A stretch of DNA of 64,000 bases. It comes from Chitinophagales bacterium (GTDB lineage: Bacteria > Bacteroidota > Bacteroidia > Chitinophagales > JADIYW01). The stretch's first letter is position 1. The number at the start of each line of letters is the position of its first letter. The stretch lies in contig JAMLHH010000016.1 in the NCBI GenBank assembly GCA_023957215.1, positions 1-64,000 of the forward strand. Direction: 5' to 3'. The position numbers and the translations under genes are program-made. Of this stretch, positions 1 through 64,000 are shown piece after piece. Below the pieces are notes generated by a model that saw only the letters and a program-made list of their open reading frames with translations, had not been told where the DNA came from and ran no database searches.

Positions 1-180
1 GGGGTTTCCATTATTATACATTGCTGTATAATACTCCGCAAGGGATTTCACTTTACCATTCTCTGTTGTACTTTCCGTAAATATTTGTTGCCAAATATCA
101 TCCCACCTATTAAGTGGCAAGTTGCTCTATGCTGCCCGGACTTTCCTCTCGTAAAATCACCAGCGACAATCCCACCTACG
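1..180 (-). ncRNA. rnpB: RNase P RNA (partial, 3' end outside window)
   Basis: Read on the minus strand, positions 148-134 give GAGGAAAGUCCGGGC, the near-invariant CR-I core of bacterial RNase P RNA. It is followed by CAUAGAGCAACUUGCCA, matching the usual CAUAGGGCAGGGUGCCA stretch, and then by GGAAAGUACAACAGAGA, matching the conserved segment GUGCAACAGAGA. RNase P RNA is the catalytic RNA that removes 5' leaders from pre-tRNA. The 5' end is set near 180 because a TAATTTTG element (plus-strand 184-191) looks like a -7 promoter box. Roughly the 5' half of the molecule is present. It is divergent from the methyltransferase at 199. A plus-strand ORF over 114-308 is a by-product of this RNA. Confidence 0.88.
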
Positions 181-198
181 ATACAAAATTAAATAAAA

Positions 199-882
199 TT
201 GCTCAAAAAATATTTTTCTCTTTATCTTTCAGTTGTGAAAAAGACTTTGAAGTGGAAAATCGCCCAATCTTTAGAGATAAAGTGGTGGAAAAGGTATTTG
301 TCCGATAAAAATCCGGAAAAATATCTCAAATGGAAAAAAAATTATTGGAAACAGGTTTTGCAGGAAATAGGAGTTTCGGATGAAATTAAAGATAAAAATA
401 TTTTGGATGCCGGTTGTGGACCGGCAGGCATCTTTATGGCATTTGAAAATGCTTCGAGTGTAAAAGCAATTGACCCGCTCTTGGATAAATATACCGACTT
501 GCCTCATTTTAGACCCCGGAGTTATCCCAATGTAGGATTTGAGAAAATGCCTTTGGAACTTTTAGATGGTCAGATGAAGTATGATATGGTGTTTTGTATG
601 AATGCTATCAATCATGTTTCGGATATCCATTTGGCCTATGATAAATTATGTGATGTAGTGAAAGCTCATGGAACACTTGTAGTTTCAATAGATGCACACA
701 ACCATCCAATTTTGAAAAAGATATTTAGAGCCTTGCCGGGAGATGCTCTTCATCCTCACCAGTATGATTTGAAAGAATATGAACAGTTTTTAATTGAGAG
801 AGGCTTCAAAATAAAAACTTCTTTCCTGAAAACGCATGGTAGAATATTTGATTACTATATTCTTGTTGCTGAAAACACATAA
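199..882 (+). CDS. Class I SAM-dependent methyltransferase
   Basis: This is a soluble class I methyltransferase of 227 residues. Motif I is visible as ILDAGCGPAGIF around residues 68-79, where the glycine-rich loop binds S-adenosylmethionine. The acidic motif II lies about 22 residues later (SVKAIDP), and the motif IV/post-IV region is MVFCMNAINHVSD. The substrate cannot be told from sequence; the fold resembles Methyltransf_11/25 enzymes. No ATG occurs before motif I, so the start is TTG at 199 or GTG at 235, and neither has a clear ribosome binding site. The gene stands alone, divergent from rnpB, with a 424-bp gap downstream. Confidence 0.75.
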   Translation: MLKKYFSLYLSVVKKTLKWKIAQSLEIKWWKRYLSDKNPEKYLKWKKNYWKQVLQEIGVSDEIKDKNILDAGCGPAGIFMAFENASSVKAIDPLLDKYTDLPHFRPRSYPNVGFEKMPLELLDGQMKYDMVFCMNAINHVSDIHLAYDKLCDVVKAHGTLVVSIDAHNHPILKKIFRALPGDALHPHQYDLKEYEQFLIERGFKIKTSFLKTHGRIFDYYILVAENT

Positions 883-1306
883 GATGTCTTATTGGATGCA
901 ATAAAAGTCAAGAATATTATCTGTCCAAATAATTTTTCAAATTTTGTATTAAAAAATAATTTGCTTTTTTAAATAGGACTTATATAAAGTTGATTTACCA
1001 CTTTAGGGTATTCACTTCTTATTTAAAGATTTTAATACATAGATAACCTAAAATTTGTATTGTGAATAATATATAAATGATATTTTTACAGAAATTTATA
1101 ATTTTTGAGTTGTCTTAAGAAACGAAATATATAATATCATACATATATAAATACATTTGTAATGTGCATTTTTTGAAGTTAAATAATTAAATCTCTCGAC
1201 CTTAAAATTTAAGTATAAATTTAACCGACTACATATTGAAAGAAAACGATATGCAATAAAAAGCTAAAAAGAAATTATTTTAATAACGAATTTTAAACTG
1301 AAATAC
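883..1306. other. AT-rich intergenic region upstream of aspA
   Basis: This is 424 bp of very AT-rich sequence with no convincing ORF or RNA. The only promoter-like element seen is TACATTTG at 1152-1159, which fits the Bacteroidota -7 consensus TAnnTTTG. No TTG or TTTG -33 element lies at the right distance. If it is used, the aspA leader would be about 140 nt long. Confidence 0.4.
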
Positions 1307-2689
1307 ATGAAATACAGAATTGAAAGTGACCTACTGGGTGAATTACAAGTGCCAATAGAGGCCTATTATGGAGTACAAACCCAAAGAGGTATCAATAATT
1401 ATAAGATTACTAATCAAATGACTTCAGATTACCCAAAGTATATAAAGGCTTGGGGTTATGTAAAAAAAGGAGCAGCGCAAGCTAACTATGAATTGGGTGT
1501 ATTGAATAAAGAAATTTATGAAGCCATAGTAAAAGCTTCTGATGAGTTAATCGCCGGAAAATTTGTAAGTGAATTTCCTACCGATATGATTCAAGGAGGT
1601 GCGGGAACTACTGTTAATATGAATGCAAATGAAGTGATTGCTAACATAGCTTTAGAATTCATGGGGCATGAAAAAGGCGAATACAAATATTGCTCACCTA
1701 ATGATCATGTCAATTTGGCACAATCTACAAATGACGCATATCCGACTGCTATCAAACTTGCTGTTTACATGATGAATCAGGATTTGGTAAAAATTATGCA
1801 AAATGCAGCTAATGCTTTTCGTGCTAAAGCACAAGAATTTAGCGATGTGGTAAAAATGGGTAGAACTCAGTTGCAAGATGCCGTACCTATGTCATTAGGA
1901 CAAGAGTTTGAAGCTTTTGCAGTTTCTATCGAAAATGCAATCAAAAATCTAAATGCAAACGCTGAAGGCTTATTATTTATCAATATGGGTGGAACAGCTA
2001 TCGGTACAGGTTTAAATGCTGTAAAAGGCTATGCAGAATTGTGTACTCAAAGAATCGCTGAACTTACCGGATTTAATGTTACAAAAGCAGATAATTTAGT
2101 TGAAGCAACACCAGATACAAGTTGTTATGCATCTTATTCTTCTGCCCTAAAAGTTGCTTGCTTGAGAATTTCTAAGATTTGTAATGACTTGAGGCTATTA
2201 GCTTCCGGACCGAGAGCCGGTCTTTCCGAAATCAACCTTCCTCCAATGGCTCCTGGTTCTTCTATCATGCCGGGTAAAGTGAATCCGGTCATTCCTGAAG
2301 TTGTAAATCAAACTTGTTTTAAAGTAATCGGGAACGATTTGACAGTATCTTTCGCTGCCGAAGCCGGTCAGTTACAACTTAATGTGATGGAGCCTGTCAT
2401 TTCTCAGGCTTTAATGGAAAGTGTGCATATTTTGGGCAATGCTTTAAATATATTAATTGAAAAATGTATCACTGGTATTACTGCTAATCGTGAAAATTGT
2501 TCCAATATGGTGAAAAACAGTATAGGCGTCGTTACCGCTTTAAATCCACATATAGGTTATGAAAACTCTACCAAAATTGCCAAAGAGGCTTTGGAATCAG
2601 GTAGAAGTATTTATGATTTAGTATTAGATTACGATCTGTTGACAAAAGAGAAATTAGATGACGTATTAGATCCAAGACATATGTTCTAA
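1307..2689 (+). CDS. aspA: Aspartate ammonia-lyase (aspartase)
   Basis: The protein catalyses reversible deamination of L-aspartate to fumarate and ammonia in the cytoplasm. Its 460 residues are full length for the aspartase/fumarase superfamily. The signature loop GSSIMPGKVNPVIPE lies at about residues 314-328 and contains the catalytic serine. TNDAYPTA and the GRTQLQDAVP region are also conserved. The N-terminus (IESDLLGELQVP, YGVQTQRG) matches aspartase rather than class II fumarase, and this is the main reason for the call. It is monocistronic, with a Rho-independent terminator 22 bp after the stop. Confidence 0.93.
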   Translation: MKYRIESDLLGELQVPIEAYYGVQTQRGINNYKITNQMTSDYPKYIKAWGYVKKGAAQANYELGVLNKEIYEAIVKASDELIAGKFVSEFPTDMIQGGAGTTVNMNANEVIANIALEFMGHEKGEYKYCSPNDHVNLAQSTNDAYPTAIKLAVYMMNQDLVKIMQNAANAFRAKAQEFSDVVKMGRTQLQDAVPMSLGQEFEAFAVSIENAIKNLNANAEGLLFINMGGTAIGTGLNAVKGYAELCTQRIAELTGFNVTKADNLVEATPDTSCYASYSSALKVACLRISKICNDLRLLASGPRAGLSEINLPPMAPGSSIMPGKVNPVIPEVVNQTCFKVIGNDLTVSFAAEAGQLQLNVMEPVISQALMESVHILGNALNILIEKCITGITANRENCSNMVKNSIGVVTALNPHIGYENSTKIAKEALESGRSIYDLVLDYDLLTKEKLDDVLDPRHMF

Positions 2690-2710
2690 GAGTCTATTAT
2701 CTATTTTATA

Positions 2711-2741
2711 AGAGGCTGCTATTTAGTATGCCTCTTTTTTT
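2711..2741 (+). terminator. Rho-independent terminator of aspA
   Basis: The inverted repeat AGAGGC (2711-2716) / GCCTCT (2730-2735) has a 13-nt loop and is followed by a run of T. It begins 22 bp after the aspA stop codon. Confidence 0.75.
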
Positions 2742-2778
2742 GTTCAAATCTGAAATAAAGCCATTCAAATTTTGTATT

Positions 2779-2796
2779 TAAGTATTCAAATACTTA
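2779..2796. promoter_or_regulatory. 18-bp palindrome, possible operator
   Basis: TAAGTATT-CA-AATACTTA is an 18-bp palindrome with perfect 8-bp arms. It ends 19 bp before the ATG of the flavodoxin-like gene at 2816. Position and symmetry suggest a binding site for a dimeric repressor. No regulator gene lies beside it, so this is inference. Confidence 0.4.
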
Positions 2797-2815
2797 TTTT
2801 TAATCAAAATATTTT

Positions 2816-3274
2816 ATGACTAAGCAATTTTTAATTATATATCATTCGATGAAAGGTCATAATCTTCGTCTTGCGGAAGCTTGTCAAGCCGGGATACTAA
2901 AAGAACAAGGTGTAGAAGTGAGCTTGAAAAAAGCTTTGGATACAAATATAGACGATGTGTTGAGAGCTGATGGAATCATATTGGTGACTCCCGAATATTT
3001 TGGTAATATGAGTGGATTGATGAAAGATTTTTTTGATAGGACTTATTATCCTGCAAAAGGAAAAGGAGTAAATGTACCCTATTGTTTGATGGTCTGCTGT
3101 GAAAATGATGGTAGTGGTACAGTCAGAAATATTGAAAATTTCACTGGTTCTTATACAATGAGAAAAGCTTTGGATAATCTAATCATATACGAAGTCAACT
3201 TAGATGCAGAATTATCTAAAGCAGAAGAAATGGGACAAACCTTTGCCGCAGGAGTCAGTATGGGAATTTTTTAG
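2816..3274 (+). CDS. Flavodoxin-like NAD(P)H-dependent oxidoreductase
   Basis: The 152-residue protein has a flavodoxin-like fold. A phosphate-binding loop near the N-terminus (IIYHSMKGHN) is followed by VTPEYFGNMSGLMKDFFDR, typical of the FMN-binding and dimer region of WrbA/flavin reductase families, and then YYPAKGKG. Likely role: FMN-dependent reduction of quinones or other small molecules in the cytoplasm. It is short for WrbA (about 200 residues), so the exact subfamily is unclear. The gene sits alone between the aspA terminator and a convergent hydrolase, behind an 18-bp palindrome that may be its operator. Confidence 0.78.
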   Translation: MTKQFLIIYHSMKGHNLRLAEACQAGILKEQGVEVSLKKALDTNIDDVLRADGIILVTPEYFGNMSGLMKDFFDRTYYPAKGKGVNVPYCLMVCCENDGSGTVRNIENFTGSYTMRKALDNLIIYEVNLDAELSKAEEMGQTFAAGVSMGIF

Positions 3275-3281
3275 TATAACT

Positions 3282-4130
3282 CTATTTATGCTTATCTAAC
3301 CAATTGATGGCATAACGCCATAGACTTCTGTGATTGCGTCTAAAAAAATCCATGTGTCCGATATTCTCAAAACTTTCATCAGAAGGTTTTAAAGTTAGTC
3401 GCTCCACTTGTAGTTTTTTGAATACCCGTGTCATATCATCTACATTTTTATTGATAGCAATATCATCATCTGTCGCATTGACCCATAAACTCGGAATGTC
3501 CAATGTATCATAAGAGTGTTTGCGTATTGTTTTCCCAAGAGCCATCTCAATATAACCTTTTCCTCTACACCATTCACTCCATTGAGAGGCGACTTTTTGG
3601 GGAAGAGGTTCACCCATATTCATCAAAGGTGTATTTGTATAGTTGATTAACTTATTGCTGACAGGAATAAAGACATACATGAAAAAGTAAGCTTGCAACT
3701 TAAAACCTCCTTTTAAGTTTCTCAAACTTCCTGATGAACAGGCATAATTAAAAACGGAACTCAAATCTTCCGCATTTTCCATCAATCCTACCAACTGACC
3801 TCCGGCACTATGACCTACAAGATGATATTTTGTATCAGGGAACTCTTGTTTTAAGCGTTCTAAGCCGGCAGTTTGATCGACTTTTCCCCAAGAGACAAGA
3901 GAGGCAGGGCAAAGTCTGATAGAGCCTTTTAGAGAACCACCTATACCTTGATTATCATAAGTAATAGCTCCATATCCATGCTCGGCTAACCATTCTGCGA
4001 AGTCGTGATAAAATTGACGTTTGATACCGGTAGCAGGAGCGATGAGTACAGCTCCTTTTAAGTGATCGCTTTTGTATAAACTTCCCTTAATAGTGGTGTT
4101 ATCAGAACATTTTATTTCGATATCCTGCAT
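3282..4130 (-). CDS. Alpha/beta hydrolase (COG4757-like)
   Basis: This is a cytoplasmic serine hydrolase of 282 residues. The nucleophile elbow GHSAGG places the catalytic serine at residue 108. The oxyanion region APATGIKRQFY is near residue 31, and a late acidic/His pair is present (DDDIA, and GHMDFF close to the end). The overall pattern matches the uncharacterised COG4757 'predicted alpha/beta hydrolase' group. The substrate is unknown. It converges on the flavodoxin-like gene with only 7 bp between the stops and is divergent from the kinase gene at 4300. Confidence 0.8.
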   Translation of the reverse strand: MQDIEIKCSDNTTIKGSLYKSDHLKGAVLIAPATGIKRQFYHDFAEWLAEHGYGAITYDNQGIGGSLKGSIRLCPASLVSWGKVDQTAGLERLKQEFPDTKYHLVGHSAGGQLVGLMENAEDLSSVFNYACSSGSLRNLKGGFKLQAYFFMYVFIPVSNKLINYTNTPLMNMGEPLPQKVASQWSEWCRGKGYIEMALGKTIRKHSYDTLDIPSLWVNATDDDIAINKNVDDMTRVFKKLQVERLTLKPSDESFENIGHMDFFRRNHRSLWRYAINWLDKHK

Positions 4131-4299
4131 AAATTCAAATCAAAATTTAGATAAAGCAAATAAAATCAATTTGTAGCAAATTTTTAAAATGTAGTGTTAG
4201 CGAATCTTTAAATCCTTTACTTAAAAATAGAAATGGCATGCTTTATTTTAATTTGTTTCAAAACTTTTGAGAATAACATAGGTTTCTTAATTTCACTTT

Positions 4300-5154
4300 A
4301 TGATATTGATTGCGGATAGTGGTTCTACTAAGACAGATTGGATATTTTGTTCAAAAGAAAAAGATATTATCAAAAAAGTGAGTACCGCAGGGCTAAATCC
4401 GATGGTGCAAAAAGCAGAGTTTGTAAAAGAGGTCATTTCAAATGCTTTTGCTGATGAACTTTTATCGAAAGATGTAAGAATTATCCAATATTTTGGTGCC
4501 GGCTGCTCTTCGGATGAAAGGAAGAAAATCGTACAAGATATTCTCACCATGATTTTTCCCAAAGCTGAAATATATGTAGGACATGATATGCAGGCAGCTG
4601 TGATTGCTACTTGTGGAGATGATGCAGGAATTGCCTGTATTTTGGGAACGGGTTCTAATGCAGTTCTTTATGATGGGGAAAAAATCGTAAGACCCAAAGG
4701 GGTTTTGGGTACAGGTTATATTTTGGGAGATGAAGGAAGCGGAGCATATATCGGTAGGAGATTATTGAGAGATTTTTTATATCGTCGAATGCCCGAAAAT
4801 ATATATCAACATTTTGAAGGAAAATTACAATTGACAACATCAGACATTTTACTTAATGTCTATCAACGACCCAATCCCAATACTTATATGGCCTCTTTTA
4901 CCAAAGAGATTTCAGAGTATAAAGAAACAGCGTATATGAAAAGTTTACTACAAGATGTCTTTGAAGAGTTTTTTGAGCTAAATATTACTCAATTTGCTGA
5001 TTATCAAAATTATCCGATACATTTTATTGGATCAATAGCCACTCATTTTGAAACGGAATTAAGAGCTGTTGCGACAAGTAAAAATTTGAAAGTAGGGGAA
5101 ATAATTCAAAAACCTATCGACAATATCGTACAGTATTTTTTGGAGAGACAGTAA
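4300..5154 (+). CDS. BadF/BadG-type ATPase, N-acetylglucosamine kinase-like
   Basis: The protein belongs to the ASKHA sugar-kinase/ATPase superfamily. The phosphate-1 motif ADSGSTKTDW lies at residues 5-14, the phosphate-2 motif GTGSNAVLYDG near residue 113, then GDEGSGAYIGRR, and an adenosine-type motif FIGSIA near the C-terminus. At 284 residues it matches the Bacteroidota proteins annotated as N-acetylglucosamine kinase (BadF/BadG/BcrA/BcrD family). Likely role: phosphorylation of amino sugar recovered from cell wall turnover. Substrate specificity is inferred from the family. Single gene, convergent with holB (16 bp between the stops). Confidence 0.8.
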   Translation: MILIADSGSTKTDWIFCSKEKDIIKKVSTAGLNPMVQKAEFVKEVISNAFADELLSKDVRIIQYFGAGCSSDERKKIVQDILTMIFPKAEIYVGHDMQAAVIATCGDDAGIACILGTGSNAVLYDGEKIVRPKGVLGTGYILGDEGSGAYIGRRLLRDFLYRRMPENIYQHFEGKLQLTTSDILLNVYQRPNPNTYMASFTKEISEYKETAYMKSLLQDVFEEFFELNITQFADYQNYPIHFIGSIATHFETELRAVATSKNLKVGEIIQKPIDNIVQYFLERQ

Positions 5155-5170
5155 AAAGAATTTGTACGGA

Positions 5171-6295
5171 TTAACTCGCTCTAAGAATTTTATTGAGACG
5201 GATAGAAAGACTTAAAAGGGTAATCTTTGCATTTGAATTTCTTTCTATATGATAAGCAGACTCTTCAAATCTATCAATAATTTCTTCTAAACTTTTATAA
5301 GAAATATACTTGTTGAGGGCTCTGACCGTGGGAAACTCTGATTCGGAAACATGAGGTTGGATTTGTTTTTTGGAATATTTATAAACCAATGCTTCTCTAA
5401 ACATATTAATGGCATAATCGAAAAATTTTTTGATATACTCACGGCCTTTACCATGAGTATCTTCTGTCCATTTCATTAAATCAGGTGCCGGTCCATTGAG
5501 ACAATATACAAACCAATTTTTGAGCTCCTCTCCAAATTCATCTAATTCACCAAGAGCTAAAAGTTGTGCTTTCCTGTAGTTGCCGTCAGAAATATAAGCG
5601 ATTTGTTTTGACTTTTCTTGATTGACATTGAAGTTTTGGTGAAGATGTGCGGCTATCTCACTTTCTTTAATCTTAGGAATCTTGATGATTTGAGTCCTTG
5701 AAATGATGGTAGGTAAAATGGCCTCTTGATTTTCTGCAATCAAAAGTATCACGGTCTTTCCGGCAGGTTCTTCTATGAGTTTTAATAGGGCATTGCCCAC
5801 TTCTGCAAGATTTTCCGCCATCCAAATAATCTGTATTTTGTAACCACCCTCAAAAGATTGGAGATTGAGTTTTTCTATAATTTGATTGGCTTCTTCACGA
5901 GTGATATTGCCTTGTTTGTTTTCACTTTGTATCGCTTGCAACCACTCATACTCGGTAATGTAAGAGTTTTTATCGATTTCTTTTCTCCATTCTTCCGCAA
6001 AGTCACTGCTGATAGGGGGACGGTTAGCACTCGCTTTTCTAATGACAGGGTAGGTAAAATGAATATCGGGATGTATCATCTTTTCGGCTCTAATACAAGC
6101 CGGACACAAACCGCAACTATCTGTTTCTGTCGGATTTTCACAAACCAAATATTGTGCAAAAGCAAGTGCTAATGTCAAACCACCGGTTCCCGGATGACTT
6201 AAAAAGAGTTGCGCATGTGGTACTCTTTCTTCCTTTGCTATCTGAACCAAATGTTGCTTAATCTCTTCCTGACCTACTACTTGTTTGAATTGCAT
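5171..6295 (-). CDS. holB: DNA polymerase III delta' subunit
   Basis: This is the clamp-loader delta' subunit, which together with gamma/tau and delta loads the beta clamp onto primed DNA. The 374 residues begin FKQVVGQEEIKQHL, typical of DnaX/HolB proteins. The P-loop is degenerate (SHPGTGGLTLA, without the GKT/S), as expected for the non-hydrolysing delta' subunit. Four cysteines (C52, C61, C64, C67) form the zinc site. The Sensor-1 and arginine-finger region reads IISRTQIIKI. It is followed upstream on the same strand by trpB, with a terminator between them, so it is transcribed separately. Confidence 0.9.
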   Translation of the reverse strand: MQFKQVVGQEEIKQHLVQIAKEERVPHAQLFLSHPGTGGLTLALAFAQYLVCENPTETDSCGLCPACIRAEKMIHPDIHFTYPVIRKASANRPPISSDFAEEWRKEIDKNSYITEYEWLQAIQSENKQGNITREEANQIIEKLNLQSFEGGYKIQIIWMAENLAEVGNALLKLIEEPAGKTVILLIAENQEAILPTIISRTQIIKIPKIKESEIAAHLHQNFNVNQEKSKQIAYISDGNYRKAQLLALGELDEFGEELKNWFVYCLNGPAPDLMKWTEDTHGKGREYIKKFFDYAINMFREALVYKYSKKQIQPHVSESEFPTVRALNKYISYKSLEEIIDRFEESAYHIERNSNAKITLLSLSIRLNKILRAS

Positions 6296-6343
6296 ACTAA
6301 AGATGATGGATGCTAAGAACTAAAGATAAAAATATAATAATAA

Positions 6344-6385
6344 AAAACCGCAATTCCGAATAATAAATTCCGGCATTGCGGTTTT
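6344..6385 (-). terminator. Rho-independent terminator of trpB
   Basis: Fifteen-base arms AAAACCGCAATTCCG (6344-6358) and CGGCATTGCGGTTTT (6371-6385) pair with a single mismatch across a 12-nt loop. The A-run in the left arm reads as a U-tract on the minus strand, just after the trpB stop at 6404. The right arm also ends in T, so it may work in both directions. Confidence 0.8.
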
Positions 6386-6403
6386 ATAAAATGATAAGAT
6401 AAA

Positions 6404-7588
6404 TTAGATATCTTCTCTTTCTACATCTTTGTCTCCACGACCGGAAAGGTTGACAATCGCCAAAGCTTTTTTGTCTTTCAATTCCTTGATAGCATAAGCT
6501 ACGGCGTGTGAAGATTCGATAGCCGGAGTGATACCTTCTAATCTTGAAAGCAGTTTATAGGCTTCGACAGCTTCAGCATCAGTAATAGGTGCATATTGCG
6601 CTCTACCTGTATCTTTTAAGTATGCGTGCTGAGGTGAGATACCCGGATAGTCTAGGCCGGCTGCGATAGAGTGAGACGGAATAGGATTTCCTTCTTCATC
6701 TACTAAGCAGTATGAATTTGTCCCTTGAAAAACAGTTGGTTTACCAAAAGATAGAGTAGCGGCAGTATTGGGATAAGTGCCACTACCACCACCTTCTCCA
6801 CCATAAATTTTTACAGATTTATCTGCTAAAAATCCTGAGAAAAGACCGATAGCATTTGAGCCTCCACCTACGGCTGCAAAAATACTGTCGGGGAGCCTTC
6901 CTTCTTCTTCCAAAATTTGTTGGCGTGCTTCATTACCTATGACAGATTGGAAATAGCCTACAATTTTCGGATATGGATGTGGTCCTACTTGTGAACCCAA
7001 TAGATAGAAAGCATCCGGATTTTCTATATAGTAACCTAATGCAGCATCTACCGCATCTTTCAATGTTCTGCTTCCGAGTGATGTGGTCACAACTTCTGCT
7101 CCCAAAAGTTCCATTCTTCTTACATTCAATGCTTGTCTTTCAGCATCGATTTCTCCCATAAAAACTTTACAGGAGATACCCATTAATGCAGCAGCAGTGG
7201 CAGTAGCCACACCATGCTGACCGGCACCTGTTTCTGCAATGATTTCTTTTGCACCCATTCTTTTGGCCAATAGAATTTGACCCAAACAGTTGTTGATTTT
7301 GTGTGCACCTGTATGATTTAGGTCTTCTCTTTTGAGATAAATAGTTGAACCTACATAGTCGCTCAGTCTTTTTGCTAGATAGAGTGGGGAAGGTCTCCCT
7401 ACGTATTGTTTTAAAAGCTTGACAAACTCTTTTTGAAAGTCGCCTTTTCTAACTTCTTGTTCAAAAAAATCTGATAGCTTATTTAATTTTTCCTCTAAGA
7501 CAGGTGGAATATATGCACCACCATAAGAACCATAAGTGCCATCACCTTGGAGCATACTTTCTAAGGGACCTACTTTAATTTCTGCCAT
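6404..7588 (-). CDS. trpB: Tryptophan synthase beta chain
   Basis: The PLP enzyme condenses indole with serine to make tryptophan. The 394 residues are typical for TrpB1. The PLP lysine is K97 in the motif HTGAHKINN, and the phosphate-binding loop GGGSNA is near residue 242. The C-terminal SGRGDKD motif is present. No trpA or other trp gene lies beside it; it is monocistronic, with its own promoter candidate and terminator. A standalone trpB outside a trp operon could also act in indole salvage, but the residues visible are those of the standard enzyme. Confidence 0.93.
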   Translation of the reverse strand: MAEIKVGPLESMLQGDGTYGSYGGAYIPPVLEEKLNKLSDFFEQEVRKGDFQKEFVKLLKQYVGRPSPLYLAKRLSDYVGSTIYLKREDLNHTGAHKINNCLGQILLAKRMGAKEIIAETGAGQHGVATATAAALMGISCKVFMGEIDAERQALNVRRMELLGAEVVTTSLGSRTLKDAVDAALGYYIENPDAFYLLGSQVGPHPYPKIVGYFQSVIGNEARQQILEEEGRLPDSIFAAVGGGSNAIGLFSGFLADKSVKIYGGEGGGSGTYPNTAATLSFGKPTVFQGTNSYCLVDEEGNPIPSHSIAAGLDYPGISPQHAYLKDTGRAQYAPITDAEAVEAYKLLSRLEGITPAIESSHAVAYAIKELKDKKALAIVNLSGRGDKDVEREDI

Positions 7589-7615
7589 ATTATTTATTTA
7601 AAATTTTGTTTTGCA

Positions 7616-7645
7616 CAAATATAGGATTTTGTATTTAGTTGTAAA
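7616..7645 (-). promoter_or_regulatory. Putative trpB promoter (Bacteroidota type)
   Basis: On the minus strand TTTA is followed after 18 nt by TATATTTG, which fits the -7 consensus TAnnTTTG. The -33 element has one mismatch from TTTG. It lies 28-57 bp upstream of the trpB ATG. Confidence 0.45.
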
Positions 7646-7745
7646 GTATTTTTTGTATTGAATTGATTGTTAACGTAGATAGTTATGCAGTTTGACCAAT
7701 TACGATAAAATATTTCTAAACGAATACTTAAAATAAGTAGATATA

Positions 7746-7777
7746 TTTGTCTAACTAAAAATGGTTAGTTACATTTG
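7746..7777 (+). promoter_or_regulatory. Putative promoter of the beta-lactamase-like gene
   Basis: TTTG (7746-7749), a 20-nt spacer and TACATTTG (7770-7777) fit the Bacteroidota consensus. Transcription would begin at about 7783, exactly at the probable ATG, which implies a leaderless or nearly leaderless mRNA. Confidence 0.45.
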
Positions 7778-7782
7778 TGGGC

Positions 7783-8922
7783 ATGCGAATGTCTTTTATA
7801 TTTCTGTTAGTTTTGATGATGGCATTCCAATCTTGCAAGTCAATGCGGATTCCGACCATTTATGATGCAAGGAAATTGGATAGCCAGGAGTTATCTGTCA
7901 AAGGACAGAAGAAGATTTTAAAAAAGTCTTCCAAAAAATTACCTAATGAGACTCTTTGGATGCCGAAAAAATATCGGGACAAATACAAAACGATTGATGA
8001 TTTGATGAAGTCGAGTAATACGACGGCATTTGTAGTCTTGAAAGATGGTAAAATCTATTATGAAAAATATTTTAACGGAGTAGAAGCAGGTGATTTGACA
8101 CAAGTGTTTTCCGTCTCAAAAACGATAGTCACTTCCTTGTTAAAAATTGCCATACAAGAAGGTAGGATAAAATCCATTAACCAACCGGTTAGTGATTTCA
8201 TACCGACCTTTAAAGAGGGAAAATTGAGTAAAATTACCTTATTGCATCTATCTCAAATGCAATCAGGTCTGAGCTATGACGAATATAAAAGAGTGGTACA
8301 AACACTTCATTTTTATAATAGCAAAGATGTCTCATCCAGATTGATTCACCCCAAATTAAAACATACGCCCGGGACCGTTTTTAAGTACAAGTCTATTGAT
8401 ACCCAATTATTGGGTGAATGTATAGAGAAAGCAGTAGGTAAAGATTTTTTGGAATATGCCAATGAGAAAATTTTCTCAAAACTGGGTTTGCAAGATCCTG
8501 TCGTTTGGACCTTGGACAGTAAAGAAGCCGGTCATTTAAAATTATATGGTGGACTAAATATTTCAGCAAGAGACTTGGCAAAATTTGGAAGTCTATTTGC
8601 GAGTAATCAGATTCTAGATCCCAACATCAATTCGACGATTTTAAAACCTTGTGAAGAAAGTGATTGTAGAAGTGGTGAAGGTGTATATTGTAACGGCTGG
8701 TGGTATGACGAGTGGAGCGATGATGCGCATGTATTTTATGGCGCAGGTTTTAAGGGGCAAATTATGATGATCAATACTACCAACAATACTGTGGTGATAC
8801 GTCTCGGCAAAAATAAAGGTGGTGTCAAGTGGTATGATATGATGAAAAATTTATCTATGCAAGTAGGACAGGATATTTCTACATCGACAACTGCTGATAT
8901 TACAGTACCTACTACTCATTAA
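7783..8922 (+). CDS. Serine hydrolase of the beta-lactamase (class C/PBP4*) family, lipoprotein
   Basis: This is an exported lipoprotein: the hydrophobic leader ends in a lipobox (AFQSC). The beta-lactamase fold shows an S-x-x-K motif in VFSVSKTIVTS, with the catalytic serine and lysine. A Y-x-S/N-like element (KYKSIDTQ) and a late glycine-rich GAGFKGQ stand in for the K-T-G triad. These proteins (COG1680) are usually esterases or peptidases, not resistance enzymes. ATG 7783 is preferred to the in-frame GTG at 7777, which overlaps a promoter -7 box. Its 3' end overlaps the convergent helicase gene by 11 bp. Confidence 0.82.
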   Translation: MRMSFIFLLVLMMAFQSCKSMRIPTIYDARKLDSQELSVKGQKKILKKSSKKLPNETLWMPKKYRDKYKTIDDLMKSSNTTAFVVLKDGKIYYEKYFNGVEAGDLTQVFSVSKTIVTSLLKIAIQEGRIKSINQPVSDFIPTFKEGKLSKITLLHLSQMQSGLSYDEYKRVVQTLHFYNSKDVSSRLIHPKLKHTPGTVFKYKSIDTQLLGECIEKAVGKDFLEYANEKIFSKLGLQDPVVWTLDSKEAGHLKLYGGLNISARDLAKFGSLFASNQILDPNINSTILKPCEESDCRSGEGVYCNGWWYDEWSDDAHVFYGAGFKGQIMMINTTNNTVVIRLGKNKGGVKWYDMMKNLSMQVGQDISTSTTADITVPTTH

Positions 8923-11900
8923 ATAGAATATCTTTTGCTTGCGGATAGTGTTTGAGCATTTTATTAAAAATGGGATTCATGGATAAAAAGTAAGGATTGC
9001 CGACGATAAACATCTGTTTTTTTGCTCTTGTTAATGCAACGTTTAATTTTCTATCTATTGCCCTCCCATTTTCATTAAAAGTATTGGACAATAATTTAAG
9101 TTGGGATTTGTGATTGACACAAAATGAAAAGATAATGATATCTCTTTGTGAGCCTTGATATCTTTCTACCGTATCTATCGTGATATCTTCCAACTCAGGA
9201 ATATTTAATTCTTGTATCCGTTTCCTAATGAGTGCTATCTGATTGCGATAGGGTGTGATAATTCCCAAGGATTTTTGACTGTCAAATTTTATTTTGTTGA
9301 TGATATAAAGTTGGTATATCTCTTTGAGAAGAGCGATGACAATACCGGCTTCATAAGTATTCATCTTAAAAGAAGTGTCTGTTTCTACTTTTTGGGACGG
9401 AATGAAAGCCGTTCTGTTTTTCGCAATAAGCTTTTGAACAGCTTGATTGGTGTTGTACTTTTTCCATTCCAATGGTATAATTTGGTGTGGAGTAGGCACT
9501 AATTCTAATTTTCCTTCGTAAAATTCTTGATTGGAGAAAGATGCAATATCCGCATGCATTCTTCCTTGCTTTTTTAACATACCGAGAGTGGGAGAGTCTG
9601 CTTCGTTTAGATGAGCTCTATACAGTCTCTCAAAAAGGGAAGTCCTTCGGTCTTGAATACCTATATTGATGAGTGAAGAAGTTTTTACTTGGGTAGATTC
9701 TGGACTTTGTAAAACGATGGCAGGCAATTGTTTATAATCACCTATCATAATAAATTTTTCGATGGCATTGTGATTGGAATTGTGTTTCAAACTCAATAAG
9801 CCTATCAGCTGCGGCTCTAATATCTGTGAAGCCTCATCTATAATACAAACCTGAAATTTTTTTAGAGTAAATAAATCCCATTTGCCTGAAATGGATGCGA
9901 CTGTACCCACAAATACTCTGCCGTTTGAGATGACATTTTTTACCTGTTCTCGTTTACCATAGTTTTTAATAATATTTTTTAAAAGATAAGGATGAAATTT
10001 TGAATCAGATGAAAATTCTGAACCTATCCTTATGAAATCAATAGCCGGATGTATCTGTAAAATAGATTCACAAATTTCATCCACGGCTCTATTCGTATAT
10101 GCTAAAAGTAAAATGTGATTGTTTTTATCCGTATAAAACTCTTCTACCATAGACTTCAATACAATAGAGGTCTTTCCTGTGCCTGGTGGTCCAACTAATA
10201 AATAATAGTCTTTTGCTCGTTTGGCATTTAAAACAATCTCATCTATTTCAGGACGGATATAATTTTTGGTCAAAGTAATATCATCATCCACTTTTACTTT
10301 CCTTTGTTGTAAAAGCAAATCTTTACGTTCTTGATTGGTTTGTAAAAAACAGAACAATCCTTTATACATACTTCTAAAAGTACTGTCCATGAAATCGTGT
10401 TCTATGGCATATTTACTTTTTAAAGGTAAAAAGAGAGAATTGCTTTGACTAAAGCGCAAGCGTATTAATATTTGATTGCGTTGAATATCAATGATACTTC
10501 CACGTGTGATTTGTTTGTTGCAGACGTTGTCACCGGCTTGATTCCTTTCGTACAAAATAACAATATCCCCCTTTCTAAAATTGGGTAAAAAATTGTCTTC
10601 ATATTCGGGTAATTTCAGTAAAACTGTAGGAATCTCTCGATCAGAATGATTTTCAATCATTTCTAAATCAATAAGGATATTGCCGGACTCTAATTTTTCT
10701 TCTACTTCATTGAGCCAAATCGATGCTTGTCCCAAACTTTGTTCATAATAACTCAATCCCGATTTGGCAATAAAATGTTCTTTGGCTACAAAATAATAGA
10801 AACTAAAAAAATATTCCTGTTCTAAAAGACTTGCCTGAGTGAAAACTTGTGAGAATCGAAGTATCTGTGGAAGGATAAAACTCTCTATAAACTTTTCGTT
10901 TTGTCCACCTTTGTTGAGTAGTTGTTGGGGTGTAATCCTATTAATTAATTTTCTGAAAAAGCTTTCATCTTCAACAATCAGCCTTTCTAATGCTACGATT
11001 TGATTTCTGATATTTAAAATCTCTTTCATTCCATCCATATAGGGCTGTACCATGCGGAGATTGGCATTAGAATCTTGGTATTTTGAATAAAAAAGATAGG
11101 AGGTAATCTCTTTAAACTTGATACCTAAAACAAGTTGTATCACCATTTGGTATAAAAAAAGCTGTGACTTGTGATTATCTGCGACAAGGCTTGTATTGGA
11201 GTCGGGAAAAGGTGCTTTGCCAGATTTGAGTTCTATGACGACAGATTTATGTGAAGTAAGAGATAAAAAGTCCAATCGACCTTGTACACCGATTTGCGGA
11301 CAGATAAAGCTCGGTTCTAAAATTGCAGTATCTTTATCTATATTTTGCTGTTTAAAAACACTTCTGACAGTATGTTTTATATGATTAAACTGTCTTTGAG
11401 ATTCCTCAAAAAACTTTAATCTTTTTTCATTGTCATCTAATTCGGTGTTGACTGAAATTTCAAAAGGAAAGATTTTGAAAACCTCTTTCATCGTATCTTT
11501 AAAAACGATTTCCTTGTCAAGCGGTGTATGTACAAAAACGTCCAAAAAATAGTTGGCCATATTACCGATGAGAATGGGAGTGGTTGCTTCTGCCAGACTA
11601 AGTTGATTCATATAATACAAAAAAGGATGTGTACTATAACCTTTAAAACACTCCGCTATGGAACTGATATCCAAAAGGTAATCAGGTTCTAAAATAAAAA
11701 GTTCGGGTGTGATTTCTTTATTTTTAATGTGACAATTTATCAAATGGAGAATGTGACCTGATTTGACAAACTTTAAGCTGTCGAGAAAGGGTGGGCTTTG
11801 GGTGTCAAAAATAACCTTATATATATCTGTACTCAGTTCTTGTATGTAGCCCATAAAACAACTGGCTTGTATTTCTTTTACATAAAATCTTGCTAATGCT

Positions 11901-12316
11901 AATTTTATTTCATTGTTTTCAAGTTTTTCTTTAATACTATTCTGCGTATCTTTAAATGATTTTATCTTTGAAGGAAGTGGTGAAGTAGTTAATTTTTGAA
12001 TGCAAAGTCCTACAGCATAGATGTCACTTTCCAATATTTCTTTCTCTACGTTCTTCTTATTGACAAGCACAGAATGTGCATTTTTGCGCATCGTCTGAAT
12101 AGCAAACTGCTCACTTTTTGAAAAATTATACTTTTCACATACAAAAGTTAATCTTGAATAGAGGTCGGGAAACTTTAAGGCTTCATCGTTTGTATATTGT
12201 TTGAGTAATGATAGTAATAACTTTCTCAACTCCGAATATGCCGATTTGGTCTGATTGGTCAATTTATATATTTCCAACAAACTATCGTAAAAATCTTTAT
12301 CACTTAGTATATCCAT
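8912..12316 (-). CDS. Dna2-like helicase-nuclease (PD-(D/E)XK nuclease plus UPF1-like SF1 helicase)
   Basis: This large cytoplasmic DNA enzyme has about 1134 residues. A PD-(D/E)XK nuclease core appears first: GRLDFL near residue 347 and VIELKSGKAP near 362. The SF1B helicase half follows: Walker A GPPGTGKTS near 707, Walker B IIDEASQ, motif III GDYKQLPAIV, motif V ERYQGSQRD and motif VI NVALTRAKKQ near the C-terminus. The nuclease-then-helicase order matches Dna2. A clear Cas4/Dna2 four-cysteine iron-sulfur set was not seen. Likely role: end processing or repair of DNA. An ATG at 12316 is preferred to an in-frame GTG at 12346. It lies 61 bp downstream of mutA on the same strand. Confidence 0.8.
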   Translation of the reverse strand: MDILSDKDFYDSLLEIYKLTNQTKSAYSELRKLLLSLLKQYTNDEALKFPDLYSRLTFVCEKYNFSKSEQFAIQTMRKNAHSVLVNKKNVEKEILESDIYAVGLCIQKLTTSPLPSKIKSFKDTQNSIKEKLENNEIKLALARFYVKEIQASCFMGYIQELSTDIYKVIFDTQSPPFLDSLKFVKSGHILHLINCHIKNKEITPELFILEPDYLLDISSIAECFKGYSTHPFLYYMNQLSLAEATTPILIGNMANYFLDVFVHTPLDKEIVFKDTMKEVFKIFPFEISVNTELDDNEKRLKFFEESQRQFNHIKHTVRSVFKQQNIDKDTAILEPSFICPQIGVQGRLDFLSLTSHKSVVIELKSGKAPFPDSNTSLVADNHKSQLFLYQMVIQLVLGIKFKEITSYLFYSKYQDSNANLRMVQPYMDGMKEILNIRNQIVALERLIVEDESFFRKLINRITPQQLLNKGGQNEKFIESFILPQILRFSQVFTQASLLEQEYFFSFYYFVAKEHFIAKSGLSYYEQSLGQASIWLNEVEEKLESGNILIDLEMIENHSDREIPTVLLKLPEYEDNFLPNFRKGDIVILYERNQAGDNVCNKQITRGSIIDIQRNQILIRLRFSQSNSLFLPLKSKYAIEHDFMDSTFRSMYKGLFCFLQTNQERKDLLLQQRKVKVDDDITLTKNYIRPEIDEIVLNAKRAKDYYLLVGPPGTGKTSIVLKSMVEEFYTDKNNHILLLAYTNRAVDEICESILQIHPAIDFIRIGSEFSSDSKFHPYLLKNIIKNYGKREQVKNVISNGRVFVGTVASISGKWDLFTLKKFQVCIIDEASQILEPQLIGLLSLKHNSNHNAIEKFIMIGDYKQLPAIVLQSPESTQVKTSSLINIGIQDRRTSLFERLYRAHLNEADSPTLGMLKKQGRMHADIASFSNQEFYEGKLELVPTPHQIIPLEWKKYNTNQAVQKLIAKNRTAFIPSQKVETDTSFKMNTYEAGIVIALLKEIYQLYIINKIKFDSQKSLGIITPYRNQIALIRKRIQELNIPELEDITIDTVERYQGSQRDIIIFSFCVNHKSQLKLLSNTFNENGRAIDRKLNVALTRAKKQMFIVGNPYFLSMNPIFNKMLKHYPQAKDILFNE

Positions 12317-12406
12317 TATCAAACTATTGCTTCGGGTAAAAAACACTTATTGAAGACGTAAAAAGTCATCTTATTCCACAAATATTTTTGGTATTTTATG
12401 AGAAAA

Positions 12407-14074
12407 CTATTCTCTTGACAGCAAATCTATAACTTTATTGAGTGAATCGACAATATTTACTCCGTTGTAAATGTTGAGATGTGTGCCTTCAAAGTTCTCT
12501 CTTCCTGCATAGATAATGATTGTTTTTTCTTGTAGTGTTTGTATAGCTTTGGGAACTGTTTCAGATTGGGAGTCTTTATCAAAACACAATACGACAATAT
12601 CTGGTTGTGTATCAGAAATTTCTTTTAAAGTATCCTCCCAAATTCCGTTTGAATTTCCCTCCTCAGAATCTATTGCTGCAATCTGTAAAAAATTGTAAGC
12701 AAAATTAGCGATTGCTTTACTTTGAGCCGAAATAGAATTTCTCCACAAATAAGCAGAAGGTTTCTTTTTTAATTCTAATAAAGTTCGCAGTTTCAGGTTT
12801 TCAAAAGGTACGGAAATTCTTTTGTCGGTATTCGTATTCTGAATAGGATGTGAGATGAAATCGTCTTTCGGGTTAGGAAATTTATTGGTTCCTATCATGG
12901 CAAGTTTTCCTGTAAAACTATTTTCCTCCAATATTTCTTTGTGTTTTTGATTTAATTTTTTAGGAAGCACCGAGACAAGAAGTCCGCCCTCTTTTTCAAT
13001 TCCTAAGAAAGTATTCCAAGCTTTTTCTTTCAAATCTTTGATAAGATGGCTGATATAATAATTTCCTTTCGCCGGATCAAAATGTTTGTCAAAATGACTT
13101 TCTTCAATCAACAGATGTTGGATATTTCTGGATATTCTTTGTGTGAAAGTATTTTCTCCTTCTTTAAAAGGTTGTAGCATGACACCATCTGCACTCCCTA
13201 AAATGGCACTTATCGCTTCAGTCGTCATACGTAAAATATTGGTTTCTCTATCTAAATGACTGTGATAGATTTGTGCGGTCTCTGCTATAATTTTGAAGTT
13301 TGCACCTTCATATTGGTTGGCGATGATATGCAATAAATTCCGAAGTGTTTTTAACTTGGCTAACTCAAAAAAGAAATTAGGGCCGATGGCAGTTTTGATA
13401 TAAATATCACCTATTTCATTCGTTTTGAAACCGACATTTCTTAGTTGATGAAAGTTTTCCTGTACGGTCGAAAGTATGAATGCTATTTCATCAGAAATTC
13501 TTGCACCATTGTTCTTGAACGATGAACCATCTACTAATAATACGCCCCAAGAAGCTTGAAGAGATTGTTTGATTTCTAAAAGTTTTTTCAACCAGCTAAT
13601 CTTAAAGATTGTTTTGGTATCGAAATTTTGTAATGGATTGATTCCCAGGTGAACTTTTGCATTTTTATTCTTTTTCCAAAAATCAATATGTTCGTTGTTC
13701 CAATCTATATTTTCAAAAGAAACCGTTGCCAAAAGAATGTCAATTTTGTCAATCAAAGAGCCGATCTCAAAAGAAGAATGATTGTGATTAATAAAGTGTA
13801 CTTGAGTTGCGCCACCATTGAGATTATCTAATGCTTCCTGATTGGCTTTTTCGGAAATAGTGATAGGAGCTATTATATCCCAACTTGTATTGGATTTATT
13901 AGTATATTGAATTGAATCTTCTTCGGAAGTGTAATAGGGAAGAACTTTTATATCATCCATACTTTTCCAAACCAAAGTGTTATCAAAGTCTTTCCCTTTA
14001 AGGTCTTTTTCAATAACCTGCCTCCACTTTTCAACTTCCTGTTTGTCAAAATCTGAAAATAAATCTTCTTTCAT
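12407..14074 (-). CDS. mutA: Methylmalonyl-CoA mutase small (beta) subunit
   Basis: The sequence starting KEDLFSDFDKQEVEKWRQ and the following KDLKGKDFDNTLVWKSMDD are characteristic of the Bacteroidota small subunit. It forms a heterodimer with the B12-binding large subunit, interconverting succinyl-CoA and methylmalonyl-CoA. The TIM-barrel domain fills about residues 1-400; a degenerate B12-domain-like segment follows (IVVLCFDKDSQ). ATG at 14074 is preferred to the upstream in-frame ATG at 14089. The large subunit, normally the next gene, is not adjacent: the gene downstream is the Dna2-like helicase. Confidence 0.85.
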   Translation of the reverse strand: MKEDLFSDFDKQEVEKWRQVIEKDLKGKDFDNTLVWKSMDDIKVLPYYTSEEDSIQYTNKSNTSWDIIAPITISEKANQEALDNLNGGATQVHFINHNHSSFEIGSLIDKIDILLATVSFENIDWNNEHIDFWKKNKNAKVHLGINPLQNFDTKTIFKISWLKKLLEIKQSLQASWGVLLVDGSSFKNNGARISDEIAFILSTVQENFHQLRNVGFKTNEIGDIYIKTAIGPNFFFELAKLKTLRNLLHIIANQYEGANFKIIAETAQIYHSHLDRETNILRMTTEAISAILGSADGVMLQPFKEGENTFTQRISRNIQHLLIEESHFDKHFDPAKGNYYISHLIKDLKEKAWNTFLGIEKEGGLLVSVLPKKLNQKHKEILEENSFTGKLAMIGTNKFPNPKDDFISHPIQNTNTDKRISVPFENLKLRTLLELKKKPSAYLWRNSISAQSKAIANFAYNFLQIAAIDSEEGNSNGIWEDTLKEISDTQPDIVVLCFDKDSQSETVPKAIQTLQEKTIIIYAGRENFEGTHLNIYNGVNIVDSLNKVIDLLSRE

Positions 14075-14089
14075 AAAACGAATGTACAT

Positions 14090-14492
14090 ATAATTTTAGA
14101 GCATAGGGCTGTGTATAGACTAATAGAAAACAAGTATTTTGTCAAAAAACATGGAGCCATAATTATATTTTTGAAACAATATTACTAAATTGCATTTCGT
14201 TTTAAGTTAATATAACTCGAACATTAAAAATGTGTGATATGTATAGAAAAAGATGCCTCATTGATAATAATAAGACTTTATTATCGGCTATGATAAAATT
14301 TGTAGAAAGTTTTATACTTCAAAATGTGATTATAAGATAAAACCGTTATGATAGTTAAATGATATTTTTTATTTAATATTGATTTATATTTAAAAAATTA
14401 ATTTATAGCTTTTAAAAGTTTTGTTAAGATTAAAATAAACTTAATTTTACGGCTAATAAAACCTTGAGAAGCTGATAATAAAGAAATAGTGA
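14090..14492. other. AT-rich intergenic region
   Basis: This 403-bp divergent gap separates mutA from the outer-membrane protein gene. It is strongly AT-rich. Apart from a chance-looking 33-codon ORF at 14239-14340, no gene, RNA motif or strong hairpin was seen. It must hold the promoters of both flanking genes, but no full -33/-7 pair was recognised. Confidence 0.4.
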
Positions 14493-15449
14493 ATGATTTA
14501 TAATAAGAAAATATTTTACACATTACTGTTATTATTGTCTGTTCTTTTTCAGACAGATCTTAACGCCCAAATGTTCCAGCCTTCACATACAGTTGGGTTT
14601 TCAGTAGGTGTTGCTAACTTTCTTGGAGACTTGGGTGGTTCAAGACAAATAGGTAGAGGCTTCTTATTTGATTTGGATATCCAGTCCACAAGACCGGCAA
14701 TAGGCGTTTATTATAAGTACAATGCAAATTACTTTTTATCTTTTAAAGGGGAGCTTGCTTATATGCAATTATACGGCAATGATGGTTTTTCAAAAGCCGA
14801 ATACTTTGTGGATGAAGGCTATTATAGAAGATACCGCAACTTAAACTTTACTTCACCTATCATCTCAATCGGTGCGATGGCAGAGTTGAATCTTTATAAA
14901 TATGAAGCAGGTAACAACGAAAGCTTCAAATTTGCTCCTTTTGTAGGAATCGGTGGCGGTGCTTTTTGGTTCAATCCCACCACCACAGATCCATTGACAG
15001 GAGAAAAAGTCAGATTACAGCCATTGGGTACGGAAGGGCAAGGATTACCCGGCTATCCTGATAAGTACAAATTATTTCAACCTCAATTATTAGGTTCTGC
15101 CGGTTTGAAATTTAATGCCGGACCTGCTTTGGCGATGACCTTTGAGGTGGTATATCATCAAACTTTTACTGACTACATAGATGATGTCAGTACAGATTTT
15201 GTGAATCCCATGTTATTTTACAACTATTATGATGCTGATAAAGCAGCACAAGTTGCCAGATTACATAACAGAGCTCCCGAATTGGGTCTCAACGACCCAA
15301 GACTTTTGGTGATTACGAGAGAAGGAGAAATTAGAGGTGATAAAAAAGATAATGATCAATACTTTAGATTGCAATTTACTTTCTCTTTTATCATGGGAGC
15401 TAAGAAAGGAGGTAGAGGATCTAATCTGTATCGTTGTCCGGTATGGTAG
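14493..15449 (+). CDS. Outer-membrane beta-barrel protein (DUF6089-like)
   Basis: This 318-residue exported protein begins with a signal peptide (LLLLLSVLFQ, cleaved near LNAQ). The mature part starts with a glycine/aromatic-rich barrel strand pattern (VGFSVGVANFLGDLGG) and carries alternating strands throughout (YYKYNANYFLSFKGELAY, FAPFVGIGGGAFWF). It ends in a final strand FRLQFTFSFIMG and a short tail. This is a common Bacteroidota outer-membrane protein family of unknown function; the DUF6089 label is from memory of the pattern. It is followed after 129 bp by the RSH gene. Confidence 0.72.
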   Translation: MIYNKKIFYTLLLLLSVLFQTDLNAQMFQPSHTVGFSVGVANFLGDLGGSRQIGRGFLFDLDIQSTRPAIGVYYKYNANYFLSFKGELAYMQLYGNDGFSKAEYFVDEGYYRRYRNLNFTSPIISIGAMAELNLYKYEAGNNESFKFAPFVGIGGGAFWFNPTTTDPLTGEKVRLQPLGTEGQGLPGYPDKYKLFQPQLLGSAGLKFNAGPALAMTFEVVYHQTFTDYIDDVSTDFVNPMLFYNYYDADKAAQVARLHNRAPELGLNDPRLLVITREGEIRGDKKDNDQYFRLQFTFSFIMGAKKGGRGSNLYRCPVW

Positions 15450-15578
15450 AGAATTTCTTTACTATTCTTCTCTGCTAAGACTTTAAGATTCTTATATTAG
15501 TATTTGTTATTCATATTAATGGTATGAATAATTTTTTATTTTAATCAAAATATCGCAATTTCTGTTATTCATATTTAT

Positions 15579-17807
15579 ATGCAAGAGCTTGAAATAGACA
15601 AAGAACAGGAGCTTAAAGAGATACAGCGCTCTTACAAGCAGCTCGTTAAAATCATGTCTCCGAGAATGAAACCGGGAGATGAGAAACGTTTGGAAAGGGC
15701 TTTTGAAGTGGCAGCGGAGGCTCATAAAGATCAAAGGAGGAAATCAGGCATTGCATATATCTTTCATCCTTTGGAGGTGGCAAAGATAGTAGCAGGCGAA
15801 ATCGGTTTGGGAACGACGTCGGTGATGTGTGCTTTGTTACATGATACCGTTGAAGATACTGAGCTGACCTTTGATGATATTCGTCGGGAATTTGGTGATG
15901 AAGTAGTAAAAATTATTGATGGACTGACCAAAATTAGCCAAATATCTTCAAGAACGGAGTCCATACAGGCGGAAAATTATCGCAAAATACTATTGACTTT
16001 GAGTGATGATATCCGTGTGATACTCATCAAATTAGCAGATAGATTACATAATATGCGGACATTGGATACCATGTCTCGCAAAAACCAGTTAAAAATCTCT
16101 TCCGAAACCATCTATTTATATGCACCTTTGGCACACCGACTTGGTCTATATTCCATTAAAAGCGAGATGGAAGACCTTTCTATGAAATATACTGAAAGAG
16201 AAAAGTACAAAGAAATAGCAGGATTATTAAACACTACAAAACGAGGGAGAAATAAATTTATATCGGAATTTATCAAACCCATTCAAGAAGATTTGGAGAA
16301 AGTAGGTTTAAAAGCCAATGTTTTCGGTCGTCCTAAATCTATCTTTTCCATTTGGAATAAAATGAAAAAGAAAGAAGTATCTTTTGAAGATGTATATGAT
16401 AAATTTGCTATCAGGGTTATTATAGATTCTCCGGTTGAAAGAGAAAAAGAAGACTGCTGGCGAGCATATTCTATTATTACCGATCAATATCGTCCCAGCC
16501 CTAACCGGTTGAGAGACTGGCTGTCTCACCCCAAGGCTAATGGTTACGAGTCCTTACATACTACTGTCATGGGGTCAAAAGGAAAGTGGGTAGAAGTGCA
16601 AATACGCTCCAAACGAATGGATGAGATTGCCGAAAAAGGTTTGGCAGCGCATTACAAATACAAGGAAGGAGCTTCTAATGAAAATAAAAATAAGGCAGAC
16701 GAGATAATAGAAAATTGGTTGATGCAGGTAAGGGAATATCTAAAAAGCCCTGAAACCAATCCTTTGGATTTTATTGAAGATTTCAAACTGCAACTTTACA
16801 CCAAAGAGATTTACACCTTTACACCCAAAGGAGAACTCAAAGTCTTACCCGTAGGGGCGACAGCTTTGGATTTTGCATATCATATTCATACAGGTGTGGG
16901 TGACACCTGTATTGGAGCCAAAGTGAATAATAAATTGGTTTCCATTAGTCACGTGCTGCAAAATGGCGATCAAGTAGAAATCATCACCTCTAAAAAGCAA
17001 AAACCATCAGAGTCGTGGTTAAGCATAGTGACCACTTCCAGAGCTCAATCTAAAATCAAAAACTCTCTCAAAGAAGAGAAAAAGTTAGTGGCTGAGAATG
17101 GAAAGGAAATTTTGGAACGTAAATTAAAGGGGCTGAAGGTACCTTTGACCCATGAGAATTTGCAAGTATTGATTAATTATTTCAATTCGCAAAGTGCCTT
17201 AGATTTATATTATAATTTTGCAGTACATAAATTAAATCCACAGCGGTTAAAAGAGTTGAGCATCAATGGACAAAAACTTGAGATACCCAAGCACGATAAG
17301 CAACCAATAGAAATAGATGAATTTACTGTCTTTAAGAAGACAAAATTGGATAAAAATGCAGAATTGGTCATTTTTGGTGAATCCTCTAATCAATTTCCTT
17401 TTGAATTTGCCAAATGCTGTAATCCGATTCCGGGAGATGATGTAGTGGGTTTCATATCTATCAATGGTGTTGTGAAAATACATCGGACAAATTGTAAAAA
17501 TGTTATCAACTTGATGTCCAAATATGGATATCGAATTATCAAAGCCTCATGGACACCGAATGAAGCTTCCGATTTCTTAATGGAAATAGGTATCAATGGG
17601 ATTGATGAATTGGGTGTTTTAAACAAAATTACCCATATTATTTCGGATGAAATGGAAGTCAATATGCAGTCGATGTCGGTGGAGTCTAACAATGGTATCT
17701 ATGAAGGGAAATTGAAAATTTATGTAAAAAACCAGCAACAATTACAATCATTGATAGACAGGCTCAAAGCGATTGAAGGTGTAACAGGTGTCAGTAGGAT
17801 AGAATAA
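15579..17807 (+). CDS. rsh: Bifunctional (p)ppGpp synthetase/hydrolase (RelA/SpoT homologue)
   Basis: The long RSH enzyme makes and degrades the alarmone (p)ppGpp. The 742 residues carry, in order: a metal-dependent HD hydrolase domain (FHPLEV near 61, ALLHDTVEDT near 86-95), a synthetase domain (FGRPKSIFSIWNKMKKK near 247, then FAIRVIID), a TGS domain (IYTFTPKGELKVLPVGATA, about 410-470), and a C-terminal ACT domain. The intact HD motif indicates that hydrolase activity is retained. The exonuclease gene follows 16 bp after the stop, so the two are probably cotranscribed up to the strong terminator at 18407. Confidence 0.93.
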   Translation: MQELEIDKEQELKEIQRSYKQLVKIMSPRMKPGDEKRLERAFEVAAEAHKDQRRKSGIAYIFHPLEVAKIVAGEIGLGTTSVMCALLHDTVEDTELTFDDIRREFGDEVVKIIDGLTKISQISSRTESIQAENYRKILLTLSDDIRVILIKLADRLHNMRTLDTMSRKNQLKISSETIYLYAPLAHRLGLYSIKSEMEDLSMKYTEREKYKEIAGLLNTTKRGRNKFISEFIKPIQEDLEKVGLKANVFGRPKSIFSIWNKMKKKEVSFEDVYDKFAIRVIIDSPVEREKEDCWRAYSIITDQYRPSPNRLRDWLSHPKANGYESLHTTVMGSKGKWVEVQIRSKRMDEIAEKGLAAHYKYKEGASNENKNKADEIIENWLMQVREYLKSPETNPLDFIEDFKLQLYTKEIYTFTPKGELKVLPVGATALDFAYHIHTGVGDTCIGAKVNNKLVSISHVLQNGDQVEIITSKKQKPSESWLSIVTTSRAQSKIKNSLKEEKKLVAENGKEILERKLKGLKVPLTHENLQVLINYFNSQSALDLYYNFAVHKLNPQRLKELSINGQKLEIPKHDKQPIEIDEFTVFKKTKLDKNAELVIFGESSNQFPFEFAKCCNPIPGDDVVGFISINGVVKIHRTNCKNVINLMSKYGYRIIKASWTPNEASDFLMEIGINGIDELGVLNKITHIISDEMEVNMQSMSVESNNGIYEGKLKIYVKNQQQLQSLIDRLKAIEGVTGVSRIE

Positions 17808-17823
17808 TGATTTACAGAGAAAT

Positions 17824-18399
17824 ATGAGCTATTTATTTTTTGACACCGAGACGACAGGATTACCTAAAGATTGGAAAGCACCCCTGACAGATTTTAACAA
17901 TTGGCCAAGGATGATTCAATTGGGTTTTTTACTGTATGATGATAAAGGTATAGAAGTAGATGAGGGTAATTTTATTATACGTCCTGAAGGATTTACAATT
18001 CCGTCAGAAGTTTCTAAAATTCATGGTATTACGACAGAAAAAGCTTTGGATGAAGGTATCATACTCCTAAATGTTTTAGAAGAGTTTAGTTCATTTATTC
18101 GGAATGCGGATATTTTGGTAGCTCACAATATGGCTTTTGACGAGAAGATAGTGGGAGCGGAGTTTCTGAGAAAAGGGATGGATAATGTAATAGCTTTTAA
18201 ACGTAAGATATGTACGATGAGGAGTTCAAAAGAATATTGTGGTCTGCCCGGAAAATACGGTCTCAAAAATCCGAGACTTTCAGAATTACATTTCAAGCTA
18301 TTTGGTCATAATTTTGAAAATGCACATGATGCATTTGCTGATATTAAAGCGACGGCAGCTTGTTTTTGGGAACTCAAACGGCTAAGGATTATCAGATAA
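17824..18399 (+). CDS. DnaQ-like 3'-5' exonuclease (DEDDh)
   Basis: The 191-residue protein is a single exonuclease domain. Exo I is FFDTETTG (D7, E9), Exo II is HNMAFDEKI, and Exo III-epsilon is HDAFADIKAT, giving the DEDDh pattern. It may act as a proofreading epsilon-like subunit or a free repair exonuclease. It lacks an obvious clamp-binding tail, so the proofreading role is uncertain. It lies 16 bp after the RSH gene and is followed immediately by a UUCG terminator. Confidence 0.85.
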   Translation: MSYLFFDTETTGLPKDWKAPLTDFNNWPRMIQLGFLLYDDKGIEVDEGNFIIRPEGFTIPSEVSKIHGITTEKALDEGIILLNVLEEFSSFIRNADILVAHNMAFDEKIVGAEFLRKGMDNVIAFKRKICTMRSSKEYCGLPGKYGLKNPRLSELHFKLFGHNFENAHDAFADIKATAACFWELKRLRIIR

Positions 18400-18406
18400 G
18401 TTAATC

Positions 18407-18438
18407 AAAAAAGGCTGTCCTTCGGGACAGCCTTTTTT
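18407..18438. terminator. Bidirectional UUCG-loop terminator
   Basis: Perfect 14-bp arms AAAAAAGGCTGTCC and GGACAGCCTTTTTT flank a TTCG tetraloop. It lies between the convergent exonuclease and TPR genes, with A and T runs on both sides, so it should terminate in both directions. Confidence 0.93.
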
Positions 18439-18455
18439 GAATTGGTATTTATCTT

Positions 18456-19610
18456 TTACTTACCTAACTTTTTCAATTCGTCAAGCATATCTAATCTGGC
18501 ATAAATCTCTTTCAATGCTTGTTTGACAGTAGCACTATTTGGATCTATTGTATATGCTTTTGTTAAAAGTGGTAATATCTTATTTTTAAAAATATTATCT
18601 CTTTGGTCTTTTAATGCCTCATATTTTTTAGCATCATTCTCATCATTCATTTTTTGAATGATGTCATTGGCTTCATTGTTATACAAGCTTGCTTTATTTA
18701 CATAAGCATCAAAATATTCAGGGTCTATTTGTAAAGCTTTATTATACATGGATTCTGCTGATTGGGAGTCTCCTTTTTTATCATAGACAGTACCCAACAC
18801 TAAGTAAAGATTTTTGTTATCAGGCTCTAATTTGATTAGTTTTTTTAGTTTTCCTTCCAACAAATCTAATTTTCCCTGCTCCAAAAACATATTGACTTCG
18901 GCGTACATTAAGTAAGAATTATTGGGATAGAGCGCTTTTCCTTCTTTCAAAACTTTTTCAAATCCACTTTGATCTCCTTTTGCTTTATACACATCTAATA
19001 TTACTTGATAAAAATCTTCTTTTTTATTGTTTAATTGATTGAGTCTTTGTGCGGCAGCATAAGCTTCATCTATTTTTTGGCTGTTATATGCTGCAAGAGC
19101 TAAAGTAAAAAGTCCCATCGTGTCCACTTCGTTTCTGTAGCCATTTTCATTTAAGTAATCACTGATAGCCACCTTTTCTTTAAAACTATTATAAGCACCT
19201 TCAAAATCATTGGCTTGATATTGCCCTAAACCGTGGTTGTAGATATTGATACCTACACTGTAAATAGATTCTGCAATCTTATCTTTTGATTTAGGTTTTT
19301 CTTCTAATTCTAATGCTTTGAAAAAGGCATCTTTGGCTGTTTCCAATGGTTCAGGCGTAGTAGAGTAAATATCGCTGTGGATAGCTCTTTGCTCATAAAT
19401 ACTGGCATAAACATTTCCTTTGATTAACCATGCTTTTGACCAACTGTTCATTGATTCATCTTTGAAAGCGTCGTCAATAAAAGTTTTAGCCTTTGCCAAT
19501 TCACCATTATTTAAACTGTATTCGGCGGAATTAACTTTTCCTTTTTGTGCAAATATGATACTCATGCTTAACATAAAAACTGCACTCAATGCTATCAGTT
19601 TCTTTTTCAT
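18456..19610 (-). CDS. Exported TPR-repeat protein
   Basis: The 384-residue protein begins with a signal peptide (LIALSAVFMLSMSIIFAQ). The rest is helical, with tetratricopeptide-like repeats; the clearest is near residues 265-320 (LYLVLGTVYDKKGDSQSAE, ALQIDPEYFDAYVNKASLY). TPR arrays act as protein-binding scaffolds, here probably in the periplasm. No enzymatic motif is present. It follows gyrA on the same strand after about 38 bp and may share its transcript. The specific partner is unknown. Confidence 0.78.
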   Translation of the reverse strand: MKKKLIALSAVFMLSMSIIFAQKGKVNSAEYSLNNGELAKAKTFIDDAFKDESMNSWSKAWLIKGNVYASIYEQRAIHSDIYSTTPEPLETAKDAFFKALELEEKPKSKDKIAESIYSVGINIYNHGLGQYQANDFEGAYNSFKEKVAISDYLNENGYRNEVDTMGLFTLALAAYNSQKIDEAYAAAQRLNQLNNKKEDFYQVILDVYKAKGDQSGFEKVLKEGKALYPNNSYLMYAEVNMFLEQGKLDLLEGKLKKLIKLEPDNKNLYLVLGTVYDKKGDSQSAESMYNKALQIDPEYFDAYVNKASLYNNEANDIIQKMNDENDAKKYEALKDQRDNIFKNKILPLLTKAYTIDPNSATVKQALKEIYARLDMLDELKKLGK

Positions 19611-19648
19611 AATTTTTTACTTTAACTTTTCAAAAAGTGTTCCAAAAT

Positions 19649-22213
19649 TTATTCTTCATTCATATTTTCAGTTCCCTGATTGTTTTCGTTGCTATTGTTG
19701 TCATTCTGATTTTCTTCATCCTCTTCACGAACAACCTTAGAAACAGCGGCGATGATGTCATCTTCTTTGAGGTTGATGAGCTTAACACCTTGTGTATTTC
19801 TGCCCATTGTCCTTAATTCGGATAGATTAAATCGTATTGTAATTCCGGAGCGGTTGATTATCATTAAATCGTGTTCATCCGTAACAGCTTGAATGGCAGT
19901 CAGTTTTCCTGTTTTCTCCGTTATGTTTAGCGTTTTTACTCCTTTTCCACCACGATTGGTGATTCTGTAAACAGCTTCTCCGGTTTCAGGATCGTCTAAG
20001 AAAGTACGTTTACCGTATCCATTTTCTGAAACTACCATGATTTCTGGTGTCACTTCCGAATCTCTACTGACACAAACCATTCCTATGACTTTGTCATCGT
20101 CAGCTCTTAGAGTGATACCTTTCACACCCATACCCGAACGACCAATGGCTCTGGCATCCTGTTCATTAAAACGAACGGCATATCCATACGCTGATGCTAA
20201 GATGATATCACTGTTTCCGTCAGTCAGTTTGGCTTCCAATAATTCGTCGTGATCTCGTACCGTAATAGCTATGACACCGTTTGCTCTTGGTCTGGAATAT
20301 TCTCTTAAAGAAGTTTTCTTGATAGTTCCGCTGGTTGTCACCATTGTTACAAAATGAGAATCTAAGAATGCATCTTCTTCAAGATTTTCAACGTTGATAT
20401 AAGCTTTTACTTTATCGTCTTGTGGTAGATTGAGTAGATTTTGTATCGGTCTTCCTTTGGATGTTTTTGTTCCTTCCGGAATTTCATATACTTTTAACCA
20501 ATAGCATTTTCCTTGTTCTGTAAATAACAACAAGTAATTATGTGTAGAAGCAATAAATAATTGTTCTATAAAATCTTCATCTCTTGTTCTTCCTCCATAA
20601 GAGCCTTTACCACCACGTCCTTGAACTTTGTATTCATCTAACAGGGTTCGTTTGATATATCCTAAGTGAGAAATTGTCACGACTACATTTTCGTTGGCAA
20701 TTAAATCTTCCATAGAGATATTTTCGCCTACAGGAATGATTTCAGAGCGTCTTTCATCTCCAAATTTTTCCTTCATTTCAAGTGTTTCAGTCCTTACAAT
20801 CTCTAATCTTCTTTCTACTTTGGACAAAATATCTTCTAAATCGGCAATTATTTTTTGTAATTCTTCATACTCAGAGCGTATTTTATCTATTTCAAGACCG
20901 GTCAAAGTTCTCAGACGTAATTCGAGAACAGCTTTTGCTTGTATTTCATCTAAGTCAAAAGCGGTCATCAAACCTTCACGAGCCTCATCAGGAGATGCAC
21001 TTTCGCGAATGATTCTGATCGCTTCATCCAAATCGGCTTTCGTGCCGATAACTTTCATATAGCCTTCTAAAATATGCGCTCTTTCTTTTGCTTTCCGGAG
21101 TTCATATTCTGTTCGTTTTGTGACAACTTCTAATCTGAAATCGACAAAATGCTTGATTAAGTCTTTGAGATTTAAAACTTCAGGACGACCATTGACCAAG
21201 GCAATATTATTGATGCCGTAAGAAGTTTGTAATGCCGTATATAAGTATAAATTATTTAATACGACATTGGGAATAGCATCTCTTTTTAAATCATATACTA
21301 TCCTGATTCCGTGTCTGTCAGATTCGTCTCTGATATCGGAAATACCCTCAATTTTCTTTTCGTTGATCAAGTCGGCAGTTTTTTGTATCAAAGTTGCTTT
21401 ATTGACTTGATAAGGTATTTCGGTCACTATGATCTGTGTTCTTCCGTGTTTGTCTTCCTCAATATTGGCTTTTGCCCTGACTTTCACCTTTCCGCGTCCG
21501 GTAAGATAGCCGGCTCTGATTCCGTCTATCCCGTAAATTGTACCTCCGGTCGGAAAATCGGGTGCTTTGATATATTCCATCAGCTCATCAATGGTGATAT
21601 CGTTGTTATTGATATAAGCTATAATACCATCGCAGACTTCATTGAGATTGTGGGGCATCATATTGGTGGCCATCCCCACTGCAATACCTGAAGCGCCATT
21701 GACTAAAAGTTGGGGTAATTTTGAAGGTAGGACGGTGGGTTCTTGCAAAGTATCATCAAAGTTGAGTTGAAGGTCAACGGTTTCTTTATCCAAATCTGAT
21801 AGCATTTCCTCTGCAAACTTTCTCAGTCTGGCTTCGGTATATCGCATCGCTGCCGGACTGTCACCATCCACTGAACCAAAGTTACCTTGACCATCTACCA
21901 ACATATATCTCAATGACCATTCTTGTGCCATTCTGACCATCGTATCATAGACGGATGAATCTCCATGTGGGTGATACTTACCCAAAACTTCACCGACAAT
22001 ACGGGCTGATTTTTTATAAGGACGATTTGAATATACTCCTAATTCCTGCATACCGAACAAAACCCTTCTGTGAACAGGTTTTAATCCATCTCTAACATCC
22101 GGGAGTGCTCTTGAGACAATGACAGACATAGAATAATCTATGTATGCCGTTTTCATTTCTTCCTCAATATTGATAGGAATAATCCTAGAACCCAGACTTC
22201 CTTCTTCTGCCAT
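19649..22213 (-). CDS. gyrA: DNA gyrase subunit A
   Basis: This subunit of type II topoisomerase cuts and rejoins DNA and, with GyrB, introduces negative supercoils. The 854 residues are full length. The active-site tyrosine is Y125 in AAMRYTEAR. The quinolone-resistance region reads [10 protein letters not shown] (residues 81-90); the serine and aspartate matching E. coli S83 and D87 (S86, D90) are both present, as in susceptible strains. The GyrA box QGRGGKG near residue 531 separates gyrase from topoisomerase IV. The C-terminus is an acidic, Asn-rich tail. Confidence 0.95.
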
Positions 22214-22236
22214 ATTTTATATTACTTTTAATCGTA

Positions 22237-22244
22237 CAAATATA
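22237..22244 (-). promoter_or_regulatory. Putative -7 promoter element of gyrA
   Basis: TATATTTG on the minus strand fits the Bacteroidota -7 consensus and lies about 24 bp upstream of the gyrA ATG. No good -33 element was found at the usual spacing. Confidence 0.35.
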
Positions 22245-22349
22245 CAATTTTTTTATGTCTATTTAGATTGAAAGATTTCCACAAATTCAATGATGATTAA
22301 CAATCTGTATATCATCTGATGATAAGAGAATCCAATTTGAGGAGAAAAA

Positions 22350-23147
22350 TTACTTATTTGTCGTTATGACTATTTCTTGCTTGCATGAAAGCTCTTGCAA
22401 TTTTAATGTTTTTAAATCTTTGGATTTATATTCAAAAGGCTTACAAGTCAATGTTACAGAGTTCCCATTACTATCTATCAGCGCAGCAACATTAGATACT
22501 GTTTGAATTTTTTTATCGAAAGTGAAAGTCGTGGTATAGTTTAAATCTTGTAATAAGTAAGCAATATCCATACCGCCCATCATTCCTTTGTTGCTTCCTT
22601 TTGAAGTGTTCATTTTCAAAATTTTACCTAATTCGGAACTTTGATGTCTGATGATGCTGTTTTTATTGACTTCTATATAATTGGCTGTCGGTGAAAATTC
22701 TTTTTTCCCTATTACATAATTTTCCGGCGTATCGGGTGTATAATCTCCGGCTATTTTTTCAAAAGCACGATTTAGAGCTTGAACATTTTCAAACTCAAAT
22801 TCATATCCAAAGACAAAATCTTCCTGATTGATAATTGATTGTACATTGTAAATACCTTTTATTTGATTCAGGTTTTGAGTGATGCTGTCAATAGAGTTTT
22901 TATATGCCAAAAAATCATCTTCTACTTGTCTTGCAATGATATCTTTGTTTGCAAGCGCTATGCTGTCTTGACTTTCTTTTTGTCTTCTTAATTGCTCTCT
23001 CATTTGTTCTTTGATGGAAAGTGTTACTGAATATTTTCCGGAACCATCTGAGTTAAAATGTATATTTTCAAATATATCTAAGCAGGAACTTAAAGAAAAA
23101 CTGCAAATAACAATAGTTAGATAAACAAAAATTCTGCGCATATTCAT
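22350..23147 (-). CDS. Uncharacterised lipoprotein
   Basis: The 265-residue protein has a lipoprotein signal (YLTIVICSFSLSSC) with a clear lipobox. After it comes FNSDGSGKYSVTLS, a start seen in Bacteroidota lipoproteins that carry a 'Gly-Ser-Gly' beta strand, then a charged helical segment (residues about 50-90), and a mainly beta C-terminal half. No enzymatic motif was recognised. It is the only gene between gyrA and the divergent glycosyltransferase. Function unknown. Confidence 0.68.
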   Translation of the reverse strand: MNMRRIFVYLTIVICSFSLSSCLDIFENIHFNSDGSGKYSVTLSIKEQMREQLRRQKESQDSIALANKDIIARQVEDDFLAYKNSIDSITQNLNQIKGIYNVQSIINQEDFVFGYEFEFENVQALNRAFEKIAGDYTPDTPENYVIGKKEFSPTANYIEVNKNSIIRHQSSELGKILKMNTSKGSNKGMMGGMDIAYLLQDLNYTTTFTFDKKIQTVSNVAALIDSNGNSVTLTCKPFEYKSKDLKTLKLQELSCKQEIVITTNK

Positions 23148-23372
23148 TTCTTTTATTTTTTTCAGTGTATAAAACTAAAAATCTTTACAGAAAATTAAAA
23201 TTTTATTAGAACTGATATTGAAAAACTTGCTCATAAGCCAATTTATAAATGTAAGAATTTATCGAGTCTCAATAAGCCATGAAGCTTCAAAACTTCATTT
23301 TAAATCAAGTCCTATTTTATTTTACGACGGAAAATAACTTAGCTTTCGACATAAAATACTACTTTAGTGTGG

Positions 23373-24281
23373 ATGCAAAGAGTTTTGTGTATTCGATTGG
23401 GTGCTATCGGTGATATCGTAATGACTTCCTTGGCTTTAAGATGTTTTAGAAAGAAATATCCCGATGTAAAAATAGACTATTTGACTAAAAATGAATATTC
23501 GCAACTTGTCTGTAAGCATTTAGATGTAGATGAAGTGATAAGTCTCAAAGGTACTTTGTGGGAGACTGCTAAAATTATTGCATTGAGGGAGTATGATTAC
23601 GTCATAGACTTGCATGCCAATCTCCGCTCCATTGGGCTGAAACAGCTTTTGCCCGAGCATATTAAAGTTTTACGGTATAAAAAGTATGCTTTAAGAAGAC
23701 AAGTCAGTGTGTGGCTCAAACGAGACTTGTACCAAGGAAGAATGGTTCCCGAACAATATTTGGATACTTTGAAATCTTTGAAGATAGAAAATGATGGGAA
23801 AGGTTTGAGTTTTTACATACCGAAAGAAGACATGATCTCACCACTTCAATTGCCTTTGACACATCGTTTTGGTTATATCGTATTGTCTTTGGGAGCAAAA
23901 CATTTTACTAAACGTATGCCCAGAGAAAAATGGGAAGAACTTTGTAAAAAGTTAGATTATCCCATTATCTTAATTGGTGGAAAAGATGAAATACCTTTAG
24001 CGGATTACTTGGTTTCTTTAGATGAAATCAAAATCATCAGTAAATGCGGTCAGTATAATATAGGTCAATCTGCTTCTGTGATGTCACAAGCAAAATTTGT
24101 AGTGGTTTTGGATACCGGCATGATGCATATTGCTGCTGCTCTCAAAGTGAAAACAGTTTCTATTTGGGGAGGAACGGTTCCATCTTTAGGATTTAGACCT
24201 TATGGTTTAGATGATGCGAAACTTCTTATTGTCGAAAATAAAAAACTTGAATTGTCGCCCTTGCTCAAAGTATGGACGTGA
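23373..24281 (+). CDS. Glycosyltransferase family 9 (heptosyltransferase-like), frameshifted near its end
   Basis: The GT9 enzyme is predicted to transfer a sugar during lipopolysaccharide core synthesis at the inner face of the membrane. The N-terminus VLCIRLGAIGDIVMTSLAL is typical, as is the late donor-site region VVLDTGMMHIAAALKVKTV and WGGTVPSLGFRPYG. ATG 23373 is preferred to the in-frame GTG at 23367. After the A6 run at 24240-24245 the frame ends at 24281. If one A is removed, reading continues to TAA at 24345 with the cysteine-rich tail (CRPCSKYGREDCPKGHFKCM) expected in this family. The true product is therefore probably about 21 residues longer. Confidence 0.82.
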   Translation: MQRVLCIRLGAIGDIVMTSLALRCFRKKYPDVKIDYLTKNEYSQLVCKHLDVDEVISLKGTLWETAKIIALREYDYVIDLHANLRSIGLKQLLPEHIKVLRYKKYALRRQVSVWLKRDLYQGRMVPEQYLDTLKSLKIENDGKGLSFYIPKEDMISPLQLPLTHRFGYIVLSLGAKHFTKRMPREKWEELCKKLDYPIILIGGKDEIPLADYLVSLDEIKIISKCGQYNIGQSASVMSQAKFVVVLDTGMMHIAAALKVKTVSIWGGTVPSLGFRPYGLDDAKLLIVENKKLELSPLLKVWT

Positions 24282-24398
24282 AGATTGCCCGAAAGGTCAT
24301 TTTAAATGTATGAAAGATTTGGAGTTTGATGATTTGGAGGAATAAATGTAAATTTGTCTGTGAACTACAGTTTGACAGCCCACCGCATTCCGATGGAT

Positions 24399-25088
24399 TT
24401 AGTAGCCTAATTCACTGATATACTTTTCGATAAAAATATCTTTGTCTTTGGATTTGTATTGTTGGATAAAACGGGGGTGTTCTAAAGCTACCACTTCATC
24501 AAATAAATGGACTTCCTGATTGAGTCTTTCAAGAAATTGGGCGTTTTTGACACCGAGACTGAAAACTTTTGTGGTGTCGAGGCCTAATGCAATATGTTTC
24601 TGCATAGATTCTATCATATAACCTTTTACCATCTTAAAAAGTTTTTCGTTATCGTAATAATTGGCATTGAGCCATTTTCCTCCTTTTTTAAGTTGAGTGA
24701 TAGCCAAAGGGAAAGGTGAATTAATGTAAAATCGTTTGTAGAAAATTTCAGGACCGCCATAAGCGGTAATCATATCGTATAAGAAGACGGACGATACTTC
24801 ATGCGTATAGGCGGAGTGCATCCTGATACCGCATTTACTTTCCAATCTTTTGGTGTCAGTGAAAGGTACGCCTGTCACACCTGCACCGTGACGACTGGGA
24901 TTGATGCCGACAATAAATTTCCTTTTATTGTTGTCGTGATAGTATTTGAAGTAAAACTCACGCATGACTTTCATGGTTTCGGGATTGTCCCGATAAGGGT
25001 TGAGTACTTTAAAACCTTGGGGCAGTTTGCCGGTATATTCCAAATTTTGATTAAATCGTATGACCTTATCAGCTATTGTATCTGCCAT
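24399..25088 (-). CDS. Uracil-DNA glycosylase-family protein (SMUG2/DUF4918)
   Basis: The 229-residue protein carries a uracil-glycosylase-type motif 1 (GINPSRHGAGVTGVPFTD, residues 61-78) and a motif 2-like segment EHPRF near residue 200. This combination is that of the DUF4918 group, described as SMUG2-like glycosylases that excise damaged or deaminated bases in base excision repair. The catalytic residue choice (Asn-Pro-Ser) is inferred from family patterns. It is convergent with the glycosyltransferase and divergent from the permease at 25243. Confidence 0.82.
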   Translation of the reverse strand: MADTIADKVIRFNQNLEYTGKLPQGFKVLNPYRDNPETMKVMREFYFKYYHDNNKRKFIVGINPSRHGAGVTGVPFTDTKRLESKCGIRMHSAYTHEVSSVFLYDMITAYGGPEIFYKRFYINSPFPLAITQLKKGGKWLNANYYDNEKLFKMVKGYMIESMQKHIALGLDTTKVFSLGVKNAQFLERLNQEVHLFDEVVALEHPRFIQQYKSKDKDIFIEKYISELGY

Positions 25089-25199
25089 TTTATTTTTTTT
25101 CTTGTCAAATTTAAAATAGAATGCAAAGCGAAATGTTTACAATCATGTACAAATTGCGATGAATAAATGAATTGCTCAAAAGATATCTCATTATTTATC

Positions 25200-25207
25200 T
25201 ATATTTG
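25200..25207 (+). promoter_or_regulatory. Putative -7 promoter element of the permease operon
   Basis: TATATTTG fits the -7 consensus and would place transcription start about 30 bp before the ATG at 25243. The nearest upstream TTG is 25 nt away, longer than the usual spacer. Confidence 0.35.
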
Positions 25208-25242
25208 TTTGTAAGAATCATCAAATCGAAGAACGATAATAT

Positions 25243-26478
25243 ATGTCAAGATTTCCATTATTTATTGCCAAACGTTATCTTTTTTCGAAGAAGTCCACCA
25301 AGGCAATCAATATCATCTCGCTGATAACGGCTTTGGCGATGGCCATCGGCGTGGCAGCTTTGATAATCGTGATGTCCACATTTAATGGGTTTGAAGATTT
25401 AGTCAAATCATTATATAAGGTTTTTTATACCGATTTGGTCATTGAGACGACCGAAGGTAAATTTTTTGCACCGGAAGAAGCTATTAAAGCGTTGAAAAAT
25501 ACGGATGGAGTGCTTGCTTATACGCAAGTTTTAAAGGAAAATGCCTTGGTAGAATATGAAGGGAAGCAAACTATTGTCGAAATGAGGGGTGTGGATTCAG
25601 ATTTTTATCATGTGGTGGATGAATTAGATGATTATTTGTACAGTGGCGGAACAGAATTGTATTATAATGAAACACCTGCTGCGGTAGTAGGCACCGGCGT
25701 TGCCTATAAATTAGGTATCAACGTGATGATGCCCAATACGGTACTCAATTTTCATATTCCCAGAAATGATAAAAGCAACTTCTCGGATATAGCCAATGCT
25801 TTTAGGACACAACAAATCTATGCCGGAGGAGTCTTTTCGGTGCAGCAAGATTTTGATAATCAATACGTTTTAGTGCCGATTGATTTTGCCAGAGACCTGT
25901 TAAACAATTACAGTCAGGTTTCGGAAATTGAAATTAAATTAAGTCAAAATGCAAATACCGAGAGAGTAAAAAAAGATTTACAAGGTAAATTGGGACACAA
26001 TTTGATTGTAAAAACCCGATTTGAGCAGAATGCCACTTTGTATAAAGTGATGAAAACGGAAAAATGGGCTGTTTTTTCCATACTTAGTTTTATTGTATTG
26101 ATAGCAGCGTTTAATATTGTCGGTTCTCTGTCCATGTTGGTGATAGAAAAGAAAGATGATATTGCTGTAATGAGAGCGATGGGAGCGGAGAGGAATACGA
26201 TTAGAAATATATTTTTGTCTGAAGGGATTCTGATTGCAGGCTTGGGTTCTTTACTTGGACTTATACTTGGAACGGGTATTTGTCTGTTGCAGATGAAGTT
26301 GGGCTGGGTACAGATTCCGGGAGATACATTTATAGTAAAAGCTTATCCGGTCAAGCTGAAATGGGAGGATTTTACAATGATTATTACTGTGGTTCTGTGT
26401 ATCAGTTCTTTGATGGCGTGGTTGCCGGCACATCGGTCAGTCAAAAAATTACGAACGATGATACCGGGAAAGTTTTAA
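25243..26478 (+). CDS. ABC transporter permease, LolC/LolE type
   Basis: The 411-residue inner-membrane protein has the FtsX-like permease layout: one membrane segment at about 21-45 (IISLITALAMAIGVAALIIV), a large periplasmic domain, then three segments at about 270-395. The start FIAKRYLFSKKSTKAINIIS is characteristic of lipoprotein-releasing permeases, which pass lipoproteins to the outer-membrane carrier. No LolD ATPase gene is adjacent. It begins a three-gene run with the membrane protein (22-bp gap) and rmuC (36-bp gap). Confidence 0.85.
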   Translation: MSRFPLFIAKRYLFSKKSTKAINIISLITALAMAIGVAALIIVMSTFNGFEDLVKSLYKVFYTDLVIETTEGKFFAPEEAIKALKNTDGVLAYTQVLKENALVEYEGKQTIVEMRGVDSDFYHVVDELDDYLYSGGTELYYNETPAAVVGTGVAYKLGINVMMPNTVLNFHIPRNDKSNFSDIANAFRTQQIYAGGVFSVQQDFDNQYVLVPIDFARDLLNNYSQVSEIEIKLSQNANTERVKKDLQGKLGHNLIVKTRFEQNATLYKVMKTEKWAVFSILSFIVLIAAFNIVGSLSMLVIEKKDDIAVMRAMGAERNTIRNIFLSEGILIAGLGSLLGLILGTGICLLQMKLGWVQIPGDTFIVKAYPVKLKWEDFTMIITVVLCISSLMAWLPAHRSVKKLRTMIPGKF

Positions 26479-26499
26479 ATCTTTTCATTAAATTGCTGT

Positions 26500-27648
26500 A
26501 TGTCAAATAAAATATCAAGGTTTTTAAAGATTGATTACCGTAAATTAAGAGCATCCCGTCAAGGTTTGCCACTGTTTGTGGATATTCTGATGATAAATTT
26601 GGTGATACTCAATTTGGGATTGATTTTCTTTGATTGGTCTTACAATTTTAATTCTTTTCAGGCATTGATACATTGGATATTGCCCGGTTTTGATGCTTAT
26701 TATATCAAAAATATCCATCCCAATGCTTCTTACTATGATTTAATCTTTGTCAGTATTTTTATTTTGGAACTTTTGATTAGATGGATGATTTCTATTTATA
26801 GAAAGGAATATGATAAATGGTTTTTTTACCCTGTTTACCATTGGTATGACGTATTGGGATGTATTCCGATGAGCGGTACTTTCAAGCTTTTTAGATTGAT
26901 GAGGATTTTGGGAATGACACTTCGCCTTAATAACTTGGGTATTATTGATATCAAAAGTACTTTTATCTACAAAAAGCTCAATAAATATTCAAAGATAGTC
27001 ATAGAGGAAATCTCTGATAAAGTAGTCACAAATGTTTTAAGTGGCGTACAGCAAGAGATTCAAAAAGACAATCCTGTCATTCAAAAAATTGCTACACAGG
27101 TGATAATACCGCAAGAGGGGAAAATCAATGAATGGCTCAACAATAAAATTGTGGAAGCATTGATACAGGTGTATTACAAACATCGTGAGGGACTTTATAC
27201 CTATCTGCAAGGAGTCGTCAATAAATCAGTCCATGAGAACCCTGAAATCAAGCGGATTTCTTTAATTCCCGGTGTAGGTAAATTGATAGCTGATGCCTTG
27301 GACAGTTCGATTAGTAATATCACTTTTAACGTGGTAGATAATTCCATAGAAGAAATTTCCAAGAGCAGACAGATTCCGGCTATGGAGGATATCACTTCTT
27401 ATATTTTTAATCAATTTTCGTCAGAAACTGAGAATACGGAACTCAATGAGCTGATGAAATCAATGACTTTTGACACGATAGAAATAGTAAAAAAGTATGT
27501 AGAAATCAAGCTGTGGCGTCTCAAAGAACTCAATGAAGAGAAATCTCAACTTCTTCAAAGATTAAAAGAAGGTAGGGGGAATAAAAATATGATAGAAACA
27601 AGAATAAATGTCATTGATGAGCAAATAAAGAAAATATCGATGTCTTAA
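26500..27648 (+). CDS. Membrane protein with voltage-sensor-like N-terminal half
   Basis: The 382-residue protein has four probable membrane segments within about residues 20-150. Segment two-three contains DLIFVSIFILELLIRW, and the fourth region (YDVLGCIPMSGTFKLFRLMRIL) has the Asp, Pro and spaced arginine pattern of S3-S4 segments in voltage-gated channels. No pore or selectivity filter follows. The C-terminal half is soluble and helical, with a coiled coil from about 340. Some Bacteroidota homologues are labelled 'ion transporter'. Function is unknown. The gene sits inside the permease-rmuC run. Confidence 0.6.
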   Translation: MSNKISRFLKIDYRKLRASRQGLPLFVDILMINLVILNLGLIFFDWSYNFNSFQALIHWILPGFDAYYIKNIHPNASYYDLIFVSIFILELLIRWMISIYRKEYDKWFFYPVYHWYDVLGCIPMSGTFKLFRLMRILGMTLRLNNLGIIDIKSTFIYKKLNKYSKIVIEEISDKVVTNVLSGVQQEIQKDNPVIQKIATQVIIPQEGKINEWLNNKIVEALIQVYYKHREGLYTYLQGVVNKSVHENPEIKRISLIPGVGKLIADALDSSISNITFNVVDNSIEEISKSRQIPAMEDITSYIFNQFSSETENTELNELMKSMTFDTIEIVKKYVEIKLWRLKELNEEKSQLLQRLKEGRGNKNMIETRINVIDEQIKKISMS

Positions 27649-27684
27649 TTTTCAATAATTTAGTTAAAAATATAATTTAAAACG

Positions 27685-28995
27685 ATGGATGTATTAAGTA
27701 TGGCTTTGGGACTTTTGATAGGTTTGGTGATAGTCGCTTTGATGGTGATGAAATTATTTTCACTACAAAAAGAAAAAGGTGAAATCCTTTCCCAAAAAAA
27801 TCTCTTTCAGGCAGATGTCGAAAGGCTTTCTAAGGAAAAAAATGAATCCCAAGAGGAGATAAAAGAATATAGAGAGAAGGTTGAAAGCTTAAATTCGAGT
27901 TTGTTAATTACACAGTCGGAGAATAAAAATCTATCTGAAAATTTAAAGACACAAAAGGAAGAATTGCTGAGTCTCCAAGAGAAGTTTAAATTTGAATTTG
28001 AACAACTGGCACAGAAGATTTTGGAAGAAAAGAGTAAAAAATTTACTGAAACCAACGAAGATAAAATCTCAGCTATTCTAAATCCACTGAAAGAAAAAAT
28101 TTCCAAATTTGAAGAAAAGGTAGAAAACGTCAATAAAGAACACATCAGTAGAAATTCTTCTCTCATTGAGCAAATCAAAGCCTTGACAGATTTACAAAAT
28201 GTGATGACCGCCGAAACCAAAAACTTGACCAATGCACTCAGACATGATACAAAAGTACAAGGTGACTGGGGCGAACTTGTCTTGGAAAGTATCTTGGAAA
28301 AATCCGGTTTGAGAAAAGGATATGAATACTTCCCTCAAAACTCCTATACGCAGAGTGATGGCAGCATTTTGCGTCCGGATATTTTGGTCAGACTCCCCGA
28401 AGACAAGACCTTGATTATCGATTCTAAAGTTTCTTTGACGGCTTATGAAAGATTGGTCAATGCGGACGACGAAGATGATAAAAGAAAGTTTTTACAGCAA
28501 CATATTTTATCTGTCAGAAGTCATATCAAGGAACTGGCGGATAAGAAATATCAACTGATAGAACAGTTAAAGTCACCTGACTTTGTCTTACTGTTTATTC
28601 CCATTGAACCAGCGTTTATCATGGCTATTCACGAAGATCAAAAACTTTATATGGATGCTTTCAGCAAAAATATCATCATCGTATCTAATTCGACTTTGTT
28701 GGCTACTTTGAGGACGATAGATTCTATCTGGAAACAAGAATACCAAAACAAAAACTCTTTGGAAATTGCTCGTCAAGCCGGTTTGCTATATGATAAATTT
28801 ATTGCTTTTACGGAAGATCTAAAAAATATCGGCAACCGAATAGAGCAGACTCAAAAGACTTATGACGATGCGATGAATAAGTTACAAACCGGTAGAGGTA
28901 ATCTCATCGGTCGCACTCAAAAACTCAAGAAATTAGGTGTGCAATCCTCCAAGCGTTTAGACGAAAGTTTTAATGTTGAAGACGAAGAGGAGTAG
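27685..28995 (+). CDS. rmuC: DNA recombination protein RmuC
   Basis: The 436-residue protein has an N-terminal membrane anchor (MALGLLIGLVIVALMVMKLF), a long coiled coil at about residues 25-140, and a C-terminal RmuC domain. Diagnostic segments are KVQGDWGELVLESILEKSGL, LRPDILVRLPEDKTLIIDSK and FIPIEPAF. The PD-(D/E)XK-like core includes the IDSK segment. RmuC limits inversions at short inverted repeats and may be a nuclease. It is the last gene of the run and ends 5 bp from the convergent sppA. Confidence 0.92.
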   Translation: MDVLSMALGLLIGLVIVALMVMKLFSLQKEKGEILSQKNLFQADVERLSKEKNESQEEIKEYREKVESLNSSLLITQSENKNLSENLKTQKEELLSLQEKFKFEFEQLAQKILEEKSKKFTETNEDKISAILNPLKEKISKFEEKVENVNKEHISRNSSLIEQIKALTDLQNVMTAETKNLTNALRHDTKVQGDWGELVLESILEKSGLRKGYEYFPQNSYTQSDGSILRPDILVRLPEDKTLIIDSKVSLTAYERLVNADDEDDKRKFLQQHILSVRSHIKELADKKYQLIEQLKSPDFVLLFIPIEPAFIMAIHEDQKLYMDAFSKNIIIVSNSTLLATLRTIDSIWKQEYQNKNSLEIARQAGLLYDKFIAFTEDLKNIGNRIEQTQKTYDDAMNKLQTGRGNLIGRTQKLKKLGVQSSKRLDESFNVEDEEE

Positions 28996-29000
28996 TAGTA

Positions 29001-30776
29001 TTATTTAATTCTTACTTCATAAGGCATTCTTGCTTGTACGCCACACATTTCCTGTAAAGCTTTGATTTGTTTGAGATAGAAATAAGATTCACCCAATTGC
29101 TTTTCTAAAACTTGTTCTAAATTTTCTTCCTTGCTACCGGTGATTTTTTCTAAAATAATATCTATTGCAGATTTAGATTCAGGATAGTTTTTTAATTCAT
29201 AGGTGTCGATATCGGCTAAATTTTTTGCAATATCTATTGCCACTTGAATATTTCCCAAGGTATCAACCAATCCCAATTTCTGTGCATCTTCACCAGTCCA
29301 AACTCTTCCTCTTGCAATTTTGTCCACGTCTTCTACCGACATTTTTCTACCATCAGCGACATGCTGTAAGAAAGTTTGATAAGTCTTTTTGATAGAAGCG
29401 GTAATTGTTTCTTTTTCCTTATCATCCCAAGGTCTTGTAGCAGAACCAAAGTCTGCATAAGGATTGGTTTTTACTCTGTCAAAGGTGATTCCCAAATTGG
29501 ATTGTAAAGCTTCATCTATGTTAAACATCATGCCAAACACACCGATAGAACCCGTAATAGTTGTCGCATCGGCTACAATTTTGTTTGCAGAAGAAGAAAT
29601 ATAGTAACCACCTGAGGCCGCTAAATTTCCCATAGAAACGACGACCGGTATTTTTTTCTGTGTCAATTGGATTTCTCTCAATATCTGCTCAGATGCAAAA
29701 GCACTTCCTCCGGGAGAATTGACTCTCAATACCAATGCTTTGACATCGCTGTCACTGGCTGCCTTTCTAATCATTTTTACATAAGTATCTCCATAGATAT
29801 CACCTGATTCATTATCACCGTCATTGATGACACCTTCTGCATAGATGACAGCAATTTTGTTTTTACTTTTACCCGCTTTCTCTTCTTTGCTTAAATCAAT
29901 AGATGCTTTGTATTTTTTAAGAGAAACGAGATTGAGTTTGTCTTTTTCGGCATAACCAAACTTTTCTTTGAGTTCATTTTCTACTTCATCTTCATATTTC
30001 AAACCATCTACTAATTTGTATTTGTATGCATCATCAGCCAAAAAGATATCTAATCCGTCGGCTATCATTCTTAAACTGTCTTTTGAGATACCTATGTTAG
30101 CAGACAATTCTCTCAAATAATTATTATAAATAGAATTGAGATAAGTATCTATTTGCAATCTATTTTCGGGACTCATAGCTTTCAAACGATAAGGCTCAGT
30201 CGCACTTTTAAATTCCCCTGCATAAAAAATCATAGGATGGATTTTTAATTTCTCAAACAAGCCGGTGTAGTACATAACTTCGGAAGAAAATCCGTTAAAC
30301 TCTACATTAGCCATAGGATTGAGATAAGATTTGTCCGCTACAGAATTTAGCAAGACACTCCATTCAGACATTGAATTGCTATAAGCATAAATGAGTTTAT
30401 CTGATTTTTTAAACTCTTTCAGACTTCTCAAAAGTTCCATATAATTAGAAGGCATTGCTGACAATTGGTCGGTATTGAGCCAGATGGCTTTGATTTTGTC
30501 GTCATTAGCCGCCGCTTTCAGTATTAATTTTAAATCTTTGAGACCGAGTATCGGATCTGTATTAAAATTTCCTGATAGAGGATCGATGAGCTGCATGGGA
30601 TCTTCGACACTGACATCAGGTAGATTGCCCACCAAATTCACTTTTAGCACGCTGTTTGCAGAAATTTTTGTCTCATTACTTTTCCCTCCTAAGCTTGTAA
30701 GTATCCCGAATAGGAGTATTAAAAATATAAAAAGACCGATAACTGTCGCAAAAACATATTTTAAAAAACTTTTCAT
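29001..30776 (-). CDS. sppA: Signal peptide peptidase SppA (67-kDa type)
   Basis: The long-form SppA (591 residues) is anchored by an N-terminal membrane segment (VFATVIGLFIFLILLFG). It degrades cleaved signal peptides in the membrane using a Ser-Lys dyad. The catalytic lysine is in LLNSVADKSYLNP (N-terminal domain) and the nucleophilic serine in MGNLAASGGYY (C-terminal domain). RVNSPGGSAFASEQI is also conserved. Duplicated domains match the full-length 67-kDa family. Single gene, converging on rmuC. Confidence 0.92.
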   Translation of the reverse strand: MKSFLKYVFATVIGLFIFLILLFGILTSLGGKSNETKISANSVLKVNLVGNLPDVSVEDPMQLIDPLSGNFNTDPILGLKDLKLILKAAANDDKIKAIWLNTDQLSAMPSNYMELLRSLKEFKKSDKLIYAYSNSMSEWSVLLNSVADKSYLNPMANVEFNGFSSEVMYYTGLFEKLKIHPMIFYAGEFKSATEPYRLKAMSPENRLQIDTYLNSIYNNYLRELSANIGISKDSLRMIADGLDIFLADDAYKYKLVDGLKYEDEVENELKEKFGYAEKDKLNLVSLKKYKASIDLSKEEKAGKSKNKIAVIYAEGVINDGDNESGDIYGDTYVKMIRKAASDSDVKALVLRVNSPGGSAFASEQILREIQLTQKKIPVVVSMGNLAASGGYYISSSANKIVADATTITGSIGVFGMMFNIDEALQSNLGITFDRVKTNPYADFGSATRPWDDKEKETITASIKKTYQTFLQHVADGRKMSVEDVDKIARGRVWTGEDAQKLGLVDTLGNIQVAIDIAKNLADIDTYELKNYPESKSAIDIILEKITGSKEENLEQVLEKQLGESYFYLKQIKALQEMCGVQARMPYEVRIK

Positions 30777-31084
30777 TTCTTATAAATTCTGTTGCAAAGA
30801 TATTTATTCTTACGAGAAATTCTTTTTATTACCGCAGCACTTACATACCTATATTTTTTTATGTTGCATACCGAATTTTTTATGATTAAAATATTTCTTT
30901 ACTCTTTGCGGATTGTATGATAGTATATCCATCTGCCGTGATTATATATTGCTTCATAGTTTTTAATGAATTTTTGGGATTTATGATTCATCTGTAAAAT
31001 GTGAAGAACTTTTTATTCTACAAACTCAAAGTGAATAGGTTCTGATTCCCTTTCCCGCAACTCTAAAAATTCTACATTTGTGAT
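30777..31084. other. Divergent intergenic region sppA / flavoprotein
   Basis: These 308 bp hold the promoters of both flanking genes and no ORF or RNA that could be recognised. The minus-strand TATCTTTG at 30795-30802 is a -7 candidate for sppA, 19 bp from its ATG. The plus-strand pair at 31051-31080 is listed separately. Confidence 0.4.
31051..31080 (+). promoter_or_regulatory. Putative promoter of the flavoprotein gene
   Basis: TTTC (31051-31054), an 18-nt spacer and TACATTTG (31073-31080) fit the Bacteroidota pattern with one mismatch in the -33 box. The start of transcription would fall at or next to the ATG at 31085, again suggesting a leaderless mRNA. Confidence 0.4.
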
Positions 31085-32332
31085 ATGTCCCAAAAACATC
31101 TTCCGACTGTGTGTATTGTAGGTGGTGGAGCCGCAGGTTTTTTTACGGCTGTTAATATTGCCGAAAATTGCCGGCAAGTGAAAGTCATTATTTTAGAACA
31201 GAATAAAACGGTTTTAAATAAGGTAAAAATCTCCGGTGGCGGTCGTTGCAATGTAACACACGCTTGTTTTGAACCGAAAGAATTGGTTAATTTTTATCCG
31301 CGCGGTAAAAAAGAATTGTTGGGGGCGTTTTATACTTTTCAAGCATCTGACACCGTGCAATGGTTTGAAAACAGAGGAGTAGAACTTAAAACAGAATCGG
31401 ATAACCGTATTTTTCCTATCTCCAATAAGTCTGAAACGATAATCAATTGCCTGATAGAGGTGGCCAAAAGTAAGGGTGTCGAAATTTGGAACAGTACCAA
31501 AGTCGTAGAACTCGAAAAACAAGATGAAAAATGGGTGCTATTGACATCTAAAGACCAAAGTGTAATAGCTGACATCGTCGTGATGACGACAGGCGGAAGC
31601 CCGTTTATTTGGAATGTTTTGGAAAAATGGCACGAAATAGTCGAGCCTGTTCCTTCGCTTTTTACCTTTAATATACAGCATAAGATATTGGAAGATTTAC
31701 AAGGTGTTTCAGTACGAAATGCAGAGGTTTCTCTTTGCCATCATAAACTGAAAACGACAGGTCCGCTTTTGATTACACATTGGGGATTGAGCGGACCGGC
31801 GGTCTTAAAAATGTCAGCTTGGGGAGCAAGATTATTTCATGCAAATAATTACCGGTTTGAAATCAGTATCAATTGGACGGGAAAATCCAAACAGGAGGTC
31901 ATGGATTTTTTGCAAAGGCAAAGAAGACAGTCTGCCGGCAAAACAGTAATGAGCCAACATTTGTTTGAAATTCCTACCAGATTATGGAAAAGTGTAGTCG
32001 GTTATATCGGGATAGATACAAGCATGACTTGGGGGAGTTTAGAAAATTATCATCTTGAAAAATTGCGGCAAATCTTGTGCGAGTGCCGTCTGAAAGTCAA
32101 TGGAAAAAGCACTTTTAAGGAGGAATTTGTCACTGCCGGAGGTGTGGAATTGAAAGAGGTGGATTTTAGGACGATGGAAAGTAAAAAGGTAGAAAATCTT
32201 TTTTTTGCAGGTGAGGTATTGGATATAGATGCATTGACAGGGGGCTTTAATTTTCAGGCAGCGTGGACGACGGCTTATATTGCTGCACAGACTATTATTG
32301 ATAAATGTACGTACTCATTTAGAGTAAAATAG
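31085..32332 (+). CDS. NAD(P)/FAD-dependent oxidoreductase, HI0933/YhiN family
   Basis: The 415-residue flavoprotein has an N-terminal Rossmann dinucleotide motif (VGGGAAGFFTAVNIAE), the family hallmark KISGGGRCNVTH near residue 50, and a C-terminal FAD-contacting motif (LDIDALTGGFNFQAAW). Members of this family (YhiN/HI0933, Pfam HI0933_like) are common, but their substrate is unknown. Single start codon ATG at 31085. It is followed after 67 bp by an exported protein gene on the same strand. Confidence 0.88.
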   Translation: MSQKHLPTVCIVGGGAAGFFTAVNIAENCRQVKVIILEQNKTVLNKVKISGGGRCNVTHACFEPKELVNFYPRGKKELLGAFYTFQASDTVQWFENRGVELKTESDNRIFPISNKSETIINCLIEVAKSKGVEIWNSTKVVELEKQDEKWVLLTSKDQSVIADIVVMTTGGSPFIWNVLEKWHEIVEPVPSLFTFNIQHKILEDLQGVSVRNAEVSLCHHKLKTTGPLLITHWGLSGPAVLKMSAWGARLFHANNYRFEISINWTGKSKQEVMDFLQRQRRQSAGKTVMSQHLFEIPTRLWKSVVGYIGIDTSMTWGSLENYHLEKLRQILCECRLKVNGKSTFKEEFVTAGGVELKEVDFRTMESKKVENLFFAGEVLDIDALTGGFNFQAAWTTAYIAAQTIIDKCTYSFRVK

Positions 32333-32399
32333 TTTTTGCAAATACGATAATGTATAAAGGAAATTGAACATTATTTTGTATTTTGTAAGAAATTTTTTA

Positions 32400-33269
32400 A
32401 TGCAACGACCTACCAATTTTTTTAAAAATAGATTTTTTCTTTTGGGATTATTGTCCTTTTTCTTGTGTTTTTATACCCAAGCCCAAGATCATGATTTCGA
32501 GGGAATGTGGCGTGGACTTTTGTCTCAAGAAGGAAAGGATCATAAAGATATTTTTATACTCAAACTGTATGCTGAAACCGATTCTACACTTTTTGGTACT
32601 TCCAAAATCGTTTCCAAGACAGGCGAATACAGCGAATTTTATATAGAAGGTACTTTTGACAGTACGCATGTTAATTTTCAGGATATGCAATTGATAAAGA
32701 ATGATGGAAATGCTTATTTGTATAAGGATTGTATCAAAGATTTCTTTTCAAATGTGAGTTTTGACGGTAAAAAATGGGTAATGACCGGAACTTGGAACCG
32801 GCATCCAAATGATTCCATTCCTCCGTCTTCTACTTGTACGAAAGGAAAATACTATCTGACAAAGGTCTTGACATATACCGATAAAGTACAGGAAGACAAG
32901 GAAAAAATCAGATATTTTCAGGGAAGATTGATAGAAATACAAAACAGCTTTGAAGTGGAAAGCGATACTTTGATTCTGAGCATTATAGATGATAATCAGA
33001 TAGATAATGATACCGTGACTATTTTTTTCGATAAGAAACTCATTGTCAAAAAGTTGGGACTTTCTTATGAATGCTACGATTTTGAAATTGTATTAGATGA
33101 CGACCATGAACATCTTTTGGTCATTTATGCCAATAATGTAGGTGAAATACCGCCGAATACCGCCGCTATCTCATTTATTGACAATGGTAAAAAACGCGAG
33201 TTGTCCATTCGCTCCGATATGTCAAAAAGTTCGGGTATCATTTTCAAAAAGAAGAAAAAAAGCAAATAA
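32400..33269 (+). CDS. Exported protein of unknown function
   Basis: This protein has 289 residues from the chosen ATG at 32400; an in-frame TTG at 32364 would add 12 residues before the signal peptide. The signal peptide is FFLLGLLSFFLCFYTQAQ. The N-terminal half (DFEGMWRGLLSQEG, TLFGTSKIVSKTGEYSEFY) reads as a small beta-barrel, and the C-terminal part resembles a Bacteroidota beta-sandwich (NSFEVESDTLILSIIDDNQ, IVLDDDHEHLLVIYANNVGE). It ends in a lysine-rich stretch. No enzymatic motif is visible. It is 67 bp from the next exported-protein gene. Confidence 0.62.
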   Translation: MQRPTNFFKNRFFLLGLLSFFLCFYTQAQDHDFEGMWRGLLSQEGKDHKDIFILKLYAETDSTLFGTSKIVSKTGEYSEFYIEGTFDSTHVNFQDMQLIKNDGNAYLYKDCIKDFFSNVSFDGKKWVMTGTWNRHPNDSIPPSSTCTKGKYYLTKVLTYTDKVQEDKEKIRYFQGRLIEIQNSFEVESDTLILSIIDDNQIDNDTVTIFFDKKLIVKKLGLSYECYDFEIVLDDDHEHLLVIYANNVGEIPPNTAAISFIDNGKKRELSIRSDMSKSSGIIFKKKKKSK

Positions 33270-33336
33270 AGCGCATACAAGTGCGTTTGTAAGATGTGAG
33301 TTTTATATATTTTCAACATATTTACTTAAATAAGTA

Positions 33337-36300
33337 GTGTTGAAAGCTGCCTGTAAATACTTGTGTCTATGTGTGACGGCATTGTTCGGTTTGCTGACCG
33401 TATCAAATGCGCAAGATATAGGTATGGATTTGCGACATCTCAACAATCTGCGCAAGATTACTTTCACAACGGATTCCAATGCTTTTTTGTTAGATACTGT
33501 TGGGATCATTCCAAATACATTTATCTTGAAATATGTTGAAAAAGAAACAGCTATCTCCAAAAGTAGTTATAAACTCAAACCTTTTACAGGAGAAATCGTT
33601 CTTTTAGATTCTCTTCTTTACGGTCAAAAATTAGAAGCAGTTTACAGGGCTTTTCCCACGAAAATAAAAACGGTCTATAAAAAGAAGACTTTCCCTGGTT
33701 ATTCTTGGCGTGACAGTACTTATTTGGATCCGTATTTTTATGATCCCAATTATACTTTGAAAGAAGATTTGATAGATTTTGGCGGTTTGGATTATAGTGG
33801 AGCTTTTGCAAGAGGTATTTCTTTTGGAAATAGTCAGGATTTATCCGTTAATTCTACTTTAGATTTACAACTTTCAGGGAATATCGGCGATATAGAAATT
33901 TTGGCAGCATTAACGGATAATAATATTCCGATACAGCCGGATGGAACGACATCTCAAATTCAGGATTTGGATAAGGTGTATATTCAGGTCAAAAAAGGTA
34001 AACATCAATTGGTGGCCGGTGATTATGATATCAGTATTCGAAATGATTATTTTGTAAAATTCAGTAAACAGTTACAGGGCGCAAGTTTTAAAACGGGTTT
34101 TGACTTTAAAAAAGGTTGGACGACTGAACACACAGCTTCGTTTGCTGTGGCAAAAGGCAAGTTTGCCCGAAATGAACTCAATGGCACAGAAGGTAATCAA
34201 GGCCCATATAAGCTCATGGGCAATAATAATGAATCACAGATCATCATTTTAGCCGGATCGGAAAGAGTGTATGCGGATGGTAAACTTTTGAGTAGAGGAG
34301 AAGATCACGATTATGTGATAGATTACAACACGGGAGAAGTCGTTTTCACACCGAGTTTTTTAGTAACCAAAGACAAAAGATTGGTTGTGGAATTTGAGTA
34401 TTCGGAGAAAAATTATTTTCGTTCACTTTGGTACACGGCGCATGAAGTCAATTACAAAGGATTGAAATTGTACGCCCAATTTTATTCTGAACAAGATTCT
34501 AAAAATAAACCTATCCTCGCTGATATAGACAGTACCTCTGAAAGTATATTAAAAAACATTGGTAATGATATTCAAAAAGCCATTGTACCGAGTGCCAGAC
34601 CGGTAGAATACAGTGCCAATGAAGTTCAATATACGCTAAAAGACACCCTTGCTAACGGAATCAACTATGATAGCATTTTTGTCTATACGGCTGAAAAAGA
34701 TGTAGATTTATACAAATTGAGATTTAGTTATGTAGGTGAAGGGAATGGACATTATCAGCCTGATAAAAATACTTTGAACCAACGGGTTTATTCTTGGGTT
34801 GCACCTATCAACGGAGTTTTACAGGGAGCTTACGAACCGGTGGAATTGATGATTACGCCCAAAAAAGACCAATATGCAGTTTTGGGCGTGCGCTATGAAA
34901 TCAATCCGCAGACGAAAATCCGCTCTGAATTTGCCTATTCAAATCGAGATCCCAACACTTTTTCCAAAATAGATAATCACGAAAATAAAGGTTGGGCACT
35001 CTTTAATGAGATAAATAGAGTAGATAGTATAGGTAAGAAAAAATGGCTGATGAAAACGAAAGCTTCTTACGAACTCAAAAATAAAGGTTTTCAAGCACCT
35101 GAACAATACCGGTCTGTGGAGTTTAGTAGAGACTGGAACGTAGTCGGGAATGAAAAAGTAAATGAACATTTTGTCAATGCTGCCGTAGAAATTGACAATC
35201 AGGAAGCCGGGTTGAGAATGAATGCGGATTGGAGTTTATATAACCGTCAGAAAATACAAACAGGTAATCGTTATCAATATAATGTCAACTATCAAAAAGA
35301 CAATTGGATTTTGAGTGCTGACATCAATTGGTTGAAATCCAAAGACAAAACTTTTAACTCATCTTTTTTCAGACCTAATATTGATGTAGAAAGAGTTTTC
35401 CCGAAGCTAAAAGGTTTTGCGGTGAATACCGGTTTTTCTTCGGAGTACAATGCCATGAAAGATAATGTGACAGATACACTTCTTTCGTCCGCTTATTACA
35501 ACAATAATTTTTACGCAGGAATAAAAACTTCTGACACTTTACTTCTTTCAGCAGAACTCAAATACAAGCTTCGTAAAGATTACAGTCCTTTACAAGAGCA
35601 GTTTCACGAGGCGAGCATGGGACAAGATTTCTCTTTGAATGTAAAAGCTAACCGGTTGAAAAATCAAGACTTGCGTTTAGATTTTACTTATAGAGATTTG
35701 AAGGTAAAAAACACTTTGAGTTCGGGTTTGGAGTCAGACAAAAACTTTTTGGGTCGTGTGGAATACGGTTTTAGAATCAAGCGTGGAGCAGTGCGTTTTA
35801 ATACTATTTATGAATTGGGAAGTGGTCAGGAAAGAGTACGGGAGTTTACCTATTTGGAAGTAGCTTCAGGGCAAGGTTTGTACAGGTGGATAGATGAAAA
35901 TGGTGACGGTGTACAACAATTGGATGAGTTTGTCATTGCAGAATTTAGCGATAGTGCTAATTATGTCCGTGTACTCACCAATGTCAATGAATACATACAG
36001 GCTCGCGTGGTAACTTACAATCAGACTCTACAACTCAATCCCAAAGCTGTATGGTTTAATGAAGCAGGAATCAAAAAGTTTATCGCACGATTGAGTCTCA
36101 ATTCTACGATATTAATCACGAGAAAAACTTTTAAAGGTGTCCAACTATCACCTTTTAATCCTTTTATTTTAAATACCGATGATGAAAATGTGTTGAGCCT
36201 TAATTCATCCTTTAGAAACAGCATTTATTTTAACCAAGGTAATCCTAAATTTTATATGAATTACACTTGGTTTATCACACAAAGTAAAAATATTTTAGTC

Positions 36301-36849
36301 AATGGTTTTGATACGAGGAATAAACAAGAGCAAATTTTAGAAGCCAATTACAATATTAGCAAGTCTTTTTCAACTAACTTAAAATTACTCAAAGGAGGAC
36401 AGTTGGTCAATGCGGAATATTCGGATAATAATAATTTTGACCTCAGTGTCTATCAAATCAATCCAAGTTTTACATGGGTGCATCAAACCTCTTTGAGAGC
36501 GAGTATCGGTTATGTATATGACAGGAAGCAAAATGTTCCCGAACTTGGTGATGAATTGGCTAAAGGCAATCGTTTTAATTTTAATTTCAGGTATAGTCAG
36601 GCTTCCAAACAATCGGTAGAAACGAAGTTCTCGTTTGTACTTTTTGAATATAACGGAAAATCGGGTACGACCAAATCTTATCAAATTTTGGACGGTTTAA
36701 ATCAAGGAAAGAATTTTATTTGGAATGCAGATTATATGAGAGTTTTATCCAATAATTTACAATTAAATATCAGTTATGAAGGTAGAAAGACGGGAGACAA
36801 AGGTAAAGTCATCCATACCGGAATGGCTACTTTGAGAGCTGTATTCTAA
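33337..36849 (+). CDS. Large outer-membrane/cell-surface protein
   Basis: The 1170-residue protein starts at GTG 33337 (or TTG 33340) with a signal peptide ending VSNAQ. Residues about 150-210 (YSGAFARGISFGNSQDLSV, LQLSGNIGDIEILAALTDNN, PIQPDGTTSQIQDLDKVYIQ) resemble a segment also found in the gliding/secretion protein SprA. The rest is a long run of amphipathic beta strands, as in a large barrel or solenoid. At half the length of SprA it is not an SprA orthologue. Function unknown; outer-membrane location is inferred from composition. Confidence 0.62.
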   Translation: MLKAACKYLCLCVTALFGLLTVSNAQDIGMDLRHLNNLRKITFTTDSNAFLLDTVGIIPNTFILKYVEKETAISKSSYKLKPFTGEIVLLDSLLYGQKLEAVYRAFPTKIKTVYKKKTFPGYSWRDSTYLDPYFYDPNYTLKEDLIDFGGLDYSGAFARGISFGNSQDLSVNSTLDLQLSGNIGDIEILAALTDNNIPIQPDGTTSQIQDLDKVYIQVKKGKHQLVAGDYDISIRNDYFVKFSKQLQGASFKTGFDFKKGWTTEHTASFAVAKGKFARNELNGTEGNQGPYKLMGNNNESQIIILAGSERVYADGKLLSRGEDHDYVIDYNTGEVVFTPSFLVTKDKRLVVEFEYSEKNYFRSLWYTAHEVNYKGLKLYAQFYSEQDSKNKPILADIDSTSESILKNIGNDIQKAIVPSARPVEYSANEVQYTLKDTLANGINYDSIFVYTAEKDVDLYKLRFSYVGEGNGHYQPDKNTLNQRVYSWVAPINGVLQGAYEPVELMITPKKDQYAVLGVRYEINPQTKIRSEFAYSNRDPNTFSKIDNHENKGWALFNEINRVDSIGKKKWLMKTKASYELKNKGFQAPEQYRSVEFSRDWNVVGNEKVNEHFVNAAVEIDNQEAGLRMNADWSLYNRQKIQTGNRYQYNVNYQKDNWILSADINWLKSKDKTFNSSFFRPNIDVERVFPKLKGFAVNTGFSSEYNAMKDNVTDTLLSSAYYNNNFYAGIKTSDTLLLSAELKYKLRKDYSPLQEQFHEASMGQDFSLNVKANRLKNQDLRLDFTYRDLKVKNTLSSGLESDKNFLGRVEYGFRIKRGAVRFNTIYELGSGQERVREFTYLEVASGQGLYRWIDENGDGVQQLDEFVIAEFSDSANYVRVLTNVNEYIQARVVTYNQTLQLNPKAVWFNEAGIKKFIARLSLNSTILITRKTFKGVQLSPFNPFILNTDDENVLSLNSSFRNSIYFNQGNPKFYMNYTWFITQSKNILVNGFDTRNKQEQILEANYNISKSFSTNLKLLKGGQLVNAEYSDNNNFDLSVYQINPSFTWVHQTSLRASIGYVYDRKQNVPELGDELAKGNRFNFNFRYSQASKQSVETKFSFVLFEYNGKSGTTKSYQILDGLNQGKNFIWNADYMRVLSNNLQLNISYEGRKTGDKGKVIHTGMATLRAVF

Positions 36850-36852
36850 AGC

Positions 36853-36963
36853 TTACACATTTTCTATTTTACCCAAACAATCTTTGAGTGGCAAAGCGCG
36901 TAAAATTTCACTAAAACGATGTGGTTTTTGATTGATAATAAGTTCTGATGCGGCAATTTTCAT
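36853..36963 (-). CDS. Short ORF (36 aa), possible vestige of a uridine phosphorylase start
   Basis: ATG at 36963 is preceded 5 nt upstream by AAAGGAG, one of the few strong ribosome binding sites in this window. The ORF ends at TAA 36853-36855. Its first residues (MKIAASELIIN) resemble the usual start of Bacteroidota uridine phosphorylase (IAESELILN), but the remaining 25 residues do not. It lies 14 bp after the SRPBCC stop, at the end of the long minus-strand unit. It may be a real small gene or the stub of a lost one. Confidence 0.35.
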   Translation of the reverse strand: MKIAASELIINQKPHRFSEILRALPLKDCLGKIENV

Positions 36964-36977
36964 TTTCTCCTTTAACT

Positions 36978-37355
36978 TTAGTTGTAAAAATCAATCAAGG
37001 CGGCAAAATAGGTGTCATTCCATCCATCCACGATATCCTTATATGCTTCACCGGGAATATTTGTGTGTAAAAGCTCGATGGAAGTGCCATTCTTTTGGTC
37101 GTGAAGTTTTAGAGTGACAATGGAAACAGGTTCTTCATCGCCGAAATACCACTGCTGCACTATTTTTTTATTTTCTTCAAATTCCAAATTTTTACCAACG
37201 ATGGCACCGCTGAAAATTTCAAATTCGGTATTGGGTTCGGCTATCATCAACGCTTCTTCTCCTGTCCAGAGATTGATGGTCTTTTGTGTCGTGAGTGCTT
37301 TGTAAACGATTTCTCTTTCTTCGGGAACAAAGAAGTATTTTTTATAATCTTTCAT
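36978..37355 (-). CDS. START-like/SRPBCC domain protein
   Basis: The 125-residue protein consists of a single helix-grip (SRPBCC, AHSA1-like) domain. Signs are the start KKYFFVPEEREIVYKALTT, the WTGEEALM loop, FEIFSGAIVGKNLEF, IVQQWYFGDEE and a C-terminal helix EAYKDIVDGWNDTYFAALI. This fold binds hydrophobic ligands or client proteins. Its ATG overlaps the stop of the methyltransferase gene upstream by 4 bp (ATGA), so the two are translationally linked. The ligand is unknown. Confidence 0.78.
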   Translation of the reverse strand: MKDYKKYFFVPEEREIVYKALTTQKTINLWTGEEALMIAEPNTEFEIFSGAIVGKNLEFEENKKIVQQWYFGDEEPVSIVTLKLHDQKNGTSIELLHTNIPGEAYKDIVDGWNDTYFAALIDFYN

Positions 37356-38026
37356 ATTGTATTATGTTGCTGATAGACATATATTTTATTGTATTGGGCT
37401 GAAAATGAAAAAGCTGAGGAGAAAGTCTTTACAAGGTTTTTTTCAAAAGACTGATTGGCCTTTTTGTGTTCATCCGTATAATTGATTTTACTGAAAATAA
37501 ACAAGGATCTATCACTCATTTTTTGCTTGACTAAATCTAAAAACCGGTGAGTTGTAAACTTTTCGGGTGTAACATCATCAATGAAAATATCTGCCAAAAT
37601 GAGATCAAACTTTTCACTTTCTGGATTCTCTTGCAACCATTCCAAAGCATCTTGCACTACAAACCGGGTTTTGAAATTTGTCTCCGGCCACAGTTCTTTT
37701 GCCCATTCTATCATCATCTCGTCAATATCAACAGCAGTGACATTTTTTATAGTCGGATGATTTTTGAGTAAATCTGCTACGCTACCAATTCCCACACCAA
37801 ACATCAAAACATTTTTAAACGGCAGTTTTTCCACTTGCAATCTTTTAAAGGCAGTTCTAAAAGAAGAGTAATGATTGCCAAAAGAATAGATTGCATTTTT
37901 AGACGAAAGTTTCCATTCTCCTTTGTGTAAAGTCAGTTCCAATAAACCGCTATATGAGCTTTCTCTCTTTTCAACAGGTATTTCAAAAAGATAGCTCAAA
38001 TAGGTGAATAGCTTGCTTTTTTTCAC
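37352..38026 (-). CDS. Spermidine-synthase-like methyltransferase-fold protein
   Basis: The 224-residue protein has a class I methyltransferase fold of the SpeE type: LMFGVGIGSVADLL for the nucleotide-binding loop near residue 90, VTAVDIDEMMIEWAKEL for the acidic motif, and FDLILADIFIDD for motif IV. True spermidine synthases are longer (about 280 residues) and carry an N-terminal beta domain only partly seen here. The role is uncertain. The start is GTG, overlapping the M48 stop by one base (TAGTG); the stop overlaps the SRPBCC start. Confidence 0.72.
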   Translation of the reverse strand: MKKSKLFTYLSYLFEIPVEKRESSYSGLLELTLHKGEWKLSSKNAIYSFGNHYSSFRTAFKRLQVEKLPFKNVLMFGVGIGSVADLLKNHPTIKNVTAVDIDEMMIEWAKELWPETNFKTRFVVQDALEWLQENPESEKFDLILADIFIDDVTPEKFTTHRFLDLVKQKMSDRSLFIFSKINYTDEHKKANQSFEKNLVKTFSSAFSFSAQYNKIYVYQQHNTI

Positions 38027-38838
38027 TAATTATTGGAACTGCTACTGTAATATTTCAAAGCTTCTGGTAAAAAAGCTTGAATCTGCTTAATTCGTGTATC
38101 ATCGGATGGGTGGGTACTGAGAATAGCCGGTGTAGAAGCTCCATTTGAAGCGGAAGCCATGCGAGTCCAAAAATCTAAAGCTACTTCGGGATTGTAACCT
38201 GCCATTGCCATAAATACCAAACCTAATTTGTCAGCTTCAGATTCATGTAGTCGGGAATAGGGTAAAATACCGAAAACTTGTGACCCTACGCCATAAGCGG
38301 ATAAAAGTATATTTTGTACAGCATTGGATTTTGTAGATAATAGTGAACTCAATGCTTGTCCGCCATATTGCTGTATCAATTCTTGACTCATCCTTTCACT
38401 ACCGTGTTGGGCTACTGCATGTGCGATTTCATGTCCCAACACGACTGCCAAACTTGCATCATCCGGCGCAATAGATAAAATGCCTGTATAGACGACCACT
38501 TTACCACCTGCCATACACCATGCATTAACTGTATTGTCGCGGACGACATTAAATTCCCAGTTAAATTGCTTGACCATAGAACTCATATTATTAGCATTTA
38601 GATAGCCTTCCACGGCTTTTGCAATTCTCGCACCTACACGTTTTACCATATCTACTTCGGGACCGGAAGTCAGTACATTTTTCTTATTTTCTGTCAAAAA
38701 TTGATTGTAGCTCGTCAGACTCATGGAGTTCATTTCAGAACTGGAAATCAAGTTGATTTGTTTTCTCCCCGTGATAGGTACTCTTGAACAAGAGAAGATA
38801 AATAATGCTAATGCGGCGGCGGTAATCATTCTTTTCAT
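38026..38838 (-). CDS. M48 family zinc metallopeptidase, lipoprotein
   Basis: The 270-residue lipoprotein peptidase begins with a lipobox (LFIFSC, Cys17) followed by SRVPITGRKQINL, the typical start of this M48 subgroup (BepA/LoiP-like). The zinc motif HEIAH is at about 136-140 with a downstream glutamate in LHESEADKLGL. It probably degrades misfolded outer-membrane proteins in the periplasm. ATG 38838 is preferred to the in-frame TTG at 38844. It follows the giant exported protein by about 20 bp. Confidence 0.88.
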   Translation of the reverse strand: MKRMITAAALALFIFSCSRVPITGRKQINLISSSEMNSMSLTSYNQFLTENKKNVLTSGPEVDMVKRVGARIAKAVEGYLNANNMSSMVKQFNWEFNVVRDNTVNAWCMAGGKVVVYTGILSIAPDDASLAVVLGHEIAHAVAQHGSERMSQELIQQYGGQALSSLLSTKSNAVQNILLSAYGVGSQVFGILPYSRLHESEADKLGLVFMAMAGYNPEVALDFWTRMASASNGASTPAILSTHPSDDTRIKQIQAFLPEALKYYSSSSNN

Positions 38839-38858
38839 AATCAATATTTTAGCTTTTT

Positions 38859-41800
38859 CTATTCTGAATCAGGTGTTTCTTTCCCTTTTCTTTTATTGTT
38901 TTTTTGTTTGGTTTTATCTTTTTGTGTATCGTTTTCCAACTGCTTTTTTTCTTCCTCTTTTGGGTTTTCAATGTTGATCAGTTCTTTCTTTTTCTCATCT
39001 AAAACTTTCATGTCAGCGTCTTCTGCTTTCTCTAACTCAGTATCAATAGATTGTTTTGTTTTCACAGAATCTATTGGGGTATTGATCTCAATATCGGTAG
39101 ATTCAGGAGTTTTTACGGAATCCTTTTCAGTATGAACTTCTATGTCAACAGGTATAGAGGTTTTTACGGAATCTTTTTGGGTTTCAACCGGTTCAGATGT
39201 TTGGACAGAATCCTTTTCAGTATGAATTTTTATGTCAACAGGTACGGAAGTTTTTATGGAATCTTTTTGGGTTTCAACAGGTTCAGATGTTTGGACAGAA
39301 TCCTTTTCAGTATGAATTTTTATGTCAACAGGTACGGAAGTTTTTACGGAATCTTTTTGGGTTTCAACAGGTTCAGATGTTTGGACAGAATCCTTTTCTG
39401 TATGAACTTCTATGTTGACAGGTTTGGTAGTTTGAACGGAATCTTTTTGGGTTTCAACCGGTACAGGAGTTTGGATAGCATCCTTTTCTGCATGAACTTC
39501 TATGTTGACAGGTATAGAAGTTTGAACGGAATCTTTTGGGGTTTCAACCGGCTTTTCTTCAAGTGTCTTATTAGTAGGTTGACCAATATTTTCTATCTCT
39601 TCTTTTACATTGTCCTCTTGCTCTTTGATTTCAAATTCTGTATCAGGTATCTGTATAGTTTCTTCAGGAACGGCTTCTTCCACTATTCCGAAAGCTTTTT
39701 TGTATTGATATTCAAAATCGTTCATTCTACCTAAGAAATTATCTTTGAGCGTAGGAGTGGTAGAAGATATTTTATACACTACTTCTTTCCCTGATTTGAG
39801 TTCTTTTTTACTTGATTTTATACTTTCAAAAGCATTGTTGAAGTTTGCATCAGAACTGATGAAAGATAATTCATTGTTGTAATGGCGGATAAATATCCAT
39901 TCGTTATTAGCGGTAGTCAAAAATATATGGAAAAAATCTCCATCCTTTCGTGGACCGATTTCTATATATGCTTGAATGGTTTGAAGAAAAGGTTTGCCGG
40001 CAAAAATCATCATACCTATCGGTTCTACGGATTTGAAAGTTCCTTCCATATTGTCGTAGGTAAGATTTACATTACTGAAAACCATATTGTAAGGAAAATC
40101 TTGTGACAGGTTTAAAACGCCTGCCTCTATCATATCACGGGCGATATTGTCTTTTTGAGCATTATCACCCAATAATCTTTTAATCGTCTGACTAAGTTCT
40201 TTGTTGCCGTTGAGTTTTTGATACTTGCCTTCTACATGATTATCTATCATAAATCTATTGAGAAGATTATTGACCTCATCTACCATATAAAGGTCAAAAG
40301 CGACTGACCCTTTGATTTGAAAAGGAGTGGGGCTATTTTTTATGTAAGTGCTTGTACCATAGATATCTATTTTGTTTGGACTGACATCTTCTGTCAAGTG
40401 ATATTCTCCTCTTGCTTCCAATTCTCCGTTTTCATCATTGTATTTTAGGAGTGGCTTATCCTCACTCATTTTATCAACGGCTTCTTCGTCACCAAATAAG
40501 ATGATAGGACTGGCAGGGACAGATTTCATCACGCCATTTGCGGTATAAATAGCTCTGTCTGACGGGATATCTTTGGATTGTATGATTCTTGGATAAATAC
40601 GCATATCGTACATATCAAGCATCAATCCTGTATAGATATCTTGCCCACTTTCGTTTTTTAGAGAATCAATAGTGAAAGCAGAGTTTTTATAATCTAATTC
40701 TTGTGAGACATGAAACCAGTCTGCATCAGATATTGTATTCAATTGAGGTTTGGCAAAGCCTTCCAACTCGATATTTTTATTCAAGGAGTTTAACAGCAAA
40801 TCTCCTTTATACAACAGATTTTCAGAAAGTTGCAGAGGATGGGCATCGTCAATAAAACCTTTTGCCTGTACGTAATAAAGTGTGTCCACAGCTTTCTTTT
40901 TACCTTTGATGGTATCTTTCAAATTTTTCATGGTTTGAAAGGATTCTATATCAATGGTTTTTAGTTCATCACCAACGGGAATGTCTAATTTACCACTGCC
41001 TTTCATTTCATTTTTATTGGTAATTTCTACGGTTGCCCCATACAATTTATGATATTCATTTTCAGTATTTAAGACCACCTCCGCATTGTCAAGTATGTCT
41101 ATCAATCCATTGTCCTTGATTTTTAATAGGGCATTGTCAGGAATGACTTTTGAGTCCGCTACTAAAATTTGAGTAATTTCTCCTAAATCAAGTTCTTTGG
41201 TATTTTCGTCAAATGAAGATTTTTTGGCATTGAGTCTGACTCCTGCAAATTTATTTTCTGTAAACTCAAAATATTTGTCATCATCGTTTTGTGTTGCTTC
41301 GGTAGAGATTTTAGAGTTTTTGATATTCCATTTAAAAGAGTTGTAATTGGTGATAATTTTATTGTCGGTATATTCGGATAAGGTGTCTGTTTTAATTTCA
41401 GCAATCAGGCTATCTGTATTGATTTCGATAGTGCCTATTCCTGATTTAAAGACTTCATTTTCATCTTTTGTTATAGAAACAAGGGTGTTATTAACGAGGG
41501 CTTTATGGAGTAAAAGGTCTATCTTGTCTGACTGAAAAGTATCTTCATCAATGAGGATATTCCCTCTTTCGGAAAGATGGTTGCCGTTAATAAAAAAGTC
41601 ACCTTTTAAAGTAAATTGGTTTTGATAAGCTTTGAGTTCTTTTTCTTCATTCAAAGCAAGATAAATACTGTCATTCTTAGGTATCCAACTCATCAATACA
41701 GAATCTGCGCTTAATTCGGGATAGACCATATCATCAGTCAAAACGCTTTCCCATTTGGTGAGATTTCCTGCTGCCGAATCCGGTAACAAGGTCATTTCAT

Positions 41801-44153
41801 CAAAGTGAAAACTCATGTTATTACGCTCTATTCTACCTTTTGCCCTCAGACCATTTTTATTCAGACTGACTTCTCCAAACAAAACAGAATTACCGCCGTA
41901 TAATTTTTCGCCATCTGCTTTGGTGGTAAAATTAACTCCCAAAGTCAAATCTTCATGGTTGACGGCAAGTTCGGCATCCATGTCTTGAAAGATATGGTCG
42001 GAAACAAATTCTCCCTTAAACCGAATGCTATCTGTATCAACTGTACTCATTTTTTCAATTGTGAAAGGATAGATTTTGAAATTAAAACTTTCTACTGCAT
42101 ACTTATCTCCAAACTTGGTAAATCCGAAATCTAAAACCGTCGTATCCGTATTTACAAAATAAGGATACCGGGTGTAACGAGCAGACTTATTTCTTTGAGA
42201 TGGATCTGAAACGAAAATTCTACCGCTTATCTTTTTGATAGGCGTATTGATCTCGGTATAAAAAGTATTGCCTTTGGAATCTGTTTGCTCTAAAGGCACC
42301 ATGATGAGCATAGAGTCAATCTTATTTAGGTCAAAAGCATTGTCGTCATAGTTATAAGTAATGGTATCTGAATAGAAATTAAATTTTCCCGAAGTCAGAC
42401 GACCTTTGAAAGCAATACCTCTATTTTCTGTGACATAAACCGTATCCGAACTAAGCGCCATCATAATATTGGCACTGGGTACAATGGGAGCATCTTCAAC
42501 ACCGAGTAATTCAAGTTTCTTTTGATCGAAAAGTAATTTGCCGACTGTACCTTGTGTGACGGATGAAAGTTTGATATTGTCGTAATCAGTATCTTCAGGG
42601 TTTTTCCTGATTTCGGCATACAACATAAGTTTGTCAAAGACATAGACCATACCATCTTCACTGTCGTAATTGAGAAATCCGTCTTCCATCATTTTATAAA
42701 TCAAGCCCTCAATGGACTTATAACTTCCTACCTGTAATAAACCTGCAATTTCTTCTATGCTAATCGTTCTAAAACCTATGTCATCACAAAATTCGGCAAT
42801 CTTGGCAATCGGGTCAACATTGATATATTGGGTGTATTTGGAATCTACACCTTCTTTGTAATAGTTAAAAGACTCAAAATCAGCCGGCAACTTTGCATTG
42901 GTAAAAGTGGAGTTCATATCGGCATAAGTATTACCTATCGTCCAATCAAATTGATCGGTATATAAGTTCATCTTGAAAAAAGGAGAGATGAAAGGCGACT
43001 TGGCTTCATTGGTTCCCAATCTGGTAATTTTAAGGTTTTTGGTTTCCACATTGTAAGCGATTGCACAAGACGGATGAAAAATAGGAGTGGAGTCATTGAG
43101 ATATGCGAAATACACTTTTGCTTTTTTAGACTCTATTTTCTTTAAGTTTTCTATCCGCAAACGGGAAGTTTCAGAATCCAAGACTTTGCCGATATTGGGG
43201 TCAAAAATCTTCAACCTTGCAGGTTCGACTCTTGATGAATTGGTAGCATAAATGACATTGCCGTCTAACTCCACATTGCCTGTCACTTGGATATCTTTGG
43301 ATATATTGATTTCCCAATTGTCATAAGACTGAAATTTGGGATAAGATCTTGCCGCAGCGACCGTATTGAATAGTTTGTCGTTAAAACGCCCCTTTATCGC
43401 ACTTTCTATATAAGGAGTGAAATTTAAAATTGAAGAATCGGTAGTCAGTTCCGATTGTGATAAATCTATTTCATATTCGGAAAAAGTAACGTAAGTTTCA
43501 TTAGGATTGTAATCTGCTCTATGCCAATTGATTCTTCCTTTTTTCCCTTTCCAAAGATTTGTAAACGGGTAAAACTCTCCGGCAGTCTCCCAAATGATGA
43601 GTGAGTCAACTTTTGTTATACCTCTCAATGTCAGTTTATCAAAAACATAGACAGGAAAGCCATCTTTTATTTGAATTTTATAAGAACCATCTGCTTCCCA
43701 ATTTTTTATTTTATCAGAGAAAATAGATTTGTCTTGATAGAGTTTGGTGAGATAATTGACATAAAGGTTGAAGTTTTTATTAGCATCTGCGCCATCGGCA
43801 TTGAGCAGTTGGTAAAGTACCTCATAGTTTTTCGAAATAATATCCGGAGAAATTTCTGTGGCAGCTCCCGAATTTTGAACCAATTTGAAAAAGTTATAGA
43901 ATTGTGGCCAAAGGAGTATTTTTTTCTTCAACATCAGATTGGAGATATCTTTTACCTTAGGAAAATCTTGTTGGTTTTGCAGATTACTTTTTATCCAAAG
44001 TCCCAATTCTTTGGTCTCCGGTTTATTATTAGAACCGATATAAGTGCTTAATGTATTGATAAATTCTGCATCGTTTTCAGGAAAGGGTTTTACACTTTGT
44101 GCATCTGAATAAAAGTAGATGAAGACTGTCAATATGCCGAGAAAGTATCTCAT
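38859..44153 (-). CDS. Giant exported protein with Thr/Lys-rich C-terminal repeats
   Basis: The protein has 1764 residues from ATG 44153, whose ATGA overlaps the prmA stop; this overlap and the signal peptide (YFLGILTVFIYFYSDAQ) fix the start. The first half has alternating soluble helical and beta segments (GNVELDGNVIYATNS, GIAFKGRLTSGKFNFY). The middle has many short strand repeats, such as VLFGEVSLNKNGLRAKGRIE, reminiscent of LPS-transport OstA-like or autotransporter passenger folds. The C-terminus is a disordered tail holding a 30-residue repeat. The family is found in Bacteroidota and its function is unknown. Confidence 0.68.
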   Translation of the reverse strand: MRYFLGILTVFIYFYSDAQSVKPFPENDAEFINTLSTYIGSNNKPETKELGLWIKSNLQNQQDFPKVKDISNLMLKKKILLWPQFYNFFKLVQNSGAATEISPDIISKNYEVLYQLLNADGADANKNFNLYVNYLTKLYQDKSIFSDKIKNWEADGSYKIQIKDGFPVYVFDKLTLRGITKVDSLIIWETAGEFYPFTNLWKGKKGRINWHRADYNPNETYVTFSEYEIDLSQSELTTDSSILNFTPYIESAIKGRFNDKLFNTVAAARSYPKFQSYDNWEINISKDIQVTGNVELDGNVIYATNSSRVEPARLKIFDPNIGKVLDSETSRLRIENLKKIESKKAKVYFAYLNDSTPIFHPSCAIAYNVETKNLKITRLGTNEAKSPFISPFFKMNLYTDQFDWTIGNTYADMNSTFTNAKLPADFESFNYYKEGVDSKYTQYINVDPIAKIAEFCDDIGFRTISIEEIAGLLQVGSYKSIEGLIYKMMEDGFLNYDSEDGMVYVFDKLMLYAEIRKNPEDTDYDNIKLSSVTQGTVGKLLFDQKKLELLGVEDAPIVPSANIMMALSSDTVYVTENRGIAFKGRLTSGKFNFYSDTITYNYDDNAFDLNKIDSMLIMVPLEQTDSKGNTFYTEINTPIKKISGRIFVSDPSQRNKSARYTRYPYFVNTDTTVLDFGFTKFGDKYAVESFNFKIYPFTIEKMSTVDTDSIRFKGEFVSDHIFQDMDAELAVNHEDLTLGVNFTTKADGEKLYGGNSVLFGEVSLNKNGLRAKGRIERNNMSFHFDEMTLLPDSAAGNLTKWESVLTDDMVYPELSADSVLMSWIPKNDSIYLALNEEKELKAYQNQFTLKGDFFINGNHLSERGNILIDEDTFQSDKIDLLLHKALVNNTLVSITKDENEVFKSGIGTIEINTDSLIAEIKTDTLSEYTDNKIITNYNSFKWNIKNSKISTEATQNDDDKYFEFTENKFAGVRLNAKKSSFDENTKELDLGEITQILVADSKVIPDNALLKIKDNGLIDILDNAEVVLNTENEYHKLYGATVEITNKNEMKGSGKLDIPVGDELKTIDIESFQTMKNLKDTIKGKKKAVDTLYYVQAKGFIDDAHPLQLSENLLYKGDLLLNSLNKNIELEGFAKPQLNTISDADWFHVSQELDYKNSAFTIDSLKNESGQDIYTGLMLDMYDMRIYPRIIQSKDIPSDRAIYTANGVMKSVPASPIILFGDEEAVDKMSEDKPLLKYNDENGELEARGEYHLTEDVSPNKIDIYGTSTYIKNSPTPFQIKGSVAFDLYMVDEVNNLLNRFMIDNHVEGKYQKLNGNKELSQTIKRLLGDNAQKDNIARDMIEAGVLNLSQDFPYNMVFSNVNLTYDNMEGTFKSVEPIGMMIFAGKPFLQTIQAYIEIGPRKDGDFFHIFLTTANNEWIFIRHYNNELSFISSDANFNNAFESIKSSKKELKSGKEVVYKISSTTPTLKDNFLGRMNDFEYQYKKAFGIVEEAVPEETIQIPDTEFEIKEQEDNVKEEIENIGQPTNKTLEEKPVETPKDSVQTSIPVNIEVHAEKDAIQTPVPVETQKDSVQTTKPVNIEVHTEKDSVQTSEPVETQKDSVKTSVPVDIKIHTEKDSVQTSEPVETQKDSIKTSVPVDIKIHTEKDSVQTSEPVETQKDSVKTSIPVDIEVHTEKDSVKTPESTDIEINTPIDSVKTKQSIDTELEKAEDADMKVLDEKKKELINIENPKEEEKKQLENDTQKDKTKQKNNKRKGKETPDSE
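39091..39540 (-). repeat. 90-bp tandem repeat within the giant protein
   Basis: Five 90-bp units (starting near 39091, 39181, 39271, 39361 and 39451) encode a 30-residue unit of the kind VETQKDSVKTSVPVDIKIHT followed by EKDSVQTSEP. Copies two to four are almost identical; the outer ones are more diverged. The same length and frame in each copy show that selection keeps the reading frame open. Confidence 0.88.
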
Positions 44154-44983
44154 TTTTCCTTTGTTTTTTGTAATAAAATGCATGACCAATTTTCTGATTG
44201 TGTAATATAATTTGCCAAGAGTTGGTTTTCCTGTGCTGTGTTTAAAATATCTTGATTATCAGTACTTAAAAATCCACTCACTATCAAAAATCCATTGTCT
44301 TTAAGTTTAGAACTCAAAAGTGACATATTTTCGGCAATGAAATTTTTGTGGATATTCGCCAAAATAACATTAAAATCACTTTCGACAATTTCCTCCAAAG
44401 AACCCAATCTCATTTCTGTTTGAGCTTGATTGAGAGCGACATTTTCCAAATGATTTTCATAAGACCAAGTGTCATTGTCAAAGGCGATTATTTCTCTCGC
44501 ATTCATTTTGTGAGCAAGAATGGCTAAAACACCTGTGCCGCTTCCGCAGTCTAACACCTTTTTTTCTTGAATTTCTATCAAAGCCATCATTTGCATCATC
44601 TGCTGGGTCGTCGCATGATGACCGGTGCCGAAAGACATTTTGGGGTTGATGATAATTTCATACTTGACATTTTCAAATTTTGGATGAAAATCGGAACGTA
44701 TGCCTACAAAATCATTGATTCGTAAAGGCTGAAAGTTTTTTTCCCATTCTTCATTCCAGTTTTTCTCTTCCAAACTTTCTACCGTATAAGTAGTTTGAAA
44801 ATCATGTAGAAATACTGTCAAAGCACTTTCAAACTCCTCTTTTTCATTTTCGCTCACATATACTTTTATCGAATCGTTTAACTCTTCAATACCATCGTTG
44901 TCTATAATACTCAACAGCTCTGCAAAAGCTTCTGTACTCAATTTTTTGGGTGTGAGTATGTGAAAAACTCTGTATGTCGTCAT
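44150..44983 (-). CDS. prmA: Ribosomal protein L11 methyltransferase
   Basis: The 277-residue enzyme trimethylates ribosomal protein L11. The PrmA hallmark NPKMSFGTGHHATTQQMM is followed by the SAM loop VLDCGSGTGVLAIL and ANIHKNF for the catalytic motif (NIxxN-like ANI). The N-terminal segment is the L11-binding domain. It overlaps tpiA upstream and the giant gene downstream, each by 4 bp (ATGA). Confidence 0.9.
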   Translation of the reverse strand: MTTYRVFHILTPKKLSTEAFAELLSIIDNDGIEELNDSIKVYVSENEKEEFESALTVFLHDFQTTYTVESLEEKNWNEEWEKNFQPLRINDFVGIRSDFHPKFENVKYEIIINPKMSFGTGHHATTQQMMQMMALIEIQEKKVLDCGSGTGVLAILAHKMNAREIIAFDNDTWSYENHLENVALNQAQTEMRLGSLEEIVESDFNVILANIHKNFIAENMSLLSSKLKDNGFLIVSGFLSTDNQDILNTAQENQLLANYITQSENWSCILLQKTKEK

Positions 44984-45753
44984 AAGTTGATTAAGGTTGA
45001 AATAATTTCAGCAAACTCATCTGCAACTAAAGAAGCTCCGCCGATAAGTCCTCCATCCACATCTTTTTGACTAAAAAGTATGCCTGCATTTTTCGCATTA
45101 CAACTACCACCATAGAGAATGCTTGTCTTATTTGCGGTGGAGGAATCATACCTTTTATGAATAGATTTTCTAATCAATGCATGTACTTCTTGGGCTTGTT
45201 CGGCACTGGCAGTTTTCCCCGTTCCGATTGCCCAAATAGGTTCGTAAGCGATGATTATTTTTGAAAAATCTTTGATGTCCAACTGAAAAACAGAGTTTTC
45301 AAGTTGAGACTGTATAAAATCTTGATAAGAACCGTCTTCTCTTTGCTCTAAAGATTCACCACAGCAAATAATAGGAGTCAAGCCGTATGCCAAAGCTTGT
45401 TGTACTTTTTGTAATACGACATTGTCTGTTTCTAAAAAGTATTTTCTTCTTTCACTGTGACCGATAATGACATGTGTCACTCCGATGGAATTTAATTGTG
45501 TAGCGGAAATTTCACCTGTATAAGCACCATGTATTTCCTGATGACAATTTTGTGCAGCTACGGAGAAATAGGAGGTTGAAAGTGTCTGATTGACGGCTTC
45601 TTGCAAATAAATAAAAGGTGTGGCAATCACAACTTGTTTGTCTTCGGATAATTGATGAATGGCTTTTTTATTTAAAATTTCATTTATCAACTTTGTTGCT
45701 TCGTCGTGTGATTTATTCATTTTCCAATTGGCTATAACATATCTTTTCCTCAT
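44980..45753 (-). CDS. tpiA: Triosephosphate isomerase
   Basis: The 257-residue TIM barrel interconverts dihydroxyacetone phosphate and glyceraldehyde 3-phosphate. Catalytic residues are visible: K11 in NWKMNK, H99 in IIGHSERR and E171 in AYEPIWAIGTG. The phosphate-binding loops LYGGSCNAKNA and GLIGGASL close the barrel. It overlaps prmA by 4 bp and is 2 bp after the GlmU-like gene, so it is part of a tight unit. Confidence 0.95.
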   Translation of the reverse strand: MRKRYVIANWKMNKSHDEATKLINEILNKKAIHQLSEDKQVVIATPFIYLQEAVNQTLSTSYFSVAAQNCHQEIHGAYTGEISATQLNSIGVTHVIIGHSERRKYFLETDNVVLQKVQQALAYGLTPIICCGESLEQREDGSYQDFIQSQLENSVFQLDIKDFSKIIIAYEPIWAIGTGKTASAEQAQEVHALIRKSIHKRYDSSTANKTSILYGGSCNAKNAGILFSQKDVDGGLIGGASLVADEFAEIISTLINL

Positions 45754-45755
45754 GA

Positions 45756-46952
45756 TTACTTATAGTTTGCACTTCGCTCAAAAACTGTTCTTAAAATATT
45801 TTCATCTACTTCCGTTAATTCAATATGTCTTCTTGCCATCATTTTTCTGGCAGTATCTAAAGCTTTATCAAAATCGTAAGTGTCCATTTTTTCGCTACTT
45901 CCCCAAGAAAAGGAAGGTACGAATTTTTTAGGAAATCCACCGCCATAGATATTGGAAGAAACACCGACCACTGTCCCTGTGTTAAACATGGTATTGATAC
46001 CTGATTTGGAATGATCTCCCATTAGCAAGCCACAAAATTGTAGGTTTGTATCTATCGACTTTTTATCGGGATAAGACCAAGCTCTGACAAAACTATAATT
46101 GTTTTTTAAATTGGAATTATTGGTATCTGCACCGAGGTTACACCATTCACCCAAGACAGAATTGCCCAAATATCCATCATGACCTTTATTGCTATAACCC
46201 AAAATGACACTGTTTTCCACTTCGCCACCGACTTTACTATGTGGTCCGATGGTCGTATCCTCATAGATTTTTGCACTCGCTTTGACGGTGGCATGTTCGC
46301 ACAAAGCAAAACTTCCGCGTATCAGTGCATTTTCCATTACGGTGGAATCTTTACCCAAATAAATGGGGCCGTTTTCGGCATTGAGTAAAGTCCAAAAGGC
46401 AGTTACGCCTTCTTCTACATAAATGTTTTCGGGATTTTTTACCCGGTTGTCTTTTGCTAAAATATGTCCGTTGGGTTCTAATTTCATCAATTGGATATCA
46501 ACTCTGATTTCCTGCCCGTTAAAAGTAAAAATATCCCAAGGGTATTTGATGTTTGTGAGGTCTGTCCGATAAACCTTTCGCTCGTAACTGTCAAAACAAG
46601 AATAAAGATCTGAAGCATTTTTAATTTCGGTGTCAGGATATACCGCAATCGTCTTTTGGTTTTTACCTACTAAAACTTGCCCGGCATTCAAAGTTTGAAT
46701 TTCATTCAATAGGGCATTATCCGGCAATACACTCGCATTGATAAAAATGGAATCAGGCTGACTTGAGTAAGGATATTTAGGCTGTAAATAGGAAGGAGTC
46801 AGTATCCCACAATCTTGTTGTAAGATTTTCTCCCATTTTTCACGAATCGTCAAAATTCCTATCCGTATATCAGCTACGCAACGTGTGAAAGTAAAAGGTA
46901 ATAAGTAATCTCTTGCTTCATCGTCGAATAAAATATATTTATTTACTGCCAT
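45756..46952 (-). CDS. GlmU-like sugar-nucleotidyltransferase with left-handed beta-helix
   Basis: The 398-residue protein begins YILFDDEARDYLLPFTFTRC, the signature of the Bacteroidota 'GlmU family protein'. The N-terminal half resembles a degenerate nucleotidyltransferase domain, and the second half has hexapeptide repeats (for example GKDSTVMENALIRGSFALC and KIYEDTTIGPHSKVGGEVEN) forming a left-handed beta-helix acyltransferase domain. It may act in amino-sugar nucleotide synthesis, but the reaction has not been shown. First gene of the minus-strand unit. Confidence 0.82.
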   Translation of the reverse strand: MAVNKYILFDDEARDYLLPFTFTRCVADIRIGILTIREKWEKILQQDCGILTPSYLQPKYPYSSQPDSIFINASVLPDNALLNEIQTLNAGQVLVGKNQKTIAVYPDTEIKNASDLYSCFDSYERKVYRTDLTNIKYPWDIFTFNGQEIRVDIQLMKLEPNGHILAKDNRVKNPENIYVEEGVTAFWTLLNAENGPIYLGKDSTVMENALIRGSFALCEHATVKASAKIYEDTTIGPHSKVGGEVENSVILGYSNKGHDGYLGNSVLGEWCNLGADTNNSNLKNNYSFVRAWSYPDKKSIDTNLQFCGLLMGDHSKSGINTMFNTGTVVGVSSNIYGGGFPKKFVPSFSWGSSEKMDTYDFDKALDTARKMMARRHIELTEVDENILRTVFERSANYK

Positions 46953-47134
46953 AAAAACAAAAATAAAGAATTATCTGATTTGTTAGATAATAGTTTTAAA
47001 AGTAAAGTGTCTAAAGTGAAATGAAGTTGTACACAAGCTTATAAAATGAGTCCAAAAAGGATTATCTTGGTTTTAATTGGTAACTTCGTAGCTAATATTT
47101 CTAATTTGAAAAGGGTAATAAATGATGGATATTT

Positions 47135-48235
47135 ATGGTTGAATCATTAGTACAATGGACATTATTGAATAATCCTACTGAATTAGGAAATTATCTAAAT
47201 TTTGATTTAGCAAAGATTATAGGTCAAGAAATTACCACTGAGTACGGACGTATAGATTTCGTAGTGGCAAATACAAAAAATCATCATCTGATTGTAGAAC
47301 TTGAAACAACGCTCAATACAAAGTGAAAAATTGATTATTGTCTAACTCAAACTTTGAACTATAAGAATGTGAAGTTTTCTGATAGTACAAAATATTGTAT
47401 TTTATATGCGGAAGAGACAAATGCAAAAAGTAAAAAAATATTAGAAAGGTTTGGAGATGAAAATAATATCATTATTCAAACTTATCCATTAGAAAGTATA
47501 AAAAAACTTTATTCTACAACCATTGAGCGACTTAGTTTGAATGTCGGCTTAGTATTGCCCAATCCGAAAAATTATACAATATGTTTTCTTCGATGGCTAA
47601 ATAAAATAATGAAAACTTTTGCCGATTTGAACAAAAATGTTTTAACAGCTTCTCAGATATTTATTCCTTTTGAAAATGTTAGTAATAGTAGAACAAACTT
47701 TAATTGTTATGAAAGATTGGCGTTAGACTTTGAATTATTTGAAATAATAGGCTCAAAATATCACTTAACAATGGACGGAGAGGTATTTGTAAAAAACCTC
47801 AGCCCTTCTATATACAGTACCAATAATGTATCTTCCATCAATCTAACGAATGAGCAAAAAAGATTGTTGCTGAAAGTTTTAACAAATGGAAATTGGGATA
47901 ATAAAGTTCACAAAGTAAATATTTATTGGTTTCTAATATTTATTGAAATGACTCATGGGAACTGGTTGCCCAAAATGAATAAATTTGATTACGATAAATT
48001 GGAGATTGCAAGAGGTATTTTTAGTGTTTCATACAATGAAAGAACCATGTATGAGTTTCTTAAATGGTGTTCTAACTATTGTTTGGAATTGGGATTGATA
48101 GGAATAACTAAATCAAGTACAAATTATGATCAAGTTTTTTTAACTCCACTTGGGATAGAAGTAAACAACATATTCAGTTTAGACTTGACACTAAAAAAAA
48201 GTAGGATGAATTTAAGTTTTAAATTTTTAGAATAA
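47135..48235 (+). pseudogene. PD-(D/E)XK restriction-endonuclease-like gene interrupted by an in-frame TGA
   Basis: Two ORFs (47135-47326 and 47354-48235) are in the same frame and separated only by TGA at 47324-47326 and 9 codons without a start. Read through, the product of about 366 residues has GRIDFV and LIVELETTL (a D...E-x-E pattern close to restriction nuclease cores such as BamHI), interrupted just after the second motif. A helical C-terminal half with winged-helix character follows. The pair is therefore probably inactive, unless the stop is a sequence error. It overlaps the next gene by one base (TAATG). Confidence 0.62.
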
Positions 48236-48768
48236 TGAATAACACAATTATAAATAATATACTTAGTAATAATCCGCAATTATTACAAGACCTCGGTGAT
48301 CGGCTATATGAAAAAATCACAGAAGTTGTAATACCCGAATGGCAAGAAGCGTTTAATGCTTTAACGAAAGAAGATTGCTATAATTACATTTATAATCTGA
48401 CAATCAACCGAACTTTTGACGGATATTTAAGAGAAAAATCTGTTGTGAATGACGGTTTAGCAAAAGCATTTCCACAAGTTAGATTTGAAGAAAGTCCGCC
48501 TGAATTAGACCACGCAGGAGACATAGACTATCTTGGATATGTTACAGAAAACAAAGCATTTGGAATACAAATAAAACCAGTAACAGCACAATCTAACTTT
48601 GGAAATTATTCGGTTTCCGAAAGAATGAAAGCAAGTTTCGAAAGTTTTAAAAATGACTTTGGTGGAAATGTATTTATCGTTTTCAGTTTGGACGGAGAAA
48701 TAGCCAACAAACAAGTAATTGACCAAATCCAAACCGAAATTGAACGATTGGAAAATATTGCCGATTAG
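48235..48768 (+). CDS. MjaI-family type II restriction endonuclease
   Basis: The 177-residue protein has segments of the MjaI family (Pfam RE_MjaI): NLTINRTFDGYLREKSVV, DHAGDIDYLGYVTENKAFG and the nuclease core GIQIKPVTAQSNFG with the expected Asp and Lys. MjaI from Methanocaldococcus cuts CTAG; the specificity here is only inferred. ATG 48235 overlaps the stop of the upstream nuclease-like gene (TAATG), so the two form one transcript. No matching methyltransferase was seen nearby. Confidence 0.72.
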   Translation: MNNTIINNILSNNPQLLQDLGDRLYEKITEVVIPEWQEAFNALTKEDCYNYIYNLTINRTFDGYLREKSVVNDGLAKAFPQVRFEESPPELDHAGDIDYLGYVTENKAFGIQIKPVTAQSNFGNYSVSERMKASFESFKNDFGGNVFIVFSLDGEIANKQVIDQIQTEIERLENIAD

Positions 48769-48793
48769 AGGGCGAATATATCTTCCGTATTTT

Positions 48794-49456
48794 CTACACC
48801 AAGCCTTTTTTATAAGCAAACTTCAAAAGACTGGCGGTATTTTTTACATTGAGTTTGGCCAAGAGATTTTTCCTATGTGTCTCTACCGTATTTTTACTGA
48901 TAAATAATTTTTCCGAAATATCCTGACTAGTCAGACCGAGAGCAATTAATTGTAAGATTTCCATTTCACGACCGGTGATATTTTTGACTAATTCATCCGT
49001 ATTTTTGTCATCAATTTCATCTTCATCGCTATCACCTGAAATACTTGAAATGACTTTTGCCTGTACTTCCGAATCCAAAAAAGGCTTGCCTTCGACAACG
49101 GTATGTATCGCTTTTATCAAATCTTCCTGGCTGGTGTTTTTAAGAATGTAACCTTTGGCACCTATCTCTAAAAGCTCTTTGATAAAACGGATATCATTAA
49201 ACATTGTGAGTGCTATCACTTTTATATCGGGATAAGTGTTTCTCAATTCTTTTGTCGCTTCGATTCCATCCATGACCGGCATGTTGATATCCATTAGGAC
49301 GACATCCGGTTGATTTTTTTTAATCGCATCCAGAAACTCTTGCCCATTATTGGCAGTTCCTATAATATCAAAATCGTTGATATCCTTCAACAAATTAACT
49401 ATCCCATCAATGAAAATTGGGTGGTCATCTACTATAAAAAGTTTTATTTTTCCCAT
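48794..49456 (-). CDS. NarL/FixJ-type response regulator
   Basis: The 220-residue transcription regulator has an N-terminal receiver domain (KLFIVDDHPIF with the acidic pair, VLMDINMPVMDG with the phosphoryl-acceptor Asp near residue 57, and ALTMFND) and a C-terminal LuxR-type helix-turn-helix (LTGREMEILQLIALG, SKNTVETHRKNLLAKL). ATG 49456 is preferred to the longer in-frame start at 49489. No sensor kinase gene lies beside it, so the partner is encoded elsewhere. Confidence 0.88.
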   Translation of the reverse strand: MGKIKLFIVDDHPIFIDGIVNLLKDINDFDIIGTANNGQEFLDAIKKNQPDVVLMDINMPVMDGIEATKELRNTYPDIKVIALTMFNDIRFIKELLEIGAKGYILKNTSQEDLIKAIHTVVEGKPFLDSEVQAKVISSISGDSDEDEIDDKNTDELVKNITGREMEILQLIALGLTSQDISEKLFISKNTVETHRKNLLAKLNVKNTASLLKFAYKKGLV

Positions 49457-49686
49457 TTGCAAGAAAATATAGTTTACAAAACTAATCAATTACTCTTTCA
49501 AAAAGTAGATTTTCATTATTATTCAGGCAATTAACTTCTGAGTCGCCTATTTCTTTATCAAGAAAACAAAAATTTAAAGCTTTAACCATTTAATTTATAA
49601 AGTCAGATATAAGTCAATAAATTTTAAAAATGTATGGAAATTGATTACTTAATTTAGAATCAGTATAAAGAAGAGGCGAAATTGTT

Positions 49687-49694
49687 TATCTTTG
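49687..49694 (+). promoter_or_regulatory. Putative -7 promoter element of the haemoglobin operon
   Basis: TATCTTTG fits the -7 consensus and lies 35 bp upstream of the ATG at 49730. No clear -33 element or FNR-like palindrome was found beside it. Confidence 0.35.
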
Positions 49695-49729
49695 TATTCA
49701 CAAACAAATAAAACGTAACACTGTATTCA

Positions 49730-50110
49730 ATGATTACTGAAAATATACTTAAAACGGATATCAAAGAACTAAATGATGTAAAGCAAATTGTCGATGATTT
49801 TTATGGTAAAATAAGAGAAGACGAACTGTTAGCCGATATTTTTAATAGTGTCATTCAAGATAGATGGCCACAACATTTGGAAAAAATGTACTCTTTTTGG
49901 GCAACGGTATTATTAGATGTCAATACTTATTATGGAGCGCCGTTTATGCCACATCGTTTTTTACCGGTTCGAAGTTTTCATTTTGAACGTTGGCTGTCCC
50001 TGTTTGATGAGACGGTAGATAATTATTTTCAAGGTGAAAATGCTGAAAAAGCAAAAAGGCAAGGTCATAAAATGGCTCAAATCTTTCAATATAAAATGGG
50101 AATAGAATAA
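49730..50110 (+). CDS. Group III truncated haemoglobin
   Basis: The 126-residue protein is a single globin of the 2-over-2 (trHb group III) class. The proximal haem histidine is H84 in RSFHFERWL; the distal side has Y54 and W57 in MYSFWATVLL. The FMPHRFLPV loop is typical of group III. Such globins bind oxygen or nitric oxide and often act in NO detoxification. It is the first gene of a run with RIC (18-bp gap) and a hemerythrin-like gene. Confidence 0.88.
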   Translation: MITENILKTDIKELNDVKQIVDDFYGKIREDELLADIFNSVIQDRWPQHLEKMYSFWATVLLDVNTYYGAPFMPHRFLPVRSFHFERWLSLFDETVDNYFQGENAEKAKRQGHKMAQIFQYKMGIE

Positions 50111-50128
50111 CAATAAAATATAAAGAAG

Positions 50129-50848
50129 ATGGAAATTTTAAAAGAGAGTATCGTAGGAGAAGTCGTTGCTAATGATTATAAAACAGCGTCCGTTTTTCAG
50201 GAAGCAGGTATTGATTATTGTTGTAAAGGGAATAGAAAGATTGAAGATGTGTGTACGGATGAAAATGTGTCAATAGATACACTTTTAGAAAAATTAAACA
50301 CTGTACAAACAGATGAAAATACATCAGATACGGATTACAATACTTGGGAATTAGACCGATTAGCGACTCATATTCAAGAGAGGCATCACAGATATGTGGA
50401 AAAGGCAATTACGGAAATCAAACCTTTAATAGCCAAAATAGTAGAGGTACACGGCAAATCTCATCCTGAGTTGACGGAAGTACAAACTATCTTTAATGTA
50501 ATGGCAGGCGAATTAGTAGTTCACATGAAAAAAGAAGAACTGATTTTGTTTCCGAATATCAAAAAGTTAGTGAAAGCAAAAAATGGAGAAACCACCCAGA
50601 CCGCTTTGAAATCTGTAAAAAGTCCGATTATGATGATGGTTCACGATCACGACTCCCAAGCAGAGCAATCTAAAAAGTTGATACAAATCACCCATCATTT
50701 TACTACTCCAGAAGACGGATGTAATACATACCAAGTTACTTATGCCAAGCTACATGAGTTTATGGAGGATTTGTATATGCATTTGCATTTAGAAAATAAT
50801 ATACTTTTCCCTAAAGCTGAAATATTAGAGTCGGGAGTATTGGTTTAA
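50129..50848 (+). CDS. ric: Iron-sulfur cluster repair di-iron protein (RIC/ScdA/YtfE)
   Basis: The 239-residue protein starts with the ScdA-type N-terminal domain including GIDYCCKGN (C31, C32). A hemerythrin-like four-helix bundle follows with paired His ligands (IQERHHRYVE, VHMKKEELILFP, MMVHDHDSQ, MHLHLENNILFP) forming a di-iron site. RIC proteins restore iron-sulfur clusters damaged by nitric oxide or peroxide. The position behind a truncated haemoglobin fits a nitrosative-stress operon. Confidence 0.92.
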   Translation: MEILKESIVGEVVANDYKTASVFQEAGIDYCCKGNRKIEDVCTDENVSIDTLLEKLNTVQTDENTSDTDYNTWELDRLATHIQERHHRYVEKAITEIKPLIAKIVEVHGKSHPELTEVQTIFNVMAGELVVHMKKEELILFPNIKKLVKAKNGETTQTALKSVKSPIMMMVHDHDSQAEQSKKLIQITHHFTTPEDGCNTYQVTYAKLHEFMEDLYMHLHLENNILFPKAEILESGVLV

Positions 50849-50889
50849 AATAGGTGAAAAAAATTAGATAAACGAGAAAATATTAAGGA

Positions 50890-51345
50890 ATGCGAGGAAC
50901 TATAAGAAGAGGCGACCCATTGAAAAAGTTAGGTAATAATCATCATTATGGTTTATTGTTGAGTTCAAGAATCAAAAAAGGTATCAAGTCAAAAGTAGAA
51001 CTTGAGCGTATAAAAGAATATATTGATTGGGCTTGGGAAATGAGACTCAAACCTTTGTTTGAAGTAGAAGAAACCTATTTGTACAATATCTTGGGTTATC
51101 ATCACGAATTAGTCGCCACAGCACAAGAACAACACAAAAGGATAGAATCCTTGTGTAAATCTAATTTGGTCAGCGAACGAAATATCAAATTACTTGACCA
51201 GCAATTAGATGACCATATTAAGTTTGAAAAGAGAATCTTGTTTGACGAGGTGAGAAAAGTGGCTTCTGAAGATCAATTAGAAGAAGCTGAAGATTACGAA
51301 TTGGACTTTGATGACAACGAATGGTCAGATAAGTTTTGGGAGTAA
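50890..51345 (+). CDS. Hemerythrin-domain protein
   Basis: The 151-residue protein is a hemerythrin-like four-helix bundle: NNHHYGLLLSSRI near the N-terminus, LFEVEETYLYNILG in the middle, and QQLDDHIKFEKRILFDEVR for the last ligand helix. Several His and Glu residues are in place for a di-iron centre. It could store or sense oxygen, iron or NO. It lies 42 bp after RIC on the same strand and probably shares its transcript. The C-terminal tail is strongly acidic. Confidence 0.8.
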   Translation: MRGTIRRGDPLKKLGNNHHYGLLLSSRIKKGIKSKVELERIKEYIDWAWEMRLKPLFEVEETYLYNILGYHHELVATAQEQHKRIESLCKSNLVSERNIKLLDQQLDDHIKFEKRILFDEVRKVASEDQLEEAEDYELDFDDNEWSDKFWE

Positions 51346-51369
51346 ATAGTTCTATTTAGGGTGATTTTT

Positions 51370-51944
51370 TTATTCTGTACGAGTAGGCATCCAAGGAGTT
51401 TCTTCTACATTTAATTCTACACAAAGTATGCGACTCAAAGTGAAAAGATAATCGGAGAGACGATTGAGATATTGCAAAATATTATCATCAAAGGGTTCTC
51501 CAAATAAAGTGCAGTAGCTAATCGTTCCGCACGACGACAGACAGTACGGGCAATATGGCAAGCGGCAATGACGGGATGCCCGCCAGGCAGAACGAAAGTG
51601 GTAAGAGGTGGAAGTTGACTCGTCATTTCATCAATGCTTTTTTCGAGCTTTTGTATATCAGAATTATCTATTTTGATAATTTTCAGACGTTCTTTTCCAC
51701 TTTTGAGGATTGCTTTTCCCGGATCAGTGGCAAGTTCCGATCCCAATGTAAACAGATTGCCTTGAATTTCTATAAGCAGATTTTTATGATAGTCTGCAAT
51801 TTCATAACTACGTATCATACCGATATGTGCATTGAGTTCATCAACTGTACCATAAGCATTGGTACGCGGATGAAATTTGGATACTCTTGTGCCACCGAAT
51901 AGGGCAGTAGTGCCTTTATCTCCTGTCTTTGTGTATATCTTCAT
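51370..51944 (-). pseudogene. Cob(I)alamin adenosyltransferase (PduO type), frameshifted
   Basis: The first 147 or so residues (start KIYTKTGDKGTTALFGG, then VCRRAERLATALY) are those of a PduO-type ATP:cob(I)alamin adenosyltransferase, which makes adenosylcobalamin. After the segment near 51500 the correct reading moves to another frame: GEPFDDNILQYLNRLSDYLF to PWMPTRTE, ending at 51370. Adding one G in the run TTGGAG (minus strand; plus-strand 51499-51504) rejoins them as a full-length enzyme. Either a sequencing indel or a true frameshift. Confidence 0.82.
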
Positions 51945-52020
51945 AGTTTTGACATGTGCTTATGCTGACAAGATATGAAATCAATTTGAGAATGTATCAA
52001 TGTGCCAATTTAGCAATATA

Positions 52021-55000
52021 TCAATTTTGAGGTTGACATAAAATCCCTTCCATTGTTTCAATTTGTCTAAACTTTGGTTTGGTGTAGAAGATGCCACTGT
52101 CTTCACCTGCTCTTGCGCCACGTAGAAATATATAAATCACGCCGCCAAAATTTCTTTCATAATCGTATTGATTACCTAATTTCTGTGTCAAGTATTTGTG
52201 GATGGCATGTGTATAAATCAAATATTGCAAGTGATAATTATTATCCGTCATAACTTGATATAGTTTACCAGAATTGTAATCCTCAATATTTGCACCGAGA
52301 TAATTGGATTTCCAGTCAAGAATATAATATTGATTGTTATATTCAAAAAATAAATCGACAAATCCGTTCATCATTCCTTCTAGCTGCTTAGGTTGCCTGT
52401 CTGTAATGACAATATCCTCTTGTTGGAGTGCTACAAGTGATTGTGGTGTAAAGAGTTTGAGTGGATAGTTAAACTCCATTTCATGTAAGGTTTTATTCAT
52501 GTCTAAATTACAAAGGGAAAACTCCTGCTGTCCGGCAGATATTTGGGCGTGCATAACGTGAGAGATGAGTTGCTCTATTCCATTTGTAAAATCTTCCGTA
52601 GGTTTAGAAATGAAACTTTTCAGATGATAATCAATGGCTCTTTTCCAAGATTTATCTTCATTAAAATGAATCTTTTCAAAAAGCTCATGTAGGAAAGTTC
52701 CTACTTTGGCATTGTGTGATAAGTCTTTAAAAATAAACTTTTCATAATTGTTATCAGTTCCTTTAAAAACCTCTTTGGGAATCCATTCTTTTTCACCAAT
52801 CAGACTACTATAACTCAATTTTTTCCAAGGATATCCAATTCTAAAATTTTTAGTGTTGAGTATTTTTTGACTCTTGGTTTGAGCTTTTTGATATTTTTTA
52901 TTATCTGATACAGGTGATAGTTCATTTATATATTTAGTGAAATTATTTTCTAATTTCTTCAGAAAGACATTTAGAGTGGAATCTACACCTTTAATAACCT
53001 TTTTAGATTTTACGCTATAAACAAAACACTTGTACTTAGCCCGGGTCAAAGTCACATATAGCAATCTCCTATTTTCTTGTTCTTCTTGATTTTTCAACAG
53101 TACAAGTTGTTTTCCCTCTAATTGAGAAATTTTAGCAGTTACATAATTATTTTCTTCGTTTCTGAAACCATAGACTCTCTCTTTATCGTCTTTGAAACGA
53201 AAGTCCAAAGAAGGTGCAAAAACGATAGAATATTCCAAGCCTTTACTTTTGTGGATAGTCATAATATTGACTGCTTCCGCATCACTCTCAATCCTTTGTA
53301 TCCATTCGTCACCTTCTTTATCTTGTTTTTGAATGGTGAGTTTCAGCCAGTTTAGTAATTCTAAAGGTTGTAATTTTTGACGGATTTCGATTTTGTATAA
53401 AAGCTCGGCTAAATGAAAAAAGTTGGTCAAGATACGCTCACCTACCTCGGTATGTTGTTCAATCAGACGATTTTGTAATTGATAATCGGTAGCAAAACTC
53501 GTCAATATGCTATAAATGCCGTCTTTCTTCCAATTACCGTGATATTTTTTGAATTGTAGAATATCACTTTCAGTTTCATAATTTAAAAGTGTAGAAGTTT
53601 CATATCCGACATAATCAGTCACTAAGGCTCTATTTACATTAGAAATATTGCTGTAAATAATGGCTTCCAAAATATACACCATCTCAGTGGCTTCTTTACT
53701 TTCCAATACTTTGGTGTCCGAAAAAACGACAGCCGGAATACCTTTTTTTGACAGCGCTTTTTTGATATCGGCAGCATCACTATTCCCTCTTACTAAAATC
53801 CCAATATCAGAAGCTTTAATTTCTTTTCCATCAATTTCCCCTTCATTTAAGAGATCAATAATCCTATTTGTCATATCTGAATAAGCATCCGTTTTTTTCT
53901 CTACCTTGATAAGATGAAGAGGAATATTGGATTCAAAGTTTTCTTTATTTTCTTGAATAGTTACTTCATTTTCCTTTTTATTGGAAAAGACATTTACATA
54001 ATCGAAACGATTGGGTTCTTTTTCATCTCCAAAATGAAAGGTGTCAAAACCGGTTTCAGGTAGGAAAAACTTATTCAATGCCTGCACCATCTCAAAACTT
54101 GAACGATAGTTGATATCCATCGTATAAACTTTGTTTACATTCGCTTTCGCTTTCAGATAGGTTTGAATATCTGCTTTCCGCCAACCGTAGATAGATTGTT
54201 TGGGGTCTCCTATGTAAAAAATAATATTGCTATGGCCGATACTTTCATATTGCTTTTGAAATGCAGTGTAAAAAATCTCATACTGTTGTCTGTCTGTATC
54301 TTGAAATTCATCTATAAAGACTGCTTGATATTGCGTTCTTAGTTTTTTCACCAACGAAAGGTTTTCTTTTGTGGTCAAAGCAAGGTTTAACTTGCCTATC
54401 ATGTCATCAAAAGTAAGTATGTCGTAAGCGGTTTTTTGTTTGTCTATTTCGGGTATGATGGTATAAATAGCGCACGAATAGATGTGATTCATGCATTTCT
54501 CTTTATTGAGTTTGTCTTTGTCTTGCCACTCTACTAATTGTTCGATCTCGGAAATTATTCCTGTAAAAGCTTTCTGAATATATTTGGTTGTTCCGATTTT
54601 TTTAATGAGTTCTTTCAAAAAATCTTCCTGATTGTCTAAAACAGGAGAAAGCGTATTTTTGGCCGGAAGACTTTCTACAATGGATGTCTTATTTTCTTGT
54701 AGATAATTCCAAATCTTGTCCTCTAATCGTTTAATTTCCTCCTCGCTTTTTATCAAATCTTTGTAAAACTTATCTTGCTTTGCCTTATCAAGTTGATAAC
54801 TTTTACTTTCGCTATAAAAAATATAACGTTTCCCTTCTAAGTGACCTTTTAAAATACTTTTTATTCCTTCTTGGCTGATATTAATTTCTAAAAGCTTTTC
54901 TAAGAGTTCGGGCATAATAGTCGTAATATTGTTCCTCCAAAAGGCTTGTATTTCCTGCTCTATTAATTCGGATGTATCCGACATTAATTCAGTTCTAAAA

Positions 55001-55401
55001 ACTTGTTGGGTTTCAAAGGCATATTCGTTGAGTGTCTGTTGTGAAAAACCATGTATGGTTAAAACGGAAATTTCATCAAGAAATAAAAGAGCTGTTTTTA
55101 ATTTTTCGCGCGCATTTCCTTTCCCGTAACGATCTACAATGAAAGAGATTGTTTTATCTGTTTCTTCTTCATCCAAACTATATCTGTATGCTTCTCGAAC
55201 AAACTTTCGCACTCTTTCTTCCAGCTCTGCCACAGCCGCTTTGGTAAAAGTCACCATTAAAATTTCTTGAATGGGGATTTCTTTTTCAATAATCAATCTC
55301 AAAACCAAGATGGCAATAGAATAAGTCTTACCCGTGCCGGCACTGGCTTCTATTAAGTGACTACCTTCTAATTTTACTTCTTTAACATCAAACTTTTCCA
55401 T
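52021..55401 (-). CDS. recB: Exodeoxyribonuclease V beta subunit (RecB)
   Basis: The protein has about 1126 residues. The N-terminal SF1 UvrD-type helicase has Walker A ASAGTGKT (residues 19-26 from ATG 55401) and motif II FIDEFQDTDRQQY. The C-terminal nuclease motif GFVDLFFEYNNQYYILDWKS is the RecB-family D...D-x-K signature. RecB unwinds and degrades double-strand breaks and loads RecA after Chi. ATG 55401 follows the recC stop by 5 bp; an in-frame start at 55440 would overlap it. No recD is adjacent. Confidence 0.92.
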   Translation of the reverse strand: MEKFDVKEVKLEGSHLIEASAGTGKTYSIAILVLRLIIEKEIPIQEILMVTFTKAAVAELEERVRKFVREAYRYSLDEEETDKTISFIVDRYGKGNAREKLKTALLFLDEISVLTIHGFSQQTLNEYAFETQQVFRTELMSDTSELIEQEIQAFWRNNITTIMPELLEKLLEINISQEGIKSILKGHLEGKRYIFYSESKSYQLDKAKQDKFYKDLIKSEEEIKRLEDKIWNYLQENKTSIVESLPAKNTLSPVLDNQEDFLKELIKKIGTTKYIQKAFTGIISEIEQLVEWQDKDKLNKEKCMNHIYSCAIYTIIPEIDKQKTAYDILTFDDMIGKLNLALTTKENLSLVKKLRTQYQAVFIDEFQDTDRQQYEIFYTAFQKQYESIGHSNIIFYIGDPKQSIYGWRKADIQTYLKAKANVNKVYTMDINYRSSFEMVQALNKFFLPETGFDTFHFGDEKEPNRFDYVNVFSNKKENEVTIQENKENFESNIPLHLIKVEKKTDAYSDMTNRIIDLLNEGEIDGKEIKASDIGILVRGNSDAADIKKALSKKGIPAVVFSDTKVLESKEATEMVYILEAIIYSNISNVNRALVTDYVGYETSTLLNYETESDILQFKKYHGNWKKDGIYSILTSFATDYQLQNRLIEQHTEVGERILTNFFHLAELLYKIEIRQKLQPLELLNWLKLTIQKQDKEGDEWIQRIESDAEAVNIMTIHKSKGLEYSIVFAPSLDFRFKDDKERVYGFRNEENNYVTAKISQLEGKQLVLLKNQEEQENRRLLYVTLTRAKYKCFVYSVKSKKVIKGVDSTLNVFLKKLENNFTKYINELSPVSDNKKYQKAQTKSQKILNTKNFRIGYPWKKLSYSSLIGEKEWIPKEVFKGTDNNYEKFIFKDLSHNAKVGTFLHELFEKIHFNEDKSWKRAIDYHLKSFISKPTEDFTNGIEQLISHVMHAQISAGQQEFSLCNLDMNKTLHEMEFNYPLKLFTPQSLVALQQEDIVITDRQPKQLEGMMNGFVDLFFEYNNQYYILDWKSNYLGANIEDYNSGKLYQVMTDNNYHLQYLIYTHAIHKYLTQKLGNQYDYERNFGGVIYIFLRGARAGEDSGIFYTKPKFRQIETMEGILCQPQN

Positions 55402-55406
55402 ACCTA

Positions 55407-58400
55407 TTATTGGGTTATTTTGATAAAACATTCTTCCCAACTGCCGAGTAATTCTCTCACTCCTGCAAATTGGTTGAAAATATCATCTTTCTCAAAAGTG
55501 CCATTTTCAAATTCTTTAGTAATGTATGCATCCCGGAAAATATTATTTTGAATACTGTCATTTAATTCCTCAGCCGACACTGCTTTCATTTTAAAACTGA
55601 AATCAAAAGGTATCATTTGCGTTTGGGCTTTCAGAAACAATTCAATAAAATTCACTAATCTTTCTGATGCGTATTCTTGGGTAGAGATAGGTAGTAGGAC
55701 TTGGGTTGCATGATTGTTTTTATTAGATATATATATAACTTTTTCATCTTTCTGAAGAACTTGTAAAATCAATGCTGACAAGTAAGCCTGCATTTTGTAT
55801 TTCATATCATTATTGGAGAAAGAATAACAGACTAAATACTTGCCAAAAATGTTTCTTAATTCTCCTTGGAGTTGATATTCTTCTTGTATCTGCTTGTTTT
55901 CGATTTTTGTATCAAAGGCCAAAACTTTCTCGGCGATGTCATTTGTGTACGCCTGATATAACTTTCTTAAATGTTTCGTAGAGTCAAAAATTGCTTCTAT
56001 TGTTACTTTCCCCATATTTTTTAGTGGAAAACGACCTTGTTTGATTCCTTGAATACGATAAGAGTCTATTTCATCCTTTTTTAAAGACAAAGTTTCGTTT
56101 TTGATTTGCCATTCTTCCAACTTATCTAAAGTAAAAACTTCATTTTCCGAGATACCGATATCATCATCATTGTAGTAGATTTTTAAAGTTTTATTGTAAA
56201 AATATTTAATGGGATTTTTAAAAAAAGCCATCATTTCATTGAAATCTACCACATTTATCTTCGGATACTGTCTTTCAGGAATTTTAATATTTTCAGGGGT
56301 TTTGCTTTTTGAGCGAATCAAATAAGAGAAAAGCCTATCATCTTCCTGATTGTATTTTTTGCTGTAAGAATGTAGCGGCTGTCTGATGATGAAATTTTTT
56401 CTTACATCTTCCTGTTTTTCTTTTTCGGTATTTTCGGCGATAAATTCTACTAATTCATCAATCAGTATAGATGGTGGGAGAGGAGAGTTGTTACTGATAT
56501 TTTGACCGATATAGCTAAAATACAAATATTGTCCGGCGGAAAGTAATGTTTCTAAAAAAAGATGTTTGTCATTATCTTTCAAATTTCTATCTCCACGTTT
56601 TCTGTATTTGGACATTAAATCAAAACTCACACGATTGTCTCTTCTTGGAAACTTATCACTATTCAAACCCAAAAGTGCGACTACTTTAAACGGAATACTT
56701 CTCATCGGAACCAAAGAGCAAAAAGTAATTCCTCCTCCTGAAAAAGCATAGCTTTTGCGCTCGGTGGAAATATAGTTTAAAAGGTGGTCTGAAAACACTT
56801 TGTAACTTACATTTTTGTTAAATACATTTGCCAAAGTTCTGTATTTCTTTAGTCTGTCAGATAACATCCGGAAACTATCATTATCTTCAGATTCCGGTTC
56901 ACCTATAAATATTTTGACCTCGTCTTCTATATATCTGACCCACCCGTCAATATTTCTGGCAGAATTTCTCTCTTTGATGATTTGTATCAATTCTTCGACG
57001 AAATGTACAAACTTGACGATATTTTGGATATGATAACCTTCAACAGAATCTATCGGATAAAAACTATTTTCACCCTCTCCATATTCATGACTGCCACTCA
57101 TACAGACTCCATACATGATGCGTTTCAAGCCATACGTCCAACTGACATAATCTGAATCATTGTTTCTTTCACCTTTAAATCCAAAACGAATATTTGCCTC
57201 ATCTACCACCTTTCTAATCATCGTCACATCCGTAATCTGAAAATGTTGACGGATAGATGAATAATCTAAAAGCGACAATACTTTTTCGGCTGTAAATTGA
57301 TTTTCATTTATCTCTAAGATGGCCGCTAATGCATTGATAGCTGTATCTTCTTCCATAAAACTCTCATCCGCAATGGTATAAAAAAATTTGTAGGGTGCAT
57401 TGTCAAAAACAGCTTTTATGTAGGATGCATACAAATTAATATCTGTCACCATGACGACAATATCACGCGCTTTGAGTTGCCCGTCGCTGTTATCAACTAA
57501 GCGTACCAAATGATTATACAAAGTTTCCACTTCCCGTATAGGACTGTAACAAGCATTGATAGTGATACTGTTGTCATAGATTTGTTCTTCACTAAAATGA
57601 AATGTATTCTTTTGATTGTGAAAAATGGAATACTGTATGCTTTGTAATAAAGTTGTCTTATGTTCGGGCAATTCACCTACTACATCATAGGCATTGAGAT
57701 TTTCATCATCTTGAAACAAAAGGAAAAAGGTGTCTTGTACCAATTTTCCCCAATTGACTAACAAAGGATTAGAACCTGCTTGATCCTCGCCCGCACCATA
57801 TCCTTTGCTTTTGTATATTGCTATTAATTTTTCAGACTTGTCTTCATACCAGTAGTCATAAGGGGCAGGATTTTGTATGTAAAAGTGGATGTTGATTTGC
57901 TTGGACAGATGATACACCAACTGTACATGATAATCCGTCATCAGACTCAGTCCAAAAAAGTAAATGTTGGGAAGTTGTGCTTTAAGAATGTCAAAATTAG
58001 TTGTTTTGTCTTTGATGAATTCTCCTACAAAATTTTTATCTCGAAAATAATTTTGGGCAGTCCTTTTTAACTCATTCCACAGATACATTTGCCATTTTTC
58101 ATCATAATCTTCATTATGAAGCAACTTTCCTTCATTCCATGAAGCTATCATCTTATTGCGATAAGCTTGATATTGGTCAAAAAGGTCGGCAATCTTTTCA
58201 GCCAATGCCATCCGTTTACTTTCTGCATGATGAGTCGTAATATCAGAATAATATTCTGCTATGTTCCTAAATTGATTTTTAAAACCATCACTATCCAAAA
58301 TTTCAAAAATAGACCAGTTTAAATCATGGGTGTCTAAAGTATCAGAATACATACCTCCGCAGAGTTGATAGGTTTTATGAATGATTTCATCCATGCCCAC

Positions 58401-58583
58401 GAAACGAATATTGGCAGCGATGCCCAGATTGACTACAATTTCTTGCTTGAGCCAATTTCTCATCCCTTGCGTCTGTGTGACGATATATATCGACCTAAAC
58501 ACATCATTGTCCTTCTTGATGTTCTCTATTAAAACCGTCAATAAGTTTTTAAGAGAATGTGAGGATTTTAAGGAAATTGACAT
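55407..58583 (-). CDS. recC: Exodeoxyribonuclease V gamma subunit (RecC)
   Basis: The 1058-residue protein starts SISLKSSHSLKNLLTVLIEN and continues with IVTQTQGMRNWLKQEI, matching the RecC N-terminal inactivated helicase domain, which lacks a Walker A. Later segments (FKVVALLGLNSDKFPR, NVVDFNEMMAFFKNPIKYFY) match the family. RecC holds the complex together and recognises Chi. It is the first gene of the recC-recB pair; RecD, the third subunit, was not found in the window. Confidence 0.88.
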   Translation of the reverse strand: MSISLKSSHSLKNLLTVLIENIKKDNDVFRSIYIVTQTQGMRNWLKQEIVVNLGIAANIRFVGMDEIIHKTYQLCGGMYSDTLDTHDLNWSIFEILDSDGFKNQFRNIAEYYSDITTHHAESKRMALAEKIADLFDQYQAYRNKMIASWNEGKLLHNEDYDEKWQMYLWNELKRTAQNYFRDKNFVGEFIKDKTTNFDILKAQLPNIYFFGLSLMTDYHVQLVYHLSKQINIHFYIQNPAPYDYWYEDKSEKLIAIYKSKGYGAGEDQAGSNPLLVNWGKLVQDTFFLLFQDDENLNAYDVVGELPEHKTTLLQSIQYSIFHNQKNTFHFSEEQIYDNSITINACYSPIREVETLYNHLVRLVDNSDGQLKARDIVVMVTDINLYASYIKAVFDNAPYKFFYTIADESFMEEDTAINALAAILEINENQFTAEKVLSLLDYSSIRQHFQITDVTMIRKVVDEANIRFGFKGERNNDSDYVSWTYGLKRIMYGVCMSGSHEYGEGENSFYPIDSVEGYHIQNIVKFVHFVEELIQIIKERNSARNIDGWVRYIEDEVKIFIGEPESEDNDSFRMLSDRLKKYRTLANVFNKNVSYKVFSDHLLNYISTERKSYAFSGGGITFCSLVPMRSIPFKVVALLGLNSDKFPRRDNRVSFDLMSKYRKRGDRNLKDNDKHLFLETLLSAGQYLYFSYIGQNISNNSPLPPSILIDELVEFIAENTEKEKQEDVRKNFIIRQPLHSYSKKYNQEDDRLFSYLIRSKSKTPENIKIPERQYPKINVVDFNEMMAFFKNPIKYFYNKTLKIYYNDDDIGISENEVFTLDKLEEWQIKNETLSLKKDEIDSYRIQGIKQGRFPLKNMGKVTIEAIFDSTKHLRKLYQAYTNDIAEKVLAFDTKIENKQIQEEYQLQGELRNIFGKYLVCYSFSNNDMKYKMQAYLSALILQVLQKDEKVIYISNKNNHATQVLLPISTQEYASERLVNFIELFLKAQTQMIPFDFSFKMKAVSAEELNDSIQNNIFRDAYITKEFENGTFEKDDIFNQFAGVRELLGSWEECFIKITQ

Positions 58584-58700
58584 GCTTGGCTACAAAATAT
58601 TTTAGCGATTAAAAAAGTTCTCATAGCAAAGTAATAAAAAATGATAATAGAAAAAATAAAATACAAAATTCTAATTGTTTTTTGGGCGTGACCCTTCATA

Positions 58701-58754
58701 GTATTGAGATTACTAGTAATGGGTATTGAGACTATTAGTAGTGAGTATTGAGAC
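58701..58754. repeat. 22-bp tandem repeat
   Basis: Two 22-bp units begin GTATTGAG at 58701 and 58723; a third, partial unit starts at 58745. The first two share 17 of 22 bases. The last part overlaps the 144-bp repeat and the 24-base element found again at 61111. Confidence 0.75.
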
Positions 58755-58878
58755 TTATTAAGATTGTTACGAGATTGGCTTGTTTCGTCGCTTACAGATT
58801 GTTAGAAGATTGAGTTTTTAAATTCAAAGTACGAGTTTCCTTTGTGAACTCTGTGGTTTCTTTGTGAACTTTGTGGTT
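58735..58878. repeat. 144-bp direct repeat, copy 1
   Basis: These 144 bp are identical, as far as read, to 60146-60289. They start TTAGTAGTGAGTATTGAGAC and end in two 20-bp units of the type CTTTGTGAACTCTGTGGTTT. Inside, an 18-bp motif AGATTGTTACGAGATTGG recurs 35 bp on with three changes. No terminal inverted repeats or target-site duplications were recognised. Confidence 0.92.
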
Positions 58879-59177
58879 AAAAAAATCAGCGAATACAGCT
58901 GACTGAAGACTGTCAACCGTTGACCTAAAAAATCAGCAATAATCAGCGTTGCCTTGCATCTGTGTCAGTTCTGCTAGCCAAGTCGAAGTTGTAGCGTTCC
59001 ATAAACAGCGAATACGGTGGACTTACATTCCGAGATATTCAGAAGTCAACCATGGACTAAATTGATTATATTTGATATGTCATTTATTCTGCTGCAATAG
59101 TAGGTCACTGGATGTTAAGAGTACAAACCGACGAATACCTATTTAGTTAGGGCAGAATAAATGAATCGCTCTTAATT

Positions 59178-59212
59178 AGAAGTCTCTTTCACGAGAGGCT
59201 TCTTTTTATTTA
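59178..59212 (+). terminator. Hairpin with T-run, no gene upstream
   Basis: AGAAGTCTCT (59178-59187) and AGAGGCTTCT (59194-59203) pair with one G-U wobble over a 6-nt loop, followed by TTTTATTTAT. It is a plausible plus-strand terminator, but no plus-strand gene precedes it. It also lies just after the minus-strand gene at 59217-59558, where the U-run is missing. Confidence 0.5.
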
Positions 59213-59216
59213 TGGA

Positions 59217-59558
59217 TTAGTCACAAAGCTTTAATAATTCTTCAAAAAGTCCATCTACTCTAATCACATAATAAATATCATCCCTCTTAACAATACGCAA
59301 TTCATGTTGTCCGATACTACTGTATTCCATATCGCTGGTATTATCAAAAAAGCACTCAATCTTTTTTTTTAAATCATCGTCTAAGTACTCCTTCCCATCG
59401 TCAAAAGTAATACCAACAGCTTTTAATTGCAATGTTAAATCTTCTGAATATCTTGAATAAAACGTTCTTGTATCTTGTCGCTTGGATGCAGGAGAAATTT
59501 GACCATAAGCAGACCATCCATTTAGAAATATCAGCAGGACAATAATTAGACTTCTCAT
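59217..59558 (-). CDS. Small exported protein of unknown function
   Basis: This protein has 113 residues from ATG 59558 (an in-frame ATG at 59585 would add nine before the signal). A signal peptide (LIIVLLIFLNGWSAYGQ) is followed by a short domain with acidic and lysine-rich stretches (YLDDDLKKKIECFFDNTSDM, VKRDDIYYVIRVDGLFEELL). One cysteine is near the middle and one near the end. No family was recognised. It lies between the two copies of the 144-bp repeat. Confidence 0.5.
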   Translation of the reverse strand: MRSLIIVLLIFLNGWSAYGQISPASKRQDTRTFYSRYSEDLTLQLKAVGITFDDGKEYLDDDLKKKIECFFDNTSDMEYSSIGQHELRIVKRDDIYYVIRVDGLFEELLKLCD

Positions 59559-59656
59559 TTGTTTGATTTTAAAGGATATGCGCAAACTTCATGCCTTTTA
59601 TAATGATATGAAATGGTGAATGTCAGTAATATTTTGATTAGATTTATGGATACGAT

Positions 59657-59869
59657 ATGACTAGTGTAATGAAGTTACAAACATTTTATATTTCAAAAAG
59701 ATTTTTATCCGAGAAAGAATTGAATGATTTTTATCAAAAGCATGCTTATCAAGTTACAGAGATTTCTTACACTTCATCGGTTGGAGAAATTGATTTTTCT
59801 AAGCCTGAAGAAAAACATTTTTTAATGCAAAAAGGCTATCCCAAAATTTTAGCAAGGTTTTTTGCTTGA
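59657..59869 (+). CDS. Small protein of unknown function
   Basis: The 70-residue (or 66 from the second ATG at 59669) protein is predicted soluble: KLQTFYISKRFLSEKELND, FYQKHAYQVTEISYTS and a short C-terminal PKILARFF. No family was recognised. It precedes the two-segment membrane protein gene by 29 bp and probably forms a pair with it. It lies between the copies of the 144-bp repeat. Confidence 0.45.
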   Translation: MTSVMKLQTFYISKRFLSEKELNDFYQKHAYQVTEISYTSSVGEIDFSKPEEKHFLMQKGYPKILARFFA

Positions 59870-59898
59870 AAGGAAATGAATATAAATAGTTATAGCTT

Positions 59899-60075
59899 AT
59901 GTTGATTACACTGTTTTGGATACTTATCTTTTCGTTTTTAGCTATTTATTTCTCTTCTTTTATTTTGAGCGTAGTAGTTGCACCATTTAGAATGATATAC
60001 AAAAGTTTTTTTGATGAAAAAACTAAAGGGAATAAAAATCTTCGTTATGCACTGATTTTTTTTGGGGAATGGTGA
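59899..60075 (+). CDS. Small membrane protein, frameshifted at a T8 run
   Basis: The 58-residue product has a long hydrophobic segment (LITLFWILIFSFLAIYFSSF) and a positively charged loop (FFDEKTKGNKNLRYALIFF). After the T8 run (60056-60063) the frame ends at 60075. With one more T the reading continues to TAG at 60105-60107 with a second hydrophobic segment (FWGMVIFCAVFFLVF), which looks like the intended second membrane helix. Function unknown; probably paired with the gene at 59657. Confidence 0.5.
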   Translation: MLITLFWILIFSFLAIYFSSFILSVVVAPFRMIYKSFFDEKTKGNKNLRYALIFFGEW

Positions 60076-60145
60076 TTTTTTGTGCTGTGTTTTTTTTAGT
60101 TTTTTAGAACCAAAAATTAAGAATCAAAATGTGAGATTTTTCTTT

Positions 60146-60309
60146 TTAGTAGTGAGTATTGAGACTTATTAAGATTGTTACGAGATTGGCTTGTTTCGTC
60201 GCTTACAGATTGTTAGAAGATTGAGTTTTTAAATTCAAAGTACGAGTTTCCTTTGTGAACTCTGTGGTTTCTTTGTGAACTTTGTGGTTTCTTTGTGAAC
60301 TCTGTGGTT
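60146..60309. repeat. 144-bp direct repeat, copy 2, with extra 20-bp unit
   Basis: This is the same 144 bp as copy 1 (60146-60289), then one more 20-bp unit (TCTTTGTGAACTCTGTGGTT). The array of 20-bp units is thus two long in copy 1 and three long here, a typical sign of slippage. Confidence 0.92.
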
Positions 60310-60432
60310 AAAAATAGAGTTTAAGTGTTATTCTATAAGAATCTTATTGTCAATCTGTATTGCACATTAGATACTTAACAGCATGACATTTGTGCTGATT
60401 GTTGAGGGAATGTTTTTTGATTGACTTTACAA

Positions 60433-61110
60433 TTATGAGTTGTTAAGCAACCAATCTATTACGTTGATTTTTTGAATACCTTTATAGGAAGTTGCCGGTT
60501 CGACATCCATAGTTAAAAGGATACGTTGATTGTAATCTTCAATTTTTTCAAATGGTCTTATTTCTCTTTCAAAAGTTTTTTGTTCACGAGTAGTCCAGGC
60601 TACTTGGTAATAAGTTATTTCTCCTTGTTGGTTAGTAGCGATAAAGTCCACTTCTAAGTCATCTATTTTACCAATGTTCACCTGATTTCTTCTACGTAAT
60701 AACTCTAAAAACTATGTTTTCTAAGTTGTGACCTAAATTTGTTGAAGAATCTTGACCCGAGATTCCATTTTTCAATCCCAAATCCGAAGTGTAGAACTTT
60801 TCTTGTGTACTTAATATTGCGCTACCTTTTATATTGTATCGTTGGACTTTATAAAACAAATAAGCTTCATTGATGGCTTCTAAATAATTTTCAACTGTAG
60901 GTGAAGAGATACTTATACCGTTACTTTTAAAAGTCTTGGAGATTTTATGTGGAGATAGAGGTGAACCTATTGAGTCAAACATAAACTTGACAAGTCTATC
61001 AAAATGATCCACTTTACGCCATGCATGACGGACCATTATGTCTTTTTGCATAATGCTATTGTAGATGTCTCGTATATAATCTTTGCGTATTAAATCAGGT
61101 ATAGTGATGG
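60433..61110 (-). pseudogene. C-terminal fragment of a DUF4143-type ATPase (truncated and frameshifted)
   Basis: Read on the minus strand, the product starts IPDLIRKDYIRDIYNSIMQK and contains segments typical of the C-terminal half of AAA ATPases with a DUF4143 domain (IGSPLSPHKISKTFKSNG, VENYLEAINEAYLFYKVQRY, YTSDLGLKN). The N-terminal AAA domain with the P-loop is missing: coding sequence ends at 61110, where a repeat element begins. A second break is a frameshift near 60705 in a T5 run; after it IGKIDDLEVDFIATNQQGE continues to 60433. The gene is a non-functional remnant. Confidence 0.75.
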
Positions 61111-61134
61111 ACTATTAGTAGTGAGTATTGAGAC
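61111..61134. repeat. 24-bp copy of the repeat start, at the pseudogene edge
   Basis: ACTATTAGTAGTGAGTATTG followed by AGAC is identical to 58731-58754, where the 22-bp repeat meets the 144-bp repeat. Here it abuts the truncated DUF4143 gene. Confidence 0.8.
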
Positions 61135-61175
61135 TATTTTGAACTGCATTATTATTAACGAGTGAAAATGTGTCC

Positions 61176-61244
61176 CATTGCTCATTACTCATTACTCATT
61201 ACTCATTACTCACATACTCATTACGCATTACTCACATACTCATT
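61176..61244. repeat. CATTACT-type microsatellite
   Basis: These 69 bp are imperfect tandem units CATTACT and CACATACT with single changes (CATTGCT, CATTACGCATTACT). It is a simple-sequence tract; no gene is interrupted by it. Confidence 0.8.
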
Positions 61245-61353
61245 ATTTTGAAAGGATAAAATGGATGTTTTAGCCTATGAATTTTGGTTCAAAAAGTGGT
61301 TTCTCGCAACAAAGTACTAAATTCAATGTTGGAATAAAGTAAAAACAGTCAGT

Positions 61354-61959
61354 ATGGTGAATAATCGACCGAATCCTATGGTTTTAGATCAAAATTTTTG
61401 GAACTCCAGATGGGAAACCGGGCAGACCGGTTGGGATATAGGTTATCCATCCACACCGATAGCCACTTTTTTTGATACATATACTAATAAAAATGCAGCC
61501 ATTTTGATTCCCGGTTGTGGAAATGCTTATGAAGCCGAGTATCTTTTAGAAAAAGGTTTTACCAATATCACTTTGGTTGACATTGCGCCGGCAGCTGTAG
61601 AAAGATTGCAAAATAAGTTTAAAAACAAACCATCTGTCAAAGTTATTTTGGGTAATTTCTTTGAACAGGAAGGTCTTTATGATGTAATCATCGAACAGAC
61701 TTTTTTCTGTACGCTGTCTTTGGATGGAAGAAATCAATATGTAGAGAAATGTGCTTCACTGCTCAATGATAATGGCATTATTGTTGGAGTGTTGTTTAAT
61801 GTGAATTTTGGATTTGACCATCCACCTTTTGGTGGCGATAAAAATGAATATCTAAAACGATTCATACCTTTATTTAAAATAAAAACTATGGAGTCTGCAT
61901 ATAACAGTATTATACCAAGAGCTAACTCCGAATTATTTATCAACTTGATTAAAAAATAA
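61354..61959 (+). CDS. Thiopurine S-methyltransferase-like methyltransferase
   Basis: The 201-residue class I methyltransferase starts (after an uncertain N-terminus) NFWNSRWETGQTGWDIG, the TPMT-family signature, followed by the SAM loop LIPGCGNAYEAEYLLEKG and LVDIAPAAV. The late region has IEQTFFCTL and the FGFDHPPFGGDKNEYLK motif, also typical. It may methylate thiol or selenium compounds; a small-molecule substrate is inferred from the family. It is separated by 1 bp from the rhodanese-thioredoxin gene, so the two are probably cotranscribed. Confidence 0.85.
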   Translation: MVNNRPNPMVLDQNFWNSRWETGQTGWDIGYPSTPIATFFDTYTNKNAAILIPGCGNAYEAEYLLEKGFTNITLVDIAPAAVERLQNKFKNKPSVKVILGNFFEQEGLYDVIIEQTFFCTLSLDGRNQYVEKCASLLNDNGIIVGVLFNVNFGFDHPPFGGDKNEYLKRFIPLFKIKTMESAYNSIIPRANSELFINLIKK

Positions 61960-61960
61960 A

Positions 61961-62659
61961 ATGAAGACAATTCAAAACTTATTCCTTACTGCGATTTTCT
62001 TTTCAGTTACCATAGCCTTTGCAATTGTGCCGGGGAAAAAATTTGTGTTAGACGTACCTGAATTTGCTCAGGAAATTAAAAACAAGGACATTCAATTGTT
62101 AGATGTTAGGACACCGAAAGAATTTCAGGAAGGACATATTGTTGATGCCACCAATTTCAATTGGTTAGGTGATTATTTTAAATTACAAATCGGAAATCTC
62201 GACAAAAACAAACCGGTTTATGTGTATTGCATGAGTGGAAAGAGAAGTTCTGCCGCATCCGAAGTCCTTCTTGCTGAAGGTTTTGAAGTACACGAACTTA
62301 CTGGAGGTATTCTCAATTGGCGTAGTCGTGAAATGCCGGAAGTTGTTGAAAAACCCGCAAAAGGTGGAATGAGTGAAGAAGATTTTAACGCCTTACTCAA
62401 TCAAGCTCAACCTGTTTTAGTAGATTTTTATGCTCCGTGGTGTGGACCTTGCAAAAAGATGGAACCTACTCTCAACAAACTTTCACAGGAAGGACAAGTC
62501 AAAGTATTGAGAATCAATATTGATGAACATTCAAATTTGGCAAAAACCTATAAAATTTTCAACATCCCTTTATTGAAACTATACGATAAAGATCAGGTAA
62601 TTTGGCAACATGAGGGTTATTTGGATGAAGTCGGAATAAGAAAAGGAATATCAAAATAA
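61961..62659 (+). CDS. Exported rhodanese-thioredoxin fusion
   Basis: This is a 232-residue periplasmic protein. A signal peptide (TIQNLFLTAIFFSVTIAFAI) is followed by a rhodanese domain with catalytic C90 in VYVYCMSGKRSSAA and a thioredoxin domain with WCGPC at 160-164 in FYAPWCGPCKK. The cis-proline region reads IFNIPLLKLY. Rhodanese moves sulfane sulfur and thioredoxin reduces disulfides; a fusion would couple the two in the periplasm. It lies 1 bp after the TPMT-like gene. Confidence 0.88.
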   Translation: MKTIQNLFLTAIFFSVTIAFAIVPGKKFVLDVPEFAQEIKNKDIQLLDVRTPKEFQEGHIVDATNFNWLGDYFKLQIGNLDKNKPVYVYCMSGKRSSAASEVLLAEGFEVHELTGGILNWRSREMPEVVEKPAKGGMSEEDFNALLNQAQPVLVDFYAPWCGPCKKMEPTLNKLSQEGQVKVLRINIDEHSNLAKTYKIFNIPLLKLYDKDQVIWQHEGYLDEVGIRKGISK

Positions 62660-62664
62660 GTATA

Positions 62665-62687
62665 AAGAGGATGAGTCACATCTTCTT
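62665..62687. terminator. Hairpin between convergent genes
   Basis: AAGAGGATG and CATCTTCTT pair with one G-U across a 5-nt loop, between the stops of the rhodanese-thioredoxin and CoA-transferase genes. The U-tract is weak, so it is only a possible terminator. Confidence 0.45.
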
Positions 62688-62691
62688 ACTT

Positions 62692-63348
62692 CTATATTTC
62701 CATTTCAGGTACGCTATCAGGAACGACTAATTTTCCGGAAGTCTTTTCTTTGATTTCTTCTACACTGACACCTGGTGCTCTTTCCAATAGATGAAAAGCA
62801 CCCTCTTTGATATCGAAAACACCTAAATCCGTCACAACTTTAGTAATACATCCGAGACCGGTCAAAGGAAGGGTACAAGTCGGTAAAAGTTTGGATTCTC
62901 CTTTCTTATTGGTATGTTGCATGGCGACAATAATATTTTGTGCTGATGCGACCAAGTCCATAGCACCACCCATACCTTTTACCATTTTGCCCGGTATTTT
63001 CCAACTGGCAATATCTCCTGTTTCTGATACTTCCATCGCACCCAAAACCGTCAAATCGATTTTCCCTGCTCTAATCATTCCGAAGCTCTCTGCCGAATCG
63101 AAAAACACTCCGCCCGGTATGACGGTGACAGTTTCTTTACCTGCATTGATGAGATCGGCATCTATATTTTCTTCTGTAGGATAAGGGCCGATTCCCAACA
63201 TTCCATTCTCTGATTGTAACATGATAGTCATCCCGTCGGGAATATAATTAGATACCAATGTAGGAATACCTATACCCAAATTGACATAATATCCGTCTTT
63301 TAATTCTTTTGCTATTCTTTTGGCAATGCCAAATTTATCTAAAGCCAT
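62692..63348 (-). CDS. CoA transferase subunit B (3-oxoacid type)
   Basis: The 218-residue subunit carries the catalytic glutamate E47 in [12 protein letters not shown], the signature of the family I CoA transferase B subunit, which transfers CoA from succinyl-CoA to a 3-oxo acid. [11 protein letters not shown] near the start is also typical. It follows the A subunit by 10 bp on the same strand. Confidence 0.9.
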
Positions 63349-63358
63349 TTTTCTTGAT

Positions 63359-64000
63359 TTACTTATTTAACTGAACTGTTCTTTTCTCAATGCGTTTCTC
63401 ATAATTTTTTCCTTCAAAGATTCTGTTGACATACAAACCTGCCACGTGAATGTGATCGGGGTCTAATTCACCCGGCTGTACGAGTTCTTCCACTTCTGCT
63501 ATTGTGATTTTTCCGGCTTTAGCCATCGGAACACTGAAATTTCTGGTGGTTTTTCTAAAAACAAGATTCCCTAAGGTGTCACCTTTCCAAGCTTTTACCA
63601 ATGCAAAATCAGCTTCTATGGCATGCTCCATCAAATATTGTTTACCGTTAAATTCTCTAACCTCTTTTCCCTCTGCCACTTCTGTGCCATAACCTGTCGG
63701 TGTGTAAAATGCCGGAATGCCCATCGCTGTCATCTGAATACGTGTAGCCAAAGTACCTTGTGGAACCAAGTCCACTTCTAATTCACCACTCAAAAGCTGA
63801 CGTTCAAATTCCTTATTTTCCCCTACATAGGAAGAAATCATCTTTTTTACTTGTTTGGTTTGTAACATCAAACCGATACCAAAATCATCTACGCCGGCAT
63901 TGTTAGAAATGCAAGTCAAATTGTTGATACCTGTGCGAATCAAGGCGTGAATAATGTTTTCCGGAATTGCGCAAAGTCCAAACCCACCCAGCATCAGTGT
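63359..64000 (-). CDS. CoA transferase subunit A (partial, 5' end outside window)
   Basis: This is the A subunit of the 3-oxoacid CoA transferase. Visible features are the start region [14 protein letters not shown] (preceded in frame by TL, so the real N-terminus lies beyond 64000), [35 protein letters not shown] and [16 protein letters not shown]. About 25 residues are estimated to be missing. It forms a heterodimer with subunit B, 10 bp downstream. Confidence 0.9.

What the first reader, a model, noticed from the sequence alone, without database searches (positions are those of the whole stretch)
47135..48768. Two linked restriction-nuclease-like genes with no methyltransferase, one broken by in-frame TGA
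The first gene keeps its frame across a single TGA and shows a D...E-x-E nuclease core; the second is MjaI-like. A one-base stop-start overlap links them. A functional restriction enzyme without its modification enzyme should be harmful, so either the methyltransferase is elsewhere or the system is decaying. The first protein is not recognisable as a named family and could be an undescribed partner of MjaI-type enzymes.
Basis: partly seen in the sequence, partly recalled or inferred. Interest (0 to 1): 0.6.

Follow-up and report, generated by a model that had tools for sequence, protein, structure and literature searches.

The report
Nuclease gene that guts restriction operons
A little-known DNA-cutting gene has inserted itself many times into the same kind of bacterial restriction-modification operon, each time destroying the protecting enzyme and trimming the cutting enzyme, and the pair seen here is one such gutted operon in which the invader has since picked up a stop codon.

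Summary
Gene X (47135-48235) reads open across one TGA, the MjaI-family gene R (48235-48768) follows with a one-base overlap, and no cognate methyltransferase (M) was found in the genome. Relatives change the interpretation. The usual system is an intact two-gene operon, M (~430 aa) then R (~230 aa): 22 of 29 sampled R loci have full M, none has X. X occurs in 13 readable loci; in 10 it sits on M or R sequence, and all 10 are broken: M is missing or cut at a different codon each time, and R lacks its N-terminal helical domain or more. X has its own AT-rich composition. The R pieces beside X derive from different resident lineages (one clade rejected, AU p 3.5e-164; 0.005 without the chimeric R of L003); the M remnants scatter too. 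The window's R piece is 93% identical to an intact operon's R in another family. X is a NucS/EndoMS-type nuclease domain plus winged helices, in no named family. Best reading: X is a mobile, probably homing-type nuclease gene that invades CTAG-type R-M operons and disarms both genes at once; the window holds a decaying copy. CTAG depletion here (0.13; congeners 0.65) suggests R was once active. Homing is inferred, not shown.

The parts
47135..48235 (+). Gene X (366 codons), NucS-like nuclease plus winged-helix protein, interrupted by one in-frame TGA; probably a pseudogene here
47324..47326 (+). in-frame TGA, codon 64 of X; intact copies without it exist in relatives
47135..47539 (+). X residues 1-135: PD-(D/E)xK-type nuclease domain with D41, E55, E57
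   Evidence: AlphaFold2 model, VIA Z 12.0 to EndoMS/NucS, 2.3 A over 108 residues
47882..48214 (+). X residues 250-360: PadR/MarR-type winged-helix domain
   Evidence: VIA Z about 8-9.6 to many winged-helix regulators; shared fold only
48235..48768 (+). R with N-terminal domain missing (177 aa), MjaI-family restriction endonuclease remnant, TAATG overlap with X
48235..48294 (+). first about 20 codons of R, travelling with X and not derived from resident R (shared pattern in L003, L005, L006, L007)
48286..48743 (+). resident-derived part of R: 82.8% DNA identity to R of the intact M-R operon in L032/L064; 93% protein identity in the C-terminal part
47040..47134 (+). 5' flank of X, where relatives carry a cut methyltransferase gene; no recognisable remnant left here

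Best explanation
The window holds the wreck of a type II restriction-modification operon, M then R with CTAG specificity, invaded by gene X. X encodes a probably sequence-specific nuclease (NucS-type catalytic domain plus winged helices for DNA recognition). Most likely mechanism: X cuts a resident M-R operon between the 3' part of M and the 5' part of R. The break is repaired using an X-bearing copy, with pairing in R on the right and an imprecise join somewhere in M on the left. This leaves M missing or cut at an arbitrary codon, X intact and tightly coupled to a preceding reading frame, and R restarted without its N-terminal helical domain. Losing M and disarming R in one event avoids the self-killing that loss of M alone would cause. 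In this genome X has since gained a stop codon. Shown here: the mosaic structure, the many different junctions, the independent ancestry of the R pieces, X's foreign composition, the absence of M, and CTAG depletion. Inferred: that X itself cleaves the operon, that repair copies it, and that the trimmed R is inactive.
For: Intact M-R without X is the normal state: 22 of 29 sampled R loci have full M directly upstream, none has X. All 10 X loci with M or R sequence are broken. M is cut at about codon 13 (L007), 25 (L006), 48 (L023), 95 (L003), 129 (L004), 140 (L025), 147 (L005) or 277 (L010). R begins at about codon 70 of the normal protein in five loci, further in for L004 and L024, and is absent in others. 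C-terminal R parts beside X are polyphyletic: AU test p 3.5e-164 for five, 0.005 without L003; R of the window is 93% identical to R of an intact operon from another family. L003 R is a chimera: subfamily 1 up to the conserved NRTFDGY, then subfamily 2. M remnants do not cluster (5 changes for 5 rows). X is 24-31% GC in hosts of 30-52% and beside M remnants of 34-40%. X is under purifying selection, pN/pS 0.13-0.26, yet several copies are dead: TGA here, frame breaks in L010, transposase split in G412. Fold match Z 12 to EndoMS/NucS. No M ortholog in the own genome. CTAG observed/expected 0.13 here, 0.65-0.67 in two congeners, median 0.08 in subfamily-1 M-R genomes against 0.44 without R (p 0.001).
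Against: No cleavage, homing or expression was tested. No same-site comparison of occupied and empty chromosomal sites was found; flanks of G143 and G025 differ. Classical homing inserts cleanly, whereas here M and R sequence is lost. X also occurs away from M-R (L008 leuS-serS, L009, L069), so its target cannot be only that operon. The first 20 codons of the trimmed R show mild constraint (pN/pS mostly 0.4-0.7 on about 11 synonymous sites), which would fit a still-used trimmed R. R in the window is barely relaxed (pN/pS 0.13-0.14 against 0.09 between intact copies). The left junctions could also have arisen by later deletion of a useless M. Several hosts are metagenome assemblies. The group put to the AU test was named after related comparisons had been inspected.
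Confidence: 0.55

Rival explanations
1. X and the trimmed R are a working two-gene defence pair that no longer needs a methyltransferase: X supplies DNA binding or control in place of the lost N-terminal domain of R, and M became dispensable and was deleted in each lineage.
For: TAATG coupling of X and R kept in the window, L005, L006 and L007; open R frames in five loci with the catalytic D/Q-x-K residues kept; mild constraint on the R segment peculiar to X loci; CTAG as depleted in four X+R genomes (0.06-0.15) as in intact M-R genomes.
Against: X occurs without R in at least five loci. R parts beside X come from different resident lineages. About 22 CTAG sites per 104 kb remain here with no M, so an active CTAG nuclease should kill. 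In the window X has a stop codon.
Confidence: 0.2
2. Ordinary decay of a three-gene M-X-R system: X was a regular third gene, M was lost by chance deletions after the system lost its use, and X and R are on the way out.
For: Solitary restriction genes beside truncated methyltransferase genes are well documented (74 cases, Ershova et al. 2012, PMC3488263). L010 has a long, frame-broken M followed by X. Dead X copies exist.
Against: No intact M-X-R was found; 0 of 10 X loci has a full M while 22 of 29 loci without X do. M and R pieces have different ancestry from X. The three long M remnants in L003-L005 are open to the junction, so they look recent, yet X is old and widespread.
Confidence: 0.2
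3. The TGA in X is a sequencing or assembly error and X is intact in this organism (compatible with any of the readings above).
For: Everything else in X is conserved; one assembly only.
Against: Other copies of X are visibly dead (L010, G412), so loss is common in this family.
Confidence: 0.2

Closest known systems
Free-standing homing endonuclease genes (PD-(D/E)xK type among the known families, PMC6083498 abstract)
   Same: nuclease gene present or absent between conserved genes, mosaic ancestry with neighbours, repeated invasion of one target, degeneration after spread
   Different: insertion is accompanied by loss of M 3' and R 5' sequence; cleavage untested; NucS-like domain with E-x-E and winged helices, matching no named homing family
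NucS/EndoMS mismatch endonuclease
   Same: C-terminal nuclease fold (Z 12.0, 2.3 A over 108 residues)
   Different: the position of the catalytic lysine is Glu (E57); C-terminal winged helices instead of the NucS N-terminal domain; Pfam NucS_C only E 0.0074
MjaI-family type II R-M systems (PF09568)
   Same: R is a clear member; M is an N4/N6 amino-methyltransferase; CTAG avoidance in subfamily 1
   Different: M absent and R without its N-terminal domain in the window
Solitary restriction endonucleases with truncated methyltransferase genes (Ershova et al. 2012, PMC3488263)
   Same: R without functional M, cut M gene nearby in relatives, intact orthologous systems elsewhere
   Different: here one specific nuclease gene sits at the break every time
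[quoted passage not shown]
   Same: nuclease gene inserted into a DNA methyltransferase gene
   Different: phage, HNH type, in-frame and probably non-disruptive insertion in that case

Membership tests
RE_MjaI (PF09568) type II restriction endonuclease | profile match over the curated cut-off | tested here: met
   57.3 bits against 22.7
RE_MjaI (PF09568) type II restriction endonuclease | catalytic D...Q-x-K residues | tested here: met
   columns D157, Q171, K173 of L032 R invariant in 27 sequences including the window
RE_MjaI (PF09568) type II restriction endonuclease | N-terminal domain (profile positions 1-41) | tested here: not met
   window R matches from position 42; intact relatives match from position 2
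RE_MjaI (PF09568) type II restriction endonuclease | cleavage of CTAG | tested here: inconclusive
   CTAG depletion in subfamily-1 genomes, p 0.001; no enzyme assay
Functional type II R-M system | cognate methyltransferase in the genome | tested here: not met
   no match to M in G000 while controls match; the N6_N4_Mtase hits on C9 and C1 did not match the cognate M
Free-standing homing endonuclease | alleles with and without the gene at one kind of locus | tested here: met
   M-R without X against M'-X-R'
Free-standing homing endonuclease | ancestry of the gene differs from that of its flanks | tested here: met
   AU tests and M tree; composition
Free-standing homing endonuclease | clean insertion without loss of flanking sequence | tested here: not met
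   M 3' part and R 5' part missing at every M-R associated locus
Free-standing homing endonuclease | cleaves the empty allele and not the occupied one | not testable with these tools
   needs purified protein
NucS/EndoMS | nuclease domain fold | tested here: met
   Foldseek E 4.4e-5 to 2vld, VIA Z 12.0 to 5gke
NucS/EndoMS | sequence profile over the cut-off | tested here: not met
   NucS_C E 0.0074 in one of 11 members only
NucS/EndoMS | D...E-x-K active site with lysine | tested here: not met
   E57 at the lysine position in all aligned members

The most novel reading that the evidence does not exclude
X founds a new family of mobile nuclease genes specialised in invading restriction-modification operons: one event removes the methyltransferase, disarms the endonuclease and installs X, so the invader survives the addiction that normally protects such operons.
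Probability: 0.4. Interest if true: 0.78.

Novelty: new variant of a known kind. Interest (0 to 1): 0.6.

Why it matters
Restriction-modification systems are selfish: losing the methyltransferase while the endonuclease lives kills the cell. A gene that repeatedly gets past this by breaking both halves in a single insertion would be a natural counter-weapon against addiction modules. It would give a direct cause for part of the solitary restriction genes that have puzzled the field, and a simple in vitro test (does X cut the empty M-R operon?). The CTAG avoidance data also give the likely specificity of one subfamily of these enzymes and separate it from a second subfamily.

Tried and rejected
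Selenocysteine or TGA recoding: TGA ends other long frames in the window and only one TGA occurs in X. X as a phage or plasmid gene: no match in 50,697 phage records (with the L005 protein), 72,556 plasmid records (with the read-through window protein) or viral contigs. X as a named family: nothing over cut-off in Pfam and NCBIfam, no convincing match in PADLOC or PHROGs. X as TnsA or XisH was considered; XisH shares the fold (Z 9.6-9.2) but so do many nucleases. Empty-site comparison between G143 (M-X) and G025 (M-R), same genus: only M aligns, flanks differ. A leader of about 41 bases in front of X is shared by L010, L023 and L025 (32-34 matches, shuffled maximum 29-30), but no shared leader was seen by eye in the other loci, so a fixed left end of the element is not established. 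A search with X in the window's own family found only the window. N-terminal domain of R: no solved structure covers it convincingly.

Full report
Observation. X (47135-48235, +) is open for 366 codons except for TGA at codon 64, and R (48235-48768, +) follows with TAATG. R matches RE_MjaI from profile position 42 on. X matches no named family over cut-off. The TGA is the only lesion seen in X. Relatives at 67-76% identity have no stop there.

Normal system. A search with R in 395 genomes of the phylum found R in 47. In 29 of these loci read locally, 22 have a full methyltransferase (M) directly upstream of R, and none has X. M of such an operon is an N6_N4_Mtase with a C-terminal SNase-like domain. 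R there is about 230 aa with an N-terminal helical domain (residues 16-60 of the model) that precedes the D...Q-x-K core.

X loci. X was found in the window, five genome contigs and further genomes; two of those genomes are the same as L005 and L006. In 10 of 13 loci with readable flanks X sits on M or R sequence, and no such locus has an intact operon. M is cut after about 13 (L007), 25 (L006), 48 (L023), 95 (L003), 129 (L004), 140 (L025), 147 (L005) or 277 (L010) codons; in the window nothing recognisable is left, and in L024 the contig ends at X. The two shortest remnants were read by eye. R starts near codon 70 of the normal protein in five loci with the same TAATG or a near-identical arrangement, starts further in for L004 and L024, and is gone elsewhere. 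X also occurs alone, directly behind a host gene: leuS (L008), an alanine racemase-like gene (L009), purE-like (L069, in two overlapping frames).

Ancestry. X is 24-31% GC everywhere although the surrounding loci range from 30 to 52% and the M remnants are 34-40%. The C-terminal R parts beside X are not one clade: AU p 3.5e-164 for all five and 0.005 without L003. The window's R is 93% identical to that of an intact M-R operon in another family (L032), more than to any R beside another X; at DNA level the match begins at 48286. R of L003 changes from subfamily 1 to subfamily 2 at the conserved NRTFDGY motif, which looks like a recombination joint. M remnants scatter over the M tree; x_L003 groups with L032 (95/92) and x_L010 lies in the subfamily-1 group, 89% identical to M of a congener. 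Some M fragments are short, so that tree alone is weak.

Nature of X. The AlphaFold2 model (mean pLDDT 80) has a nuclease domain at 1-135, closest to EndoMS/NucS (Z 12.0; Foldseek E 4.4e-5), and a PadR/MarR-type winged helix at 250-360. E55 and E57 are invariant in the alignment; D41 is Tyr in L008. From general knowledge, a D...E-x-E site without lysine is used by BamHI, so this site can be active. X is under purifying selection (pN/pS 0.13-0.26), although individual copies are broken (window, L010, G412). Selection on the family with frequent death of copies is what a horizontally spreading gene would show.

R specificity and history. CTAG observed/expected is 0.13 in 104 kb of this genome but 0.65 and 0.67 in two congeners. 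It is 0.08 (median) in genomes with subfamily-1 M-R, 0.48 with subfamily 2, and 0.44 without R (p 0.001 and 0.39). Four X genomes with a subfamily-1 R piece are depleted (0.06-0.15), and the L003 genome, whose R carries a subfamily-2 C-part, is not (0.54). Hence subfamily 1 most likely recognises CTAG and was active in the window's lineage. Sampling was 9-104 kb per genome. About 22 CTAG per 104 kb remain and no M was found, so the trimmed R is probably inactive.

Mechanism. A break in the M-R operon repaired with an X-bearing copy, pairing in R and joining imprecisely in M, explains in one step the variable left junctions, the shared right arrangement with resident R downstream, and survival without M. 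The part lost in all M-R associated loci (M codons beyond about 277 and R codons before about 70) bounds a possible target. This is inference: X was not shown to cut anything, X also sits elsewhere, and the insertions are not clean as in classical homing. The rivals are a working X-R pair and plain decay of a three-gene system; both are weakened by the polyphyly of R and by the absence of any intact M-X-R, but the sampling is limited.

Known background. Solitary restriction genes next to truncated methyltransferases are established (PMC3488263), and a homing nuclease inside a phage methylase gene has been described (PMC11855218). Five literature searches found no description of a nuclease gene that repeatedly invades and breaks M-R operons; the library lacks most subscription papers.

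Noticed in passing
L013:2912-4204: The methyltransferase of the intact operons carries a C-terminal staphylococcal-nuclease-like domain (PF00565 just over cut-off).
   Followed up: no
window 39118-39551: 4.8 copies of a 90-bp tandem repeat encode 30-aa repeats near the C-end of a 1776-aa protein (38859-44189, -).
   Followed up: no
window and G000: GATC is also strongly depleted (o/e 0.26), and equally so in two congeners (0.23-0.30), so it looks like a genus-level trait.
   Followed up: partly
L003: A contig labelled Alphaproteobacteria carries what look like Bacteroidota-type genes around X; the bin is probably mislabelled. A second, different R-M pair follows at 9842-11411.
   Followed up: no
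L013: The only viral-contig hit for R lies on an element with a relaxase-like and an integrase-like gene, not an obvious virus.
   Followed up: no
L025:3-242 and L026: In G412 X is split across two contigs by what looks like a transposase insertion, and a full-length solitary M (351 aa) lies about 2 kb away without R.
   Followed up: partly
L023:6324-6608: A 94-aa frame of no known family follows X in place of R and shares the opening residue pattern of the trimmed R; it may be the original second gene of the X element.
   Followed up: no
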